From positions 3,650,501-3,714,500 of the forward strand of contig NZ_CP030265.1 in the NCBI RefSeq assembly GCF_008843145.1: a stretch of 64,000 nt of DNA, given 5' to 3'. The DNA is from Skermanella pratensis. Its GTDB lineage: Bacteria > Pseudomonadota > Alphaproteobacteria > Azospirillales > Azospirillaceae. Position numbers and translations under genes: made by a program. Under the pieces are notes generated by a model that did not search any database, was not told where the DNA came from, and worked only from the letters and a program-made list of their open reading frames with translations. Of the stretch, positions 1-64,000 are shown one piece after another (the stretch's first letter is position 1; each line of letters starts with the position of its first letter).

Positions 1-904
1 CGACGGTCAGCGCCATGACCAGCACCTGCCCCACCGAAATCGTGACGGAGAAGCCGTCGGCACCGGCCAGGGTAAGCCGGCCCGTCAGCACCGGGGCCAG
101 CCAGCGGTCGCGGCTGCCCTGGAGCAGGCGCACCGCCTCCTGGAGCGCGATGGACGTCCCGATGGCGGCGATCAGCGGAATTTGGGTCGGGGTCCGCCGC
201 AGGGGCCGGAACACCAGCCGCTCGATCGACCAGCCCTGCCCCGCCGTGAGCGCTACCGCCGCCAGCAGCACCAGCGGCAGGATGCCCCAGCCGGCGCCGC
301 CCAGCCCCATGAAGACGACTGCGGCGATGACGGTCTGATAGGCACCGAGCATCATCAGCTCGCCGAACGCGAAGTTGATCCGCCCGATGATGCCGTAGAC
401 CAGCGAGAACCCGACCGCCAGCAGGGCGTAGATGCAGCCGAGCACGGCGCCGTTGACCGCCTGCTGAAGGGGGTAGAGCAAGGCCGGCGCCCGCGGCTCT
501 ACCATGGGCGGCGCAGCGGCGGGCGGTGCGACGGCGGGCGGTGCGACGGCGGGCGCGCCCCTTTCCAGGGCGAGCCAGCGCTTCAGGAAGAACAGGCGCA
601 GGCCGGTCACCTCACCGTCATGGCTGGTGGCGACGCGGGCCAGTTCCAGCGGAGCGTTCTCCACCCGTCGCGAAGAGAACCGGCAGGCGATCCAGCGTGC
701 TTCCCCGGCGGCCGTCCTGTACCCGACGACTACGCCATCGGGATCGGAGGGGTCCGACTTCGGCGGTCCGACGAAGACCCGGTCCATGTCGGGCTCGAAG
801 GCCCCGATCGCCCGGCGGCAGGTCTCGACCTCGCCCGGATCGGGTCCGCAGCCGGCGAGCAGCAGGATGAGGGCAAGCGACGGAAGCAGCGAGCGGACTG
901 GCAT
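1..904 (-). CDS. livH: Branched-chain amino acid ABC transporter permease (LivH type) with lipoprotein-like N-terminal extension, 3' end outside window
   Basis: This is an inner-membrane permease of the HAAT (branched-chain amino acid or urea) ABC uptake family; the last part lies beyond the left edge. About 300 codons are visible. The first 20 residues form a lipoprotein signal (lipobox LLAGC at residues 16-20). A soluble, partly Cys-containing stretch follows to about residue 115, then an Ala/Pro-repeat linker (three near copies of PAVAPP). The LivH fold begins at about residue 140 with QQAVNGAVLGCIYALLAVGF and includes INFAFGELMMLGAY, typical of LivH. I read one uninterrupted frame through lipoprotein part, linker and permease. 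The start is the ATG that gives the signal peptide. A very similar N-terminal extension is, from memory, present in some alphaproteobacterial LivH proteins, so the fusion is probably real and not an error. The substrate cannot be told from this fragment. Confidence 0.85.
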   Translation of the reverse strand, partial: MPVRSLLPSLALILLLAGCGPDPGEVETCRRAIGAFEPDMDRVFVGPPKSDPSDPDGVVVGYRTAAGEARWIACRFSSRRVENAPLELARVATSHDGEVTGLRLFFLKRWLALERGAPAVAPPAVAPPAAAPPMVEPRAPALLYPLQQAVNGAVLGCIYALLAVGFSLVYGIIGRINFAFGELMMLGAYQTVIAAVVFMGLGGAGWGILPLVLLAAVALTAGQGWSIERLVFRPLRRTPTQIPLIAAIGTSIALQEAVRLLQGSRDRWLAPVLTGRLTLAGADGFSVTISVGQVLVMALTV

Positions 905-1004
905 ACGGGCGGCATTCCACCAATGCGCTGGCCATGTCCGGATTGGCGGACCGGCGGAAAGTGTTCATATCAGAGGGGGAAGTTGTCCGACCAGGGGTTC
1001 CGAT

Positions 1005-1571
1005 ATGGCGCGTTCCGGATTGTCCTCGTGCGGGGTTATGGCGGCATTGCTCCTGCTGGCCGGGTGCGGCGGCAGCCGGGTGGTCTCCGACACCCCGAGC
1101 ACGGCCTATTCCCCGCTGGAGTTCAGCGCGGCGGCCGGCGGGCGCGACCTGGCGACCGAAGTCGTCGGCAATCCGTTCGGCATGGACCAGTCCGCCTTCG
1201 GCACGTCGGTGACGGACCTGATGCAGAACCAGCATTTCGGCCCGGCGACCCATTTCACCACCACTCCCGGCGACAGCGCCGACCCGCGGTACAAGGTGGT
1301 GCTGGTGTTCAACCCAGCGGAGAACGTGCCGAATCCGCAGATCTGCGGCGGTCGCCCGATCGCGACGGACACACGGCCCGGCCAGCCGATCCGCCTGCAG
1401 GCGGCCTTCTGCCGGGGCGGCACCCTGACGTCGACCAACGGCTGGGCGCCTGCCTTGTCCTCCCCGCAGGACCCGGCGTTCCGCAGCCTGATCTCGGACG
1501 CCACCTTCTCGCTGTTCCCGGTCCGGGACCCCAACCGTGGCGGCGACGACTGCCGACTCGCCGGTTGCTGA
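1005..1571 (+). CDS. Putative lipoprotein of unknown function
   Basis: The predicted product has 188 residues. The N-terminus is a lipoprotein signal with hydrophobic core AALLLLAGC, so the mature protein should be lipid-anchored. Four later Cys residues (ICGG, FCRGG, DDCRLAGC) suggest a periplasmic fold with disulfides. The rest is rich in Pro, Gly and Asp and has no domain I recognise. It is divergent from the livH-type gene, with about 100 bases between the starts, and convergent with the alpha/beta hydrolase. The ATG was chosen because it directly precedes the signal peptide; upstream in-frame starts would bury the signal. Function unknown. Confidence 0.75.
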   Translation: MARSGLSSCGVMAALLLLAGCGGSRVVSDTPSTAYSPLEFSAAAGGRDLATEVVGNPFGMDQSAFGTSVTDLMQNQHFGPATHFTTTPGDSADPRYKVVLVFNPAENVPNPQICGGRPIATDTRPGQPIRLQAAFCRGGTLTSTNGWAPALSSPQDPAFRSLISDATFSLFPVRDPNRGGDDCRLAGC

Positions 1572-1609
1572 CCCGCGCTCCGGTCCGACGCCGGCTTCAG
1601 GAGCGGGCT

Positions 1610-2311
1610 TCAGGAGTAGACAAGCCAGTCCCGCATCAGCGCCGTCGCGGCGAAGGGGCGCTCCAGGGTGGCCAGGTGGCCGCACTCCTCGATCACGGCG
1701 AGGCGGGCACGGGGGATCAGGCCGGCCATCTCGACATGCATCTCCAGAGTGCTCAGCGCGTCCTCCCGGCCGCACAGCACCAGGGTCGGACTGGTGATGC
1801 CGGGCAGGTCGCCGCGGCTGTCGGGGCGGCCCATGATCGCGGTCTGCTGGCGCAGGAAAGCATCCTTGCCGACCCGCTCCGCCATGCCCATGACAGTGCC
1901 GGTCAGTGCCTCTTCCCCCGTCCGGGAGGGGTGGATCAGCATCGGCAGCAGACGGGGCGTCACGCCGCGGAATTCGCCCTGGTTCGCCAGGGCCATGAGG
2001 CCGCGCCGCCGACGGCGCTGCTCGTCGGTATCGGCCCGCGCATTGGTGTCCAGCAATGCCAGCTTGGCGACGCGTTCGGGCGCCCGGCGCGCGATCTCCA
2101 GCGCCACATACCCGCCCATGGACAGACCCGCGACGGCGAACCGCGGCGGCGCCGACTCCAGCACCGCAGCGGCCAGGGCCGCGATGCTGTCATGGCCGGT
2201 CAGGTCGGCGACGCGGACATCGGCGACCTCGTCGAGATAGCGCGACTGGTGCGCCCACAGCGCGTCGTCACACAGCAGTCCGGGAAGCAGGATCAGGGGA
2301 AGTCCGGTCAT
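1610..2311 (-). CDS. Alpha/beta fold hydrolase
   Basis: The product has 233 residues and a compact alpha/beta hydrolase fold. The oxyanion segment is LLPGLLCD near the N-terminus, the nucleophile elbow is GLSMGGY (Ser about residue 84), the acid is probably in the CGREDALS segment and the catalytic His is in ECGHLA near the C-terminus. Family members hydrolyse esters, lactones or C-C bonds; the substrate here is not predictable. The chosen ATG overlaps the stop of the upstream isochorismatase-like gene in an ATGA junction, which indicates translational coupling and a shared operon. A longer start 54 bases upstream would extend it into the neighbouring gene and is less likely. Confidence 0.88.
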   Translation of the reverse strand: MTGLPLILLPGLLCDDALWAHQSRYLDEVADVRVADLTGHDSIAALAAAVLESAPPRFAVAGLSMGGYVALEIARRAPERVAKLALLDTNARADTDEQRRRRRGLMALANQGEFRGVTPRLLPMLIHPSRTGEEALTGTVMGMAERVGKDAFLRQQTAIMGRPDSRGDLPGITSPTLVLCGREDALSTLEMHVEMAGLIPRARLAVIEECGHLATLERPFAATALMRDWLVYS

Positions 2312-2850
2312 CGGATCAGCGGAAGAACCTTCTTGAAAGCAGGCGTGTCGGCGCGCCCCAGCCATTCGAACATGACCATCTCGGACGTCACGATCTGGAC
2401 GCCCCGGCCGCGCATCCGCTCCATGGCGAGGTCGCGGTTGAGCGGTACCCTGGACCCGACCGCGTCGGCGACCAGGAAGCAGTCGAAACCCGCCTCGACC
2501 AGTCCCAGCGTGGTCTGGAGCACGCAGACATGGGTTTCGGTCCCCGCGACGACGATCTGGCCCCGGTCGAGCCGGCGCACGCGGTCCATGAATCTAGGCT
2601 CCCGCGCCGCGCCGAAACTGATCTTCTCGATCACGGCGCCCGCCGGCATCAGTTCGGCGACCGGCGCTATGGTATGGCCCAGCCCCTTGGAATACTGCTC
2701 CGTCGCCAGAACCGGGACGCCCAGTTCCGCCGCGGCGCGGAGCAGCTTTCGGATGGACCCGACGACCGCCTCGACCTCGTGGATCGCGGTGGCAAGGCGC
2801 TCCTGGACATCGACGACGAGCAGGATCGATCGTTCCGAGTCGAGCAGCAT
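2308..2850 (-). CDS. Isochorismatase-family cysteine hydrolase
   Basis: This 180-residue cytoplasmic protein belongs to the isochorismatase-like (cysteine hydrolase) superfamily. The catalytic triad is visible: Asp14 in VVDVQERL, Lys76 in IEKISFGA and Cys109 in THVCVLQT. Length and motifs resemble the YcaC/ISOC subgroup, whose physiological substrates are mostly unknown, more than true isochorismatases or nicotinamidases. It is the first gene of a two-gene operon with the alpha/beta hydrolase (4-base overlap) and is divergent from the RNA helicase gene, with about 210 bases of promoter-bearing spacer. Confidence 0.87.
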   Translation of the reverse strand: MLLDSERSILLVVDVQERLATAIHEVEAVVGSIRKLLRAAAELGVPVLATEQYSKGLGHTIAPVAELMPAGAVIEKISFGAAREPRFMDRVRRLDRGQIVVAGTETHVCVLQTTLGLVEAGFDCFLVADAVGSRVPLNRDLAMERMRGRGVQIVTSEMVMFEWLGRADTPAFKKVLPLIR

Positions 2851-3061
2851 GGCGCAGATCCTTCTTGCGGAAACCCCCGGGTGACACTATCGTCCGAGGC
2901 ATTGCGAAGCCAAGCCTATCGCACCGTGCCGCGCACCGCTGAGAAAAATCGGTGCGACAATACGGAATGTTGACACAATGGTTTGACTTTCCATACTGCC
3001 GCTCCAATCTGTGCTGCAAGCCGATAGGCTTACGCTGCTTTCTCCAACCGACACTGGCTTA

Positions 3062-4525
3062 ATGAATTTTTCGGAAATTGGGCTCGGGCCCGAAGTCCTG
3101 CGCGCCGTCGAGGATGCGGGCTATACCCAACCGACTCCGATCCAGGAACAGGCGATTCCCTGGGTCCTTCAGGGACGGGACGTGCTGGGGTGTGCCCAGA
3201 CGGGCACCGGCAAAACGGCAAGTTTCACCCTTCCCATGATCGAGATCCTGGCCAACGGCCGGGCCAGGGCGCGCATGCCGCGCTCGCTGATCCTGGAGCC
3301 GACCCGCGAACTCGCGGCGCAGGTCGCCGAGAACTTCGAGACGTACGGCAAGCACCACAAGCTGAACATGGCGCTGCTGATCGGCGGCGAATCGTTCGGC
3401 GACCAGATCAAGAAGCTGGACCGCGGCGTCGACGTCCTGATCGCCACGCCCGGCCGCATGATCGACCTGTTCGAGCGCGGCAACATCCTGCTGAGCGACA
3501 TCAAGATCTTCGTGATCGACGAAGCCGACCGGATGCTCGACATGGGGTTCATCCCCGATATCGAGCGGATCGTGGCGCTGCTCCCGAAGATGCGGCAGAC
3601 CCTGTTCTTCTCGGCGACCATGCCGCCGGAAATCAAGCGGCTGGCCGACAACTTCCTGATGAACCCGCGCGAAGTGTCGGTGTCCCCGCCCGCCTCCATG
3701 GCGGAGACGGTCACCCACGCCCTGACGATCGTCCAGTCCGAGGACAAGCGGCGTGCGCTCCGCCACCTGCTCAACACCGAGGACGTCAAGAACGCGCTGA
3801 TCTTCTGCAACCGCAAGCGGGACGTGGCGATACTGCACAAGAGCCTGGAGAAGCACGGCTTCAACGCCGGGGCGCTTCACGGCGACATGCCGCAGAGCAA
3901 GCGGACGGAAACGTTGGAAGCCTTCAAGAAGGGCGAGATCACGCTGCTGGTGTGCAGCGACGTGGCGGCGCGCGGCATCGACATCGCCGGTCTCAGCCAC
4001 GTCTTCAACTTCGATACGCCGCTCCACGCGGAGGATTATGTCCACCGGATCGGCCGCACCGGCCGGGCGGGCCGCCAGGGCCGCGCCTTCACGATCGCCA
4101 ATCCGGAAGAGGGCAAGCAGGTCGCCGCGATCTCCAAGCTGATCAAGCGGGAAATCCCGCTGATCTCGATCGACGGCATCGAACTGGCCGAGTTCGATGA
4201 GATCTCCGACCGCCGACGCCGGCGCCCCGCCCGCAAGGACGAGGTCCGGAAAGAAGAGCCGCGGAAAGAAGAAGAGACCAAGGCAGCCCGTCCGCCGAAG
4301 TCGGAAACCCGTCCGCGTCCCGAGCCGCGGCCGGAACGGGAGGCCCGACCCGACCGCGAGCAGCGGGCCGAGGGAATGCGGTCCGACCCGCCGCGGCGTG
4401 ACCGCGACGACCGTCGTCGGCGCCGCGATGACGATGACGACGATGAGGTCGTGATCGGTTTCGGCGATCATGTTCCGGCCTTCCTGCTGCGCCGTGCCCG
4501 GCCGATCGCCACTCCGGAAGCATAG
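3062..4525 (+). CDS. DEAD-box ATP-dependent RNA helicase, RhlE type
   Basis: The product (487 residues) has all helicase core motifs in order: Q motif (PTPIQEQAIP), Walker A AQTGTGKT, PTRELAAQ, DEAD, SAT, and HRIGRTGR in the second RecA domain. The core ends near residue 380. The last ~105 residues are a low-complexity tail with runs of Arg/Glu/Pro and a DDDDDD stretch, ending in a short hydrophobic segment; such tails in RhlE proteins help bind RNA. Roles for the family are rRNA maturation, cold adaptation and mRNA decay. The ATG beginning MNFSEIG was preferred since this is the conserved RhlE start; an in-frame start lies 17 codons earlier. The next gene follows 14 bases downstream. Confidence 0.93.
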   Translation: MNFSEIGLGPEVLRAVEDAGYTQPTPIQEQAIPWVLQGRDVLGCAQTGTGKTASFTLPMIEILANGRARARMPRSLILEPTRELAAQVAENFETYGKHHKLNMALLIGGESFGDQIKKLDRGVDVLIATPGRMIDLFERGNILLSDIKIFVIDEADRMLDMGFIPDIERIVALLPKMRQTLFFSATMPPEIKRLADNFLMNPREVSVSPPASMAETVTHALTIVQSEDKRRALRHLLNTEDVKNALIFCNRKRDVAILHKSLEKHGFNAGALHGDMPQSKRTETLEAFKKGEITLLVCSDVAARGIDIAGLSHVFNFDTPLHAEDYVHRIGRTGRAGRQGRAFTIANPEEGKQVAAISKLIKREIPLISIDGIELAEFDEISDRRRRRPARKDEVRKEEPRKEEETKAARPPKSETRPRPEPRPEREARPDREQRAEGMRSDPPRRDRDDRRRRRDDDDDDEVVIGFGDHVPAFLLRRARPIATPEA

Positions 4526-4539
4526 GGGCGACCCCTGCC

Positions 4540-4782
4540 ATGCAGACCATCTTCATCATGGTCAAATGCGACCTTGGACAGGCTTACGAGGTCGCGGACC
4601 GCGCGGTGCAGGATGTGGAGCAGGTATCGGAGGTCCACTCGACCTCCGGCCAGTACGACCTGCTGATGAAGTGCTACCTGGACGATGGTACCGATATCGG
4701 CCGGTTCGTCACCGAACAGGTGCAGACCCTGCCGGGAGTGAAGGACACCTTCACCCTGATCACGTTCAAGGCCTTTTCCTGA
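4540..4782 (+). CDS. Stand-alone Lrp/AsnC ligand-binding (RAM) domain protein
   Basis: This 80-residue protein is a RAM/AsnC ligand-binding domain without the usual N-terminal helix-turn-helix. The typical pattern VKCDLGQAYEVADRAV, VSEVHSTSGQYDLLMKCY and LPGVKDTFTLI is complete. Such single-domain proteins oligomerise and bind amino acids or similar small effectors, and may modulate full-length Lrp-family regulators; the ligand is unknown. It starts 14 bases after the helicase stop on the same strand, so the two are probably co-transcribed. It converges with ggt. Confidence 0.88.
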   Translation: MQTIFIMVKCDLGQAYEVADRAVQDVEQVSEVHSTSGQYDLLMKCYLDDGTDIGRFVTEQVQTLPGVKDTFTLITFKAFS

Positions 4783-4816
4783 GAACTCCCGGACGGCGGA
4801 TGAACGCCGTGCAGGG

Positions 4817-6577
4817 TCACCGGCCGACCGCCCAGTTCTCGCGCCGGATGTCGGCGCCGCCAAGCAGCTTCCCGTCCTCTACCGCGATGATGCTGAGGCC
4901 GCTGGTCAGTTCAGTCACCGAGACGCCGTGGCCCATCCGCTCCAGTTCCGCCGCAAGGTCGGTGACCGACGTACCGGCTTCCAGCAGGGTCGCGGGCGCC
5001 TTTCCGTTGTTGTTCTGGAAATGCGGCAGCGCCGCCACCTGCTGCGGGTCCAATCCCCAATCGACCAGCGCCACGATGCTCTGCGCAACGTAGGAGATGA
5101 TCGAGGAACCGCCGGGTGACCCGAGCACGTATCTCACCTTTCCGTCCTGGTCGAACACGATCGTCGGCGCCATCGAACTGCGCGGGCGCTTGCCCGGCTC
5201 CACCCGGTTGGCGACCGGCTGCTCGGGCGTGCCCGCCGCGAACGAGAAATCCGTCAGCTCGTTGTTGAGCATGAAGCCGCGCACCATGCGCCCGGACCCG
5301 AACGCGCTTTCGATCGTGGTCGTCATCGAAACCGCGTTGCCGAACCGGTCCACGATCGAGACATGGCTGGTGGCCGGGACGTCGCGGTGGACGCCGTCGA
5401 AGAACAGGCCCGTCCTGAACGGCGGATCGCCGGGTTCTGCCGCCCCCATGTCGCGTTCGGCGTTGATCAGTCCGGCGCGCGCCTTGAGATACTGCGGATC
5501 AAGCAGCCCGCGTACGGGCACGTCGACGAAATCGCCATCGGCGGCGTATCTGTTGCGGTCCGCGAAGGCCAACCGGTTGGCCTGGGTATAGAGCTGCACC
5601 GACCGTGCGGTATTGGCCCCGGCGGCGGCCATGTCGAAGGGCTCCAGCATCGCCAGGATCTGGGCCACCGCGATGCCGCCCGACGAGGGGGGTCCCATGC
5701 CGCAGACCTTGTGCTCACGGTACGTCCCGCAGACGGGCGCGCGCTCCTTGACCTGATACGAGGTGAAGTCCCGGGCCACCATGTCGCCGGCGCGGGGCTC
5801 CCGCCGGACCGTCGAGATGATGTCATCCCGGATCGCGCCCTCGTAAAAGGCGTTGGCATTGCCATGCCGCACCAGGGCCTCGACCGACTGGGCGTAATCC
5901 TCGTTGCGCAGCAGGGTGCCGGCCTGCTTGGGCGTTCCGTCCGGATTGAAGAAATAGGCCCTGGCGACGGGATCATTGGGGACGCGGGTCGAAGCCTTGA
6001 TCGAATCGGCAAGGCGCGGCGATATCTCGAACCCGCCGCGCGCCAGTTCGATCGCGCGCGCCGCCAGGTCGGCAAGCGGCAACGACCCGAATCGTCGGTG
6101 CATCTCCTCGATCAGCTTCGGCGTTCCCGGAACACCGGTCGAGAGTCCGCTCTCGATCGCGTCGGCCAGCGCCATCTCCTCGAACTGGGCCGGAGTCGCG
6201 GCGCCCGGCGCCGTCTCCCGCGCGTCGAGGGTGATCAGCCTGTCGGCCGCCGCGTCGTGGTAGACCAGGAAGGCGCCTCCGCCTAGCCCGGAGGACTGGG
6301 GCTCCGTCAGCCCGAGGACGAGTTGAACCGCGATCGCGGCGTCGATCGCGTTGCCGCCCCGCTCAAGCACCGCGAGACCGGCGCGCGATGCTTCCGCATT
6401 GGCCGCGACGACCATTTCGCTGTCGGCCTCGGTCAGCGGTTTCTGGCGGAAGCCGGTGGCGATTTCCGGCGGGAGCCGGTCGTTCAACTGCAATGCCGAT
6501 ACCGGCAGCGTTGCTGCGACGGTGCCGACCGCGCCGGCGACGATGGAAAAGACGACCTGCCTGCGCACCCAGCCCAT
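4817..6577 (-). CDS. ggt: Gamma-glutamyltransferase precursor
   Basis: This 586-residue periplasmic enzyme cleaves the gamma-glutamyl bond of glutathione and related peptides. A signal peptide is visible (RR followed by a hydrophobic stretch to about residue 28). Family features include GGNAIDAAIA, a conserved glycine segment SSGLGGGAF and PPSSGGIA. The autoprocessing Thr is Thr403 in PATSHVSIVDRFGNAVS, which would yield large and small subunits; GSPGGSSI near the C-terminus is also conserved. Length matches the family. The exported-protein gene 48 bases upstream on the same strand may be in the same operon. Confidence 0.95.
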   Translation of the reverse strand: MGWVRRQVVFSIVAGAVGTVAATLPVSALQLNDRLPPEIATGFRQKPLTEADSEMVVAANAEASRAGLAVLERGGNAIDAAIAVQLVLGLTEPQSSGLGGGAFLVYHDAAADRLITLDARETAPGAATPAQFEEMALADAIESGLSTGVPGTPKLIEEMHRRFGSLPLADLAARAIELARGGFEISPRLADSIKASTRVPNDPVARAYFFNPDGTPKQAGTLLRNEDYAQSVEALVRHGNANAFYEGAIRDDIISTVRREPRAGDMVARDFTSYQVKERAPVCGTYREHKVCGMGPPSSGGIAVAQILAMLEPFDMAAAGANTARSVQLYTQANRLAFADRNRYAADGDFVDVPVRGLLDPQYLKARAGLINAERDMGAAEPGDPPFRTGLFFDGVHRDVPATSHVSIVDRFGNAVSMTTTIESAFGSGRMVRGFMLNNELTDFSFAAGTPEQPVANRVEPGKRPRSSMAPTIVFDQDGKVRYVLGSPGGSSIISYVAQSIVALVDWGLDPQQVAALPHFQNNNGKAPATLLEAGTSVTDLAAELERMGHGVSVTELTSGLSIIAVEDGKLLGGADIRRENWAVGR

Positions 6578-6625
6578 CCTGCTGCTCCTCGATGATTGCG
6601 GCCTCTTCCAATCGAAGCGTAAACG

Positions 6626-7111
6626 CTACATGGGCGAGCCTGCACCATTTTCCCGGGCCAGTTCCCGCGCCTCTTCAAGACGTTCCGCGCACTGGGCCAT
6701 GTCGCCCTGGCGGCCGGCATTGCGCGCGCCGAGCAGCAGGGTCTCCAACTGTGCCCGCTCCGCCGCGCCCATTTCCGGCTGTCCTCCCGGAACCGCCCCT
6801 TCGGGAGCGCCATCCTGCTGCGGGATCGCCGGCGCCGTGTTCATGCCGTCGGCGCTCGGATTCGGCGGCTCGACCACGCGCCCGGCGCCGATGTCGGGCG
6901 GCCGGATGACGCCGCCGGACTGGGCGAGGCTCTCGCTGGCAGCACTCCCCTCATTCCCCGCATCGGGAGCGTTTCCGCTCAGCCCCAGCGATCCGGCCAG
7001 CCGGTCGACCTCGGCGAGGCAATCCTGTCCCTGGCCCTGTTGAGCATAAGCGGCCGAAGTTGCACCGGTCAGGATGACCGACGCCGTCAAGAGCATACCC
7101 AGTCCACGCAT
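6626..7111 (-). CDS. Exported protein of unknown function
   Basis: The 161-residue product has a Sec signal peptide with a likely AYA cleavage site. The mature N-terminus has a short Cys-containing helix (DCLAEVDRLAGSLGLS), the centre is a disordered Pro/Gly/Ala-rich linker of about 70 residues, and the C-terminus is a predicted helix with one further Cys (MAQCAERLEEARELA). The ATG is preceded by a strong AGGAGG ribosome-binding site, which decides the start against an upstream ATG 12 codons earlier. No domain is recognised. It lies upstream of ggt on the same strand. Confidence 0.78.
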   Translation of the reverse strand: MRGLGMLLTASVILTGATSAAYAQQGQGQDCLAEVDRLAGSLGLSGNAPDAGNEGSAASESLAQSGGVIRPPDIGAGRVVEPPNPSADGMNTAPAIPQQDGAPEGAVPGGQPEMGAAERAQLETLLLGARNAGRQGDMAQCAERLEEARELARENGAGSPM

Positions 7112-7216
7112 TCGAACCTCCTTCGACCTGTCATGCCCTGTCAACACCCGGAGGAGCGGTTTCGTCCCCTTTGCGCGCCCCTTCGTACGCGGAGGCGCAA
7201 CAAGTGATCGGGGCGC

Positions 7217-9175
7217 ATGTTCACAGGAGGTTCTATTCCCAATTTGCGGCCGCCCTTCAAAATGTCAGTCTCGACGTCCAGTCCCCGGGCTTTCACCCCG
7301 CGATCCCAGTCGCCGCAGTCCCAGTCGGCTGCCCAACCGGTCCGTATCCAACCGGCCGCCCCGTCGGTATCGCCCGGCACGACGCTCGGCATCATCGTGA
7401 CCGTCGTCGCGGCCCTCTATTTCGGCCGGGACATCCTGATGCCCGTGGCGCTGGCGATTCTGCTCAGCTTCGCGCTGGCGCCGATCGTGATCCGCCTGCG
7501 CCGCTGGGGACTGGGCAAGATCCTCTCGGTGATCCTGGTCGTCCTGCTGATGTTCATGGCGATACTGGGCTTCGGCACCCTGGTGGCGAGCCAGCTGGTC
7601 GATCTGGCGCGCAATCTCCCGAGCTACGAGCAGAACATAAGGGCCAAGATCCAGAGCGTGCGGGGGGCGACCGAGGGAGGCGGCGGCGGCGTGATCGACC
7701 AAGCGTCGGAGATGCTGCGCGACCTCAGCAAAGAGCTGGAGCAGGCGACCGCACCCAGCACCGAAGGGGTCGCCCGCCAAGCCGGGGAAAATGGACGCTT
7801 CGACGTGCTGCGCCCGATCCCGGTGGAAATCCACGAGCCGCGTCCGTCGCCCTGGAACGAGATCCAGACCTTCCTGGGGCCGCTGGTCGCCCCGATCGGC
7901 ACGGCCGGCATCGTGCTGGTATTCGTGATCTTCATGCTGCTTCAGCGGGAGGACCTGAGGGATCGCCTGATCCGGCTGGTCGGGGCGAACGACCTGCACC
8001 GGACGACCGAAGCGATGGACGAGGCCGGGGCCCGGGTCAGCCGCTACCTGCTGATGCAGCTCATCATCAATGTCACCTACGGCATCCCGGTCGCGATCGG
8101 CCTCTATTTCATCGGCGTCCCGAACCCCGTCCTATGGGGCGTGCTGGCGATGGTGCTGCGCTTCATACCCTATGTCGGGCCGGTCGTGTCGGCCTTCTTC
8201 CCCATCGTCCTGTCATTCGCGGTGTCGCCCGGCTGGACCGACCCGCTGCTGACCATCGGCCTCTTCCTGGGGCTGGAGCTGTTCAGCAACAACGTGCTGG
8301 AACCCTGGCTCTACGGCAGCAGCACCGGCCTGTCGCCGCTGGCCGTGATCACGGCGGCCGTGGTCTGGATCACCTTGTGGGGGCCGGTCGGGGTCCTGCT
8401 CGCGACGCCGCTGACGGTGTGCCTGGTCGTCATCGGCCGCCACGTGCCGCAGCTCCAGTTCCTTCACGTGATGTTCGGCAACGATCCGGTCCTGCCGATC
8501 GAGGCCAGATTCTATCAGAGATTGCTCGCCCGCGACCCCGCGGAAGCGGCGGAACTGGCGGAGGAAGCCGCCGGCCAGCGTCCGCTCGCGGTCCTCTACG
8601 ACGAGTTGATCGTGCCTGCCCTCCACCTTGCGGAGGCCGACCGCCAGCGCGGCGCCTTCGACAACGCCACCCAGGCGGCGATCGCCGAAGGCATCGACAC
8701 CGTGGTCGAAACGCTCGACGATTACGAGGAGCCGCCGGCATCCGAAGGCGATGCCGTCAAAACTCCGGCAGCCCCCGTCCGCGTCCTGTGCATCGCCGGC
8801 CGGAACGAACTGGACCGGGCGGCGGCGGTCCTGACAGCCCATCTGCTGGAGCGGGACGGGTTCAAGGCGGAAGCCCTGCCCTGCGAGGCCGTGTCGCTCC
8901 GCAACCTCGCCAAACTGGACACGTCGGATGTCCGGCTGGTCTGCCTGTCGTATCTCAACCCCGGATCGGTCCAGCATGCCCGGCGGGTGGTGAGACGCCT
9001 GCGTGGCAAGCTCGGCACTTCGACTCCCATCGTGGTCGGGTTGTGGAGCGGACCAGGCACCTTCCCCCCTCCGGATGCAGAGAGCACCATATCGGCGGAC
9101 CGGCTGGAAACCACCCTGTCCGGAACGCTCGGCCAAATCAGGAACCGGCAAATCTTCAGGAGTACAGAGAGCTGA
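7217..9175 (+). CDS. AI-2E/PerM-family membrane transporter with long C-terminal cytoplasmic extension
   Basis: The product is 652 residues if the first ATG is used. The N-terminal half is a PerM/AI-2E exporter fold: hydrophobic segments around residues 55-120, a soluble linker, then conserved PYVGPVVSAF and a last membrane block (LGLELFSNNVLEPWLYG). Typical family members have 340-400 residues. Here another ~230 residues follow. The end of that extension (VRVLCIAGRNELDRAAAVLT, then VCLSYLNPGS and VVGLWSG) looks like a Rossmann-type, B12-binding-like domain. The start is uncertain: an AGGAGG at 7225-7230 sits inside the longest frame and favours a TTG start at 7244 or the ATG at 7262. A receiver-domain gene follows 69 bases downstream. 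Confidence 0.85.
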   Translation: MFTGGSIPNLRPPFKMSVSTSSPRAFTPRSQSPQSQSAAQPVRIQPAAPSVSPGTTLGIIVTVVAALYFGRDILMPVALAILLSFALAPIVIRLRRWGLGKILSVILVVLLMFMAILGFGTLVASQLVDLARNLPSYEQNIRAKIQSVRGATEGGGGGVIDQASEMLRDLSKELEQATAPSTEGVARQAGENGRFDVLRPIPVEIHEPRPSPWNEIQTFLGPLVAPIGTAGIVLVFVIFMLLQREDLRDRLIRLVGANDLHRTTEAMDEAGARVSRYLLMQLIINVTYGIPVAIGLYFIGVPNPVLWGVLAMVLRFIPYVGPVVSAFFPIVLSFAVSPGWTDPLLTIGLFLGLELFSNNVLEPWLYGSSTGLSPLAVITAAVVWITLWGPVGVLLATPLTVCLVVIGRHVPQLQFLHVMFGNDPVLPIEARFYQRLLARDPAEAAELAEEAAGQRPLAVLYDELIVPALHLAEADRQRGAFDNATQAAIAEGIDTVVETLDDYEEPPASEGDAVKTPAAPVRVLCIAGRNELDRAAAVLTAHLLERDGFKAEALPCEAVSLRNLAKLDTSDVRLVCLSYLNPGSVQHARRVVRRLRGKLGTSTPIVVGLWSGPGTFPPPDAESTISADRLETTLSGTLGQIRNRQIFRSTES

Positions 9176-9244
9176 TCGCTGCCGTCTCTTGTTGTTGTCG
9201 ATAAGGGAATTGCCAAACAGTCGAAGTGCAGAAGGGGAATTGCG

Positions 9245-9658
9245 TTGGCTGGAGTGCGTCTCATCATAGCCGAGGATCAGTTGCTGGTCGCGCTGGACAT
9301 GGAGACGATCCTGACTGGAGCCGGCCATGAAGTCTGCGGCATCGCCGCAAATGCCGACGAAGCGCTGACCCTGGTAGCGGAGCACCGGCCCGACCTGGCG
9401 CTTCTCGATGTCGATCTGGGCGGCACCGACGGGCTCGAAGCGGCACGCCTGATCATGGACCGCTGGCAGGTGCCGACGCTGCTGGTCACCGGTCACGTCA
9501 CCATGGAAATCGCGCGGGGGGTCGGGGTCGTCGGGCTGGTGCGCAAGCCGTTCACGGAGCGCACCCTGCTGGCCACCATCGACGCCTGCCTGACATGGCT
9601 CGCCGAAGGCGTGGTCCAGGAACCGCGGCCGCCGGGGTTCATCGGCCCGGACATCTAG
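9245..9658 (+). CDS. Single-domain response regulator (receiver only)
   Basis: This 137-residue protein is one CheY-like receiver domain. The acidic pair is Glu10/Asp11 in IIAEDQLL, the phosphoacceptor is Asp55 in LALLDVDLGG, the Thr is in LLVTGH and the Lys is in VRKPF. There is no output domain, so it should act through protein contacts or a phosphorelay. It starts with TTG, or with GTG three codons later, behind an AAGGGG ribosome site. It lies downstream of the AI-2E-family gene on the same strand; the two may be functionally linked, but no kinase is adjacent. Confidence 0.87.
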   Translation: MAGVRLIIAEDQLLVALDMETILTGAGHEVCGIAANADEALTLVAEHRPDLALLDVDLGGTDGLEAARLIMDRWQVPTLLVTGHVTMEIARGVGVVGLVRKPFTERTLLATIDACLTWLAEGVVQEPRPPGFIGPDI

Positions 9659-10128
9659 GACGCCGGCGGGTCGGGGAGAACAGCCCTGGCTTCGCCGTGG
9701 ATCACGCTTCTCGGCGATGTGCATGGTCGCTCGCTTCGGCCTCGGCAGGGGGAATCCCGCCGATGACTCCGGGCAGGCAGGGATGGCCGAACCGATTGAC
9801 CCGCTCCGGGGTGGCCTTTCCCGGTGCCGGGCGGTTCCAGCAGATCCGTACAGCCAAAAAATGTCCACGCGCCAAGCCAAGCTGAGGCATCACACCTAAG
9901 ACTTATTCAACGGCGACCGTCCCGTGCCCTTGAAAAGCGCAACCGAAGTAACAAAAGGCTCAGGCATTGGTCGTGACGGCATTTTCGACATGGCTCCACA
10001 TGGCCTGAATAGTATCAAGGGGTATAATTATTTATTGTGATGGAAATGTACCGTCATTTCCGTAGATAAATCTGCTACTTGAAATGTCGGCAGCCTCGAG
10101 CGTGGCCGTTTTATCACTGGATTGAAGC
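9659..10128. other. Intergenic region, comparatively AT-rich near its right end
   Basis: No credible gene is seen in this 470-base stretch. The left part is GC-rich with short open frames that lack ribosome sites and codon bias. From about 9990 it becomes clearly AT-richer, and it contains an inverted repeat GGAAATG (10042-10048) / CATTTCC (10055-10061) about 70 bases before the ECF sigma gene. This is a plausible promoter or operator region for the sigma factor; no consensus promoter could be assigned with confidence. Confidence 0.5.
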
Positions 10129-10632
10129 ATGACTTCGTGGGCCTTGCAGGATATGCGGCACGCTATCACCACCATGATGCCGGACCTACGGCGCTATGCG
10201 CGCTCGCTGACACGATCAGCCGATGCCGCTGACGATCTCGTTCAAACAGCCTACGAGCGCGTCCTGACCCGGCAGGTGTCTCTGGATGCCATCGAGCAAC
10301 CGGCGAGTTGGATGCGTTGCGTCATCCGGAACCTGTGGATCGACCAGAAGCGCAGTTCCCGGGAGCGTCTGTCAGCGCCGCTGGAAGACGGCGAGCATAT
10401 CGGAACGGAAGATACCGAGCGGACCCTGATCGCACGCTCCATGCTGATGCGGGTGCGAGAGGTCATGGCGGCGCTTCCCGAGGAGCAACGCGGACCCATC
10501 ATGCTGGTCTGCGTCAAGGGTCTCAGCTACCAGGAGGCCGCCGCGGAGCTGAACATCCCGATAGGCACCCTGATGAGCCGCCTTGCCCGAGGACGGCTTG
10601 AACTCGCCAGACGCGTAGGCCTGGCGAAATGA
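10129..10632 (+). CDS. ECF-type RNA polymerase sigma factor
   Basis: The 167-residue product has sigma-70 region 2 (RRYARSLTRSADAADDLVQTAY, with the ADDLVQ core) near residues 20-70 and region 4 (LPEEQRGPIMLVCVKGLSYQ, then the helix-turn-helix with GTLMSRLARGR) near residues 110-160. Length and the lack of regions 1.1 and 3 fit an ECF sigma factor. Such factors are usually held by an anti-sigma encoded next door; none is recognisable here, since the right-hand neighbour is a convergent SRPBCC protein. The target regulon is unknown. Confidence 0.9.
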   Translation: MTSWALQDMRHAITTMMPDLRRYARSLTRSADAADDLVQTAYERVLTRQVSLDAIEQPASWMRCVIRNLWIDQKRSSRERLSAPLEDGEHIGTEDTERTLIARSMLMRVREVMAALPEEQRGPIMLVCVKGLSYQEAAAELNIPIGTLMSRLARGRLELARRVGLAK

Positions 10633-10729
10633 GGCTGGGTCGCTGACCGCTCCAGGACCGATCCTCCTGCAGGATGGCGCAGAGTCGAAGAGCGTCCGCG
10701 GCGGCTGGACCGACGATCGCCCCAGAGAG

Positions 10730-10747
10730 TTGGGCCCGGAGGCCCAA
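10730..10747. terminator. Hairpin between convergent genes (possible terminator)
   Basis: A 7-bp perfect inverted repeat, TTGGGCC / GGCCCAA with loop CGGA, lies between the sigma gene and the convergent SRPBCC gene. There is no T-run on either side, so intrinsic termination is uncertain. It is followed by a short direct repeat of CCCAACGCACCG. Confidence 0.4.
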
Positions 10748-10809
10748 CGCACCGCCCCAACGCACCGCGGGAAACAACGCGGACGGCCGCCCCCCGGCGT
10801 CGCGGGACC

Positions 10810-11505
10810 TCAACCGCTCCGGCCGGAGGGCTGACCTTCCGTGGTGGTGATCTCGCCCGCTTCCATCAGCTGCTTGAGCCGGCGCAGCGCCCGATGGGCA
10901 TGGAGCTGAGGCTCCTGACCGGCCAGCATGGCGATCCCCCGGCCCAACCGGCCCAGCGGCGGCTCGTAGGTGAGTTCGAGGCGCACTTCCGTGCCGCGGC
11001 CGCCCGGCGCGTCTGCGAACCTCACCCAGCCGGAGTTCGGCACCTGCGCGTCGCCGACGCTGCGCCAGGCGATGCGCTCGTTCTCGCGGTCGTCGTCGAC
11101 CTCCGCGTCGAAAGCGACCTTTGCCCCGCCCGGCCCGTTGACCACCCAGTGGGAGTGGCGCGGGTCGCGCACGTCGATCCGGTCGATTTCCGGCATGATC
11201 CGCGACAGGTTCGTGAAATCACGCCAGAACCGGTACAGTTCCTCGCGCGGCTTGGCGATCGTGACCGAATGGCGGATGGTGACGGGCTGCGGACGCACGC
11301 CCGGCATGTCGCGCAGGTCCGGCAGGTGAAGGCGCTCCCTTACGGCGTCGTTTGCGACGCCGCTGGCGAGCAGCCCCGCCCCGGCCGCCGTCAAGGCCGC
11401 CCCCGCCCAGCCGCCGCGCCGCAGTCCCTGGACGGTCAGCAATCCACCGCCGGCCAGCAAGGCGTAGCGGCCCCAGTTCGCGGTCGCCGTCATCGATCGA
11501 TCCAT
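10810..11505 (-). CDS. SRPBCC-family (polyketide cyclase/START-like) protein with N-terminal membrane segments
   Basis: The product has 231 residues. Two short hydrophobic, Gly/Ala-rich segments lie at residues 12-55. A START-like ligand-binding domain of the cyclase/dehydrase group starts near residue 75 (VTIRHSVTIAKPREELYRFW, then FMPEID-like and GRGTEVRLELTYEP patterns). Related proteins occur in stress-associated gene sets of alphaproteobacteria; their ligand is unknown. The ATG was chosen because AGGAGG lies 8 bases upstream. It is convergent with the ECF sigma gene and 42 bases downstream of a small hydrophilic protein gene on the same strand. Confidence 0.83.
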   Translation of the reverse strand: MDRSMTATANWGRYALLAGGGLLTVQGLRRGGWAGAALTAAGAGLLASGVANDAVRERLHLPDLRDMPGVRPQPVTIRHSVTIAKPREELYRFWRDFTNLSRIMPEIDRIDVRDPRHSHWVVNGPGGAKVAFDAEVDDDRENERIAWRSVGDAQVPNSGWVRFADAPGGRGTEVRLELTYEPPLGRLGRGIAMLAGQEPQLHAHRALRRLKQLMEAGEITTTEGQPSGRSG

Positions 11506-11547
11506 GTCTCTACCCTCCTGGTTTTCCGTTGATGGCCGCATCCGCTG

Positions 11548-11859
11548 TCAGGGAAGGCCGCCGATGCCGCCGAGCGTGCCCGCCTTGGTGCCGGTGGAAT
11601 CGGGATCCTCGTCGTGCCCGTAGGGTTTGCCGTCCGCGTCCAACGTCGGCGAGGCCCCCTGCTCCATCCGGCGCTCCTTGCCCGTCCGCATGGCCTGGTC
11701 GGGTTCCGGATTGAGCCCTCCGACCGAAGCCGATTCGCCCTGCTCGTCGGCAAGATGGCGGGCGTCGCGCTCCATGATCACGTCGGTCCGGCTGCGGATG
11801 TCCTGCGGACGCTCGCCCACCGGCTTTTCACGCTGTTCGCGGGCTTCACGGTCGTTCAT
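11548..11859 (-). CDS. Small hydrophilic hypothetical protein
   Basis: The 103-residue product is strongly charged and probably disordered (RE/ER-rich first half, then Gly/Asp/Pro-rich). It lacks Cys, signal peptide and membrane segments. Its composition resembles small stress-induced hydrophilic proteins but no named family is recognised. It precedes the SRPBCC gene on the same strand with a 42-base gap, so co-transcription is likely. Coding evidence is moderate. Confidence 0.6.
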   Translation of the reverse strand: MNDREAREQREKPVGERPQDIRSRTDVIMERDARHLADEQGESASVGGLNPEPDQAMRTGKERRMEQGASPTLDADGKPYGHDEDPDSTGTKAGTLGGIGGLP

Positions 11860-12023
11860 TGCCTAGTCCCCGGCCTGTTGTAATGCCCTTGGACAACAGC
11901 CTGGACGCCATACCATTGCGTGGGGACGCGCGGTTCCACCTTGGCTTGTCGCGCCCTATCCGTGGCCGGCATGGAGCGTGTATCATCGCGTTACGGTGAT
12001 CACGGTACGCGGAGCGACGATCG

Positions 12024-12566
12024 ATGAAATCCCGGATTGCCATGAAGGGCGCCCCGATGCGGGTCGCGGTCGCCGCGCTGACGGCGTTTATCCTGTTCCC
12101 GGGTCTTTTCCATGGAACGGCCAATGCCTCGGAGCAAGCCAACGGCCTGACGCTCGATCCGCCCAGCGGCTGGAGCCGGTCCCAGGAGGGGACCAACGTG
12201 GTCTACCGGACGGAGACGTGCAGCCTGTCCGTCCTGGCCCCGAGGGCATTGGGCGGCGAACGCCCGGTACCGTTCTTCCAGCAGACCTGGAATTCGGTCA
12301 AAGGGCCGCTGCGGGTTCTGCGCGAGCAGCCGCCCACGCAGATGCGGACGGGCGACGGATCGGTTGGCCGCTACGCCTCAGCCGTGGTGGATTCCGGCGC
12401 CGACGAGCGCGTCGTCGCCGTGTTCATGGCGAGCGACGCGCGGGACGCCCATTTCATGGTCTTTACAGGGGAGGCGACCGACTGCGAACCCCATCTGCCG
12501 CGTGCGGAGGCGGCCATGCGGAGCGTCACGCTGGGCCGGCGCGGCGCGGTTCCGGCACCGATGTAG
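12024..12566 (+). CDS. Exported hypothetical protein
   Basis: The predicted product is 180 residues with an N-terminal signal peptide (hydrophobic core AVAALTAFILFPGLF) and a probable cleavage site after ANA. The mature part has two Cys residues (ETCSLSV and ATDCEPH) and alternating polar/hydrophobic strands consistent with a small periplasmic beta-rich protein. It contains no recognised domain. Several in-frame ATGs lie at the start (12024, 12045, 12057); any of them retains the signal. It is convergent with the 3-hydroxyacyl-CoA dehydrogenase gene. Confidence 0.7.
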   Translation: MKSRIAMKGAPMRVAVAALTAFILFPGLFHGTANASEQANGLTLDPPSGWSRSQEGTNVVYRTETCSLSVLAPRALGGERPVPFFQQTWNSVKGPLRVLREQPPTQMRTGDGSVGRYASAVVDSGADERVVAVFMASDARDAHFMVFTGEATDCEPHLPRAEAAMRSVTLGRRGAVPAPM

Positions 12567-12643
12567 CCGAACGCGGAATTTGACCGGCGTTGCATTGTCC
12601 TCGTCTTCCCCTGCCGACTCGACAAGGCCGCTGCGCGGATCGA

Positions 12644-13507
12644 TCAGCGGCCGTAAGCCTTCCAGCCGCGGCCGGTGCGGCGCCCCTGGTGGCCGGCCGC
12701 GACCCGCTGCTTCAGGAGGGGACGCGGCAGGAAGCGCGGGCCGTAGGCGTCGTGCAGGATCTCCTGCACCTGGAGCGTCAGTCCATTGGTCACCAGGTCC
12801 ATCAGTTCGAACGGGCCGACGGGGTGGCCGAGGCCCAGGCGGCAGGCCTTGTCGATGTCCTCCGGCGTCGCGACCTCCTCCTCGACGAGGCGGACGGCCT
12901 CGATCAGGAAGGCATGCAGCACCCGGTTGACGGCGAACCCGGCGACGTCCTTGACCCTGATCGGCTCCTTCGCGGCGGCCCGGCAGATCTCCATCACCCG
13001 GTCCAGGACGTCCGGCGCGGTCTCGAAACCGGGGATCACCTCGACGAGCTTCATGCGGCTGACGGGCGAGAAGAAATGGGTGCCGAGGAAGCGGTCCCGC
13101 CGCTCCGCCGACAGCGCCGCCGCCAGCGTCGAGATCGGGATGGTCGAGGTGTTGCTGGCGAGCAGGCAGTCCGCTGCGCAGATCGAGTCCAGACGGCGGA
13201 AGACCTCTGACTTGACAGAGACATCCTCGAACACCGCCTCGATCACGAACTCGCGATCGGCATATGCGGCGAGGTCCGGCGTGGGCAGCAGGCGGTCGAG
13301 CGTCGCCTGCTTGTCCTCCGCCTTGTAGAAGCCCCGCGCGGCGCCCTTGTCCAGTACCTCGCCGAGCCGCGCCATGGCGCGCCCGATCGAAGCCGGGTCG
13401 TTGTCGTGGAGCCGCACCTCGTTGCCGGCGAGGGCGAAACTCAGCGCGATCTCCGCGCCCATCATGCCGGCGCCGATGACTCCGATTTTCACGGGTCCGA
13501 TTTTCAT
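12644..13507 (-). CDS. 3-hydroxyacyl-CoA dehydrogenase
   Basis: This 287-residue enzyme oxidises L-3-hydroxyacyl-CoA with NAD in beta-oxidation or related acyl degradation. The N-terminal Rossmann motif is IGVIGAGMMGAEIA. Family motifs ASNTSTIPI, GTHFFSPV and KLVEVIPG are followed by the C-terminal domain with DVAGFAVNRVL and the GLGHPVGPFELMDL signature. The length fits the monofunctional HbdA/PaaH-type enzymes. The ATG before MKIGPVKIG is supported by a ribosome site; a longer frame runs back into the upstream acyl-CoA dehydrogenase. It lies 31 bases behind that gene and probably forms an operon with it. Confidence 0.93.
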   Translation of the reverse strand: MKIGPVKIGVIGAGMMGAEIALSFALAGNEVRLHDNDPASIGRAMARLGEVLDKGAARGFYKAEDKQATLDRLLPTPDLAAYADREFVIEAVFEDVSVKSEVFRRLDSICAADCLLASNTSTIPISTLAAALSAERRDRFLGTHFFSPVSRMKLVEVIPGFETAPDVLDRVMEICRAAAKEPIRVKDVAGFAVNRVLHAFLIEAVRLVEEEVATPEDIDKACRLGLGHPVGPFELMDLVTNGLTLQVQEILHDAYGPRFLPRPLLKQRVAAGHQGRRTGRGWKAYGR

Positions 13508-13538
13508 GGGCAGTTCTTCCAGGAAAGTTTGGGTTCGG

Positions 13539-15307
13539 TCAAAACCAGTCCGGCCGCATGTCGAGCAGCGTCGGATCGAGCGAGAGCAGCACTTCGGCAT
13601 GGGCCCGGGCGCGCGGCAATTCGTAATGGAAGAAATAGCGGCAGGCCTGGAGCTTGCCCGCCCGGAACGCCGCGTCCGGATGCTCCCGGACCGCCACGGC
13701 CTGCCTCAGCCACATCCAGGCGACGACGGCATGGCCGACCAAGTCCAGGTACAGAGAGGCATTGGCGAGCGCGCGGTCGGCCGGCCCCTCGCCCAGCGTC
13801 GCGGTGATCCGCTCGATCAGGTCCCAGGTCCGCGCCAGGTCTCCGGCGTGGCCGGCCGTCTCCCCGCCCCCGGCTTGGTCAACGATGGCCCGGACCTCCC
13901 GAATCAGCAGCCTGAAGGCGGCACCGCCCTCCATGGTCACCTTGCGGCCGAGCAGGTCCAGTGCCTGGATGCCGTTGGTGCCCTCGTGGATCGGGTTCAG
14001 CCGGTTGTCCCGGTAGAATTGCTCGACCGGGTACTCCCGGGTATAGCCGTAGCCGCCATGGACCTGGATCGCGAGGTCGTTGGCTTCCAGGCAGTACTGC
14101 GCCGGCCAGGCCTTGACCAGCGGCGTCAGGATGTCGAGCAGCAGCCCCGCCTCGCGCCGGGCGCGTCCGTCCGTGGCGGTGCGCCGCTCGTCGACCAGCC
14201 GGGCGGCGTAGAGGCACAGCGCCAGCCCGCCTTCCACATAGGCTTTCTGGGCCAGCAGCATGCGGCGGACGTCGGCGTGCTCGATGATGGGCCGCTGCGG
14301 CGCCGAAGGGTCCTTCGCCCCGCCGGGCGCCCCTGGGGACGGTTGCGGGCGTAATCGAGCGCGTGCAGGTAGCCGGTATAACCCAGCATGACGGCGCCGA
14401 GCCCGACCGCGATGCGGGCCTCGTTCATCATGTGGAACATGTAGGACAGGCCCTGGTTCGGCTCCCCGACCAGCCAGGCGACGGCGCCTTCCTTCTCCCC
14501 GAAGTTCAGCATGGTCGAGGTGGTGCCCCGCCAGCCCATCTTGTGGATCAGGCCGGCCAGCGCCACGTCGTTGCGCCGCCCGAGCGTGCCGTCCGGTTCG
14601 ACCAGGAACTTGGGCACCAGGAACAGGGAAATGCCCTTGATCCCGGCCGGTGCCCCGCGGACCCGGCCCAGCACCATGTGGACGATGTTCTCCGACAGGT
14701 CGTGGTCGCCGCCGGAGATGAAGATCTTGTTGCCGGTCAGCCGCCAGGTGCCGTCGCCGGCGGGCTCCGCCGTGGTCCTGATGTCGGCCAGGGAAGAGCC
14801 CGCATGAGGCTCGGTCAGCGCCATGGTGCCGAACCAGCGTCCGGCCAGCATGTTCGGGACGTACCGGTCTTTCTGCTCCTCCGACCCGTGGGCCAGGATC
14901 AGGTTGGCCGCCGCCATGGTCAGCATGGGATAGGAGGCGGTCGCCATGTTGGCGGCCTTGAACAGCCCGAAGCCCGCCAAGGCCACCGTATGCGGAAGCT
15001 GCATCCCGCCGAGGTCGAAGTCCTGGCCGGCGGCCATCATGCCGGCCTTGGAGAAGGCGTCCAGCGCTTCCCGGACTTCCGGGATCACATGAACCCTGGT
15101 GCCGTCGAAACGGGGCTCCTCCAGGTCGGACTTGCGGTTATGCGGGGCGAAGTACCGTTCGGCCAGCCGAAGCGCCGTGTCGATCGAGGCGTCGAAGGTC
15201 TCGCGGCTATGCTCGGCGAAGCGCTCGCGCGCGGTCAGGTCCTGGACTCGAAGCACGTCGTACAGCTGAAAATCCAGATCGCGGCGGTCGATCAGAAGAC
15301 TTGGCAT
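13539..15307 (-). pseudogene. Acyl-CoA dehydrogenase (DmdC-like, long form) interrupted by a frameshift
   Basis: Two adjoining reading frames together spell a ~589-residue acyl-CoA dehydrogenase with the extra C-terminal domain of the 3-methylmercaptopropionyl-CoA dehydrogenase type. The first part (start to about 14320) carries MALTEPHAGSSLADI and FISGGDHDL. The second part carries IQVHGGYGYTREYP and HEGTNGIQALDLLGR. The frame breaks near 14318-14321, at a run of four Cs on the plus strand (GGGG in the coding sense); one added G restores the frame and the total length becomes a multiple of three. It could be a sequencing error or a real mutation. It is followed by 3-hydroxyacyl-CoA dehydrogenase. 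Confidence 0.85.
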
Positions 15308-15480
15308 CACGCTGCGGCAAGACCCGGCCGGCGGAGCGCGACCACCGGCCCGGTCCCGTGAGTCGGGGCCAAGCCGGCAGCAACGGAGAGGCCGGAAACC
15401 GGCGTCATCTGCGTAACCTCCCTAGAGGGGATTGTTCTTCCTGGATGCCCTGGTATCCGAGCTTGGCGCGACTGTATATT

Positions 15481-15498
15481 CAAACAAACGTATGAGTC
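15481..15498. promoter_or_regulatory. Putative PsrA/TetR-type operator upstream of acyl-CoA dehydrogenase
   Basis: The segment CAAACAAACGTATGAGTC resembles the palindromic sites found beside the TetR gene at 22672-22683 and 22777-22789 and before the SDR gene at 24321-24330. It shares the AAACG half site and the following GAGTCAATCACG/GAGTGAATCC context. It lies about 180 bases upstream of the frameshifted acyl-CoA dehydrogenase gene. Confidence 0.45.
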
Positions 15499-15530
15499 AA
15501 TCACGCAGGAGGCTCATCGGAGCTGAAATC

Positions 15531-15923
15531 CTACGGATTCCGCCAAAACGCGGCTCGCTCCTCCAGCTTGGCCCTCAAGTCGTCCCGCGCCCTCTCCATC
15601 GCGCCGATGTCGGTCATCTCCATCGCCTCGCGGCAGTCCGCGCAGAATTCGGCGGTTTCCTGGATGGAAAACGAAATGAGGTCGAGCCTGCACAGCGTCA
15701 GCCCCAGATGGACCGACAGCAGGTCGAGTTGGTGCTGGAGCGTGCCGGTCCCACCCCGGAACGCGTCGGGATCCTCGGCATGCGGGACCGGCCGGCCTGC
15801 GGCGTGCCGGGCGCGCGCGGCGACTGCCTGCTGGAAATCGATGATCCTGGCCGTCCCCATGATCACGCCGCCCTGAAGCCGGTCGCCCGACTCAACAGGG
15901 TTCGGCAATCCGTCCTTTGTCAT
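15531..15923 (-). CDS. Hypothetical protein
   Basis: The 130-residue product is soluble. It has an N-terminal half with RIIDFQQAVAARA and a helical C-terminal half (LQHQLDLLSVHLGLTLCRLD ... CADCREAMEMT) with three Cys, and ends in a charged helix. No family is recognised. The ATG at 15923 has a GGAGGAGC ribosome site directly upstream; a longer frame to 16070 has none and low-quality sequence. It is isolated, with about 220 bases to the acyl-CoA dehydrogenase start on one side and a divergent GNAT gene on the other. Confidence 0.65.
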   Translation of the reverse strand: MTKDGLPNPVESGDRLQGGVIMGTARIIDFQQAVAARARHAAGRPVPHAEDPDAFRGGTGTLQHQLDLLSVHLGLTLCRLDLISFSIQETAEFCADCREAMEMTDIGAMERARDDLRAKLEERAAFWRNP

Positions 15924-16147
15924 GGCTCCTCCTCGGTGAGCAGGCCAAGGCGCCCGCGCACGCACGAATATTCCGGGATCATCTTTCACTCTGAAACCGC
16001 TTGTGCCTGATGAGGAGCAAGCTAGATTTTTCTCCGCAAAACAGTAATCGTGCGAAAGGTTAGAATTCAAATTCTTACGATGACCGGGCGTATAAGGCGG
16101 TTACATAGAATGTCATACGGGCAAGCTCGGTCATCTGCCGGTGAGCC

Positions 16148-16741
16148 ATGTTGCCGAGGCTGACGAACGGCCGGCTGGCCATGGATCCGGCGACCAGTGC
16201 GGATCTGGACGATCTGCTGAACCTGCTTAACACACCCGGCGTGCGGCGCTATCTTTGCGACGATACCGAAGTGACCCGGGAACACGCCGGAGTGCTGCTG
16301 GCAGGGAGCGTTGCAAGCTGGCCCGACGGCCTGGGATTGTGGACGATCCGAACCCATGACGGTGCAAGGCTCGGATATGGGGGCCTTGGCCCCGTTTCAT
16401 CGACCGCCGCCGCTGCAGCCCCCCGTTTCGCGGGCGCAATCGAACCGGTGATCGCCTTGGCACCGGAACATTGGGGACTCGGCTACGCGACCGAAGCACT
16501 CGCGGCGATCGTCACCCATGCATTCGGCACCCTGGCGCTGAAGCGGCTGGTGGCGCTGGTGGACGAACCTAACATCGCGTCCCACCGACTGGTGTCGCGA
16601 CTTGGATTCGTTCCCGGCATCATGGTCGCCGGGCCGCGGCACCGCTTGAGAACATACATCCTTGCACCGCCCACTTCCGGAAGCGCCGCCCGGAAAGGCG
16701 GCATCGCGCCGGTCAGCCGCCCCCGGCCGACGCGCAGTTGA
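16148..16741 (+). CDS. GNAT-family N-acetyltransferase
   Basis: The product has 197 residues and the acetyl-CoA-binding pattern of RimJ/RimL-like GNAT enzymes. A first half contains VRRYLCDDTEVTRE, followed by IEPVIALAPEHWGLGYATEA (motif A) and ALVDEPNIASHRLVSRLGF (motif B). These enzymes acetylate amino groups on proteins or small molecules; the substrate is not predictable. The last ~25 residues are extra and rich in Arg/Pro. The 3' end overlaps the convergent response-regulator gene by 29 bases. Confidence 0.85.
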   Translation: MLPRLTNGRLAMDPATSADLDDLLNLLNTPGVRRYLCDDTEVTREHAGVLLAGSVASWPDGLGLWTIRTHDGARLGYGGLGPVSSTAAAAAPRFAGAIEPVIALAPEHWGLGYATEALAAIVTHAFGTLALKRLVALVDEPNIASHRLVSRLGFVPGIMVAGPRHRLRTYILAPPTSGSAARKGGIAPVSRPRPTRS

Positions 16742-17180
16742 AGGCTTCCGCGATCTGATCCATCCCGAAGGGCTTCACCAGGTACCCGAAGGGCTCGGCG
16801 GCGTCGGCACGCAGCCGGGTCAGCGCGTCGGTCTGGGCGCTCATGAAGATGGAGCGGATGCCGGGGTCGCGCCTGATCTCCAGGGCGGCCTGGATCCCGT
16901 CGGAGCCCCTGGCAAGGCGGATGTCCATCAGCACGAGATCGGGGCGAAGCCGCCTCGCCGCCTTGACGGCAGCCTGTTCGGTATCGACACTATCGACGAC
17001 ACCATGCCCAAGCTGGAGGACCATGTCCTCGATATGCATGGCGGTGATCGCCTCATCCTCGACGATGAGGACGCGGAGCGCGCGACGGAACCTCTCCACC
17101 CCGCCGGCACCCGATTCCGCGGCATAGACCGGTCGGCGCATCGTGCGGTGATTGCAACCGGCGTCGCCCAAGCTCTGCAT
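16713..17180 (-). CDS. Response regulator receiver protein
   Basis: This receiver-only protein has VLIVEDEAI (Glu41/Asp42) and phosphoacceptor Asp86 in DLVLMDIRLA. The expected Ser/Thr is in FMSAQ and the Lys in LVKPF. There is no output domain. The first ~30 residues are poorly conserved in type, so the true start may be the ATG at 17141. It is divergent from the HisKA_2 sensor kinase at 17273 with under 100 bases between, so the two probably form a pair; single receivers with this HIRLARGSDG-like signature are often partners of HWE/HisKA_2 kinases. Confidence 0.85.
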   Translation of the reverse strand: MQSLGDAGCNHRTMRRPVYAAESGAGGVERFRRALRVLIVEDEAITAMHIEDMVLQLGHGVVDSVDTEQAAVKAARRLRPDLVLMDIRLARGSDGIQAALEIRRDPGIRSIFMSAQTDALTRLRADAAEPFGYLVKPFGMDQIAEAFNCASAGGG

Positions 17181-17272
17181 TCCGGCTTAGCTTTCTTCGC
17201 AGTTTGTTGAAAGTCAGGATATCATTGCCGCTTAGCGGGCATGATGTCACACCGATACCAGGGAGTACCAGT

Positions 17273-18253
17273 ATGTCGAAGGCGGACAGGGATGGCGAAC
17301 ACCAGTTCCGCCTGCTTGCCGATAACGCTCCGGTCATGATCTGGCGGTCGGACCTGACCAAGGCATGCGATTACTTCAACAAGCCGTGGCTGGAATTTTC
17401 GGGCCGGACCATGGAAGAGGAACTCGGATTCGGCTGGGCCGAGGGTGTCCACCCCGAGGATTACGATCGTTGCGTCCAGATCTACACGACGAGCTTCGAC
17501 AAGCGCGAGTGCTTCACCATGCCGTACCGGCTCCGGCGGCACGACGGGCAGTATCGCTGGCTGCTGGACAACGGGCGCCCCTACCACGATGCCGACGGCT
17601 CGTTCGCCGGCTATTTCGGTTCCTGCATCGACATCACCGACATGAAGCAGGCGCTGGACGACAAGGACGTGCTGCTGCGCGAGGTGCATCACCGGGTGCG
17701 CAACAACATGCAGCTGATCTCAAGCCTGCTCGAAATGCAGGCCAGCAACGCCCAGGCGCCGGAAGCCAGGAGCAAGCTGCAGGAGACCGCCTGGCGTGTC
17801 CGGTCGATCGCACTGGCGCAGGAGCAGCTTCACGAAGCCGGGAGCTTCTCGAACGTCGATCTGGGAGCCTATGTCCGGTCCCTCATCCTGGCGGTGGCGG
17901 ACATGCAGGAGCGAATCGCCTTCGAAGTCGATGCCGATCCCATCCCTTTCTCGCTGGACCGGGCGGTGCCCACCGGGCTGATCGTCAACGAGCTGCTGAC
18001 GAACTCGCTGAAGCATGCATTCCCCGGCGACAAGGCTGGTACCGTCCGGGTCGAGGCGCGTCGGGGAGACGACGGAACGGTGACGATCACAATTTCCGAC
18101 GACGGCGTCGGGCTGCCCTCGACCGACTTGCCGGATCGGGCGCGGAGCCTGGGCTACCGCCTGGTCAAGCGGCTGGGCATCCAGGCGGGAGCGCAAATCT
18201 CGGTGGAGAACGACTGCGGCACCCGCCACCGGATCGTCCTGCCCCCGGCTTGA
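17273..18253 (+). CDS. PAS domain sensor histidine kinase, HisKA_2 family
   Basis: The 326-residue soluble kinase has an N-terminal PAS domain (residues ~8-125, including VHPEDYDRCV and FGSCIDITDMKQ). The HisKA_2 dimerisation box follows, LLREVHHRVRNNMQLISSLL, with phosphoacceptor His139 or His140. The ATPase domain has the N box (LIVNELLTNSLKHAF), ISDDGVGLP and GYRLVKRLG. No membrane segment is seen, so the signal is cytoplasmic. The ATG before MSKADRD follows a GGGAG site. Its partner is probably the divergent receiver protein. Confidence 0.92.
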   Translation: MSKADRDGEHQFRLLADNAPVMIWRSDLTKACDYFNKPWLEFSGRTMEEELGFGWAEGVHPEDYDRCVQIYTTSFDKRECFTMPYRLRRHDGQYRWLLDNGRPYHDADGSFAGYFGSCIDITDMKQALDDKDVLLREVHHRVRNNMQLISSLLEMQASNAQAPEARSKLQETAWRVRSIALAQEQLHEAGSFSNVDLGAYVRSLILAVADMQERIAFEVDADPIPFSLDRAVPTGLIVNELLTNSLKHAFPGDKAGTVRVEARRGDDGTVTITISDDGVGLPSTDLPDRARSLGYRLVKRLGIQAGAQISVENDCGTRHRIVLPPA

Positions 18254-18262
18254 CGCGAGGCG

Positions 18263-18319
18263 CCATCCGCCGTGGTTCGGTCCCGTCCCTGGAGGGAAAG
18301 GCCGATCCACGGCGGATGG
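18263..18319. terminator. 13-bp inverted repeat between convergent genes
   Basis: CCATCCGCCGTGG at 18263-18275 is exactly complementary to CCACGGCGGATGG at 18307-18319, with a 31-base loop. It fills the 76-base gap between the sensor kinase and the convergent PspA-like gene. A bidirectional terminator is the simplest reading, although no T-run is present. Confidence 0.55.
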
Positions 18320-18329
18320 TCGCATCGAC

Positions 18330-19100
18330 CTACTTGCGCGCGCGAATCGCCGCCAGCCGGTCCGAGAGGGCGGCCGGGGCCGGCGCTTGGCCGGAGGCGA
18401 GGCGAAGGGCCGCCGCGATGTTGGGGTCGTCCTCCTCCGGCTTGGTCGGCTTGAGCAGCTTCGCCTTTGACGCCGCCGCGTCGGCCGACGCCATGTCGCG
18501 GGCCGCCGAGTCCTGCATCGCCTTCAGCGCCACGCTGAGGCCGCTGGTGGCGCTCGCCAGCCCGGCGGCCTGCCGGGCGGCCTCGGCGCGGCGCTCGGCC
18601 GCATCGCGCTGCTGCTGGGCGCGCGACATGTCCCGCTGGGCGCGGTCGAGTTCGCTGCGGGCGCGCTTCAGCTTGGCACCGGCATCGGCATAGGTCTGCT
18701 CCAGCATTTCCAGGAATTCCTGGGCATCCCTGGCCTCGGCCTCCTCGCGCTCGATCTCGGGCGCCATTTCCTCCAGCATGGAGATCATGGTGTTCAAACT
18801 TTTTTCGAAAGCGGCCTTGCGGCCCGGATCGGTTTCCGCGGCGACCTGCTTCTCGATCTGCTCGGCGGCGGCAAGGCGCTGCCGCGACAGGGAGTTGATC
18901 GCGTCGGCTTCCTTTTTTTCCCGCTCGTAGCTGGCGCGGGCATGGGCGACCTGGAGGCCCAGGTCGTCCAGATGCTGCTCCATGGTGCGCAGTTCAGCCT
19001 CGGTCGCGGCCTGCGGGTCCCACCGGACCAGCGCCTCGACGCTGGCCTGGACGGCGCGGTCCGTCTTGACACCGACGAGGTTGCGAATGAACGAGATCAT
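18330..19100 (-). CDS. PspA/IM30-like coiled-coil protein (YjfJ-like)
   Basis: The 256-residue product is almost entirely alpha-helical coiled coil, with heptad-rich Glu/Arg/Ala stretches from about residue 30 to 200. It begins MISFIRNLVGVKTDRA, as in the PspA/IM30 relatives of the YjfJ group. The C-terminal ~50 residues are Ala/Pro-rich. Family members bind and remodel inner membrane as ESCRT-III-like polymers. Its neighbours, DUF350 (YjfL-like) and DUF2491 (YjfK-like), reproduce the core of the E. coli yjf cluster, which supports the assignment. Reading from 21289 leftwards it is the last gene of the set. Confidence 0.82.
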   Translation of the reverse strand: MISFIRNLVGVKTDRAVQASVEALVRWDPQAATEAELRTMEQHLDDLGLQVAHARASYEREKKEADAINSLSRQRLAAAEQIEKQVAAETDPGRKAAFEKSLNTMISMLEEMAPEIEREEAEARDAQEFLEMLEQTYADAGAKLKRARSELDRAQRDMSRAQQQRDAAERRAEAARQAAGLASATSGLSVALKAMQDSAARDMASADAAASKAKLLKPTKPEEDDPNIAAALRLASGQAPAPAALSDRLAAIRARK

Positions 19101-19199
19101 CTAGGGCTCCTTGCCAAATTGGTCGATGCAGATTTGGGCATCATCCTGCCATCGCGCCAGCGTTCAACAGGCCGATTCCGATCTGAATTCCCGCCAGGG

Positions 19200-19565
19200 T
19201 CAAGGCCGCCGCCACATTCCCCCCTCGATCATCGGCCGCATGTCGCGGAACAGCAGGGTCGCGATGCCGAAGGCGGCGAGCTGGAGCACCAGGGCGATCA
19301 GGCCCCAGATAACGATGTCGAGCAGGAACAGGCTGGTGACGAGCGTGGCGCCCAGCGGTATGGCGAAGGCTATGATGGTGCCGCCATAGACGATGCCGGC
19401 GGCGATGTTGCCGCCGCGGACGAGGTGCCGCTCGTTGAACGGGGTTATCGCGGTGTAGCAGGCGACGCCGAGCGCCAGCAGCAGCAGGGTCACCACGAAG
19501 TGCAGCAGCAGGACGGGCAGGCCCTGGCCAAGGCTGGTGAGGACGGTGCCGAAATCGGTTTCCAT
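19200..19565 (-). CDS. DUF350 inner-membrane protein (YjfL-like)
   Basis: The product has 121 residues and about four hydrophobic segments (around residues 17-40, 52-72, 75-98 and a final one before RDMRPMIEGG). The conserved DUF350 features NIAAGIVYGGTIIAFAIPLG are present. It is thought to act with PspA-like and DUF2491 proteins, but its molecular function is unknown. The ATG at 19565 lies 38 bases after the upstream DUF2491 gene; a much longer frame extends through that gene and is not credible. Confidence 0.85.
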   Translation of the reverse strand: METDFGTVLTSLGQGLPVLLLHFVVTLLLLALGVACYTAITPFNERHLVRGGNIAAGIVYGGTIIAFAIPLGATLVTSLFLLDIVIWGLIALVLQLAAFGIATLLFRDMRPMIEGGMWRRP

Positions 19566-19603
19566 GGGGTGTCCGTGCTTCTTGGATGGCGGGTCGGGCC
19601 GGC

Positions 19604-21289
19604 TCAGGCGAGCGAGAGCATGGCGGGATTGATGTCGATGCCGGCGTGGATTTCCACCCAGGCCTGGCTGCCCTCCTCCACGGCCGACACCATGATGTAT
19701 TCGGTCGGCGGCGCCGGATCGGCGGCCCCGGTCGGGGCGGCGTAGAGCATGGTGTTGACCGTCCTGACGGTCATGCCGTTGGCGTCGGTGCCGTTCTCGT
19801 ACTGGGTGTGTGGCGGAATGCGCGACGGCCCGGGCGCCCAAAGGCGCGGATAGACCTTGCCGTCCTTGGTCTGGAACTCCGGCCAGCCGATCATGCCTTC
19901 GCGCCTGTCCAGCCAGAAACCCCACTCCTCCTCGCTGCCCGGCTGGACTTCGTCCATCAGGGAGAAGAAGCGGCATTCGTCGGGCTGCCCCGCGGTGTTC
20001 AGGTGAATCTGGAAAAATCCCTTCTCCTCCGGCAGGTAGAGCCGGTGAAGCGTGGCGGCGCCGTCGCCGATGGTGGAGACCATGGCGACGCTGACCAGCA
20101 TGTTGGAGCCGGAGACCTCGCTGGGCGCCGCGACCTTGGTCGTGCCTCCGGTCAGGATGAAGGGCGTCGGGTCCAGGGTCAGCGTCATGCCCACCCGGAA
20201 GAGCGACGGCTTGTAGGTTTCGCCGGACATTTTCTGACGCAGGATATTGCCCGCGGTCCTCAGATTGCTCATGGAGCCACTCCCTCCGGAACGGGCGGGC
20301 CGCGCGCCCTTTTGTTTTCGCCACAGCCAAACCAGGAAAATCACGCCTCCGCCGACCAGCACGATCGCGACGAGGCCGAACTCGCCGAAATCGCCCGAAT
20401 CGCCCGACGTGTCGGCGGTCTCGGCCAGCGCGACCTCTCGCGGGGTGTCGGGCGGCAGGTATTCGGGATCGCGGGGTTCACCCTGCTGGGCGTTCAGGGA
20501 CTGGTCGAGCGAGTTCAGTTTCGTCCGCAGATCGGCATTGTCGGCGGCGAGGCGGTCGGCCTCGGCCCGCCACTGCTGGTAACCCGGATCGTTCTGATGA
20601 TTGTGGAAGAAGGCGGCGTAGCCGGGGCGGGTCAGGTTGTCGAGCAGGAACCACAGGAACAGTCCGTCCCAGATACCGAACCGGGACGCCGACCGGGCCG
20701 CGTAACCGGGCACCGACCAGCCGCGCGCCCCGCCCCAGCCGCCGAAGCCGCCGCCCGGATAACCACGGCCGAACGAGCCGCCGTAACCTCCCCCGCCATA
20801 GCTTCCGCCGGTGCCGGAGCCCCAGCCCCAGCCGGAGCCGCCGCTGCGGCGTTGTCCGCCGTACTGGGTACCGTAATCCGGCCTGGGCGCGGGCTGGCCG
20901 GCCGCCGACGGGGGCTGCTGCTGCTCGCGGTAGCGGCTGAGCGCATCGCCGCCGGACTGGCGCGACATGGCGCGGTCGCCCGCGGACGGCGCGCCCGAGC
21001 CGAAGATGCCGCCGCCCGACGTGGACGGCCGGGAATAGCCGCCGCTGGCCGACGGCGTCCTGCTCGACCGGCTTGTGGTCCCGAACGACGGCGTGCGCGA
21101 ATAGCTGCTGCTCGGACGGGAATAGCCGCCCGACGACCGTGAACCGCCCGACCTTGGGCGTGCTTCCGCCTGGTCCACGCCCATGGAGACTTCGACGCGG
21201 CCGCCCGACGGCCAGCGTTCCAGCGCCGGGGCGCCGGTCAGGACCAGCGCGGCGCCGAGCGCCACCACCTTGAGCCATCGCCAAGTCAT
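19604..21289 (-). CDS. Gly/Ser-rich membrane protein fused to a DUF2491 (YjfK-like) domain
   Basis: The predicted product has 561 residues and two clearly different halves. The N-terminal ~310 residues have a signal-like segment, a Ser/Arg/Gly-repeat region (SSGGYSRPS-type repeats) and a Gly/Tyr-rich stretch (GGSYGGGGYGGSFGRGYPGG). They then have a hydrophobic segment (GIWDGLFLWFLLDN), a coiled-coil patch and a final membrane span (FGLVAIVLVGGGVIFLVWLW). From about residue 330 the DUF2491 domain begins (NILRQKMSGETYKPSLF, then GFFQIHLNTAGQPDECRFF). E. coli YjfK has only the second part. The fusion is in one uninterrupted frame. It heads the DUF2491-DUF350-PspA-like set. Confidence 0.82.
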   Translation of the reverse strand: MTWRWLKVVALGAALVLTGAPALERWPSGGRVEVSMGVDQAEARPRSGGSRSSGGYSRPSSSYSRTPSFGTTSRSSRTPSASGGYSRPSTSGGGIFGSGAPSAGDRAMSRQSGGDALSRYREQQQPPSAAGQPAPRPDYGTQYGGQRRSGGSGWGWGSGTGGSYGGGGYGGSFGRGYPGGGFGGWGGARGWSVPGYAARSASRFGIWDGLFLWFLLDNLTRPGYAAFFHNHQNDPGYQQWRAEADRLAADNADLRTKLNSLDQSLNAQQGEPRDPEYLPPDTPREVALAETADTSGDSGDFGEFGLVAIVLVGGGVIFLVWLWRKQKGARPARSGGSGSMSNLRTAGNILRQKMSGETYKPSLFRVGMTLTLDPTPFILTGGTTKVAAPSEVSGSNMLVSVAMVSTIGDGAATLHRLYLPEEKGFFQIHLNTAGQPDECRFFSLMDEVQPGSEEEWGFWLDRREGMIGWPEFQTKDGKVYPRLWAPGPSRIPPHTQYENGTDANGMTVRTVNTMLYAAPTGAADPAPPTEYIMVSAVEEGSQAWVEIHAGIDINPAMLSLA

Positions 21290-21427
21290 CTGCAGGAGCC
21301 GATCCTTCCCAGAATTCGGTGCCGCCGGAACACGACACGGAACCGTCAACACGTCGGGAAGCGTTTTATCCCCTCCGCAGTCCGGGCGGGAAGCCCCTTT
21401 ATCGACGACGAGTTGGGTTGGTCCGGC

Positions 21428-22639
<1,212 letters not shown>

Positions 22640-22671
22640 GGCGTTTTCTCCCCTAGCTGATCAATTCATTC

Positions 22672-22683
22672 AAACGATCGTTT
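22672..22683. promoter_or_regulatory. Palindromic operator (PsrA/TetR type), ACAD side
   Basis: AAACGATCGTTT is a perfect 12-base palindrome flanked by ATTC and CAAT. It is located 33 bases upstream of the acyl-CoA dehydrogenase start. It fits the known PsrA-type pattern of an AAAC half site and a GTTT half site with a short spacer. Confidence 0.65.
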
Positions 22684-22776
22684 CAATCACGCACGATAAA
22701 ACCTCTCCCGGCCCTTTGTCCATTGGCTTGTGATGGCCCATCGGCATTGATTGAAGCGAACGTATGAAATAACATT

Positions 22777-22789
22777 GAAACGTCGTTTG
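22777..22789. promoter_or_regulatory. Palindromic operator (PsrA/TetR type), regulator side
   Basis: GAAACGTCGTTTG carries AAACG and CGTTT half sites as in the neighbouring site. It sits directly before the TetR gene and overlaps an alternative start codon at 22791, so the downstream ATG at 22806 is preferred. A half-similar GCGAACGTATGAA lies at 22756-22768. Autoregulation is inferred. Confidence 0.6.
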
Positions 22790-22805
22790 AATGCGGGACG
22801 GGATC

Positions 22806-23486
22806 ATGCGCGGTTCGGAGACCAAGGAGATCATCCTGGACACGGCGGAGCGGCTTTTCGCCGAGCGGAGCTTCGCCAGCGTGTCCCTGCGGGAGATCAC
22901 GGCCGCCGCGGGCGTCAACCTGGCCGCGGTGAACTACCATTTCGGCTCCAAGGACGCCCTGCTGCTCTCTGTGTTCAAGCGGCGCGCCGCCGACCTGAAC
23001 CGGGAGCGGGTGGCGCTGCTGAGGGACGCGGAGGCGCGCGCCGCCGGCGGACCGGTGCCGCTGCGCGAGATCCTGCACGCGCTGCTCTGCCCGCCGATCC
23101 GCTGGACCCAGAATCCCAGCGGCGGGCTGTCGGTCTTCATCCAGTTCATGGCGCGGGTGCGCACCGACGGCACGCCGGAGATGCGCAGCCTGATGGACAA
23201 GGACGTCGGGCACCTGCAGCGGTTCGTGGTGCCGCTCGGCCGGGCCCTGCCCCACCTGCCGCAGGAGGAGATCTACTGGCGCCTGCACTTCACGCTGGCG
23301 CTCATGCACTACACCATCACCGACCTGGGCCGGCTGGAAGCCATCTCCGGCGGCGTGTGCGACCTGGAGGATACCGACGCGCTGATCGAGCGGATGATCG
23401 ACTTCGCGGTGGCCGGGTTCCAGGGTCCCCATGCCGCCGCGACCGCCAGAGCGGCGGTGCCGGAGACGGCCTCGGCGTCAGGATAA
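22806..23486 (+). CDS. TetR/AcrR-family transcriptional regulator (PsrA-like)
   Basis: The 226-residue protein has an N-terminal TetR helix-turn-helix (TKEIILDTAERLFAERSFAS, then VNLAAVNYHFGSKDALL) and an all-helical ligand domain. The C-terminal pattern (GTPEMRSLMDKDVGHLQRFV and LHFTLALMHYTITD) resembles PsrA-type fatty-acid sensors. PsrA regulators release DNA on binding long-chain acyl effectors. The gene lies between the acyl-CoA dehydrogenase and the SDR/phosphotransferase pair, and matching palindromes flank all of them. It overlaps the convergent surE gene by 9 bases. Confidence 0.88.
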   Translation: MRGSETKEIILDTAERLFAERSFASVSLREITAAAGVNLAAVNYHFGSKDALLLSVFKRRAADLNRERVALLRDAEARAAGGPVPLREILHALLCPPIRWTQNPSGGLSVFIQFMARVRTDGTPEMRSLMDKDVGHLQRFVVPLGRALPHLPQEEIYWRLHFTLALMHYTITDLGRLEAISGGVCDLEDTDALIERMIDFAVAGFQGPHAAATARAAVPETASASG

Positions 23487-24251
23487 CGCCTGGCGCAGAT
23501 CGGCCATGGCATCCAGGTCGGTGCGGTCGAACTTCAGCGGGGTGACCGCGACCGAGCCCCGCTTGAGTGCCGCGACGTCGGTGTCCGGAGCCAGTTCGCG
23601 GCGCTCGCGCAGGAATCGCAACCAGTAGTAGGCCTTCTCGCGGGTGTCCTCCCGCTGTTCGATGCCGATATGCAGGATGCCGCCCTCGCCCTGGCGGACC
23701 GCCTCCATCGCGGTGACCTGCTCCGGCGGAATGTCGGGGAAGTTCACGTTGTAGCACAGGTTGCCCGACCATCCGCCCACCGTCAGGGTCCGGATCACCT
23801 TCGGCGCCCAATGGGCCGCCGTCTGCCAGGGCACGGAGTTGCGGGTGCGGTAGGACTGGCTCAGCGCGATCCCGCGGATGCCCAGGAACAGGGCAGTCAT
23901 GGCGCCCGCGACCGTGCCGGAATAGGCCACGTCGTCGCCCAGGTTGGCGCCCGCGTTGATGCCGGACAGCACGAGGTCGGGGCGCTGGTCCCCCATCAGG
24001 TGCTGCACGCCCATCAGGATGCAGTCAGCCGGCGTGCCATTGACGCTGTAGCGCCGGTGCCCGCGCTCGCGGACGCGGATCGGCTGGTGCAGGCTGATCG
24101 AGTTGGCCGTGCCGCTCTGGTCGGTTTCCGGCGCCACCACCCAGACTTCATGCGCCAGCGTCGCCGCGACCTCTTCCAGGATGTCCAGGCCCGGCTCGCC
24201 GATGCCGTCATCGTTGGTCAGCAGCACGCGGTTGAACGGACGGTCCGTCAT
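23478..24251 (-). CDS. surE: 5'/3'-nucleotidase SurE
   Basis: The 257-residue phosphatase belongs to the SurE family, which dephosphorylates nucleoside monophosphates and related phosphoesters. The N-terminal metal-binding motif is LLTNDDGIGEPGL, followed by SGTANSISLHQPIRV, the conserved NGTPADCI and LVLSGINAGANLGDDV, and YSGTVAGAM. The ATG at 24251 has an AAGGAG site 9 bases upstream. In many genomes surE sits beside pcm; here it is divergent from the SDR gene and convergent with the TetR gene. Confidence 0.94.
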   Translation of the reverse strand: MTDRPFNRVLLTNDDGIGEPGLDILEEVAATLAHEVWVVAPETDQSGTANSISLHQPIRVRERGHRRYSVNGTPADCILMGVQHLMGDQRPDLVLSGINAGANLGDDVAYSGTVAGAMTALFLGIRGIALSQSYRTRNSVPWQTAAHWAPKVIRTLTVGGWSGNLCYNVNFPDIPPEQVTAMEAVRQGEGGILHIGIEQREDTREKAYYWLRFLRERRELAPDTDVAALKRGSVAVTPLKFDRTDLDAMADLRQALS

Positions 24252-24320
24252 ATCGGTTTCTCCTTGGGTCCACGGATGGAGCCTGCTCGACAGGCCCCGT
24301 CCCATGGCGTAGATTTAGAA

Positions 24321-24330
24321 CAAACGTTTG
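24321..24330. promoter_or_regulatory. Palindromic operator (PsrA/TetR type) upstream of SDR gene
   Basis: CAAACGTTTG is a perfect palindrome in the spacer between surE and the SDR gene, followed by AGTGAATCC. It is closely similar to the sites at 22672-22683 and 22777-22789, which suggests control of the SDR-phosphotransferase operon by the same regulator. Confidence 0.6.
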
Positions 24331-24421
24331 AGTGAATCCATGGGCTTGACCAGCGGGTCACTCGAGGCAGGGCACCATGGCACGGGCTCCGCCCCGAAAA
24401 CAGCAAACCGAGAGGAAGCGC

Positions 24422-25186
24422 ATGTTCGACTTGACGGGCAAGGTCGCCCTGATCACCGGCTCCAGCCGCGGGATCGGCCGGTCGACCGCGGAGTGCATGG
24501 CGCGGGCCGGCGCCAGGGTGGTGATTTCCAGCCGAAAGGCGGACGCCTGCGCCGCCGTTGCCGAAGTACTGGTGCGTGCCGGCCACGAGGCGATATCGGT
24601 GCCGTGCAACATCTCCCGCAAGGAGGATCTTCGCGCCCTGGTAGACACCACCCTTGAAACCTGGGGACGGATCGACGTGCTGGTCTGCAACGCCGCGACC
24701 AACCCGGTCTACGGCCCGTCGATCGAAGTCAGCGACGAGGCGTTCGACAAGATCCTGGGCACCAATGTCCGAAGCACCTTCTGGCTGTGCAACATGGTCC
24801 TGCCCCATATGGCCGAGCGGGGCGACGGATCGATCGTCCTGCTGTCCAGCATCACCGCCCTGACCGGCAATCCGGTGATCGGCATCTACGGCGTCTCCAA
24901 GGCGGCGGAGGCTCAGCTCGCCCGCAACCTGGCGGTCGAATGGGGGCCGCGCGGCATCCGGGTCAACTGCATCGCGCCGGGCTTGGTGAAGACCGACTTC
25001 GCGCGGGCCCTGTGGGAGAACCCAGACCTGCTGAAGCGCGTCGAGGAACGCACGCCCTTGCGCCGGATCGGCGACCCGGACGATATTGGCGGCATCGCCA
25101 CCTTCCTGGCGTCGCGCGCCGCGCGATTCGTCACCGGGCAGGTCATCGTCGCGGACGGCGGCGCCACGGTTTCCGACCCGCTCTGA
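24422..25186 (+). CDS. Short-chain dehydrogenase/reductase (SDR)
   Basis: The product has 254 residues and a classical SDR layout: cofactor motif TGSSRGIGRST, NAA motif in VCNAATNP, Ser in SSITAL, catalytic YGVSK and C-terminal FVTGQVIVADGG. It should oxidise or reduce a hydroxyl/keto group with NAD(P). Its position directly before a phosphotransferase and near an ACAD10/11-type dehydrogenase resembles LvaD in the levulinate lva set. The ATG at 24422 has a GAGAGGAAG site. The next gene starts 15 bases after the stop. Confidence 0.92.
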   Translation: MFDLTGKVALITGSSRGIGRSTAECMARAGARVVISSRKADACAAVAEVLVRAGHEAISVPCNISRKEDLRALVDTTLETWGRIDVLVCNAATNPVYGPSIEVSDEAFDKILGTNVRSTFWLCNMVLPHMAERGDGSIVLLSSITALTGNPVIGIYGVSKAAEAQLARNLAVEWGPRGIRVNCIAPGLVKTDFARALWENPDLLKRVEERTPLRRIGDPDDIGGIATFLASRAARFVTGQVIVADGGATVSDPL

Positions 25187-25201
25187 CATCCGGAGAAAGC
25201 C

Positions 25202-26269
25202 ATGACGACCAATTCCCATGCCGGAGAGGCCGACACCGGGGCGGTGCGAGACGTCCACCGGTTCGACGAGAACGCCCTGGTCGCCTATCTGACCGCGACC
25301 CTGGCGGGGTTTCGGGGGCCGGCGGCCATAAAGCAGTTCAAGGGCGGCCAGTCCAATCCGACCTTCCTGATCGATACGCCGGACCGGCGCTATGTCCTGC
25401 GCAAGAAGCCGCCGGGCACGCTGTTGCCGTCCGCCCACTTGATCGAACGCGAATACAAGGTGATGGTCGGCCTCAAGGGCACCGGCTTTCCGGTGGCGAC
25501 CCCGCACCTGCTGTGCGAGGACACCTCAATCATCGGAACCGCGTTCTACGTGATGGATTTCGTCGAGGGCCGCATCTTCTGGGACCCTGCCCTGCCCGGA
25601 ATATCGGCGCACGAGCGCGCCGGCATCTTCGACGCCATGAACGACACGCTGGCCCGGCTCCACACCGTGGACTGGCGCGCCGCGGGGCTGGCGGACTACG
25701 GCAAGCCGGACAACTATATCGGCCGGCAGATCGACCGCTGGACGCGCCAGTATCAGGCGGCCCGGACGGAGCCGATGCCCGCCATGGACCGGCTGATCGA
25801 GTGGCTGCCCGCGAACCGGCCGCCCGGAGACGAGACGGCGATCGCCCACGGGGATTTCCGGATCGACAACATGATCTTCCATCCGACCGAGCCGCGCGTC
25901 CTGGCCGTTCTGGACTGGGAGCTCTCCACGCTCGGCCATCCCCTGGCCGACCTCGCCTACAACTGCATGATCTGGCACCTGCCGACTGGGCAGAAGGCCT
26001 TGACCGGCCTGGGCGGACTCGATCTGCCGGCACTCGGCCTGCCGACCGAGGACGAGTATGTCGCGGCCTATGCAAGGCGGACGGGGCGTTCCGGGATCGA
26101 CGGCTGGCGCTTCTACATGGCGTTCGGGCTGTTCAGGATCGCCGCGATCACCGAAGGGGTTCGCGCCCGGGCGCTTCAGGGAAACGCGAGTTCGGCCGAC
26201 GCCAATGCGGTCGGCGGCATGGCACCGCTGCTTGCGGAACTGGGATGGCAGCAGGCCCAGCTGGCCTGA
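25202..26269 (+). CDS. Phosphotransferase-family (APH) kinase, LvaA/ACAD10-11 kinase type
   Basis: The 355-residue product has an aminoglycoside-phosphotransferase fold. The N lobe has [14 protein letters not shown] and YVLRKKPPG, whose lysines fit ATP binding. [15 protein letters not shown] is the hinge. The catalytic loop is [15 protein letters not shown] and the DFG-like metal site is [18 protein letters not shown]. This is the bacterial stand-alone form of the ACAD10/11 kinase domain, whose members phosphorylate 4-hydroxyacyl-CoA before dehydrogenase-linked elimination. It follows the SDR gene by 15 bases and is the last gene of that operon. Confidence 0.9.
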
Positions 26270-26298
26270 ACAACGCGTTCAAGCCGGGCGTGCGGACC

Positions 26299-26541
26299 TT
26301 AGTCGGCCGCCTTGGCCTTGGCGCGCTTGCGGACGGGTGTGGGACGCGCCGCGTCCGACGCCTTCTTGGCGGCCTGCTTGGCCAGTCGGCGGGAAGCGAG
26401 TTCCTGCTCGAGCGCCGGCATCAGTGCCGTCGCCGCTTTCTTCTGCGCCGTCGTCCCGCTCTGTATCAGGCGCGAGGCGTTGCCGTTCAACGTATCGAGG
26501 GCGCTGTCCGTCATGTCGGGAAGCTTTGCGGCAAGATCCAC
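26299..26541 (-). CDS. Small basic hypothetical protein
   Basis: The 80-residue product has a helical N-terminus and a Lys/Ala/Arg-rich C-terminus (KKASDAARP, VRKRAKAKAAD), similar in composition to histone H1-like tails. It could bind nucleic acid, but no family is recognised. It lies between the convergent phosphotransferase gene and the cold-shock gene on its own strand. Confidence 0.65.
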   Translation of the reverse strand: MDLAAKLPDMTDSALDTLNGNASRLIQSGTTAQKKAATALMPALEQELASRRLAKQAAKKASDAARPTPVRKRAKAKAAD

Positions 26542-26624
26542 GATTGTGACCTCCCTTGTTCAGGGTCGCCTTCAGGAACCGGACGGGGCCGGTTCACCTA
26601 GAAGGAGACCGGGCCAAAAAACAA

Positions 26625-26648
26625 AACGGGCGGCCGAGGCCGCCCGTT
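26625..26648 (-). terminator. Rho-independent terminator of the cold-shock gene
   Basis: An 11-bp perfect stem (AACGGGCGGCC / GGCCGCCCGTT) lies 10 bases after the cold-shock stop on the minus strand. In that direction it is followed by TTTTGTTTTTT, a clear intrinsic terminator. Confidence 0.88.
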
Positions 26649-26657
26649 CCGTACCAG

Positions 26658-26867
26658 TCAGAGAGCCCGCAGGCTTTCCGCCGAGCTTTTGCCGCGACGC
26701 GGGTCGCGGACGATCTCATAGGAAAGCTTCTGGCCTTCCTGGAGATTGCCGAGGCCGGCACGCTCGACGGCAGAGATGTGGACGAACACGTCCTGGGTGC
26801 CATCGTCCGGCTGGATGAAGCCGAAGCCCTTGGTGCTATTGAACCATTTCACGGTGCCAGTGGACAT
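26658..26867 (-). CDS. cspA: Cold-shock protein (CspA family)
   Basis: This 69-residue single cold-shock domain protein carries the RNP1 motif KGFGFIQPD and RNP2 motif VFVHISAV, beginning [11 protein letters not shown]. It binds single-stranded RNA and DNA and acts as an RNA chaperone. The ATG before MSTGTVKW is the family-typical start. The upstream spacer is long (about 400 bases to the divergent LuxR gene), which would allow the long leader typical of csp genes, though no cold box was identified. Confidence 0.95.
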
Positions 26868-27275
26868 ATGTCTCTCCCAAGCTGGCGTTGCCCCGCGCAA
26901 TATCGCGGATGGGGCATCGAGGTGACTGAGGGTAGACCAGTACCGGCACGAGGGACGGTAGACGTGGAAGACCAGAACAGCATCGACAGCCCTAATGTGG
27001 GACTACCCGCCACCATAAGCAAGACGCGATTTCACCGGAAGCACCAGCCGAAGGACTTAATCTCCGCAGCAGGTTGCGCAAAAGATCGGGAAGAATTAGG
27101 GCGCGCCCCTCACCGAAAGAGAACGGACTGGCTCTTCTCAAGAAATCGATCTTTATGTGTTAACCCATAAAGACACTAACCCCAAATAGGCGGCGAAAAG
27201 GCCTTATTTTTCCACTTTCATCCTGTCGTCTTGAGGTAAGTTGGGATGGTTTAATTTATACCTCTGAGGAACCCA
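26868..27275. other. Divergent intergenic region between cold-shock and LuxR-type genes
   Basis: No gene is supported in these 408 bases. The region is AT-richer than its surroundings from about 26980 on. The left part should carry the promoter and leader of the cold-shock gene. The right part should carry the promoter of the LuxR-type regulator, whose ATG is preceded by GAGGAA. Confidence 0.5.
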
Positions 27276-27962
27276 ATGCCTCCTGTACAGGTCCTTTTGA
27301 TCGACCATAACAAGCTGTTCCGCGAAGGCCTGAAGCTCCTTCTGAGCGGGGAGAAGTTCGAAATCTCCGGCGAAGCTCAGAACGTTGCTGAGGGCGTCTC
27401 CCTGGTACAGGGCGGGTTGAAGGTCGAGCTCGTGCTGCTCGACATGACCTGGAACAGCGACACGGAAACCGAAACCCTGCGGACCCTGCGCGACCTGCTG
27501 CCCGACGGCCGGATCGTGCTTCTGGCGGCCGACATGGACCCGCAGCGGCTGATCTCTGCCCTTGCCGCGGGTGCCGACGGCTGCCTGATGAAGGATCTTT
27601 CGGCCGATGCCCTGATCCAGTCGCTCCGCCTCGTCATGATGGGCGAGAAAGTGTTCCCGACCCATCTGGCGGCCCTGCTGATCAGCGGCCGGATCAACAC
27701 CAGTACCATGGACATGCCGAGCGCCCGCAAGGGCCTGTCCCAGCGTGAAGTTCAGATCGTCCGCTGCCTGCTGAACGGCGACAGCAACAAGGTGGTCGCG
27801 AACCACCTGAACATCACGGAAGCGACCGTCAAGGTCCACCTGAAGAGCCTGCTGCGCAAGATCAACGCGACCAACCGGACTCAGGCCGCGATCTGGGCGC
27901 TCAACAACGGCTTCGCCAGCGAGCCGGCCCAGCAGCAGCAACCCACGAGCAAGGTGGGCTGA
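27276..27962 (+). CDS. LuxR/FixJ-family response regulator
   Basis: The 228-residue product has an N-terminal receiver domain and a C-terminal LuxR helix-turn-helix. The phosphoacceptor is Asp56 in LVLLDMTWN and the Lys is in CLMKDLSAD. The acidic pocket has only one Asp (LLIDHNKLFREG), where Asp-Asp is usual. The DNA-binding part has LSQREVQIVRCLLNGDSNKV and ITEATVKVHLKSLLRKI. A Gln-rich tail ends the protein. No kinase is encoded next to it, so it is an orphan regulator with unknown targets. Confidence 0.92.
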   Translation: MPPVQVLLIDHNKLFREGLKLLLSGEKFEISGEAQNVAEGVSLVQGGLKVELVLLDMTWNSDTETETLRTLRDLLPDGRIVLLAADMDPQRLISALAAGADGCLMKDLSADALIQSLRLVMMGEKVFPTHLAALLISGRINTSTMDMPSARKGLSQREVQIVRCLLNGDSNKVVANHLNITEATVKVHLKSLLRKINATNRTQAAIWALNNGFASEPAQQQQPTSKVG

Positions 27963-27989
27963 GCGTCTGGCCGCTCAGCCCCGCTGGTC

Positions 27990-29033
27990 TCAGTCCTGGC
28001 TGATCCGGACCAACTGCTTGCCGCGGTTGGCTCCGGCCAGCATCCCGATGAAGGCCCGGGGCGCCGCCTCGATGCCTTCGGCCACGTCTTCCTTATAGGT
28101 GACGCGGCCTTCGCGCAGCCATCCGGCCATGGTGTGACGGAACTCCTCGGTCCTGTGGGCATGGTCGAAGACCAGGAAGCCCTCCATCCGGGCCCGCTTG
28201 ACCAGAAGCTGACGCATCCAGCGGATGCCCATGTCGCGCTTCTCCAGCTCGTTGTAGACCGAGATGGTCCCGCAGACGATGATCCGGCCGTGCAGGGCGA
28301 TGTTCGCCATGGCGGCGTCGTGGACGGTTCCCCCGACATTGTCGAAATACACGTTCACGCCCTCGGGGCAGCAGTCGGCCACCTCCCGCGACAGCGTTTC
28401 GAAGTCCTTGGCCTTGCCGCCGGATTCCTTGTAGTTGAGCGCGGCGTCGAAGCCGAGTTGGTCGCGGACATAGGCGAGCTTGTCATCCGACCCGGCGATG
28501 CCGACCACCCGGCAGCCGCGGATCCTGGCGATCTGGCCGACCACCTGGCCGACCGCGCCCGAGGCCGCCGATACCAGGACGGTCTGCCCCGGCTGAGGCT
28601 CGCCCAGGTACAGCAGCGCGCAATAGGCGGTCATTCCCGGCATGCCGAGCACGCCCAGGTAATAGGAGGCAGGCGCCAGGCCCGGATCGACACGGGTGAT
28701 CCGCTCGCCAGGAAGCAAGCCGTATTCCTGCCATCCCGTGTTGGCCAGCACCGTGTCGCCGGGACGCCAGGCGGGATGCCGCGATGCGACGACTCGCCCG
28801 ACCGCTTCGCCTGTCATGACGCCGCCGACCTGGACCGGTTCGGCGTAGGATTTCATGGCGCTCATCCGGCCCCGCATGTAGGGGTCGAGCGACAGGAAGC
28901 TGTTGCGGATCAGCACCTCGCCCTCGGCCGGATCGGTGAGCGGCACCTGTTCGATCCGGAAATCGTTCTCGACCGGAGCCCGATTCACCGGCCGCTCCGC
29001 GAGCACTACGCGCGTATTCTTACCCTCGGGCAT
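27990..29033 (-). CDS. NADP-dependent oxidoreductase, medium-chain (CurA/PTGR-like)
   Basis: The 347-residue enzyme belongs to the zinc-independent medium-chain reductases related to leukotriene-B4 dehydrogenase and E. coli CurA/YncB, which reduce alpha,beta-unsaturated ketones. Conserved segments are LSLDPYMRGRM near residue 50, GMPGMTAYCALL, the nucleotide-binding VSAASGAVGQVVGQIA, and VYFDNVGG. The ATG before MPEGKNT is the family-typical start. It stands alone; a LuxR gene converges on it. Confidence 0.93.
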   Translation of the reverse strand: MPEGKNTRVVLAERPVNRAPVENDFRIEQVPLTDPAEGEVLIRNSFLSLDPYMRGRMSAMKSYAEPVQVGGVMTGEAVGRVVASRHPAWRPGDTVLANTGWQEYGLLPGERITRVDPGLAPASYYLGVLGMPGMTAYCALLYLGEPQPGQTVLVSAASGAVGQVVGQIARIRGCRVVGIAGSDDKLAYVRDQLGFDAALNYKESGGKAKDFETLSREVADCCPEGVNVYFDNVGGTVHDAAMANIALHGRIIVCGTISVYNELEKRDMGIRWMRQLLVKRARMEGFLVFDHAHRTEEFRHTMAGWLREGRVTYKEDVAEGIEAAPRAFIGMLAGANRGKQLVRISQD

Positions 29034-29483
29034 GTGGCCTCGACTCCCTCGACGCTTTCTTGATGCGCTTTCGAACGAACGCGCTCTTTGTTGACGCAAT
29101 GCCGCCCCCGTACCGGGACCGGAAAGTCCGGCCAGATCGTCCTGGTGTATCGTCCTGGTGTCATGGGGGCATGATGCGGAGGGCAGACTAGCGCCTGCCT
29201 GCCGGAGGAACAAGCCTCGCCGCCCCGGGCTACCGCTGCCCGCGTCCAGCGAGAAAAGTGAATTCGGGCGGGAAAAGAAAAAGGGCCGCCCGGAGGCGGC
29301 CTGAGTCTAGGGAGGAAACGCCCAAGAGAGGCGTTGCAGCATCGCTGCTGCACTGCGGGAAATAGTCTCGAAGCGAATTGGTTTCAATCAGAAAAGCAAG
29401 GCGCGTATCAGCTTTTCCGAATATGCGCATCGCGGCGCCCCGGCCATCGGGACTTACCCCCGCATCCCTCCCGTGGATCGCGT
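29034..29483. other. Intergenic region with terminator, no gene seen
   Basis: This 450-base stretch holds the upstream region of the reductase gene on its left. On its right is the trailer of the LOV-kinase operon with its terminator at 29284-29301. Short open frames here lack ribosome sites and convincing codon use. Confidence 0.5.
29284..29301 (-). terminator. Rho-independent terminator downstream of the LOV kinase operon
   Basis: GGCCGCC / GGCGGCC form a perfect 7-bp stem with a 4-base loop. On the minus strand it is followed by CTTTTTCTTTTC. It lies about 180 bases beyond the stop of the receiver gene. Confidence 0.78.
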
Positions 29484-29852
29484 TCAGAAGTCCCGAACGG
29501 TGCCGCTATCGGCGAGTAGTTGGGTCAGCCGGGCCGTCAGGGCGCGGGGGCTGACCGGCTTCGCCAGCAGAACGGTCAGCGGCGCGCCCAATTGAACCTC
29601 GCCGGCGTACCCCGTCACGACCACCGCCGGCAGGTCCGGGCGTCGTTCGCGCAGGCGATCCAGCAGTTCGCGGCCCCCCATGCGCGGCATCGCCAGATCC
29701 GTGACCAAGGCTTCGGCCGGATCTCTGGCATCCGCCTCCAGAGCCTCGATGCCGTCGCGCGCCACGGTGACCCGATGTCCATCTTCTTCCAATGCGTCCT
29801 GAAACATCAGCGCGATCAAAGCCTCATCCTCGGCCAAAAGCACATGCGCCAC
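29484..29852 (-). CDS. Single-domain response regulator of the LOV kinase operon
   Basis: The 122-residue product is a lone receiver domain: VLLAEDEAL (acidic pair), phosphoacceptor Asp in ALVTDLAMPRMGG, Thr in VVVTGY and Lys in LLAKPVS. It begins with GTG at 29852, eight bases after the upstream kinase stop and behind a GAGGGG site that lies in the kinase 3' end. The tight coupling indicates that it receives phosphate from the LOV hybrid kinase. Confidence 0.88.
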   Translation of the reverse strand: MAHVLLAEDEALIALMFQDALEEDGHRVTVARDGIEALEADARDPAEALVTDLAMPRMGGRELLDRLRERRPDLPAVVVTGYAGEVQLGAPLTVLLAKPVSPRALTARLTQLLADSGTVRDF

Positions 29853-29859
29853 GTCGGCT

Positions 29860-31611
29860 TCACCCCTCGTGCTGAAAATTATCCGCGTCGTTCGGTCGGG
29901 CGGTTTCCCCGTCGCCAAGGGCGGCACGGACCCGCTCGGCCAGATCGCTGCGCCGGTACGGCTTGTTCAGGATGTCCATGCCCGACCAATCCGAGCCCGG
30001 CGCCGTCGCTTCGTCGGTGTATCCCGTGGTGAGCAGGACGGGCAGGCCGGGAAAGCGGTCCCGCACCTGCCGGGCCAGCACCATCCCGTTCATCCCTCCG
30101 GGCATGACCAGATCGGTGAACAGCAGGTCGATGGAATCGCGATCGTCCAGGAGATCAAGCGCCTCCTCGCCGCTCCGGGCGGAGAGGACGCGATAGCCCA
30201 GGCCGCGCAGATGGGTTTCGGCCACATGGCAGACGTCGTCGTTGTCCTCGACCACGAGGATGGTCCTGACCGGGCCGGGGCCGGACTTGCCGTCCGCCCG
30301 TTCGATTCCGCCGATGTCCTCGGGTTCGGGAGCGGGCGCGCGCGTGGTCTCCACGGGAAAGATCATCCGGACGGTGGTTCCCTCGCCCGGCCGGCTCTCG
30401 ATCTCCAGGCGCCCATGGGACTGCTGGACGAAACCATGGACCATGGCGAGACCCAACCCGGTACCCGGCGACTTGGTCGTGAAGAAGGGCTCGGTCGCGC
30501 GCTGGGCCATCTCCGGCGGCATACCAAGACCGTCGTCGGTCACGCACAGAACCACGTAACTTCCCGGCGGAAGCTGGTGGGCGGCGGCCTTCCCGTTCAC
30601 TGTCCGGGTCGCGGTCGCGACGGTCACCCTCCCGCCCTCCGGCATCGCGTCGCGTGCGTTGATCAGCACGTTGAGCAACGCCATTTCCAAATGTACCGGA
30701 TCGAGCGTGCTGGACGGCAGCCCCGGCTTGAGATCGAGACGCAGGTCGACCTTGTCGCCGATCGTCCGGACCAGCATCTCGCTAAACTCGACCACGAGTC
30801 TATTGAGGTTCACCCGGCGCGGTTCCAGCCGCTGCTTCCGTGCGAAGGTCAGCAGTTGCTGGGTCAGCTTCGCCCCCTGCCCGGCCGCGCGGTCGGCGCG
30901 GACGATCGCGCGGCGCAACGCCTCGTCGTTCCCGGACCTGGAAGCGGCGATCTCCAGGTTGCCGGAAATCACCTGCAGCAGATTGTTGAAATCATGGGCC
31001 AGGCCGGCGGTGAGCTGACCGATGGCTTCCATCTTCTGCGCCTGACGGAACGCCTGCTCCGACGTGCGCCGGCGGGTCACGTCCATCTGAGACGCGAAGA
31101 AGTAAAGCAGCTTTCCGTCCTGATCGAAGATCGGGCCGATGAAAAGTGCGTTCCAAAACGGGGTGCCGTCGCGCCGGTAGTTCAGGATATCCACCGCGAC
31201 CGCCCGCTGTTCAGCCACCGCCGTGCGGATCTCGTCCACCGTCTCGGGGTCCGTCTGGGGACCCTGGAGGAACCGGCAGTTCCGCCCCAGCACCTCGCTC
31301 TCGTCGTACTGGCTCAATTCGAAGAAGGCGAGGTTGGAGAAAACGATCGGATTGTCCGGCTGGTTCGGGTCGGTGACCAGCATCGGCATGCGCGTCATTT
31401 CCACGGCGGCGAAGAACACGCTGCTGCGGTCCTCCAGGCCGGGTCGGGTGATATAGCCCTCTTCCCAATGACGGGCGCCCGGTGTTCCCGTGGGGGAATA
31501 GACGTGGCGGCTGTCCAGATCCCTGGTGGCGGGCAGGCCGGCGCTTTGTCCGCCGCCCTCGACATCGAGCGATCTTTCATCGCCTGTCCTGTTGTTCTTC
31601 CCACCAGTCAT
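29860..31611 (-). CDS. Blue-light LOV-domain hybrid histidine kinase
   Basis: The 583-residue soluble kinase has four parts. An N-terminal region is followed by a LOV domain (about residues 65-180) with the canonical flavin-adduct motif GRNCRFLQG, where Cys112 forms the FMN bond. A HisKA box follows with His206 in LAHDFNNLLQ. The ATPase domain has LLNVLINARDAMP and TGLGLAMVHGF. A C-terminal receiver has phosphoacceptor Asp500 in LLFTDLVMPGG. The protein should sense blue light and pass phosphate to its own receiver and to the lone receiver downstream. The ATG at 31611 (MTGGKNN) was chosen over a more upstream in-frame start. Confidence 0.93.
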   Translation of the reverse strand: MTGGKNNRTGDERSLDVEGGGQSAGLPATRDLDSRHVYSPTGTPGARHWEEGYITRPGLEDRSSVFFAAVEMTRMPMLVTDPNQPDNPIVFSNLAFFELSQYDESEVLGRNCRFLQGPQTDPETVDEIRTAVAEQRAVAVDILNYRRDGTPFWNALFIGPIFDQDGKLLYFFASQMDVTRRRTSEQAFRQAQKMEAIGQLTAGLAHDFNNLLQVISGNLEIAASRSGNDEALRRAIVRADRAAGQGAKLTQQLLTFARKQRLEPRRVNLNRLVVEFSEMLVRTIGDKVDLRLDLKPGLPSSTLDPVHLEMALLNVLINARDAMPEGGRVTVATATRTVNGKAAAHQLPPGSYVVLCVTDDGLGMPPEMAQRATEPFFTTKSPGTGLGLAMVHGFVQQSHGRLEIESRPGEGTTVRMIFPVETTRAPAPEPEDIGGIERADGKSGPGPVRTILVVEDNDDVCHVAETHLRGLGYRVLSARSGEEALDLLDDRDSIDLLFTDLVMPGGMNGMVLARQVRDRFPGLPVLLTTGYTDEATAPGSDWSGMDILNKPYRRSDLAERVRAALGDGETARPNDADNFQHEG

Positions 31612-31933
31612 GAATCGCCGTCCGTCCCGAGCCGTAAAACACACTAGACACCATCGCGACCTTGAACCGGGGTCGCTTAGCAGGAGCAAGTTCCTTGGGA
31701 AAGCCGCACCTGAACAGAGTCACTCCAATACGGCCTGACGGAGCTAAACGCCGGATCGAAGGGGTTGTTCCAGTCGTATGCGCCGAATTTCTACCCTCAA
31801 TGCGCCGCACCGCCCTGGAAACGGTACGACCGGGAACCGGGCGCGCATAATCAACGCTGACATTCACCCTTGTGTGGATGTCATGTATGCATACACTAAT
31901 CGCGCAAACCATCCATATAAGTGGTACACCGCC
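31612..31933. other. Divergent intergenic region with a 12-base palindrome
   Basis: No gene is seen in these 322 bases between the LOV kinase and the DUF983 gene. A perfect palindrome TGTATGCATACA at 31884-31895 lies about 40 bases before the DUF983 start and could be an operator, for example of the MocR regulator encoded downstream. Confidence 0.5.
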
Positions 31934-32323
31934 ATGGAACCCTACAGCGAGCCTCTCGGAAAAAGTTCTCTGGAACTCGGTGCGAGAGGGCTCTGTCCCC
32001 GATGCGGCAAGGGCCATATCTTCAAGGGCTTCCTGACGTTGGCGAAGCAGTGCGAGGTCTGCGGGCTAGACTATTCCTTCGCCGATCCGGCGGACGGCCC
32101 GGCCTTCTTCGCCATGTCGATCGTCAGCTTTCCTCTCGTCGGCTTTGCCGCCTGGCTGGAACTGGCCTTCCAGGCTCCGATCTGGGTCCATCTCATCACG
32201 ACCTTGCCGCTGCTGGTGCTGTCCTGCATGGCCTTGCTCCGGCCCTTGAAGGGATGGCTGGTCTGTTCGCAATACATCAACAAGGCGAGCGAAGGTCGCT
32301 TGACCCCGCGCGACAAGCCCTGA
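31934..32323 (+). CDS. DUF983 family zinc-ribbon membrane protein
   Basis: The 129-residue product has an N-terminal zinc ribbon (LCPRCGKGHIF and CEVCGLDY) and two C-terminal hydrophobic helices (residues ~57-80 and 83-103). The ADPADGPAFFAM segment is typical of DUF983. The function of the family is unknown; in some alphaproteobacteria members lie near cytochrome oxidase genes. Here the neighbour is a MocR regulator 53 bases downstream on the same strand. Confidence 0.88.
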   Translation: MEPYSEPLGKSSLELGARGLCPRCGKGHIFKGFLTLAKQCEVCGLDYSFADPADGPAFFAMSIVSFPLVGFAAWLELAFQAPIWVHLITTLPLLVLSCMALLRPLKGWLVCSQYINKASEGRLTPRDKP

Positions 32324-32376
32324 CAAATGCTGGAGACGGTTGGCGGCCGAGCCGGAATTCTGAGGGGGAACGCAGT

Positions 32377-33780
32377 TTGAGGGAGGAGTCTTCGCCCTGC
32401 TCCTGGGTTCCCGATCTTTCCGGCGCCCCCGGCCCGATCTATCTCGCCCTCGCCGACGCCATCCAGGCGGGCATCGCGGCAGGGACTCTGGCTCCGGGTG
32501 AACGACTGCCCACCCACAGGGCTCTCGCGGCCGCCCTCGACCTGGACCTGACGACTGTCACCCGCGCCTATGGCGAGGCGCGGCGGCGCGGGCTGGTGGA
32601 TGCCGCGGCCGGGCGGGGCACCTTCGTGCGCGGCTCCGCGGCGCAGCCTCTCGTGGTCGCCCCCTTTCCCGCGGAAATCGACCTTTCCATGAACCTGCCG
32701 CCCCAGCCCCCGGCGGCGGCCATCCCCGCCAGGCTTTCCCAGACCCTGGCGGCGATCTTGCGCCGAAGCGATGCGCCCCAGGTGCTCAGCTACCATCCCA
32801 GCACCGGCGGCACCGCGGAACGCGCCGCCGGTGCCCGGTGGCTGATCCCCCTGCTCGGCACCGTTCAGCCGTCCCGCGTCCTGGTCACGGCCGGGGGACA
32901 GGCGGCACTCATGGCGCTCCTGACGACGCTGGCACCTTCGGGCGGCACTGTGCTGACCGAACGGTTCACCTATCCCGGCCTTCGGGCCGTCGCGGCCCAG
33001 ACCGGCGTCAGGCTGGAAGGGCTGGCGATGGACGGTGACGGCCTGCTTCCCGAAGCCCTCGACGACGCCTGCGCCCGCTTGAATCCGGCCGCGCTCTATA
33101 CGGTTCCCACCATCCAGAACCCGACGGCAATCACCATGCCGCCGGCGCGCCGCGCCGCCTTGGCCGAAATCGCCCGGCGTCATCGGTTGACGGTGATCGA
33201 GGACGACGCCTATGGCCTGCTGCCGTCAGCGCCGGTGCCGCCCATCGCGACCCTTGTGCCGGACCTGACCTGGTATCTGGGCACGCTCTCGAAATGCCTG
33301 TTGCCGGCGCTTAGAGTGGCTTATCTGGTCTGTCCCGACGACCGCCGCGCAGCCCGGGTCCAGGCGGCACTGCGGGCAGTCTGCCAGATGGTCCCTCCCC
33401 TGTCGGCCGCGGTCGCGACCCGGTGGGTCCAGGACGGCACGGCGCTCCACCTGGTGGAGGCGATCAGGGCCGAGGCCGCCCGCCGTCAGGAGGTCGCCGG
33501 TCGCATCCTCCCGGCCGGCAGCTTCACGGCGCACGGCCAGGGTCACCACCTCTGGCTTCGGCTGCCCGCCGGTTGGAATGCCTCCGGCTTCGCTGCCCAG
33601 GCCCGCCGCTCCGGCCTTGCCCTGGTTCCCGACACGGCGTTCGCAGTGGGACAGGCGCCGGATTCCGCCGTCAGGATATCGCTGGGAGCGGCACCGGACC
33701 TCGACTGCCTTGCCGCGGCACTCGGACGGATCGGCAGCCTTCTGGATGAAAATGCGGACACCCTGCCGGAGATCGTCTGA
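32377..33780 (+). CDS. MocR-type regulator (GntR winged helix + aminotransferase-like domain)
   Basis: The product has 467 residues if translation starts at TTG 32377, which has a GAGGGGG site 8 bases upstream. The N-terminal winged helix (IQAGIAAGTLAPGERLPTHR and LTTVTRAYGEA) is followed by a fold-type I PLP domain. PLP contacts are visible in VPTIQNPT, VIEDDAYGLL and the Schiff-base lysine of TLSKCLLPALRVAY. MocR regulators use PLP adducts to control genes for vitamin B6, GABA or amino acid use; the target here is unknown. It is probably co-transcribed with the DUF983 gene. Confidence 0.92.
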   Translation: MREESSPCSWVPDLSGAPGPIYLALADAIQAGIAAGTLAPGERLPTHRALAAALDLDLTTVTRAYGEARRRGLVDAAAGRGTFVRGSAAQPLVVAPFPAEIDLSMNLPPQPPAAAIPARLSQTLAAILRRSDAPQVLSYHPSTGGTAERAAGARWLIPLLGTVQPSRVLVTAGGQAALMALLTTLAPSGGTVLTERFTYPGLRAVAAQTGVRLEGLAMDGDGLLPEALDDACARLNPAALYTVPTIQNPTAITMPPARRAALAEIARRHRLTVIEDDAYGLLPSAPVPPIATLVPDLTWYLGTLSKCLLPALRVAYLVCPDDRRAARVQAALRAVCQMVPPLSAAVATRWVQDGTALHLVEAIRAEAARRQEVAGRILPAGSFTAHGQGHHLWLRLPAGWNASGFAAQARRSGLALVPDTAFAVGQAPDSAVRISLGAAPDLDCLAAALGRIGSLLDENADTLPEIV

Positions 33781-33836
33781 CCTCCGGCAGGGCGCCGCTC
33801 AGCCCTCACACCATAATGTGGCAGATGGTGACGCCA

Positions 33837-36572
33837 TCAGCCTCCCGCCGCGTCGGCAACCAGCGCGCCGGCCGGCTGGGAAGCCACCAGCGGGACGGTA
33901 ACCGGCTCCGGCACGGCCTCGGCAGCCTTCTCGCGGACCGGCATCAGGTCGGTCGCCGCCAGCAGCGCCGCGATCAGGTTAGGTACCGCCATGACCGCCA
34001 GCAGGATGGTCCACAGGGTCAGCGACACGGTCCCGGCATGATTGAGCACGGTGGCGATCAGGCAGCAGACCACCAGCAGCCCTGCCAGCACGGCTTCCGG
34101 CACGGCGGGGAACTTTGACGCCTTCTTCCGCTTGCCCTTCGACGTCACCTTGAAGGGCTCGTGCTTGGTGAACAGCCCCTTCAGCACGGCGGCGCCGACG
34201 GTGTAGTTCAGGCTCATGCCCAGCAGTGCGGTGCCGACCGTCTCGCCCCAGCCATGTCGGGAGGCGAACTTCGTCAGCGCCATGCTGGCCGCGGCGCGCA
34301 GCATCAGCGCCGCGATCGCGATGGCCGTCACCTCCGGCGGCGGCAGGTGCAGCGGCAGCACGGTCGCCAGCAGGGTCCAGGTAATGGCGCCCGCACCGGC
34401 GATCAGCCCCAGCGCATCCGACCACCAGCGCGCCCAGCCGGTCCAGAAGTGGAGCTTCTGGGTCGCGCTAAGGCCCTTGGCGCCGGGCAGCAAAGCCCGC
34501 AGGTGAGCCTTCATGATCTGGACCGAGCCGTAGGCCCAGCGGTGGCGCTGCTGGCGAAAGTCCTTGTAGCTGTCCGGCGTGATGCCGGCGCCCAGCCGCT
34601 CCGTCGTGTAGTGCTGCTTCCAGCCCTGCTCCAGCAGGGTCAGGCCCAGTTCGGTATCCTCGACGATGCACCACTCGGACCAGCCTCCAAGATCCTCCAG
34701 GGCCGAACGCCGGACCATGATCATGGTGCCGTGGGCGATCAGCGCGTTGTCCTCGTTGCGCTCGACCATGCCGCTGTCGAAGAAGGCTCGGTACTCGGCG
34801 GCCATCAGCCGCTTCAGCAGCGACTGGTCGCCGTCGCGGTGTTCCTGCGGCGCCTGGACCAGGCCGACGGCCGGGTCCGAGAAGGCGGGAGCCAGCCGGC
34901 TCAGCCACTGGGGCGAAACGGCGTAGTCGGCGTCCAGCACGGCGATGACCTCCGCCTCATCGGCGGTGATCCGGAGCGCGCGGTTCAGGGCGCCCGCCTT
35001 GAAGCCGGTGATCGGGTTGAAGTTGGCGAACTTGAAGACCGTGCGGCCCAGCCGCGCGTTCAAGGTCCGGCAATGGTCCTCGACCGGGGTGATCAGGCTG
35101 ACGTCGTCGGTGTTGTTGATCGCGACGACCACCTCGAAGGCCGGATAGTCCTGGGCGGCGAGGCTGTCCAGGGTGGCGTTCAGCATCGCCGGATCCTCGT
35201 TCCGGGCGGCGATGTGGACGGACACCATCGGCTCCCGCACGGCGACGCCGGCGTTGCGGATCAGTGCCGCGGCGCCGTCGGCCGGCAGCAGGCGGGTCGG
35301 CCGGCGGCCCAGCAGGGTCCGGGTCATCTCGTCCAGGTCGGCAAGCGCCAGAACCAGCAGGATGCCGCCGAGCGCGAGGCCGCTGCCCCACATGATCACG
35401 GTACCCATGGTCGGATAGACGCCCATGGCGGCCAGGACGGCCCAGGCGGTCATGCCGGCCGAGCCATGGGCGGCGATCGACCACAGCAGGGTCTGGAGCA
35501 CGGTGGCACGCCGGCGGAACAAGGCAGGCAGCGACAGGAACACGCCGACCAGCACCGACGCGACGCCGACCGCATAGGCTTCCGGCTTTGGCTCGACAGC
35601 GCCCTGGAGCTGCCACTTGGGCTGCCGATCGGCATCGAGCACGCCCCAGAACGGGCCGGGACTGCCTTCGATCGCGGTCTTCCAGGGCTGGTCGAACGCC
35701 TCGATCACGTTGTACTCGACGCCCATCCGCTTGGCGTCCTGGGCGAATTCGCGGATGATCCGGGCCTGCTCGGGGCGGGACGCGTGGGCATCGCCGAAAT
35801 TGTCGCCGTCCGAGGGCCAGCCGATTTCACCCACCCAGATCGGCTTGCCGGGATAAGCCTGCCGGATGCGCTTGATCTTGTCCAAGGCGTAGGGCAAGGC
35901 GCCGGAGCTGTCGAGCTTTTCCCAATAAGGCAATGTGTGGATGCCGACGAAGTCGGAAACCGCGACGGTCTTCGGCGCGTTCAGCAGCTCCGACCAGGTG
36001 TCGGACGTGCCCACCGGAATGCGCCTCGGCACGCGCGACCGTACCTCCGCGACCAGCGCCGCGAGGCTCTCGTCGGTCTGGTCGGCGCGCAGCAGCGATT
36101 CGTTGCCGACCACGACGCGCACGACGTTGGGCGTGCTGCGCGCGATCGCCACGGCCTGGTCGATTTCCTGCCGGTTGTGCTCGGCGTCGGCGTTCAGCCA
36201 GATGCCCAGGCTCACCTTCAGCCCCATGCGGGCGGCCACGCCGGGAGCGCGGTCCTGCCCGTCGGAAACGGTATAGGTCCGGATGCCGTCCGCGATGCCG
36301 TTGATCGCCACCATGTCCTTGCGGATGTCGGCGACTGACACGTGGTGGTCGTCTTCCGGGCTGAAGTCGCGGCCGGAAGGGCTGTACGACACCGATTGCA
36401 GGCGGCTCGGCGATGCCGCCACATCCACCGGCGCGGTCTGGCCGCGCCAGATGGCGAGATGGGTCATCGCCGTGCCGGCGATGACCGCAGCCATAAGGGT
36501 CAGGGAAAGGATGGTCCGCCTGGGCGGAGTGCGTGTGTCCACCGCCGGTGAGCCGGTGGGAAGGATCGACAT
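33837..36572 (-). CDS. Membrane beta-glucan synthase: GH17-like domain fused to GT2 glycosyltransferase
   Basis: The 911-residue membrane protein has an N-terminal anchor (residues ~20-40). A periplasmic GH17-like domain spans about residues 60-310, with acid/base Glu158 in VVVGNESL and nucleophile Glu249 in WVGEIGWPSDG, so both catalytic glutamates are retained. Membrane spans follow near residues 330-410. A GT2 domain then has VLDADYA, EDTELGL and the QQRHRW motif, and it ends in further membrane helices. Bradyrhizobial NdvB-type beta-1,3-glucan synthases combine GT2 and GH17-like parts, and this is the closest role I can name. A short Ala/Pro/Glu-rich tail ends it. It stands alone. Confidence 0.9.
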   Translation of the reverse strand: MSILPTGSPAVDTRTPPRRTILSLTLMAAVIAGTAMTHLAIWRGQTAPVDVAASPSRLQSVSYSPSGRDFSPEDDHHVSVADIRKDMVAINGIADGIRTYTVSDGQDRAPGVAARMGLKVSLGIWLNADAEHNRQEIDQAVAIARSTPNVVRVVVGNESLLRADQTDESLAALVAEVRSRVPRRIPVGTSDTWSELLNAPKTVAVSDFVGIHTLPYWEKLDSSGALPYALDKIKRIRQAYPGKPIWVGEIGWPSDGDNFGDAHASRPEQARIIREFAQDAKRMGVEYNVIEAFDQPWKTAIEGSPGPFWGVLDADRQPKWQLQGAVEPKPEAYAVGVASVLVGVFLSLPALFRRRATVLQTLLWSIAAHGSAGMTAWAVLAAMGVYPTMGTVIMWGSGLALGGILLVLALADLDEMTRTLLGRRPTRLLPADGAAALIRNAGVAVREPMVSVHIAARNEDPAMLNATLDSLAAQDYPAFEVVVAINNTDDVSLITPVEDHCRTLNARLGRTVFKFANFNPITGFKAGALNRALRITADEAEVIAVLDADYAVSPQWLSRLAPAFSDPAVGLVQAPQEHRDGDQSLLKRLMAAEYRAFFDSGMVERNEDNALIAHGTMIMVRRSALEDLGGWSEWCIVEDTELGLTLLEQGWKQHYTTERLGAGITPDSYKDFRQQRHRWAYGSVQIMKAHLRALLPGAKGLSATQKLHFWTGWARWWSDALGLIAGAGAITWTLLATVLPLHLPPPEVTAIAIAALMLRAAASMALTKFASRHGWGETVGTALLGMSLNYTVGAAVLKGLFTKHEPFKVTSKGKRKKASKFPAVPEAVLAGLLVVCCLIATVLNHAGTVSLTLWTILLAVMAVPNLIAALLAATDLMPVREKAAEAVPEPVTVPLVASQPAGALVADAAGG

Positions 36573-36849
36573 GGCCGTTTTTCTGGGGGTGAGTGGTTGA
36601 GCGGGAAGCTACTCAGGAGGGGGTGATGCCGGGGCGACTGTGCCAAAACCGATTTTGCCGCCACATTACCGAAAGACACTCTAATCGAGTTTGCGCAGAT
36701 GGGTATGTGACAGCTATCACTTGGCTACGATGTCGCAGGGGCCGATTGCCACCAATCGGCTTCTTGTCGGTTTCGTTAACGGTTTAGTAGCCATGTTTAT
36801 TCTATGTGTCTGCGGACAAATCTAGGCCAGTCGTCATAAAGGGTATGCA

Positions 36850-37419
36850 ATGCGGTTGAAGCTTATCGGGATAGTGGGCGCCCTGCTCGTTTTGACGGCT
36901 TGCGAGTCGGCCCCATGGGACGCCTCGAGCAGCAGCGGCATGGGTGCGGTGAGCGGAGCCCCGATCGGCGCGGGCGGTCCGGGCGGGGTCGGAGTCGGCG
37001 GTGTCGGCGGCGTGGGCACCGGTGGCCTGTCGGGTGCCCGTCCCGGCGCCGGCGGCGTGATGCCGGGCTCCCAGCAGGATCTGGCCAACAGCGTCGGCGA
37101 CCGGGTGTTCTTCGGATACGACCAGGTCGACCTGAGCGCGGAGGCCCGGGCGACTCTGGAACGTCAGGCCCAGTGGCTGAAGCAGTACGCCAATGTGACC
37201 GTGACCATAGAGGGCCACGCCGACGAGCGCGGCACCCGGGAGTACAACCTGGCGCTCGGCGACCGCCGGGCCAACTCGGTCAGGAACTATCTGGTCACCC
37301 AGGGCATCCAGCCCGGCCGGATCGGGACGCTGAGCTTCGGCAAGGAGCGCCCGGCGATCGGCGCGTCCGGCGAACAGGCCTGGGCGCAGAACCGCCGCGC
37401 GGTAACCCTGGTCAACTGA
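36850..37419 (+). CDS. pal: Peptidoglycan-associated lipoprotein (Pal/OmpA family)
   Basis: The 189-residue protein has a lipoprotein signal (VLTAC) and a Gly-rich spacer of about 45 residues. An OmpA-like peptidoglycan-binding domain follows, with VFFGYDQVDLS, TIEGHADERGTREYN, LGDRRANSV and the C-terminal RRAVTLV. It should anchor the outer membrane to peptidoglycan. Pal is normally next to tolB and ybgF; neither is here, so this may be a second Pal paralog. It is followed by a long perfect hairpin shared with fixX. Confidence 0.93.
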   Translation: MRLKLIGIVGALLVLTACESAPWDASSSSGMGAVSGAPIGAGGPGGVGVGGVGGVGTGGLSGARPGAGGVMPGSQQDLANSVGDRVFFGYDQVDLSAEARATLERQAQWLKQYANVTVTIEGHADERGTREYNLALGDRRANSVRNYLVTQGIQPGRIGTLSFGKERPAIGASGEQAWAQNRRAVTLVN

Positions 37420-37433
37420 CCGCCTCCCTCGGC

Positions 37434-37494
37434 GGCACCCAAAACGAAAGGGCTTCGGGAGCGAACCTCCCGAAGCCCTTTCGTTTTGGGTGCC
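37434..37494. terminator. Bidirectional terminator with a 28-bp perfect stem
   Basis: The 28 bases at 37434-37461 are exactly complementary to 37467-37494, with a 5-base loop CGAAC. The stem includes AAAACGAAAGGGCTTCGGGAG on the left arm. T-runs on both strands at the stem (CGTTTTGGG) allow termination both for pal and for the convergent fixABCX operon. Confidence 0.9.
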
Positions 37495-37540
37495 GATGGG
37501 CGGGTACCGAGCCCGCCCGATCCTTGGATCGGCGCCGGCC

Positions 37541-37834
37541 TCAGCCGAACTTGTAGCTGATGCCGTATCCGCCGCGCGGATAGTTCCACGAGACGTTGCC
37601 GTTGTCCTGGCAGATGACCCGGCAGGTGCCGCATTCCAGGCAGCCGTCGGTCACGAGGTTGACGCCGCCCGCGTCGTCCTTCGTGTAGCAGTTGGCCGGG
37701 CAGCAGAAGGTGCACGGCTGGCTCTTGCAGCTGGACGCGCAGACCTCGGCGTCCTTGATGTAGATGTGGGGGCGGTTCTCGTCGACGATGTACCGGTTCT
37801 GGTACAGCTTGTCTTCAACCTTGATCACGCTCAT
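37541..37834 (-). CDS. fixX: Ferredoxin-like protein FixX
   Basis: The 97-residue protein carries Cys clusters [19 protein letters not shown] and [12 protein letters not shown] for [4Fe-4S] binding. It is the ferredoxin subunit of the FixABCX electron-bifurcating complex, which uses NADH to reduce both quinone and ferredoxin/flavodoxin for nitrogenase. The ATG overlaps the fixC stop in an ATGA junction. It is the last gene of the fix operon and is followed by the 28-bp stem terminator. Confidence 0.95.
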
Positions 37835-39132
37835 CGGAAAGCCCTCGCCAGCTTGAATGCGTCACCCACCAGGCCGAAGATCGACCGCCGCTTGGCGAAC
37901 GACTTCAGGATCTGATTCTCTTTGGTCTTCTTGTCGACACTGTCCACCGTGAAGAGATCGTGGGCGGCGCCGTTCAAGAGATCCGGATAGGCATTGAAGA
38001 ACTGCGGCGACATATGCATGATGTGCGGCAGGTTCTTGTACTTTTTCAGGTCCTTCATCACGAAGCTCTCGTCGAGCTTCTTCTTGTAGAGAGCGAGGTT
38101 GGCGGCCACCGGCGCCTTGCCCTGCTTCTTCAGCTCGATGAGGGTCTCGGCGGCGAACCGGCCGCTGGTCATCGCCAGGTTCGACCCTTCGCGGTGCGCG
38201 GCGTTGTTCAGGTGGGCGGCGTCGCCGACCACCATCCAGCCGTCGCCGCAGACCTGCGGGACCGCCTTGTAGCCGCCCTCGGGAATCAGGTGGCCGGCAT
38301 ATTCCTTGACCTCGCCGCCCTGGATCAGGGGCTTGATCACGGGATGGTTCTTCAGGTCCTCGAGCAGCTTGTACGGGGCGATGCCCTTCTCCTTGAAGTC
38401 GGAGATCAGGCAGCCGATGCCGATGGTCAGCGACTCCTTGTTGGTATAGAGGAACGCGGTGCCGACCATGCCGCCGGTGACCTTGCCCATCATCTCGATG
38501 ACGACGCCCTCGTCGCCCTTCACCTGGAAACGCTGCTCGATCAGCGCGGGATCGATGAAGTGGATCTCCTTGACCGCCAGCGCGGCGTTCTCCGGAGGCA
38601 GTTCCTCCTGGAGATCGGCGCGGCGGGCCAGCAGGGCGTTGACGCCGTCGGCCATGATGACCACGTCGGCATGGACCTCGCCGTTCTCGCGGTCGGTGCG
38701 CACGCCATAGACCTTGCCGCTGGCGTCGCGCAGCAGTTCGGTCACCGTGGTCTCGCAGATCACGAGGGCGCCGGCTTCGCGGACCTTCTCGTTGAACCAC
38801 TTGTCGAACTGGGCGCGGATGATGGTGTAGCGGTTCGGGCGCTCGCTGTTGAAGCTGTCCGAACGGTAATTGGTGCCGATATAGCTGTCGTCGCCCAGCA
38901 GCCAGATCCGCTGCTCGATGATATGGCGCTCCAGCGGCGCATCCTCGCGGAAGTCGGGGATGATCCGCTCCAGCGCGTCGGCATACATGATCGCGCCCTG
39001 GACGTTCTTGGAGCCGGAATACTCGCCGCGCTCGATCTGCAGGACCTTCAAGCCACCCTTGGCCAGGGTGTACGCCGCCGAGTTGCCGGAAGGTCCGGCG
39101 CCGACGACGATGGCATCAAACTTCTCTACCAT
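37831..39132 (-). CDS. fixC: FixC flavoprotein (electron-bifurcating quinone reductase subunit)
   Basis: The 433-residue protein belongs to the ETF:quinone oxidoreductase family. FAD binding is indicated by [20 protein letters not shown] at residues 9-28, the second nucleotide contact [12 protein letters not shown] and [14 protein letters not shown] near residue 300. Together with FixX it takes electrons from FixAB to quinone or ferredoxin. The gap to fixB is 26 bases; the ATG at 39132 marks the conserved start [11 protein letters not shown]. Confidence 0.96.
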
Positions 39133-39158
39133 GTCAGGCACTCTCCTCTGGCGGGTGG

Positions 39159-40262
39159 TCAGCTCGCCTTGCGGTTGACCAGCCGGCGCTGGCGGAACTG
39201 TTCCGTCAAGGCCGGAAGAATCTGCAGCGCGTCGCCGACGATGCCATGGTGGGCGAAGTCGAAGATCGGTGCGTTGGGATCGGAATTGATCGCCAGGATC
39301 ACGTCGGAATTCTCGCAGCCGACGCGATGCTGGATGGCGCCGGAAATGCCGGCGGCGATGTAGAGCTTCGGGCGGACCGTCTTGCCGGTCTGGCCGACCT
39401 GCCGGTCGCTGGTGACCCAGCCGGCCTGGGTGCAGGGCCTGGACGCGCCGACCTCGGCCCCCAGCACTTCGGCCAGGTCCCAGATCAGCTTGAAGTTCTC
39501 CGGCTTCTGGAGTCCCTTCCCGCCCGAGACGATGATGTCGGCGAAGGCGAGTTGCGCCTCCTCCTGGTCGCTGTCGGGGATGAAGTCCAGCACCTTGGTG
39601 ACGAACACCTCTTCCGCGAGGTTCGGCGTGACCTCGACGACCCGGCCGGTGCGGGTGCCGTCGCGTTCGGGCATCTGCATGACGCGCGGCCGGATGGTCG
39701 CCATCTGCGGGCGGTAGGCCAGTGTCTGGATGGTGCACAGCAGGGTGCCGCCGAAGGTCGGGCGGGTGGCGGCCAGGCTGCGGTTCTCGGCGCTGATGTC
39801 CAGCTCGGTACAGTCGGCCGTCAGGCCGGTCAGCAGCGTGGTCGCGATGGCTCCCGCCAAGTCGCGGCCCAGCGTCGAGGCGCCCAGCAGAACGATCTCC
39901 GGCTTGAAGGTGTTGACCACGTCGGTCATCACCTTGGAATAGGGCTCGGTCCGGTACTCCGCCAGGACGGGATCGAGCACCGTGTAGACCACGTCGGCAC
40001 CATAGGCGATCGCCTCGCCGGTGATCTCGTGGATGAAAGGACCGGGAGCCCCCAGGATCACGGCGCCGACCTCGACGCCCAGCTTGTCGGCCAGCTTGCG
40101 GGCCTCGCCCAGCAATTCGTACGAGACGGTGTGGACCTTGCCGCGCTCCTGCTCGACGATGACCCAGACACCCTTGTAGATTTTCAACTCTTCCGGCAGT
40201 TCGAACTTGCGGCCACCGGCGGCCTTCTTGGCGGAGGGTGGATTGGCAGGCGCTTGGCTCAT
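39159..40262 (-). CDS. fixB: FixB electron-transfer flavoprotein alpha subunit
   Basis: The 367-residue protein is an ETF alpha-type subunit. Its N-terminal domain has [20 protein letters not shown]. The C-terminal FAD domain has the conserved [29 protein letters not shown] and [16 protein letters not shown]. With FixA it forms the bifurcating flavoprotein of FixABCX. It lies 108 bases after fixA, a slightly large gap for the operon. Confidence 0.96.
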
Positions 40263-40370
40263 GTCGGCCTCACAGTCTCGAAGTAAGGGTTCGGCAGGCG
40301 TCGGACGGGGTCGGGTTCGATCGGGGTTGACGGCGGCCGTGTCAGGCGCCCGCCTTCCGCGACCGGGCCC

Positions 40371-41201
40371 TTATCGGACCAGGTCGTTCGCCATCTTCGG
40401 GTAGGTTGTGAAGAGCATTTCGATCGCCGCCGCCGCCTGGGCCTCGGGACCGCCTTCGGCCTCGATCATCTTCGCCTTCTCGGCGCGGGGCTTCGGCACG
40501 AACACTTTGGAGACGACGGTGGGCGAGCCTTTCAGTCCGACCTTGCTCTCGTCGTCGACGCAAGTGTCCTTGTTCCAGGTCTTCAGCGGCGTGCGCGCGG
40601 CCCTGAACATGTCGTCCATGGTGCCGAAGCGCATCGTGTTGGAGCCTTCCAGCATGGTGATCATGGCCGGCAGGCGGCTCTTCAGAACCTGCACGCCGCC
40701 CTCGGAGCGGCGCTGGACGGTGATCTCGCGGCTGTCGAGATTCACGTCCTCGATCTTGGCGACATAGGTCAGCTGCTGGAGGTTGAGGCGCGTGGCGATG
40801 CCCGGGCCGACCTGGGCGGTGTCGCCGTCGATCGTCTGCTTGCCGCAGAACACCAGGTCGACCGGCTCCTCCTCGTGCAGCTTCCGGATCGCGGAGGTCA
40901 GCGCGTAGGAGGTCGCCAGAGTGTCCGAACCGGCGAACTTGCGGTCGGTCAGCAGCACCGCGTCGGTCGCCCCGAAGGACATCGCCTTGCGCAGCGACGC
41001 CTCGGCCATGGGCGGGCCCATCGTCAGGACGGTGACCCGTCCGCCGAACCGGTCCTTCAGCCGCAGCGCCTCTTCCAGGGAGAAAAGGTCGTAGGGGTTG
41101 ATGATCGCCGGCACGCCCTGGCGCATGATGGTATTGGTGACCGGATGGATCCGGATCTGGGCGCTGTCGGGCACCTGCTTGATACAGACGACGATGTGCA
41201 T
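40371..41201 (-). CDS. fixA: FixA electron-transfer flavoprotein beta subunit
   Basis: The 276-residue protein is an ETF beta-type subunit: MHIVVCIKQVPDS at the start, INPYDLFSLEEALRLKDRFG, then LVFCGKQTIDGDTAQVGPG, typical of FixA/EtfB. It binds the NADH-accepting flavin with FixB. It is the first gene of fixABCX. A sigma-54 promoter at 41253-41269 lies about 50 bases upstream and a NifA site further up, so it should be expressed with the nif genes. Confidence 0.96.
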   Translation of the reverse strand: MHIVVCIKQVPDSAQIRIHPVTNTIMRQGVPAIINPYDLFSLEEALRLKDRFGGRVTVLTMGPPMAEASLRKAMSFGATDAVLLTDRKFAGSDTLATSYALTSAIRKLHEEEPVDLVFCGKQTIDGDTAQVGPGIATRLNLQQLTYVAKIEDVNLDSREITVQRRSEGGVQVLKSRLPAMITMLEGSNTMRFGTMDDMFRAARTPLKTWNKDTCVDDESKVGLKGSPTVVSKVFVPKPRAEKAKMIEAEGGPEAQAAAAIEMLFTTYPKMANDLVR

Positions 41202-41252
41202 CCCGCTATCCTCTCGACTGGTGGCCCCTCAGGGCTTGCTCAACTCTGCTTA

Positions 41253-41269
41253 TGCAGGGGACGTGCCAA
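41253..41269 (-). promoter_or_regulatory. Sigma-54 (-24/-12) promoter of fixABCX
   Basis: On the minus strand the sequence reads TTGGCACGTCCCCTGCA, with GG and GC separated by exactly 10 bases as required for RpoN promoters. It lies about 50 bases before the fixA ATG. Confidence 0.88.
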
Positions 41270-41358
41270 CGTTGAGAACACTGAAGCCATAAGCATAAAG
41301 TTCTGATTTTAAAGGATTTAATCGGAGGGTGTTGGAGCCTGCACCTTGCGGCGGCACT

Positions 41359-41374
41359 TGTCGGCTAACCGACA
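41359..41374. promoter_or_regulatory. NifA upstream activator site of fixABCX
   Basis: TGTCGGCTAACCGACA fits the NifA-binding consensus TGT-N10-ACA and is itself nearly palindromic. It is about 90 bases upstream of the -24 element, a normal distance for looping. Confidence 0.85.
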
Positions 41375-41397
41375 GGAGCCGCGGCTTGTCGGCTTTG

Positions 41398-41733
41398 TCA
41401 CTGCGCGCCGGACAGGGTCAGGCTCTCCAGCGGGACGAAGCTGGCGTTGTGCCGTTCGGCCTGGTCCTTGTGGACCTTGAACACCTTCTCGGCGATCGCG
41501 TCGGACTTGACGAAATCCTGGTACGCCTGAGTGATCAGGACCTTGTAGCGGTCGCGCAGGAGATCCTCGGCGAGGCTGTCCAGGTTGGCCTCCTCCGCGA
41601 GATAATCGTGGAAGCGCTGCAGGATGTGCAGGCGGTTGACGTGGACCACCCGCGCGTCGAAATCGATTCCGAAGAACCGCAGGAAGTCTTCGGCGGTGTT
41701 CAGATCGTCCAAGTCGTCCTGGAAGCTGCTCAT
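41398..41733 (-). CDS. nifW: Nitrogenase-stabilizing/protective protein NifW
   Basis: This 111-residue protein matches NifW, with AEDFLRFFGIDFDARVVHVN at residues 14-33 and LHILQRFHDYL following. NifW associates with the MoFe protein and protects it from oxygen damage. It is the last gene of the iscA-nifU-S-V-cysE-nifW unit, 33 bases after the serine acetyltransferase gene. The fixABCX NifA site lies just beyond its stop. Confidence 0.93.
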   Translation of the reverse strand: MSSFQDDLDDLNTAEDFLRFFGIDFDARVVHVNRLHILQRFHDYLAEEANLDSLAEDLLRDRYKVLITQAYQDFVKSDAIAEKVFKVHKDQAERHNASFVPLESLTLSGAQ

Positions 41734-41766
41734 GGGGGGTTCCTGTCGGTGGGAGGTTTGTGAGGA

Positions 41767-42594
41767 TCAATGTTCGCATCCCGGCAGCTCGCAGCCGGGC
41801 TGGTCGCAACTGTTGCCGCACCGCGCGCAGACGATGCCTTCCATGGCCTGGCTCAGCTCGCCGACGACGTCGGCGGCGGTGTGCTCGTCCAGGCGGTTCT
41901 CGATCTTGTTGATATGCTCGATCAGGCAGGCGAGCGCCCGGCCGACCGGGTCGGGCATCAGGTGGTGGTCGAGGTCGATGCCGTGGTCGGCCATACGCCG
42001 CCCGATCGGCTTGACGATGCGTCCGGGGATTCCGACGACCGTCATCTCCGCCGGGACGTCCTTGGTCACGACCGAGTTGGCGCCGACCCTGCCGTTGCGG
42101 CCGATGGTGATCGGCCCCAGGATCTTGGCCCCCGCCCCGCACATCACGCCGTCCTCCAGCGTCGGATGGCGCTTGCCCTTGTTCCAGCTGGTGCCGCCCA
42201 GGGTGACGCCATGGTAGAGGGTGACGTCGTCGCCGACCTCCGCGGTCTCGCCGATCACCACGCCGGCGCCGTGGTCGATGAAGAAGCGTCGGCCGATGGT
42301 GGCGCCGGGATGGATGTCGATGTTGGTGACCATGCGCGCCACGTAGCTGATGAAGCGCGCCGGCCAGCGGACTCTGCGGCGCCACAGCGCATTGGCGATG
42401 CGGTGCGCGATGATGGCGTGGATGCCGGGATAGCAGGTCAGGACGTCGAAGGTGTTGCGCGCCGCCGGGTCGCGGTCGGCGACGCATTCCACGTCCTCGC
42501 ACAGCAGGCGCCAGATGCTCCGTTCCGGCGGCGACGCGGAGTCCGCGGATGGCGCCCCGCTGGACGGGGGGGATGCTTCGATGATTCCGGACAT
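41767..42594 (-). CDS. cysE: Serine O-acetyltransferase, nif-associated (NifP/CysE)
   Basis: The 275-residue enzyme makes O-acetylserine for cysteine synthesis, meeting the cysteine demand of Fe-S cluster formation; azotobacters have a nif-linked homolog called NifP. The left-handed beta-helix shows hexapeptide repeats, including [17 protein letters not shown] and [11 protein letters not shown], with an N-terminal helical domain before it. Unusual is the last ~20 residues, [20 protein letters not shown], which contain five Cys and may bind metal. It lies between nifV and nifW on the same strand. Confidence 0.93.
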
Positions 42595-42615
42595 GCCGGG
42601 TCTCCCGCTTCGAGG

Positions 42616-43773
42616 TCAGGATGCCAGGACGGCCGGCGGCTCGCCCGGGGCGGCGTCGCGGCGGAACTGGAGAAGCTCGTCCGGGGTCGGCGGCCTCTTG
42701 AAGGCGCCGGCAACCCGGCGCACCCGCGGCAGGATCGCCTGCGCCTCGCCGTCGCTCAGCTGGATTCCCAGGCCGGCGAACGCCAGCTTGACCCCGGCCG
42801 AGCCGGAATGCTTGCCGAGCACGATGCTGTGCCGGCGGCCGACCTCCGCCGGGTCGAAGCCCTGGTAGGTCAGCGGATCGCGCAGCAGGCCGTCCACATG
42901 GATGCCGGCCTCGTGGGTGAAGACGGCGCCGCCGACGATGCTCTTGTTGATCGGCACCGGCCGGTTCGACGCCCTCGCCACCAGCTCCGAAATGGCCGGC
43001 AGGCGCATCGCCTCGACGCCGGTATCCGTGCCGTAGAGGTGGCGAAGACCCATCACGATCTCCTCCAGGGCCGCGTTGCCGGCGCGCTCGCCCAGACCGT
43101 TGACGGTGGTGTTCACATCGGTGGCCTCGCCACGGACCGCGGCCAGCGAATTGGCGGTGGCGAGGCCCAGATCGTCGTGGGCGTGGATCTCTATCTCCAG
43201 GTCGGTGCGCGCGCGCAGCGCCTGGATGAAGGCGAAGGTCTGGAAGGGGTCGAGCACGCCCAGCGTGTCGGCGAAGCGGTAGCGACGGGCACCGGCGGCC
43301 TGCGCCGTCTCGGCGACCCGCGCCATGAAGTCGGGATCGGCGCGGGAGCTGTCCTCACCGCCGAAGCCGACTTCCAGGCCCAGGTCGCGGGCGGTCCGGA
43401 TCTGGCGGTCGATCTGGGCCAGCGCCCAAGCCCGGTCGCGCCCCAGCTTGCGCTGGATATGGATGTCGGACACCGGCATCGACATGTTGACGAAGGAAAC
43501 GCCGCAGGTGGCGGCCTCATGCAGGTCGTCGGCACGCATCCGGCACCACACCATCAGGCGGGCCCGCACCAGCCCGGCGGCGGCCACGGCGCGGATGCTC
43601 TCGCGCTCCTCCTCACCCATGGCGGGAATTCCGATCTCCAGTTCGGGCACCCCCGCGGCGTCGAGCGCGCGGGCGATCGCGATCTTCTCCTCGATGGTGA
43701 AGGCAACGCCGGCGGTCTGTTCACCGTCGCGGAGCGTGGTGTCGTTGATCGTGACGGAGCTCGGCTCGGGCAT
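42616..43773 (-). CDS. nifV: Homocitrate synthase NifV
   Basis: The 385-residue enzyme condenses acetyl-CoA with 2-oxoglutarate to homocitrate, the organic ligand of FeMo-co. Features are [18 protein letters not shown] (metal Asp and Arg), the [13 protein letters not shown] metal site, [18 protein letters not shown] and [11 protein letters not shown]. The ATG at 43773 follows a GGAG site; a longer frame runs into a repeat element. It is followed by cysE after 21 bases. Confidence 0.95.
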
Positions 43774-43798
43774 CGCGGTGACTCCAGAGGAGGACTTT

Positions 43799-43876
43799 GT
43801 AGGTCGGGTAGAGCGCAGCGGCACCCGACGCCATCACGCCTGATTGTCGGGTGCTGCTTCGCTCTACCCGACCTAC
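43799..43876. repeat. REP-like extragenic palindrome between nifS and nifV
   Basis: A long imperfect inverted repeat occupies the 113-base gap between nifS and nifV. The arms are GTAGGTCGGGTAGAGCGCAG... and its complement ...CGCTCTACCCGACCTAC, with a loop of about 16 bases. The GGTCGGGTAGAGCG/CGCTCTACCCGACC form resembles REP-like elements scattered in many bacterial genomes. It would form a strong hairpin in the nif transcript. Confidence 0.8.
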
Positions 43877-43886
43877 GGCTTTCCGC

Positions 43887-45083
43887 TTACGAGTAGACCG
43901 GCTGGAAACCGGCCGTGGCGCCCTGGTTGGTCCAGTAGGGCGACAGCTTGCGCAGCCGCTCGATGATGCCCGGCACGACCCGGATCACCGTATCGATCTC
44001 CTCCGCCGTGGTGTCGCGCGACAAGGAGAACCGGGTGGCGCCGTGGGCCGCCGTGTAGGGAACGCCCATCGCCCGCATCACGTGGCTCGGCTCCAGCGAG
44101 CCGGACGTGCAGGCCGATCCGGAAGAGGCCGCGATGCCCTCCTCGTTCAGCAGCAGCAGGATCGCCTCGCCCTCGATGAACTCGAACGCGACGTTGGCGG
44201 TGTTGGGCAGGCGGTTGGCCGGGTTGCCGGTGACGAAGCAGTTGGGGATCGCCTCGACCAGCGCCTTCTCAAGCCGGTCGCGGAGCGCTGCCACCTGGGT
44301 CAGCTCGATCGCCATCGACTCGCGCGCAAGCTCGCACGCCTTGCCGAGACCGACGATGGCCGGGGCGTTCTCGGTGCCGGCACGGCGTCCGCGCTCCTGG
44401 TGGCCGCCGCGAAGCATCGGCCGGAAGCGGACCCCGCGCTTGACGTACAGGGCGCCGATGCCCTTGGGGGCATGCAGCTTGTGGCCCGACAGCGACAGCA
44501 TGTCGATCGCCGAGTTCGCCAGGTCCATCGGCAGCTTGCCGACCGCCTGGACGGCATCGGTGTGGAACAGGGCGCCGACCTTCTTCGCCATGTTCGCCAG
44601 CAGTTCGACCGGGAAGATGGTTCCGGTCTCGTTGTTGGCCCACATGATGGAGACGACGGCCACGTTCTCCGACAGCGCCGCCTCGTATTTTTCGAGGTCG
44701 AGGTTGCCCTTGCCGTCCACCGGGATGCGATGGATCCTGTAGCCTTCCTTGCTCTCCAGGAAGTCGCAGAGGCTGAGGATGGCCGGGTGCTCGACGACCG
44801 AGGTCACGATCTCCCGGCGCTTCGGATAGGCCTTCAGCGCCGACAGGATCGCCGTGCTGTCGGACTCGGTCCCGCCCGACGTGAACACGATCTCCGTGTC
44901 GAAGGCGGCGCCGAGCAGCTTCTGCACCTCGCCGCGGGCCCACTCGATCTTGCCGCCGACCGCGGCGCCGTAGCCGTGCATCGATGACGGGTTGCCGAAA
45001 TGCTCGGTGAAGAACGGCATCATCTCGGCGACGACGGCCGGATCGACGCGGGTGGTGGCGTTGTTGTCCAGATAGATACCCAT
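43887..45083 (-). CDS. nifS: Cysteine desulfurase NifS
   Basis: The 398-residue PLP enzyme takes sulfur from cysteine for nitrogenase Fe-S clusters. The Schiff-base lysine is in LSLSGHKLHAPKGIGALYV. The catalytic Cys is in GIAASSGSACTSGSLEPSHV. The N-terminus MGIYLDNNATTRVDP is typical. It follows nifU by 5 bases, as expected of partners that act together on the scaffold. Confidence 0.97.
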   Translation of the reverse strand: MGIYLDNNATTRVDPAVVAEMMPFFTEHFGNPSSMHGYGAAVGGKIEWARGEVQKLLGAAFDTEIVFTSGGTESDSTAILSALKAYPKRREIVTSVVEHPAILSLCDFLESKEGYRIHRIPVDGKGNLDLEKYEAALSENVAVVSIMWANNETGTIFPVELLANMAKKVGALFHTDAVQAVGKLPMDLANSAIDMLSLSGHKLHAPKGIGALYVKRGVRFRPMLRGGHQERGRRAGTENAPAIVGLGKACELARESMAIELTQVAALRDRLEKALVEAIPNCFVTGNPANRLPNTANVAFEFIEGEAILLLLNEEGIAASSGSACTSGSLEPSHVMRAMGVPYTAAHGATRFSLSRDTTAEEIDTVIRVVPGIIERLRKLSPYWTNQGATAGFQPVYS

Positions 45084-45088
45084 GCCGC

Positions 45089-46030
45089 TCACTCCGCCGC
45101 CATCATGGTATGGGGGATGACACGGACCAGTTCGCCGAGCTTCTCGACGAGCTTGGTCTGGATGCCCTCGATCGTGACCGACGCCATCTGGCAGCCGGAG
45201 CAGGCGCCGCTGAGCCGGACATAGATGTTCTTGCCGTCGATATCGACCAGTTCCACGTCGCCGCCGTCCTGCTTGAGGTAGGGCCGCATCTCCTCCAGCG
45301 TCGCGATCACGATCTGCATGCGCTGGACGTTGCTGAGCTTCTTCGCCGGGACCGGCTTGGCCGCCTCGGGAGAGGCGGGAGCGGCCAGCGGGGCGATGTC
45401 GGCGAGACCGACCATGGCCGGAGCGGGCGCCTTGGCCGCGACCGGCTCCAGCGTCTTGCCCTGCTTGGCGAGCAGGCTCTCCAGCAGATCCTCGATCTTC
45501 TCGTGGCAGGTCTTGCAGCTCGCGCCGGCCTTCGTGTAGTTGGTGACCTGCTCCAGGGTGGTCAGGGCGTTGACCTCGACCGCGCGCTCGATCATCGCGG
45601 CGTCGACGCCGAAGCACTTGCAGATCAGCTCGCCCTCTTCATGGTCGTCGACCCATTCCTCGCCCCGGTAGTTGGCGATGGCGGCGCGCAGCGCCTCGGC
45701 GCCCATGACCGAACAGTGCATCTTTTCCGGCGGCAGGCCTTCCAGATAGTCCGCGATGTCCTTGTTGGTGACCTGGAGGGCCTCGTCGACCGTCTTGCCG
45801 ATGATCATCTCGGTCAACGCCGAGGACGACGCGATGGCGGAGCCGCAGCCGAAGGTCTGGAACCGGGCGTCCTGGATGACCTGGGTCTCGGGCTCGACCT
45901 TCAGCATCAAGCGGAGCGCATCGCCGCAGGAAATGGAGCCGACCTCGCCGACGGCGTTCGCCTCTTCCAGGACGCCGGCATTCTTCGGATTGAAGAAATG
46001 CTCCTTAAGCTTGTCAGAGTAGTTCCACAT
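45089..46030 (-). CDS. nifU: Fe-S cluster scaffold NifU
   Basis: The 313-residue modular scaffold has three parts. The IscU-like N-terminal domain has [23 protein letters not shown] and [11 protein letters not shown]. The central [2Fe-2S] BFD domain has ICKCFGVD and [10 protein letters not shown]. The C-terminal NifU domain has [16 protein letters not shown]. It assembles [2Fe-2S] and [4Fe-4S] clusters with sulfur from NifS. A short Ala/Pro linker separates the last two domains. The ATG at 46030 has an AGGAGA site. Confidence 0.97.
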
Positions 46031-46103
46031 TGGTCTGTTCTCCTGTATCGGCCCGGTGTGCCCGACCGGCCTGGTATCCGAAGGTCGCAGCCTTGGCCGC
46101 GCG

Positions 46104-46502
46104 TCAGTGATGGTGGCCGTGACCGTGGCCGCACGAACCGCCCGCCTCGGCCGGAGCGCCGGCGGGCTTGGAGTTGCAAGACGACGTGGAGAAGGAGGAG
46201 CCGCAGCCGCAGGTCGATGTCGCGTTGGGATTCTCGAACTTGAACCCGGCACCGCCCACGCTCTCGACATAATCGACGACGACGCCGTTCAGGTGCACCA
46301 TGCTGCCGGCATCGATGAACACCTTGACGTCGCCGTATTCCAGCACGGTGTCATCCTCGCCGGCACCGGCTTCCAGGCCCATCTGGTACTTCAGGCCGGC
46401 GCACCCGCCGTCCGCCACCTGGATGCGCAAGCCTTGCGCGGCGGCCGAAGTGGCCAGGACGCGCTGGAGAGTGCTTACCGCCGAATCCGTCAGCGTCACC
46501 AT
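46104..46502 (-). CDS. iscA: Nif-associated IscA/HesB iron-sulfur assembly protein with His-rich tail
   Basis: The 132-residue A-type carrier has the three conserved Cys: [10 protein letters not shown] and STCGCGSSF. It should transfer clusters from NifU to target proteins. The C-terminal ~30 residues are unusual: they are Ser/Cys-rich and end in GHGHGHHH, a likely metal-binding tail. The ATG at 46502 has an AAGGAG site. It is the first gene of the unit; its sigma-54 promoter and NifA site lie upstream. Confidence 0.92.
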
Positions 46503-46546
46503 CGAACCTGTCTCCTTAAGACGAGATTTTTCAGGACCTTCCACAG

Positions 46547-46562
46547 AGCAAAATCCGGGCCA
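46547..46562 (-). promoter_or_regulatory. Sigma-54 promoter of iscA-nifUSV-cysE-nifW
   Basis: The minus strand reads TGGCCCGGATTTTGCT, with GG and GC 10 bases apart. One base (C for A in GGCAC) departs from the best consensus. It is 45 bases upstream of the iscA ATG. Confidence 0.82.
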
Positions 46563-46635
46563 TTTGCAGCTTATTGATTTCATTGATTTTTTTATTTCCT
46601 GTCCGCTGAACCATGGCGGCTTGCCGACAGAAGCC

Positions 46636-46651
46636 TGTCGTAAACCCGACA
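46636..46651. promoter_or_regulatory. NifA upstream activator site before iscA
   Basis: TGTCGTAAACCCGACA fits TGT-N10-ACA, about 75 bases upstream of the -24 element. It also lies about 100 bases before the divergent TPR-like gene. Confidence 0.83.
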
Positions 46652-46749
46652 AGGCGGGGCCGCCGCCGGGATCGGGCGAGAAAACGCTTCATATCCATAA
46701 AAAAGCTATGGTATTAGCGGAAGCCGCCATGCCGCCAGGAGACACCGCG

Positions 46750-47256
46750 ATGCGCCAGATCGAGTTCCGAATCCCTGACGGCAGGATGGCGTTCGGCGAC
46801 GTTCCCGAGCATATCGACGCCCTCCTCCAGGAAGCGGTGAAGGCGCGCCTTGCCGGCGATCTCGAACTTTCGGAAAGTCTGCTGTGGGAGGCGCATCATC
46901 TGGGGCCGAAGGCCCTGCCGGTGTTCTACGCACTCTACAAGTTCTACTTCAACCAGCGCCGCCTGGATCAGGCGGAGCGCGTCGCCCTGATCGGGCTCGA
47001 TGCCGCCGCCCGCCTCGGCGGGTTCGATCCCGACTGGCGGCGGCTGTCCGCGGGATCCGCCGACTGGGCTTCCCTGACCGGCGCTCCCCATTTCTATCTG
47101 TTCACCCTGAAGGCCCTGAGCTTCATCACCCTCCGCGGCGCCCGCACCGGTGAGTCGCTGGACATGCTGGCCAAGCTCAAGGAGCTGGACCCGGCCGACA
47201 CCGTCGGCTATGGCGTGATCGCGACGCTCGCCGAACGGGTCGCCGAGGCGGAGTAG
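46750..47256 (+). CDS. TPR-like protein divergent from the nif Fe-S operon
   Basis: The 168-residue soluble protein is helical and resembles tetratricopeptide-type repeats (VKARLAGDLELSESLLWEAHHL, then YKFYFNQRRLDQAERVALIG split over two repeats). It begins MRQIEFRIPDG. The start at 46750 follows CAGGAGACACC and was preferred over earlier in-frame ATGs. It is divergent from iscA, shares its regulatory region and converges with nifQ, so a nitrogen-fixation role is plausible; no function can be named. Confidence 0.75.
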   Translation: MRQIEFRIPDGRMAFGDVPEHIDALLQEAVKARLAGDLELSESLLWEAHHLGPKALPVFYALYKFYFNQRRLDQAERVALIGLDAAARLGGFDPDWRRLSAGSADWASLTGAPHFYLFTLKALSFITLRGARTGESLDMLAKLKELDPADTVGYGVIATLAERVAEAE

Positions 47257-47354
47257 GCTGACCGCTTCCGCGGTCCTTCCCCGGATACCGTGATTTCCAA
47301 GTGTTTCGCGAGAACCCGCCGCTTGGCCGACATGCCGTTCCGTGACGTCCGGCG

Positions 47355-47984
47355 TCACTCCTCCGGCCCGAAGCAAAGCTTGAAGTCCGTGCAGACCCCG
47401 CAACTGGGCGCCTTGCACAGGTTCAGGCCCTCACGGTCGCAGAGCTGCTTGTAGAAGAACTTCTTCCATTTCATGTCGCCGGTGTTCTTCTCCGCCAGCG
47501 GCCCGAAATGACGGAGGAGCAGCCCGGAGAGGTCCTTGCGGCCGGTCAGCCCGAGGTCCTGCCAGAGATGGTTGGAGAACAGGCAGGCCCGGGCGACCAT
47601 CGAGGCCAGCCAGACCGCCTCGTCGGCGGGAGCGGTGACATGATCGAGCAGCAGGGTGCGGAGATCGTCCATTTCCTCCGCCAGGACCAGGTCGGCGACT
47701 CCCCTGCCCTGCCGCCGGCCCCGCCGGGCGGCAAGGTATACGGCGACGGAGGACCCACGACCGGCAAGCGCCGGAAAATGTTTCGACAGCAGCCGGTCCA
47801 GTTCGGCAGGCGCCAAGCCGACGGCGTCGTCCAGCGGATCGGCGCCGTCGGTGGCCCTTGCCGAGAGGATGCAGGCGAAGACATGGCTGTCGGGATCACC
47901 GGCATCGGCCACCGCCGCCATCAGCGCACCGTAAAGGGCGGCGGAATCGGCGAGCGCGAACGGTGCAGGCGTCATGATCGTCAT
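47355..47984 (-). CDS. nifQ: Molybdenum-donor protein NifQ
   Basis: The 209-residue protein is NifQ, which carries a Mo-Fe-S cluster and donates molybdenum for FeMo-co. The diagnostic C-terminal motif Cys-x4-Cys-x2-Cys-x5-Cys is present in CKAPSCGVCTDFKLCF. The start is either the ATG at 47984 or the one at 47975. It is the last gene of the nifHDKENX unit and follows fdxB by 45 bases. Confidence 0.93.
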   Translation of the reverse strand: MTIMTPAPFALADSAALYGALMAAVADAGDPDSHVFACILSARATDGADPLDDAVGLAPAELDRLLSKHFPALAGRGSSVAVYLAARRGRRQGRGVADLVLAEEMDDLRTLLLDHVTAPADEAVWLASMVARACLFSNHLWQDLGLTGRKDLSGLLLRHFGPLAEKNTGDMKWKKFFYKQLCDREGLNLCKAPSCGVCTDFKLCFGPEE

Positions 47985-48029
47985 GTCGGGCCTTTCACGG
48001 CACAAGGTTGCGGAAGTGTTCGGACGGGG

Positions 48030-48323
48030 TCAGGCCGCCAGGGCGGCGTGGGTGAAACAGCTCTTGCCGCAGACCTTGGCGCAGGACTGGCAGCCGATGC
48101 AGTTCTCCCCGTTGGCGATGCTCATGACCTTCTTCTCGGCATCGTCGTCCTGGGCGTCCACGATGTCGCCGTCCTCGGTGATGCCGATCATGTTCAGGAC
48201 GCCCTGCGGGCAGACCTTGAAGCAGCGGCCGCAGCCGATGCAGGCTTTCTGGTTCAGATCCTCCACGAATTTGGGAGTCCACGACCCGCCACCCTTCGTC
48301 TTACCCTGGACAAATCCGCTCAT
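48030..48323 (-). CDS. fdxB: Nif-specific ferredoxin III (FdxB)
   Basis: The 97-residue ferredoxin has two [4Fe-4S] sites: CIGCGRCFKVCPQ and CIGCQSCAKVC. The insertion of about 40 residues between them and GKSCFTH after the second are typical of the nif-specific ferredoxin III group linked to FeMo-co synthesis. It lies between the CCE_0567-like gene and nifQ on the same strand. The ATG at 48323 was chosen for the standard start MSGFVQ. Confidence 0.93.
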   Translation of the reverse strand: MSGFVQGKTKGGGSWTPKFVEDLNQKACIGCGRCFKVCPQGVLNMIGITEDGDIVDAQDDDAEKKVMSIANGENCIGCQSCAKVCGKSCFTHAALAA

Positions 48324-48368
48324 CGTGAACTCTCCTCGCATTCATGTGTCGTGTTGTTGTCTAAGTGG

Positions 48369-48566
48369 TCAAGATGTCAGGGCCTTGAGCTCCGCGCGCT
48401 TCTCGGTCAGCAGCTTGAAGGCGTCATAGGTCTCCTGCGCCACCTCCAGGATCTTCTCCCATCCGCCCGGAAGTTCTTCGGACAGGTCGTGCAGGTCCAT
48501 CTTCTTCGCGGTCGCCCGCGCGTTCAGCTTCTTGATCTCGTCCTTCAGGGCGTCGATGTCGCTCAT
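48369..48566 (-). CDS. CCE_0567-like small nif-associated helical protein
   Basis: The 65-residue product is two amphipathic helices around a short turn (DLSEELPGGWEKI), as in the CCE_0567/DUF683 family of small putative metalloproteins. These are found beside the nifX-DUF269 pair in most nif clusters. Its exact role is unknown. Confidence 0.88.
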   Translation of the reverse strand: MSDIDALKDEIKKLNARATAKKMDLHDLSEELPGGWEKILEVAQETYDAFKLLTEKRAELKALTS

Positions 48567-48598
48567 GCCCGGATGCTCCTTCAGAGGTCGGCCACGCT

Positions 48599-49057
48599 TC
48601 AGAGGTCGGCGACGTCGCGATGCTTCTCGATCAGCGCCACGGCCTCGTCCACCAGCTTCGCGCCGTCCTGCGCGACCGCCTCGATCGAGGGGAAGCCGAA
48701 GCGATGGACATCGCGGATATGCTTGCTCAGCACCACCAGCCGGCCGGTCAGCAGGACCATGCGGCCGAAGCCCTCGTGACTCATCTTCATGATCGGCGTC
48801 GCCATAAGGCGGGTCCGCTTCTCGATGGTCAGGCCGATCGCCTTGTAGAACTGCTCGACCCGGGTGATGGTGTCGGGGTCGGGATCGCCGATGATCGGGA
48901 TCAGCCGGCGCTCTTCCTTGGTCAGGACGAAGGGCCGCAGCAGGACGTCGTCGCTCTTGCCTTCCCAGGCGCCGTAGGTGTCCTCGGCGCGGATCAGCGA
49001 AACCAGGGTCTTCAGGAACTCCTGGTCGACCACCGGGGCTTCGATCGTTTCGGACAT
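48599..49057 (-). CDS. NifX-associated nitrogen fixation protein (DUF269)
   Basis: The 152-residue protein matches the DUF269 family, with LVSLIRAEDTYGAWEGKSDD near residue 20 and RLMATPIMKMSHEGFGR in the middle. It is almost always directly downstream of nifX, as here (7 bases). It is presumed to assist FeMo-co biosynthesis; the molecular role is not known. Confidence 0.93.
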   Translation of the reverse strand: MSETIEAPVVDQEFLKTLVSLIRAEDTYGAWEGKSDDVLLRPFVLTKEERRLIPIIGDPDPDTITRVEQFYKAIGLTIEKRTRLMATPIMKMSHEGFGRMVLLTGRLVVLSKHIRDVHRFGFPSIEAVAQDGAKLVDEAVALIEKHRDVADL

Positions 49058-49064
49058 GCTCTTC

Positions 49065-49562
49065 TCACTCCTCGTCGAAATTGCGGGCGACTTCGGCGCC
49101 CTTGTTCAGGGCCTTGCGCAGCCACGGCGGGGGCGACCCGTTCAGCGTCACCACCAGCTTCTCGCACAGGTCGGTGATCGCCTCGGGCTGCTCGACCTTC
49201 ACCGGATGGATCTTCTTCGCGACGATCCGCGCCGCGGCGGAGGCCCCGATGGCGGCCAGGTAGACGATGGCGCAGTCCTCGATCGCGGCGATCTTGGGGA
49301 CTAGCTTGTCCTCGTTGCCGTCCTCGAACATCTGGCCGTTGAACTGGACCGCCTCCAGCAAGCGGTAACCCGTGGGGTCTATCTCGTAGATCGCGATGTT
49401 CTTGGCCCACCCGAAATGGGCGTCCACGCGGGCCATGTCCTGGGTACAGAATGCAACCTTCATCATTCCCTCTCGCTTGGCCGGAGCACCCGAACCGTCC
49501 GGCGCGGCCGCCGTTTCGGGCGTGGTGGAGACGAGCCTAAGCCGCCGCGTGCGGACCGGCAT
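49065..49562 (-). CDS. nifX: FeMo-cofactor carrier NifX
   Basis: The 165-residue protein holds cofactor precursor (NifB-co/VK-cluster) during transfer to NifEN. The core domain starts at MKVAFCTQDMARVDAHFGWA and includes YLAAIGASAAARI. The N-terminus RTRRLRLV is typical of alphaproteobacterial NifX, which favours the start at 49562; that overlaps the nifN 3' end by 26 bases. DUF269 follows directly. Confidence 0.92.
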   Translation of the reverse strand: MPVRTRRLRLVSTTPETAAAPDGSGAPAKREGMMKVAFCTQDMARVDAHFGWAKNIAIYEIDPTGYRLLEAVQFNGQMFEDGNEDKLVPKIAAIEDCAIVYLAAIGASAAARIVAKKIHPVKVEQPEAITDLCEKLVVTLNGSPPPWLRKALNKGAEVARNFDEE

Positions 49563-50907
49563 GGTGGTCCTCCATCCCTTTGGGAGTTGCTCCGGCGTCG
49601 TGGGCGGCATGCGCGTGGTCGTTCGCCAGGAAGATGTTGCCCAACTCGAACAGCAGGTCGCGGGTGCCGCGATAGCCCACGGTGACCCGGTGCCCGGCGC
49701 CCAGGCGGTCGAAGGTCGGAAAGCCAGCGCGCACCAGCGGCGTTCCCAACTTGTCGACGGACTGCCGGGCGTGGCTGTTGGAGATCACCAGGTCGGCGCC
49801 GCGGGACAGCGTCTCGAAATCCTCGTGGTCCCCGACCAGCAGCGACCACGCCTTGATCTTCTCCAGGGCGGGCGACTGGGTGGGAGCGACCGCGGCGGTC
49901 ACTTCGCAGCCCATGTCCCGCAGGAAGCCGCAATAAGCGTAGAGGAGGTCCGGCTCCAGGGCCACCGCCACCCGCTTGCGGGTGAAATAGAAGTGCCCGT
50001 CCAGCATGCCGTCGACCAGGTGTTCCCGCTGGCGCCGGATCCGCGGCGGAACCGGCCTGCCGCTGACCTCGGCCAGCGTCCGGATCAGCTGGTCGACCGC
50101 CTCCAGCCCGACCACCCGGTCGAACAGCTTGAAGGGAACCCCCGTCTTCCTTTCCAGCGCCTGGGCCGGCTTGCGCATGTGCTCGCCGATCGCCAGCGTC
50201 AGGACCGACTCCCCCATGCCCTTGATCTCGGCGACGGTCACGCCGCCCAGGGTGGTCGCCTTGAAATCGTCCGGCTGGCGACCGCCCATCGAGGTGGACA
50301 GGTCGGGCAGGATCACCGGGGAGAGGCCGAACCCCTCGATCAGGTCCCGGATCTCCTCGACGTCGCCGGGAGTCAGGTGGCTGCCGGCCAGCACGTTGAC
50401 ACGGTTGGATACCTTCATCTCCGCCGGGGCGACGAGCCCCTCGATGACGGCGGTGACCGTGTTGGCGAAGCCTTCCTCGAGCCCGCCGGTGAAGTCCGGC
50501 GTATTGATGAAGACCAGGTTGCACTTGCCGGCCACTTCCGGATGCCTCTTCCGGAAGGTCGCGAGCGCCCCCTGCATGTCCTCGCCCTTGGTCTCGGTCA
50601 GGCCGGTCGTGCAGACGCCGATGATCTCGGGCTTGTTGCGCTCGTACATGGTGAGCACGGCCGCTTCCAGATTGTCGTAGCCGCCCAGGATGGTCTGGAC
50701 CTGGTCCATGGCGGTGGTCTGGAGCGGAATGGCCTCGCGGAAATGCCGGACCATCAGGACGAGCCCGAAGGCGGTGCAGCCCTGGCTGCCATGGAAGCAG
50801 GGCAGGCAGTTGTCGATGCCCAGCAGGGCGAGCGCGCCGCCGACCGGCTGGCTCATCTTGAGCGGATTGATCGCGGCGGCCTTGTTGGACTGATGAGCCT
50901 TGAACAT
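49537..50907 (-). CDS. nifN: FeMo-co scaffold subunit NifN
   Basis: The 456-residue subunit pairs with NifE to form the scaffold on which FeMo-co is matured. It is homologous to NifK: SQPVGGALALLGIDNCLPC, then HGSQGCTAFG with a Cys corresponding to the P-cluster ligand region, and TTGLTETKGEDMQG. The C-terminus is a His/Ala-rich tail. It is 10 bases after nifE. Confidence 0.96.
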   Translation of the reverse strand: MFKAHQSNKAAAINPLKMSQPVGGALALLGIDNCLPCFHGSQGCTAFGLVLMVRHFREAIPLQTTAMDQVQTILGGYDNLEAAVLTMYERNKPEIIGVCTTGLTETKGEDMQGALATFRKRHPEVAGKCNLVFINTPDFTGGLEEGFANTVTAVIEGLVAPAEMKVSNRVNVLAGSHLTPGDVEEIRDLIEGFGLSPVILPDLSTSMGGRQPDDFKATTLGGVTVAEIKGMGESVLTLAIGEHMRKPAQALERKTGVPFKLFDRVVGLEAVDQLIRTLAEVSGRPVPPRIRRQREHLVDGMLDGHFYFTRKRVAVALEPDLLYAYCGFLRDMGCEVTAAVAPTQSPALEKIKAWSLLVGDHEDFETLSRGADLVISNSHARQSVDKLGTPLVRAGFPTFDRLGAGHRVTVGYRGTRDLLFELGNIFLANDHAHAAHDAGATPKGMEDHHAGPHAAA

Positions 50908-50917
50908 CGCCGCCCCC

Positions 50918-52291
50918 TCATTCCCACGGTGCCGGCACGCGGACCTGGCGCCAGATCGGGTTGCTCAGGGTCTTGTCGATTTCCTCGACCAGCGCGACGA
51001 TGCCCTCGTAGCCGGCGAAGGCGACATGCCGCTCCTGGTTGACGTCCAGCCAGGGAACCTTGGCCTTCAGCGCGATGAACTGGCTGCGGCCGCCGGACAG
51101 CATGATGTCGGCCTTGCTCTCGCGCAGCATCTTCGCGATGTCCCGGGGCTTGAGGTCTTCCCACATGTGGAATTCCTCGCCCTTCATCTTCTTGATGCGG
51201 TCCTTGTCTTCCTTGGTCGACTTCTTGACGCTGGTGCCGATGATCTCCAGCCCGGCGCCCTCGAGCGCCGACACCATCGACCAGCTCTTGACGCCGCCGG
51301 TGAACAGCAGCACCCGCTTGCCGGTCAGCCGCTCCTTGTAGGGATCGAGGCGGCGCCAGGCGCGCGCCTCCTCCTCGCGGATGATGGCGTCGGTGCGCGA
51401 GATCAGCTCGACCGGCGCGCCGCGCTCGACCAGCAGCATCGCGATGTTGCGCAGCGTGTCGCTCATGTCCGACACGCCGTAGAAGGACCCTTCGAAGAAC
51501 GGGATGCCGTAGCGCTCCTCCATCTTGCGCGCGACGTTGATCAGCGCCTGGGAACACACCAGCATGTTGACCTTGGCGCGGTGCGCCGAGGCGACCTCGT
51601 TATACTTGCCGTCGCCGGAAATCATGGAAAGGATGCGGACGCCCATCCGGTCGAGCAGCGGCTTGACCTGCCAGAACTCGCCGGCGAGATTGTATTCGCC
51701 GATGATGTTGATGTCGTAGGGCGTGGTGAATTCGGGTTCGCGGGTCCCGATGACATGGTCCAGCAGCGTCTCGCCGGCCAGTTTGTTCCCTAAGTTCTTG
51801 CTGCCCACGAATCCGGGCGCATTGACCGGGATGATCGGCTTGCCGAGCTTGTCGGCGGCGAATTTGCAGACCGCTTCCACGTCGTCGCCGATCAGCGCGG
51901 GGACGCAGGTCTGGTAGACGAAGACGGCGGGCGGATCGTATTTCAGGACGATCTCCTTGATCGCCTTGAACAGCTTCTTCTCGGCCCCGTGGATGACGTC
52001 CAGCTCGCTGAGGTCGGTGGTGAAACCGGTGCGGTAGAGCTGCGAATGGGACGACTTCGAACCGCGGTTGTCCCAGGAGTTTCCTTCGCAGGCGATCGGG
52101 CCGTGCACCAGATGGGCGGCATCGGCGATCGGCTGCAGCGCGATCTTCGCGCCGTCGAAGGCGCAGCCGCCGGCGGCGGCTCCCGGCTTCAGGGCTTTCG
52201 TGCAGCCCTTCTTGCGCTCCTTCTCGGTTTTCCCCTGGTTCGTGGCACAGCCAGGTTCATTGAAGACTTCCTGCACCTTGTCGACCAGCAT
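50918..52291 (-). CDS. nifE: FeMo-co scaffold subunit NifE
   Basis: The 457-residue subunit is homologous to NifD. Conserved features include GGCAFDGAKIAL, GPIACEGNSW and TCVPALIGDD (cluster ligand Cys region). With NifN it receives precursor from NifB via NifX. It follows nifK after 107 bases that include a hairpin. No separate -24/-12 promoter was found upstream, so it is probably transcribed from the nifH promoter. Confidence 0.96.
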   Translation of the reverse strand: MLVDKVQEVFNEPGCATNQGKTEKERKKGCTKALKPGAAAGGCAFDGAKIALQPIADAAHLVHGPIACEGNSWDNRGSKSSHSQLYRTGFTTDLSELDVIHGAEKKLFKAIKEIVLKYDPPAVFVYQTCVPALIGDDVEAVCKFAADKLGKPIIPVNAPGFVGSKNLGNKLAGETLLDHVIGTREPEFTTPYDINIIGEYNLAGEFWQVKPLLDRMGVRILSMISGDGKYNEVASAHRAKVNMLVCSQALINVARKMEERYGIPFFEGSFYGVSDMSDTLRNIAMLLVERGAPVELISRTDAIIREEEARAWRRLDPYKERLTGKRVLLFTGGVKSWSMVSALEGAGLEIIGTSVKKSTKEDKDRIKKMKGEEFHMWEDLKPRDIAKMLRESKADIMLSGGRSQFIALKAKVPWLDVNQERHVAFAGYEGIVALVEEIDKTLSNPIWRQVRVPAPWE

Positions 52292-52359
52292 CTCGTTCCC
52301 CCGTCAGCAAACCGCACCCGAAGATGCGCCGATATGAAGCGCCGTAGTCCAGGGTAGTG

Positions 52360-52388
52360 CCCGGCGCTCCCTTGGGAGGAGCGCCGGG
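52360..52388 (-). terminator. Hairpin between nifK and nifE (partial terminator/processing signal)
   Basis: CCCGGCGCTCC / GGAGCGCCGGG form an 11-bp perfect stem with a 7-base loop, 11 bases after the nifK stop. There is no T-run, so it more likely slows transcription or stabilises the nifHDK message than ends it. Confidence 0.6.
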
Positions 52389-52398
52389 GTTCGCGTGC

Positions 52399-53946
52399 TC
52401 AGCGGATCAGATCGAACGAGTAGTCGGTCTCGCCGGCGATGTTCGTCTTCTGGTCGTAGTCGTCCAGGATCTTGTCCAGGATGCGGACCAGGACGTTCAG
52501 GCCGCCCTGATAACCCCAGGTGGGGTACCGGTGATGGTGGTGACGGTCGAAGATCGGATAGGTCAGACGGATGAGCGGGATCTTGGTGTCACGCTCCAGG
52601 TACTTGCCGTAGCTGTTGCCGATGATGTAGTCGACCGGGTCGGTGAACAGCAGCGAGCGGAGGTGCCACAGGTCCTTGCCGCCGTAGGAGGCGCCCGACT
52701 TGCCGAACGGGCTGCTGTCGAGCAGCTTCTGGACCTGCTTGTCCCACTTCTTGGAACCCGACGTGGACAGGATGTGGACCGGCTCGGCGCCCATCTCCAT
52801 CAGGAACTTGCTCATGCCCAGGCAGAAGTCGGGGTCGCCGTAGACGGCGAAGCGCTTGCCGTGGATGTGGGTGTGGCTGTCGGCGATCGCGTCGACCAGA
52901 CGGCCGCGCTCCAGGGTCAGCTCGGCCGGGACCGGCTTGCCGGTCAGCTCGACCAGCTTCAGCAGGAACTCGTCGGTGGCGCCGACGCCCATCGGGTAGT
53001 TGAACTTGGCGACCGCCTGGTCCTTGTCCTTGATGTAGGAGAGGGTCTGCGGGGTGCAGTACTCCTGCATCGAGATCGTGGCCTTGGCGTTCTTCGCGGC
53101 CTTGGTCTGCTCCAGGGTCGTGCCGCCGTCATACAGGCGGAACTGGCCGTCGGTCGGGGTGTCGAATACGTCCGACACGTCCGACAGGATGGTCGCGTCG
53201 ATGCCGAACAGGCCGAAGATGCGCTTCAGTTCGCGGTTGTTGCCGACGGCATAGCCGTCGAAGCCGCCGATCACGTTGATGCTGTCGGTCTCTTCGCGGG
53301 CCGGCGAACCCTCGGCGTCCCAGAAGTAGTTCAGCACGCCCTTCATCATGTTGTCGTAGCCGGTGACATGGCTGCCGACGAAGGCCGGGGTGTGGGCGTG
53401 GGGGGCCGGGAAGTCCTGCGGAATGCTGTCCTTGTTCTTCGCGTTGACGATGAAGCCCTGCAGGTCGTCGCCGATGACTTCGGCCATGCAGGTGGTCAGG
53501 ACGGCGATCATCTTCGGCTGGTACAAGCTGTAGGTGTTGGCCAGCCCGTCGATCATGTTGTTCAGGCCGCCGAACACGGCCGCGTCCTCGGTCATCGACG
53601 AGGAGACCGCGGAGTTCGGCTCCTTGAAGTGACGGGTCAGGTGCGACCGGTAATAGGCGACGCAGCCCTGCGAGCCGTGGACGAACGGCATGGTGCCTTC
53701 GAAGCCCTGGGCCGCGAACACCGCGCCCAGCGGCTGGCAAGCCTTGGTCGGGTTGATCGTCAGCGCCTCGCGGGAGAAATTCTTGGCCTTGTATTCCTCG
53801 GACTTGGTCCATTCGGCGACCCGGGAGACCTCCTCCTTGGGATGGCCGTACTCGAACTCGGCCTGCTTGCGCCCGAATACATCCTTGTATTCGGGCTGGC
53901 GGAAGAGCTCCATGTGGTCGATAACTTTTTCGGGATTCTGGGGCAT
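52399..53946 (-). CDS. nifK: Nitrogenase MoFe protein beta subunit NifK
   Basis: The 515-residue subunit carries the P-cluster with the alpha subunit. Ligand Cys are Cys70 (TKACQPLGA), Cys95 ([10 protein letters not shown]) and Cys153 ([11 protein letters not shown]), matching Azotobacter numbering exactly. It follows nifD after 101 bases. Confidence 0.98.
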
Positions 53947-54047
53947 AATCGTCTCCTAGGAATTCCAAGCCGGCATGAACCGGACGGCGGCAGCAGGCGG
54001 GGATGGAAGGCGGAGGCGCCTCCGGCGCCGCCGCCGCCAAGTTGATG

Positions 54048-55493
54048 TCAGGCCCAGGGAGCCTTGGTCAGGGTCCACACGGGGTTGTTGATCGCCATGT
54101 CCATGTCGCGGGCGAAAATGGCGAACCCGTCATAGCCGTGGTACGGGCCGGAGTAGTCCCAGGAGTGCATCTGACGGAACGGCTTGCCCATCTTCTGGAA
54201 GACGTACTTTTCCTTGATGCCCGAAGCGACCAGATCGGGATCCAGCTTCTCGACGAACTTCTCGAACTCGTATGCCGTGACGTCGTCGTAGATCAGCGTG
54301 CCTTCCTTGGTGTAGTGGGTGGTCCGCTGATAGTCGTCGTTGTGGGCGAACTCGTAACCGGTGCCGGTGACTTCCATGCCCAGGTCGTGGTAGGCGTCGA
54401 CCACGTGGCGGGGGCGCAGGCCGCCGACGTACAGCATGACCTTCTTGCCTTCCAGCCGGGGCTTGTACTTGGCGATGACGCCATCGACCAACGGCTGGTA
54501 CTTGGCGATCACGGCCTCGGCATTGGCCTGGATCTTGTCGTCGAACAGCGCCGCGATCTTGCGCAGGCTCTCGGCGATCTGCGACGGGCCGAAGAAGTTG
54601 TATTCCATCCAAGGAATGTTGAACTTCTCTTCCATGTGGCGGGCGATGTAGTTCATCGACCGGTAGCAGTGGATCAGGTTCACCTTGGCGAGCGGGGTGT
54701 TCTCCAGCTCGGCCAGGGTGCCGTCGCCTGACCACTGGGCGATCACGCGCAGGCCGATCTCCTCCAGCAGGATGCGGGAAGACCAGGCGTCGCCGCCGAT
54801 GTTGTAGTCGCCGATGATGGTGACGTCGTAGGGGGTCTTCTCGAACTCTGCGTTCGGCTCGATCTTGTCGAAGACCCAGTCACGGATGGTGTCGTTGGCG
54901 ATGTGGTGGCCGAGCGACTGGGACACGCCGCGGAAGCCCTCGCAGCGGACCGGAACGATCGGCTTGCCGATCTCGGCCGACTTGTTGCGGGCGACCGCCT
55001 CGATGTCGTCGCCGATCAGGCCGATCGGGCATTCGGACTGGATCGAGATGCCGTTGACCAGCGGGAACAGGTCGTTGATCTCGTCGATGACCTTGGCGAG
55101 CTTCTTGTCGCCGCCGAAGACGATGTCCTTCTCCTGGAAATCGGAGGTGAAGTGCATCGTGCCCCAGCTGTCGACGCCGGTGACGCCGATATAGTAGTTG
55201 CGGCGGCCGGACCAGGAATAGTAGCCGCAGCCCACGGGGCCGTGGGAGATGTGGATCATGTCCTTGATCGGACCCCACACCACGCCCTTCGAACCGGCGT
55301 AGGCGCAGCCACGGATGGTCATGACGCCGGGGATCGACTTGACGTTCGACTTGACGTCGCAGTCCTTGGCTTCCGCGGTCTGGATGCCGATGTGCTTCGC
55401 GCGGCGCTTCCGCGACTTCTCGGGATAAGCCTCAAGCACCTCGTTGATGAGGGCCTGGGTCGCTTGTTTGCTCTCTTCGTTCGCCAAGCTCAT
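54048..55493 (-). CDS. nifD: Nitrogenase MoFe protein alpha subunit NifD
   Basis: The 481-residue subunit holds FeMo-co. P-cluster Cys63, Cys89 and Cys155 are present, as are the FeMo-co ligands Cys276 (IHCYRSMNY) and His443 (MHSWDYSG). The conserved Gln/His pair ([11 protein letters not shown], Gln192 and His196) is also present. This is a Mo-type, not V- or Fe-only type, enzyme. The ATG at 55493 follows AGGAGG; the upstream in-frame sequence is non-coding spacer. Confidence 0.98.
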
Positions 55494-55603
55494 GCCGGCC
55501 TCCTGCTGCTCGTCCGTTGCGCGCCGCGCGCGCGATGCGTGGTCCCAGCGCGTCGGTGCGCTGCAGTGTTCAACTGCGCCATGGGCGCAATCCTTGGGTA
55601 TCG

Positions 55604-55632
55604 GGGGCCGCACCCCGGGGAAGCGCGGCCCC
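55604..55632 (-). terminator. Hairpin downstream of nifH
   Basis: GGGGCCGC / GCGGCCCC form an 8-bp perfect stem with a 13-base GC-rich loop, 10 bases after the nifH stop. Such structures commonly limit read-through or stabilise the nifH message so that NifH exceeds NifDK. No T-run is present. Confidence 0.55.
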
Positions 55633-55642
55633 TGGGGTGCTA

Positions 55643-56665
<1,023 letters not shown>

Positions 56666-56729
56666 TTAACTGATTGTTTTGCAATGATAAATCAGATTAA
56701 TGACAGCTTGTCGCAGGAGGGTTCCAAGC

Positions 56730-56745
56730 TGTGTGATACCTGACA
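56730..56745. promoter_or_regulatory. NifA upstream activator site 1 of nifH
   Basis: TGTGTGATACCTGACA fits TGT-N10-ACA, about 80 bases upstream of the -24 element. Confidence 0.85.
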
Positions 56746-56758
56746 ATCCCCTACACAT

Positions 56759-56774
56759 TGTCGGGTCTGGCACA
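56759..56774. promoter_or_regulatory. NifA upstream activator site 2 of nifH
   Basis: TGTCGGGTCTGGCACA fits TGT-N10-ACA and lies 29 bases from site 1, close to three helical turns, so both sites face the same side of the DNA. Confidence 0.8.
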
Positions 56775-56882
56775 CCGGCCGGCCCGTCGGGGGCATTGCG
56801 GCCCGTCATTCGCGGACATGCCGGGAGCAGGTTACAAACCGTGTGCCCGGCGCTAATCTATACCCGTCTCAAAGGTGACGGC

Positions 56883-57746
56883 ATGACCGACGACAACGAT
56901 AACGACAAGGCGGGCGAACCCGCTCCCGTGGCGCAGCGCCAGTACCGGACCGGCCTCGTCCGCGTGCCGCCCGCCCTGCTCGGCTCCACGGCTTTCAACG
57001 ACGCGCCGGTTCCGCTCCATATCAGCGGCACGCGGCAGACCCATGCGGACCTGTTCGCCCGCCTGGACGGGACGCAGGGCGCGCACGAGGCTGCCGAGGT
57101 CTTCCAGTCCTATATGAGCGGCGCCTTCGGGATTTCGCCCGACTTCAGCGGCAGCGCCGGCGCCGATGGGCGCAAGCGCTTCCGGTCCTCCTACCTGCGG
57201 CTGCTCAAGGGCTGGATGTTCGACAGCAACAACGCGGAAGGCGCCGTCCTGAAGGGCTGGGCCGAGAGCCGCTTCGGCCTGCTGCCGACCTTTCACAAGG
57301 AGCCGATCCGCCGGATGGCGTCCGAGGCCTGGGCCGGCTACCTGGAACAGAAGCTGTCGACCCGTTTTCACAACAACAGGATCCACGAGCAGCTCGACCT
57401 GTTGTTCGAGTTCTGCCAGTGGTCCATGCCGCGCCTGTTCGGACCCGATTGCGCCCATTTGACGCTGTACCGCGGCGTCAACGATTTCGAGGAACATCAT
57501 ATCGTCGAGACGTCGGACACCCGGACGGCATGCCGCCGTTCCGTCGTCCTGCGGCTCAACAACTTGGTTTCGTTCAGCAATGACCGGGACATCGCCGGCC
57601 AGTTCGGCGACCATATCCTCGAAGCCAGGGTACCCTGCGCCAAACTCGTGTTCTTCCGCGACCTCCTGCCACGCTACCCATTCCAGGGAGAAGGTGAATA
57701 CCTTGTCGTGGGCGGCGACTACCGTGTCGTCGCTTCGATAGTCTAG
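56883..57746 (+). CDS. draT: NAD+--dinitrogen-reductase ADP-D-ribosyltransferase DraT
   Basis: The 287-residue enzyme ADP-ribosylates NifH on Arg103 in response to ammonium or darkness/energy loss, switching nitrogenase off. The LTLYRGVNDFEEHHI segment and the C-terminal YPFQGEGEYLVVGGDYRVVA are typical of DraT. The ATG at 56883 follows AAAGGTG. It is divergent from nifH. No clear -24/-12 element lies upstream on the plus strand; a weak TAATCT at 56854 could be a -10 box. Confidence 0.95.
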   Translation: MTDDNDNDKAGEPAPVAQRQYRTGLVRVPPALLGSTAFNDAPVPLHISGTRQTHADLFARLDGTQGAHEAAEVFQSYMSGAFGISPDFSGSAGADGRKRFRSSYLRLLKGWMFDSNNAEGAVLKGWAESRFGLLPTFHKEPIRRMASEAWAGYLEQKLSTRFHNNRIHEQLDLLFEFCQWSMPRLFGPDCAHLTLYRGVNDFEEHHIVETSDTRTACRRSVVLRLNNLVSFSNDRDIAGQFGDHILEARVPCAKLVFFRDLLPRYPFQGEGEYLVVGGDYRVVASIV

Positions 57747-57776
57747 GACTGCTCACTGGAAAGCACGGCACAGCCA

Positions 57777-58670
57777 ATGATCGACCCGAAGATCAGGGAT
57801 CGCGCCCTGGGTGCGTATCTCGGCTTGGCCTGCGGTGACGCGCTTGGCGCCACCGTCGAGTTCATGACCAAGAGCGAGATCGCCCGCGAATACGGCATCC
57901 ACCGCCATATCAAGGGCGGCGGCTGGCTGCGGCTGTCGCCCGGCCAGGTCACCGACGACACAGAGATGTCGGTCTGGCTCGGCCGCGCCATCCTGAAGGC
58001 CGGCGGCTGGGACCTGACGCTCGTGGCCGACTGCTATGCCGAATGGCTGCGCGGCGTCCCGGCCGATGTCGGGGATACGACACGGCGCGGCATCCGAAGC
58101 TACATGATCAAGGGCGAGATCGAGGCTCCGCTGTCGGAGACCAGCGCCGGCAACGGGGCGGCGATGCGGAACCTGCCCGTGATCCTCGCCACGCTCGGCG
58201 ATGACGAGGCCTTCGTCCGGCGCAGCCTGGAGCAGTCGCATATCACCCACAACAACCCGCTGTCGGACGCCGCGGTCCTCTGCCTGGGCCGCATGGTCCG
58301 GCGCCTGATCCTGGGCGGCGGCATCAAGGACTGCCGGGAAGAGGCGAACGCCCTGGTGGCCCAGCACAGGGCCTTCCGCTTCACGCCCTATTCGGGGCTG
58401 TCCACGGCCTATATCGTCGACACGATGCAGACGGTCTTCCACTATTATTTCCGGACCGACAGCGTCGAGTCCTCCATCGTCGAGACCGTCAACCAGGGGG
58501 GCGACGCCGACACCACCGGCGCCATCATCGGCATGCTGGCCGGCGCCACCTACGGCGCCGCCGACATCCCGGCGCGTTGGCTGCGCAAGCTCGACGGCGA
58601 CGTACGGGAGGAGATCGAGCGGCAGACCGACGGTCTCTTGGCACTTGCCCCGGCCTTCCGCACCGCCTGA
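57777..58670 (+). CDS. draG: ADP-ribosyl-[dinitrogen reductase] hydrolase DraG
   Basis: The 297-residue enzyme removes ADP-ribose from NifH, reactivating nitrogenase. It is a dimanganese ADP-ribosylhydrolase; metal contacts are seen in QVTDDTEMSVWLGRA near the N-terminus and GGDADTTGAIIGMLAG near the C-terminus. AYLGLACGDALGATVEFM is the family start. It follows draT after 30 bases. Confidence 0.96.
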   Translation: MIDPKIRDRALGAYLGLACGDALGATVEFMTKSEIAREYGIHRHIKGGGWLRLSPGQVTDDTEMSVWLGRAILKAGGWDLTLVADCYAEWLRGVPADVGDTTRRGIRSYMIKGEIEAPLSETSAGNGAAMRNLPVILATLGDDEAFVRRSLEQSHITHNNPLSDAAVLCLGRMVRRLILGGGIKDCREEANALVAQHRAFRFTPYSGLSTAYIVDTMQTVFHYYFRTDSVESSIVETVNQGGDADTTGAIIGMLAGATYGAADIPARWLRKLDGDVREEIERQTDGLLALAPAFRTA

Positions 58671-58687
58671 GAAAGGACATTTCCGCC

Positions 58688-59080
58688 ATGTCGACCGTCA
58701 TATTCTATGAAAAGCCCGGCTGCGTCGGCAACGCCAAGCAGAAGCGCCTGCTGGCCGACGCGGGCCACGCGGTGGAAGCCCGCAACCTGCTGGCTGAGGG
58801 CTGGACGGCCGCGACGCTTCGGCCTTTCTTCGGCGAGCGGCCCGTGGCCGACTGGTTCAACAAGTCGGCCCCGGCGGTCAAGTCCGGCGAGATCGATCCC
58901 CGCGGTTTCGACGAGGACTCGGCGCTTGCCGCCCTTATCGCTACGCCCCTGCTGATCCGCCGTCCCCTGATGCAGGTGGGCGACCGGCGCGAGGCCGGGT
59001 TCGAGCCGGATCTCGTCGACGCCTGGATCGGGCTCGCGGCGCCGGTGGAAGGGTCGATCGAGGGCTGCCCGCGCCAGTAA
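58688..59080 (+). CDS. draB: ArsC/Spx-family nitrogenase-associated protein (DraB/NifO-like)
   Basis: The 130-residue protein has a thioredoxin-like ArsC fold, starting [19 protein letters not shown]. The usual CxxxC/CxS arsenate-reductase motif is reduced to a single Cys (GCVGN), as in the nitrogenase-associated NifO/DraB group. In Rhodospirillum rubrum this gene is the third of draTGB. Its precise role is not settled. It follows draG after 17 bases. Confidence 0.9.
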
Positions 59081-59121
59081 GCCTCTCGACAGACGGACCG
59101 GATTCTCGTAAGGCCACAGGC

Positions 59122-59883
59122 ATGTGCGAGCTCCTGGGCATGAACGCCAACGTTCCGACCGACATCTGCTTCAGCTTCGCCGGCCTGATGCGCCGCGGCG
59201 GGCAGACCGGCCCCCATTCCGACGGCTGGGGCATCACCTTCTACGACGGCAAGGGATGCCGCAGCTTCCATGATCCCCGTCCCAGCGCGGAGTCGGAGAT
59301 CGCCCGGTTCGTCCGCAGCTATTCCATCAAGAGCACCAACGTGATCTGCCACATCCGGCGCGCGAACCGGGGTCGCGTGGCGCTGGAGAACACCCATCCC
59401 TTCATCCGGGAGCTGTGGGGCCGCTACTGGACCTTCGCCCATAACGGCCAGCTCAAGGGCGTCAAGGCGCTGCCGCTGTCGGTCTACCAGCCGGTAGGCA
59501 GCACGGACAGCGAACACGCCTTCTGCTGGATGCTGGACCGGCTGCGCGAGCGCTGGGACCGGCCGCCGGCGTTCAGGACCCTGTGCCGGGAGATCAAGGC
59601 CCTGGCGCAGGAACTGAACGGCAGGGGCGTTTTCAACCTGCTGCTGTCCGACGGGCGCGCGCTGTTCTGCTTCTGCAGCACCAACCTCGCCTGGCTGACC
59701 CGACGGCACCCGTTCGGCAACGCCACCCTGATCGACGAGGATCTGAGCGTAGACTTCGCGCAGGAGACCACGGCCAGGGATGTCGTGACGATGATCGCGA
59801 CCCGCCCGCTCACCAGGGACGAGGAATGGACGATCATGGACAAGGGGTCGCTGGTGGTTTTCCGCGACGGGTGTTGCCTTTGA
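59122..59883 (+). CDS. Class II glutamine amidotransferase (YafJ-like)
   Basis: The 253-residue protein has the N-terminal nucleophile Cys2 ([10 protein letters not shown]), after Met removal, and conserved [25 protein letters not shown] and FAHNGQLKG, all of the YafJ-type class II amidotransferases. Their acceptor substrate is unknown. It is 41 bases after draB and may be in the dra operon. Confidence 0.92.
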
Positions 59884-59960
59884 CAGCGGATGTATTATTG
59901 TAATTGAACTAAATACATCCGACTCGCGTCGGAGCTTCGACTATCGGGAGCCGGCACCGT

Positions 59961-61937
59961 ATGACCGATCACAGCACCGGTCCTGATTCCCTGCTGGACG
60001 CCCTTCTCCACGCTTCCCCGGGCGCCGTCGTGATCGTCGGGCGATCGGCAGCCCCCTCCGCTCCGCGCGTGATCCGGGCCAACCGGGCGGCCGAATCGCT
60101 TCCGACCGCGGTCATGGCGGCGTTGCTGGACCGATGCGACGAGGCGTCCGTGACCGGGACCGCCGGCGCCGTGGACTTGCCACACGAGGATGCGGCCGGC
60201 AAGCGCTGGCTTCGGCTGAACGCCACCCGCGAGGGCGCCGTGGTCGTCGGGACCGTCAGCGACATCACCGAACTGCGCGGGACGCAGCAGGCGCTGGATG
60301 CCCTGATGACGGCGTTCGACGGGGCGAAGCGCGAGGCGGAAAGGCAACGCGAGGCCGCGCACGCGGCCGGCGAGGCGAAGTCGCGCTTCCTGGCGACCAT
60401 GAGCCACGAACTCCGCACGCCGATGAACGCGATCCTGGGGTTCGCCGACCTGCTGAAGCTCTGCACGATCGACCCGCAGCAGGTCTCCTATGTCGAGATC
60501 ATCCGGCGCTCCGGCCAGGACCTGCTGCGGGTGCTCAACGACATCCTGGACTTCAGCAAGATCGAGGCCGGCTTCCTGACCCTGGAGCGCAGGCCCTTGA
60601 GCCCGGCCTCGATCGCGCGCGACGTCGTCATGCTGTTCGCCGCGACCGCCCGCGACAAGGAGACGTCGCTGTTCGTGACCACCGACTCCGACGTTCCGGA
60701 CTGGATCGAGGGGGATGTCACGCGGCTTCGGCAGGTGCTGTCCAACCTGATCGGCAACGCGTGCAAGTTCACCGAGGACGGCCGGATCGACGTCCGGGTT
60801 TCCGCCGGCCCGACCGGCATGGTCGAGTTCGCGGTGATCGACACCGGGATCGGCATGACGCCCGAGCAGGTGCGGCAGCTCTTCCAGCCCTTCGTCCAGG
60901 CCGACGTGACGACCACCCGCCGGTTCGGCGGCACGGGCCTGGGGCTGGCGATCAGCAAGCGGCTGGTCGAGGCCATGGGCGGATCGGTACGCGTGACCAG
61001 CATGCCCGGCGAGGGCTCCGCCTTCCTGATCCGGATTCCGGCGCATGTCTGCGCACCCCCGGCCTATGCCGACGACGACGGCCTGGAAGAGGCGGCGGCA
61101 CCCGACTTCCGCCGGGTGCTTCTGGCCGAGGACAACGCGATCAACCGCATGCTCGTCGAACGCATCCTGGAGCAGGACGGCCACGAGATCGTCTCGGTGC
61201 CCGACGGGCGCTTGGCGGTGCTGGAGATCGCGGAGACCGGCGTCCGGACTTCCGACAACCCGTTCGGCTACGATCTCGTGCTGATGGACATGCACATGCC
61301 GGAGATGGACGGCCCGACCGCGACGCGGACGATCCGGGAGCTGGCCGGGCCGGCATCGTCAATCCCGATCATCGGACTGAGCGCCGACGCCATGACCGAC
61401 CAGATGGACAGCCATATGTCGGCCGGACTGGACGCTTATCTGACCAAGCCGCTCGACCATGGGAAGCTGAGGGCCATGGTCGCCCGGACACGGTCGAGCA
61501 TGTCGGCCGCGCCCGCGATGCCGGAGTCGGCCGGGGAGCCGGCGCCGCGGCGGGAAGGCCCCGAGTCCCAGCACGATCGGGACCTGATCGACGAGGCGCA
61601 GATCGAGGAGATCCGGGCCGGCGTGGGCGACGAGATGCTGGCCGAGCTTCTGTCGGCCTTTTGCGACGATGTCGGGAAGGAGTTCGACCGGGTCCGGAAC
61701 GCCAGCGCCGCGGAGGACTGGGCGGCGCTGGCGGTGTCCGCCCATACTCTCAAGGGGGTTGCCAGCAACCTGGGTGCGGCCCGGATCGCCGGGCTGGCCA
61801 AGTCGCTGGAACTGGCGGCGAAGGATGCCGCTAACCTCAACACCGTGGCACCGATCCTGGAGCTGGACAGCGACCTCTTCGGCAATCTGGCGACGGCGGT
61901 GGACCGCACGGTCCGGGCGCTGTCGCGCCGGACCTGA
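59961..61937 (+). CDS. Hybrid sensor histidine kinase with receiver and HPt domains
   Basis: The 658-residue soluble protein has a degenerate PAS-like N-terminal segment (to about residue 105) and a short coiled coil. HisKA follows with His149 in MSHELRTPMNAILG, then an ATPase domain (NLIGNACKF, TGIGMTPEQ, GTGLGLAISK). A receiver has Asp443 in LVLMDMHMPEMDG and a C-terminal HPt has His595 in SAHTLKGVASNLG. No output regulator is adjacent. It is co-directional with dra genes, 77 bases after the amidotransferase. The two stops of this gene and the SIR2-like gene are 2 bases apart. Confidence 0.93.
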   Translation: MTDHSTGPDSLLDALLHASPGAVVIVGRSAAPSAPRVIRANRAAESLPTAVMAALLDRCDEASVTGTAGAVDLPHEDAAGKRWLRLNATREGAVVVGTVSDITELRGTQQALDALMTAFDGAKREAERQREAAHAAGEAKSRFLATMSHELRTPMNAILGFADLLKLCTIDPQQVSYVEIIRRSGQDLLRVLNDILDFSKIEAGFLTLERRPLSPASIARDVVMLFAATARDKETSLFVTTDSDVPDWIEGDVTRLRQVLSNLIGNACKFTEDGRIDVRVSAGPTGMVEFAVIDTGIGMTPEQVRQLFQPFVQADVTTTRRFGGTGLGLAISKRLVEAMGGSVRVTSMPGEGSAFLIRIPAHVCAPPAYADDDGLEEAAAPDFRRVLLAEDNAINRMLVERILEQDGHEIVSVPDGRLAVLEIAETGVRTSDNPFGYDLVLMDMHMPEMDGPTATRTIRELAGPASSIPIIGLSADAMTDQMDSHMSAGLDAYLTKPLDHGKLRAMVARTRSSMSAAPAMPESAGEPAPRREGPESQHDRDLIDEAQIEEIRAGVGDEMLAELLSAFCDDVGKEFDRVRNASAAEDWAALAVSAHTLKGVASNLGAARIAGLAKSLELAAKDAANLNTVAPILELDSDLFGNLATAVDRTVRALSRRT

Positions 61938-61939
61938 GG

Positions 61940-62773
61940 TTACGCTTCGGACAGGACCGCGACCGCCTCGGCCAGGGGCATGTCGATCCGGGTGATCCCG
62001 TAGGTTTCGATGAATTTGGCCTCGTTCCGGGTCAGCTCGCCGGAGATCACCGCCCAATGCCGCCCGGCCGACCGCTTGATGATCTGGCGGGCGAAGGTCC
62101 GGCCGATCTCGCCGTCGAAGCGGCAGCCCAGGAACAGGAAATTGCGCCCCGCCCGCAGGTTCTGCACCACCGCCGGGATCGGCGACTGGATGTCGATCTC
62201 GGTCAGGACCTCGACGTAATCGCTGTCCGAAATCAGGTAGTTGCCGGCCGGCGCGACCGCGCCCATCGGCTTGTAGAGCACCCGGTTCCAGCCGGCGGCG
62301 GCGTCGCCGCTGGTCGGCTCGTTGTCGGGACCGAAGTAGCGGACCCATTCACCCAGGGATTGGGGATGGCTCATGCCCTGGATCTGGCCCCAGGACGGCG
62401 AGCCGCCGAGCGCGCGCGCCATGGTGTCGTCGTACCAGGTGTCGACGATCAGCGGCAGCTCCGCGATGCCGGCGAGGTAGCGGTGGAGCGCCGTGGGCTC
62501 CGGCCCCGTCTTGAACAGACCTGTCAGGATGGTTTCCAAGGTCCGGCGGTGCTTGTGGCTCTCGATGTACTGGCTGGCCGCGGTCAGGTGACGGCGGATG
62601 CGGCCGGGCACGGCAGCCTTTGCGGTCAGCGCCGCGACCAGTTCCTCCGGCGAGCGGGGGATCGGGCAAGCGCCCTCGACCAGGTCGAACACACCGGCGC
62701 CGAGATACGGGATCACCTGCCGGGCCTTCAGTCCGCCGGCGACTTCCGCCAGCAGGGTATGGGCTGTCGTCAT
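61940..62773 (-). CDS. SIR2-like domain protein
   Basis: The 277-residue protein has a SIR2_2-like domain: IPYLGAGVFDLVEG near residue 21 (NAD-binding GAG loop) and NFLFLGCRFDGEIGRTF near residue 225, the typical C-terminal strand of the group. Relatives hydrolyse NAD+ or deacylate; several act in phage defence. Whether this one is an active NAD+ hydrolase is unknown. It follows the DegT-like gene by 13 bases and is probably co-transcribed with it. It converges with the hybrid kinase gene. Confidence 0.78.
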   Translation of the reverse strand: MTTAHTLLAEVAGGLKARQVIPYLGAGVFDLVEGACPIPRSPEELVAALTAKAAVPGRIRRHLTAASQYIESHKHRRTLETILTGLFKTGPEPTALHRYLAGIAELPLIVDTWYDDTMARALGGSPSWGQIQGMSHPQSLGEWVRYFGPDNEPTSGDAAAGWNRVLYKPMGAVAPAGNYLISDSDYVEVLTEIDIQSPIPAVVQNLRAGRNFLFLGCRFDGEIGRTFARQIIKRSAGRHWAVISGELTRNEAKFIETYGITRIDMPLAEAVAVLSEA

Positions 62774-62786
62774 GGTCTGGATTCCT

Positions 62787-63980
62787 TCAGTAGATGGCGG
62801 CGCCGGCGCCGGAATTGACGGTGGCGTCCTTGAGCCGCTGCACGATGAACTCGACCTCGTCCTGGTCGAGCGCACCGTGGAACGGCACCGCGATCACGCG
62901 GTCGGCAGTCTTCTCGGCGACCGGGCAGTCGCCGCGCCGGCCGCCCCGCTCGGCGTAGAACTGCTGGATGTGGAGCGGGACGCCGAACGACGCCGAGTCG
63001 ATCCCCTGGGTCAGCATGTCCTCGATCACCGCGTTGCGCAGGCTGACCGAGAAACGGGTGCCGAGATGGACCGCGTAGGCGTGGCAATGGACCACGGTCA
63101 CGCCCGGCGCATGGTAGGGCGGCTTGATCCCCTCGAAGCTCTGCATCGCCGCCTCGTAGTACCCGACGACGGCGCGGCGGCGCTCCAGGATCTCGTCGAT
63201 CCGCTTCAGCTGGACAAGGCCGAGGGCCGCGTTCAGGTTGCTGAGCTTGGACTGCCAGGGAAGGTTATGGCTGATCACGACCGACTTCAGGTGCTCCGGC
63301 TCGCGCTTGCGCAGATAGCGCAGGCGGGACGCCAGGTCGTCGTCGTCGGTCACGATCATGCCGCCCTCGCCGCACAGCAGCGGGCCGGGTTCGGAGAAGT
63401 CGAACACCGCGCAGTCGCCGAAGCTGCCGACGATCCGCCCGTGATAGGTCGAGCCGATCGCCTCGGTCGAATCCTCGATCAGGACGACCCCACGCTCGCT
63501 GGCCAGCGCCCGCAGCTCGTCCCAGGGAGCGGGGTGGCCGTTGGTGTTGCCGGCGATGATCGCCCTGGTGGCGGAGGTGATCCGCTCCGCCGCCTTGACC
63601 GGGTTCAGCGTATGCGACCAGTAGTCGATGTCGGAGAAGACCGGGTTGGCGCCGGCCAGCGCCACGGCATGGACGACCTGGTGCCAGCCATAGGGCGAGC
63701 ACAGGATGTCGTCGCCGGGACCGAAGCCGTAGGCCTTCAGCGCCAGCATCATGGCCATGGTGCCGCTGGTCACCGCGACCGCGTGGCGGCGGCCGACATA
63801 GGCGGCGAAAGCCTCCTCGAAGGCCTCGGTCAGGCGGCCGTCGTTAAGGCTGGCGGAAGTCAGGATGCGCTCGATCACCCGGGTCTCGGCGGCGCCGATA
63901 TCAGGCTGGGTCAGCGCGATATCGCCGGGAAGCTCGTCGTCGCTGTCCTCGGTCTCCTCCAGGCCGGGAGTATCGGTCAT
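62787..63980 (-). CDS. DegT/DnrJ/EryC1/StrS-fold protein lacking the PLP lysine
   Basis: The 397-residue protein has the DegT-family fold: LTQPDIGAAETRVIERIL, AVAVTSGTMAMMLALKAYG, SPYGWHQVVHAV, EDSTEAIGSTYHG and GFGVPLHIQ-like C-terminus. In family enzymes the PLP Schiff base is a lysine in a segment like FSFHAIKNITCAEGG. Here that segment reads FDFSEPGPLLCGEGG, with Gly in place of Lys. It is therefore unlikely to be a normal aminotransferase. Its ATG overlaps the stop of the gene upstream (right) in an ATGA junction. The SIR2-like gene follows. Confidence 0.85.
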   Translation of the reverse strand: MTDTPGLEETEDSDDELPGDIALTQPDIGAAETRVIERILTSASLNDGRLTEAFEEAFAAYVGRRHAVAVTSGTMAMMLALKAYGFGPGDDILCSPYGWHQVVHAVALAGANPVFSDIDYWSHTLNPVKAAERITSATRAIIAGNTNGHPAPWDELRALASERGVVLIEDSTEAIGSTYHGRIVGSFGDCAVFDFSEPGPLLCGEGGMIVTDDDDLASRLRYLRKREPEHLKSVVISHNLPWQSKLSNLNAALGLVQLKRIDEILERRRAVVGYYEAAMQSFEGIKPPYHAPGVTVVHCHAYAVHLGTRFSVSLRNAVIEDMLTQGIDSASFGVPLHIQQFYAERGGRRGDCPVAEKTADRVIAVPFHGALDQDEVEFIVQRLKDATVNSGAGAAIY

Positions 63981-64000
63981 GCCGCTTCCTCGCGCTCGGC
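63977..64000 (-). CDS. 3' end of an upstream gene (7 codons visible)
   Basis: An open frame enters from the right edge and ends ERE-EAA-stop at 63977. Its TGA overlaps the ATG of the DegT-like gene, as in translationally coupled operons. Only seven codons can be seen; no product can be named. Confidence 0.45.
   Translation of the reverse strand, partial: AEREEAA

Follow-up and report, generated by a model that had tools for sequence, protein, structure and literature searches.

Near one end of the window (the whole stretch of 64,000 nucleotides analysed, G000:C1:3650501-3714500, from a genome of 5.87 Mb) lie two genes that encode a conserved pair of predicted pseudoenzymes, kept under purifying selection and linked to nitrogen fixation. 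Both are found on the minus strand, where the first-pass annotation had placed them: a nif-type DegT-like protein of 397 aa (62787..63980; Pfam PF01041, E 3.2e-87) and a nif-type SIR2-like protein of 277 aa (61940..62773; Pfam SIR2_2, PF13289, E 1.3e-18), for which we chose the ATG at 62773 as start, the list of open reading frames starting it at a GTG at 62875. The pair recurs as a nif module in named records of alpha-, beta- and gammaproteobacteria. New here is the prediction that both partners, and not one, are pseudoenzymes, judging from the residues at their former active sites. Efforts to transfer nitrogenase to new hosts are held back by accessory genes whose roles are poorly known, and the pair represents two accessory genes that recur in proteobacterial nif operons and are predicted to work without catalysis.

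Gene neighbourhood and linkage to nitrogen fixation

The pair forms the end of a run of nifB-associated genes that extends beyond the end of the window, and we therefore used a 20-kb stretch of the source genome (L009) for the wider neighbourhood. In this stretch the minus-strand genes follow each other in the order nifB, a ferredoxin (assigned by eye), a TPR-like protein (weak TPR match only), an LRV protein carrying its FeS domain, two NifZ-domain proteins, a NifS-like cysteine desulfurase, NifT, an ORF of 93 aa, DegT and SIR2. The 93-aa ORF (L009:3478-3759), of which the 3' end lies within the window (63977..64000, minus strand) and which shows a weak match to DUF6129 below the cut-off (E 0.046), overlaps with its stop the start of degT (ATGA), and there are 13 bases between the degT stop and the ATG of sir2. 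A single TGT-N10-ACA motif is found at L009:9503, directly before nifB, and a simple pattern for sigma-54 promoters gave no match inside the operon in L009. The pair had been described as lying beside the nitrogenase switch genes. draT and draG are found in the same window at 3-6 kb; they are encoded on the other strand, and the pair does not belong to their group: an ArsC-like ORF and the genes for a GATase and a (hybrid) histidine kinase, the latter also on the other strand, lie between.

A pattern search with the SIR2 alignment yielded at least 554 encoding stretches, of which we kept the best 80 by likeness to the query (all from named records) and added L009 and four further loci. This set of 85 loci (84 distinct ones, as L015 and L062 lie on one contig) is skewed by the best-80 choice toward relatives of the DegT-bearing type of the window, and its tallies are biased for two features of SIR2 (Trp motif, IDIQ loop), one or the other of which was contained in the search patterns. 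In these best 80 of at least 554 plus five, another nif gene was found in 81 of the 85 loci, and in the other four (L034, L051, L089 and L095) the contig starts within 2.2 kb upstream of SIR2. NifT lies upstream on the same strand in all 81 loci of the set that have it, as does DegT in all 78 where it was matched in full or in part. In 72/85 of these best-80-plus-five loci a homolog of the 93-aa ORF lies upstream of DegT at a distance of up to 1.5 kb, an ORF of 75 aa lies between DegT and SIR2 in 32/85, and an ORF for a 2Fe-2S ferredoxin (nearest solved relative 1i7h) is found in 44/85, being placed between the pair 35 times and up to 3 kb past SIR2 nine times. Fusions of DegT and SIR2 were not found in this set, separate ORFs being matched in all 76 two-gene loci. 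Overlapping open frames seen in L031, L033 and L127 lie in other frames. The tie to nitrogen fixation is thus strongly supported, and in these loci the pair sits among nif genes, which speaks against the alternative that had been raised, a pair found chiefly at surface-sugar loci of bacteria that do not fix nitrogen.

Because the patterns themselves had included these two SIR2 features, the census was redone by profile searches for SIR2, nifH and nif-type DegT in 398 genomes of the phylum, with 4-6 candidates scored per genome. The SIR2 profile, to which at least three of the genomes with strong matches (G000, G042 and G043) had contributed, gave 17 matches, 12 strong (E < 1e-90) and five distant (E 1e-32 to 1e-39). 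NifT adjoins all 12 strong ones. In the five distant proteins an Asn is retained throughout (INRD), the His is replaced by Leu or Met, and the loop is a different one; four of their genomes are nifH-positive and one (G247) is nifH-negative. A nifH above the cut-off was detected in 38 of the 398 genomes, with G293 and G462 counted as negative, as their split nifH pieces fall below it. The strong, Trp-type SIR2 occurs in 10 of the 38 nifH-positive genomes versus 2 of the 360 others (Fisher p 1e-9), and the nif-type DegT in 6/38 versus 0/360 (Fisher p 5e-7), p values that ignore kinship and overstate independence because the sampled genomes are related. In the two nifH-negative genomes with a strong SIR2 (G224 and G425), nifB, nifZ and nifT adjoin the gene. 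The nif-type DegT is well separated, with 6 of the 398 genomes matching at 484-643 bits (one of them being the source genome) and the next match at 265 bits, and all six genomes carry both nifH and a strong SIR2. The two genes are neighbours in four of these six; in G303 and G373 (loci L123 and L124) they share one nif region but are not adjacent, nifB and other genes lying between, which counts against the accessory module proposed below. As 24 of the 38 nifH-positive genomes gave no SIR2 hit, which speaks against a general role, the SIR2-like protein is not essential to nitrogen fixation. Both genes are under constraint, as indicated by dN/dS values in hand-picked pairs of close relatives (0.04-0.21 in 15 pairs for DegT, 0.06-0.38 in 16 pairs for SIR2).

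Residues at the two former active sites

The DegT-like protein is a clear member of its family (293.5 bits to PF01041, cut-off 19.8), and its AlphaFold model (pLDDT 87.5) is nearest in fold to GDP-perosamine synthase (Foldseek E 7.9e-34, TMt 0.91 to 3dr4). Its segment FDFSEPGPLLCGEGG aligns without gaps to FSFHHTKNITSGEGG of the other DegT protein of the genome (L001), as well as to FSFFGNKIITTGEGG of 3bn1 and FSFHAIKNMTCAEGG of ArnB (8sng), which places Gly199 (codon 63384..63386, minus strand) at the position of the Schiff-base Lys. The DegT tally comprises 76 rows, including the contig-edge partial L089; nine of the 85 loci were dropped, seven because they have no DegT match (L016-L018, L059, L069, L082 and L095) and two because the match is partial (L051 at a contig edge, L081 with the last 57 residues). 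At the Schiff-base place these 76 relatives, drawn from the best 80 of at least 554 plus five, have Gly in 40 cases, Ser in 35, Ala in one and Lys in none, and the six nif-type DegT of the 398-genome sample have G, G, G, S, L and Q. The Gly is therefore no chance or sequencing error, and the loss of the lysine noticed in the first-pass annotation is borne out. The place itself varies (G, S, A, L or Q) whereas other positions of the protein are invariant.

That annotation had also described the remaining fold motifs as intact, which is true of the fold and of the Asp facing the pyridine nitrogen (D170, kept in 76/76 of the same best-80-plus-five selection), and the SGT motif is mostly kept in nif-type DegT. 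It does not apply to the Ser that anchors the PLP phosphate, whose place is taken by Asp194 (codon 63399..63401, minus strand) and which is replaced by Asp in all 76 relatives of that selection and in 6/6 sampled proteins. The corresponding Ser194 of Spr1654 is reported to hold the PLP phosphate (PMC5936713), and L001, 3bn1 and 8sng keep both the Ser and the Lys. The PDB titles of K188A ArnB (4oca) and K185A WbpE (3nys) still list PLP, which counts against a pseudoenzyme, so that the loss of the Lys alone is no proof of an empty pocket; the Asp in place of Ser makes an empty pocket likelier. Conservation of segments 141-153 and 169-188 near the former active site would also fit a retained ligand and likewise speaks against a pseudoenzyme.

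The fold of the SIR2-like protein (model pLDDT 88.2) is that of the SIR2 domain of ThsA (Foldseek E 3.8e-11, TMq 0.68, 17% identity), and NCBIfam holds no matching SIR2 model, one weak PseG match among 46 aligned members being all that was retrieved. Aligned with TNYD of ThsA (6lhx), Trp113 (codon 62435..62437, minus strand) stands where ThsA has its catalytic Asn (Asn112). The same Trp is found in 85/85 loci of the best 80 of at least 554 plus five, for which the search pattern favoured W, and in each of the 12 strong matches from the profile survey of 398 genomes. Where the catalytic His would be expected, at the position taken to correspond to His152 of ThsA, the protein has Met170 (codon 62264..62266, minus strand; YKPMG versus YKLHG of 7uxt). 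In the best-80-plus-five set this residue is Leu, Ser or Ile in 72/85 and His in three (L016-L018), which have no DegT match. His is kept in four more sampled SIR2 proteins (L123, L124, L125 and L133); since L123 and L124 keep it although DegT is present in the same nif region, the loss of the His is not simply linked to DegT. In ThsA, the N112A mutation is described as abolishing both binding and cleavage of NAD+, and H152A also abolishes cleavage, perhaps by way of the oligomer (PMC7272460). The first-pass annotation had described this protein as carrying a GAG loop that binds NAD; with Trp113 for Asn, Met170 for His and a Pro in the middle of that loop in 75/85 relatives of the best-80-plus-five set, it cannot be read as an intact NAD enzyme.

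Proposed role of the pair and alternatives

The blocks that are most conserved in the two proteins are modelled by AlphaFold with low confidence, which suggests that they are motifs for binding a partner, although low pLDDT may also stem from shallow alignments, a point against docking motifs. In SIR2 this is the stretch of residues 191-200 (TEIDIQSPIP; 62174..62203, minus strand), its most conserved ten-residue block (0.99, pLDDT 56), which lies partly inside the search pattern for 80 of the 85 loci and recurs in the Trp-type proteins of the genome sample. In DegT it is the C-terminal tail GAGAAIY (residues 391-397; 62790..62810, minus strand; conservation 0.94, pLDDT 55), and 73 of the 76 DegT proteins from the best 80 of at least 554 plus five end on GAGxAIY with 0-1 further residues, the other three on GAGAEITL. 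Both are candidate partner-binding segments. The SIR2 loop is retained in loci without DegT, and its partner should therefore be another protein than DegT.

Considering the loss of catalytic residues, the pair probably acts by binding rather than by chemistry. The explanation that we favour, and hold to be somewhat probable, is a nif accessory module of two non-catalytic, enzyme-derived proteins that act by binding in nitrogenase maturation or protection. The DegT-like protein would have kept the aminotransferase fold while losing the Lys and Ser that hold PLP, and the SIR2-like protein would have kept the fold of the ThsA NADase domain while losing the residues that bind and cleave NAD+. While nitrogen is being fixed, both would be expressed along with the genes from nifB to nifT, and would serve as binding proteins at a maturation or protection step of nitrogenase. 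SIR2 would probably dock through its EIDIQTPIP loop on a partner found in many of the nif systems of proteobacteria, and DegT, docking through its GAGAAIY tail, may be an adaptor used in only part of them. A more elaborate version, in which a filament or complex built from a dead NADase and a dead aminotransferase would form a scaffold that holds or shields nitrogenase or an intermediate of FeMo-co assembly, in parallel to the O2/redox protection by FeSII, appears unlikely; it draws on the helical assemblies named in the structure titles of the SIR2 relatives ThsA, KomC and AVAST5, on the ferredoxin ORF in 44/85 loci of the best-80-plus-five set, and on a FeSII relative in L016.

The two proteins could also be working enzymes of altered chemistry, with a relocated Lys in DegT or a PMP route as in ColD and E1, and an NAD+ chemistry in SIR2 that dispenses with Asn and His. 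Two lysines, K286 and K384, are indeed invariant in 46/46 aligned DegT proteins, and the ColD and E1 entries (3gr9, 3b8x and 3bcx), which we take to have His in place of the Schiff-base Lys, match the same profile. Neither lysine aligns with the Schiff-base place, however, and this place holds G, S, A, L or Q with His in 0/76 relatives (from the best 80 of at least 554 plus five) and 0/6 sampled proteins; the phosphate Ser is gone as well, and the neighbouring proteins have each lost an active site of a different kind, which makes such a chemistry quite unlikely. Alternatively, the altered pockets might bind a small molecule (PLP, a sugar nucleotide, ADP-ribose, homocitrate or similar) without turnover, binding then altering the action of the pair on nitrogenase. 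A sensor of this kind would account for the conserved or invariant pocket segments NGHPAxW (147-153) and EDSTEAIGS (169-177) of DegT, and structures of Lys-to-Ala mutants of close relatives contain PLP or sugar ligands, as stated in the titles of 3dr4, 4oca and 3nys. We hold it to be somewhat unlikely all the same, given the Asp at the phosphate anchor in 76/76 DegT proteins of the best-80-plus-five selection and the report that ThsA N112A fails to bind NAD+ (PMC7272460).

The first-pass annotation had pointed to NAD+ as the substrate of DraT also, and an NAD+-linked partner of DraT/DraG could read or tune the ADP-ribosylation of NifH. The proximity of draT and draG in the window and the presence of DraT within 20 of the 85 loci (best 80 of at least 554 plus five) would agree with this, but the trend of the co-occurrence survey is the opposite: DraT is found in 3 of the 12 genomes with a Trp-type SIR2 versus 20 of the 24 nifH-positive genomes without a SIR2 hit (p 0.001; many of the latter come from few families), and is absent from 9/12 of the former and from 4/6 genomes with nif-type DegT. 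As the NAD+ residues of SIR2 are lost too, we regard this partnership as very improbable. Hardly any credence is left for a pair that serves in defence against phages and happens to lie among nif genes, defence being an option of the first-pass annotation. In its favour, SIR2 is nearest to ThsA, DSR2, KomC and AVAST5 by sequence or fold, and 33/46 aligned members gave weak PADLOC matches to ThsA (best E 1.2e-6). Against it, the catalytic Asn is lost and the His usually so, the place among nif genes is constant, and the SIR2 protein of R. capsulatus is reported to depend on NifA (PMC6925177). The favoured reading of a binding module makes a prediction of its own, namely that mutants of the lost sites should be silent whereas changes in the two short conserved motifs should not.

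Comparison with known systems

Several SIR2 or SIR2-like genes have been reported inside nif clusters, near nifT, nifZ, LRR or nifH, and they may belong to the same family, judging by name and position. Rcc03262 of Rhodobacter capsulatus, encoded beside NifT, is reported from the wild type and not from a nifA1-nifA2 deletion mutant (PMC6925177); PST_1325 precedes nifH in a table for P. stutzeri (PMC11332353); the fifth gene of a Rhodovulum nif operon is SIR2-like and follows nifT (PMC9412634); and ZMO1821 of Zymomonas is described as up under N2 fixation and as a presumed deacetylase, which prompted an acetylome study (PMC8600466; also PMC8594446). The passages on these four genes mention neither lost catalytic residues nor a DegT partner, and the open-licence nif literature searched, as far as its passages reach, described no nif DegT without the lysine and no nif SIR2 without the Asn. 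The family analysed here lacks the residues needed, which argues against the deacetylase guess for the Zymomonas nif SIR2; if Rcc03262, PST_1325, ZMO1821 and the like share the residues of the family, the deacetylase reading would be wrong.

For DegT, a possible counterpart is BRADO5411 of the nif region of photosynthetic Bradyrhizobium, compared here by its line in a table, where it is listed with the ferredoxin BRADO5410, NifZ, LRV and TPR proteins. This set is described for bradyrhizobia able to fix N2 outside a host plant, and three rhizobia without this ability are reported to lack its core (PMC3899966).

The closest solved relative of the nif SIR2, by both sequence and fold, is the SIR2 domain of ThsA, the NADase of Thoeris. 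The nif protein differs from it by the change of Asn to Trp, the usual loss of the His and its context, its identified neighbours being nif genes; the SLOG domain of ThsA was not seen in the 277-aa protein, in which one Pfam family is found at E up to 1. A relative of FeSII (Shethna protein II), a different protein from both DegT and SIR2, lies directly after SIR2 in L016 (PDB 5ffi, E 2.1e-38), and a FeSII-like ORF is found within 3 kb after SIR2 in only 2/85 loci of the best-80-plus-five set. The nif DegT resembles GDP-perosamine synthase and ArnB in fold, at about 28-33% identity, and has the pyridine Asp and, in most cases, the SGT motif in common with them, yet it has lost the Lys and the phosphate Ser and has its own NGHPAxW and GAGAAIY motifs and nif neighbours. 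It also differs from the lysine-less PMP dehydratases ColD and E1, as none of the 76 relatives from the best 80 of at least 554 plus five has a His at the place of the Lys.

Small reading frames around degT and SIR2

On the minus strand, the start of degT is overlapped by a 93-aa reading frame (3478-3759 in L009, a 20-kb stretch of the window's own genome; 63977-64000 of the window in part), whose sole profile match, DUF6129, falls below threshold. Its homologues precede DegT in 72 of the 85 loci, which comprise the best 80 of at least 554 SIR2-motif matches plus five others. Within this same set, 32 loci carry a frame of ∼75 aa between DegT and SIR2, adjoining a ferredoxin; a Pfam search with those of two loci (L036, 9744-9989, and L058, 9756-9986) gave no match.

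Variation in gene content

In an alphaproteobacterium (L016; G043, contig C106), the nif SIR2 gene is directly followed downstream by a relative of FeSII (Shethna protein II; 8880-9281, minus strand; PDB 5ffi, E 2.1e-38). In an Oxalobacteraceae MAG, only the last 57 residues of DegT are seen (L081, 2342-2512), flanked by nifT and SIR2. Downstream of draG, the window carries a class-II glutamine amidotransferase gene (GATase_4, E 1.5e-112; 59122-59883, plus strand), an arrangement shared by many of the Azospirillum loci.

SIR2 genes in the phylum sample

Two genomes of one genus, G425 and G224 (L126, L134, L109), both carry nifB-nifZ-nifT-SIR2 and additional SIR2 fragments, some with internal stops, and a nifH search of both found nothing above cut-off.

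Five loci encode a distant SIR2 group (L128-L132; genomes G530, G254, G190, G244 and G247), and nif genes occur in four of them as fetched. These proteins keep an Asn, in INRD, and have Leu or Met at the place of the His. They possibly represent an intermediate stage of active-site loss; their loop reads TELMGGFAIP, unlike that of the Trp-type nif SIR2 proteins.
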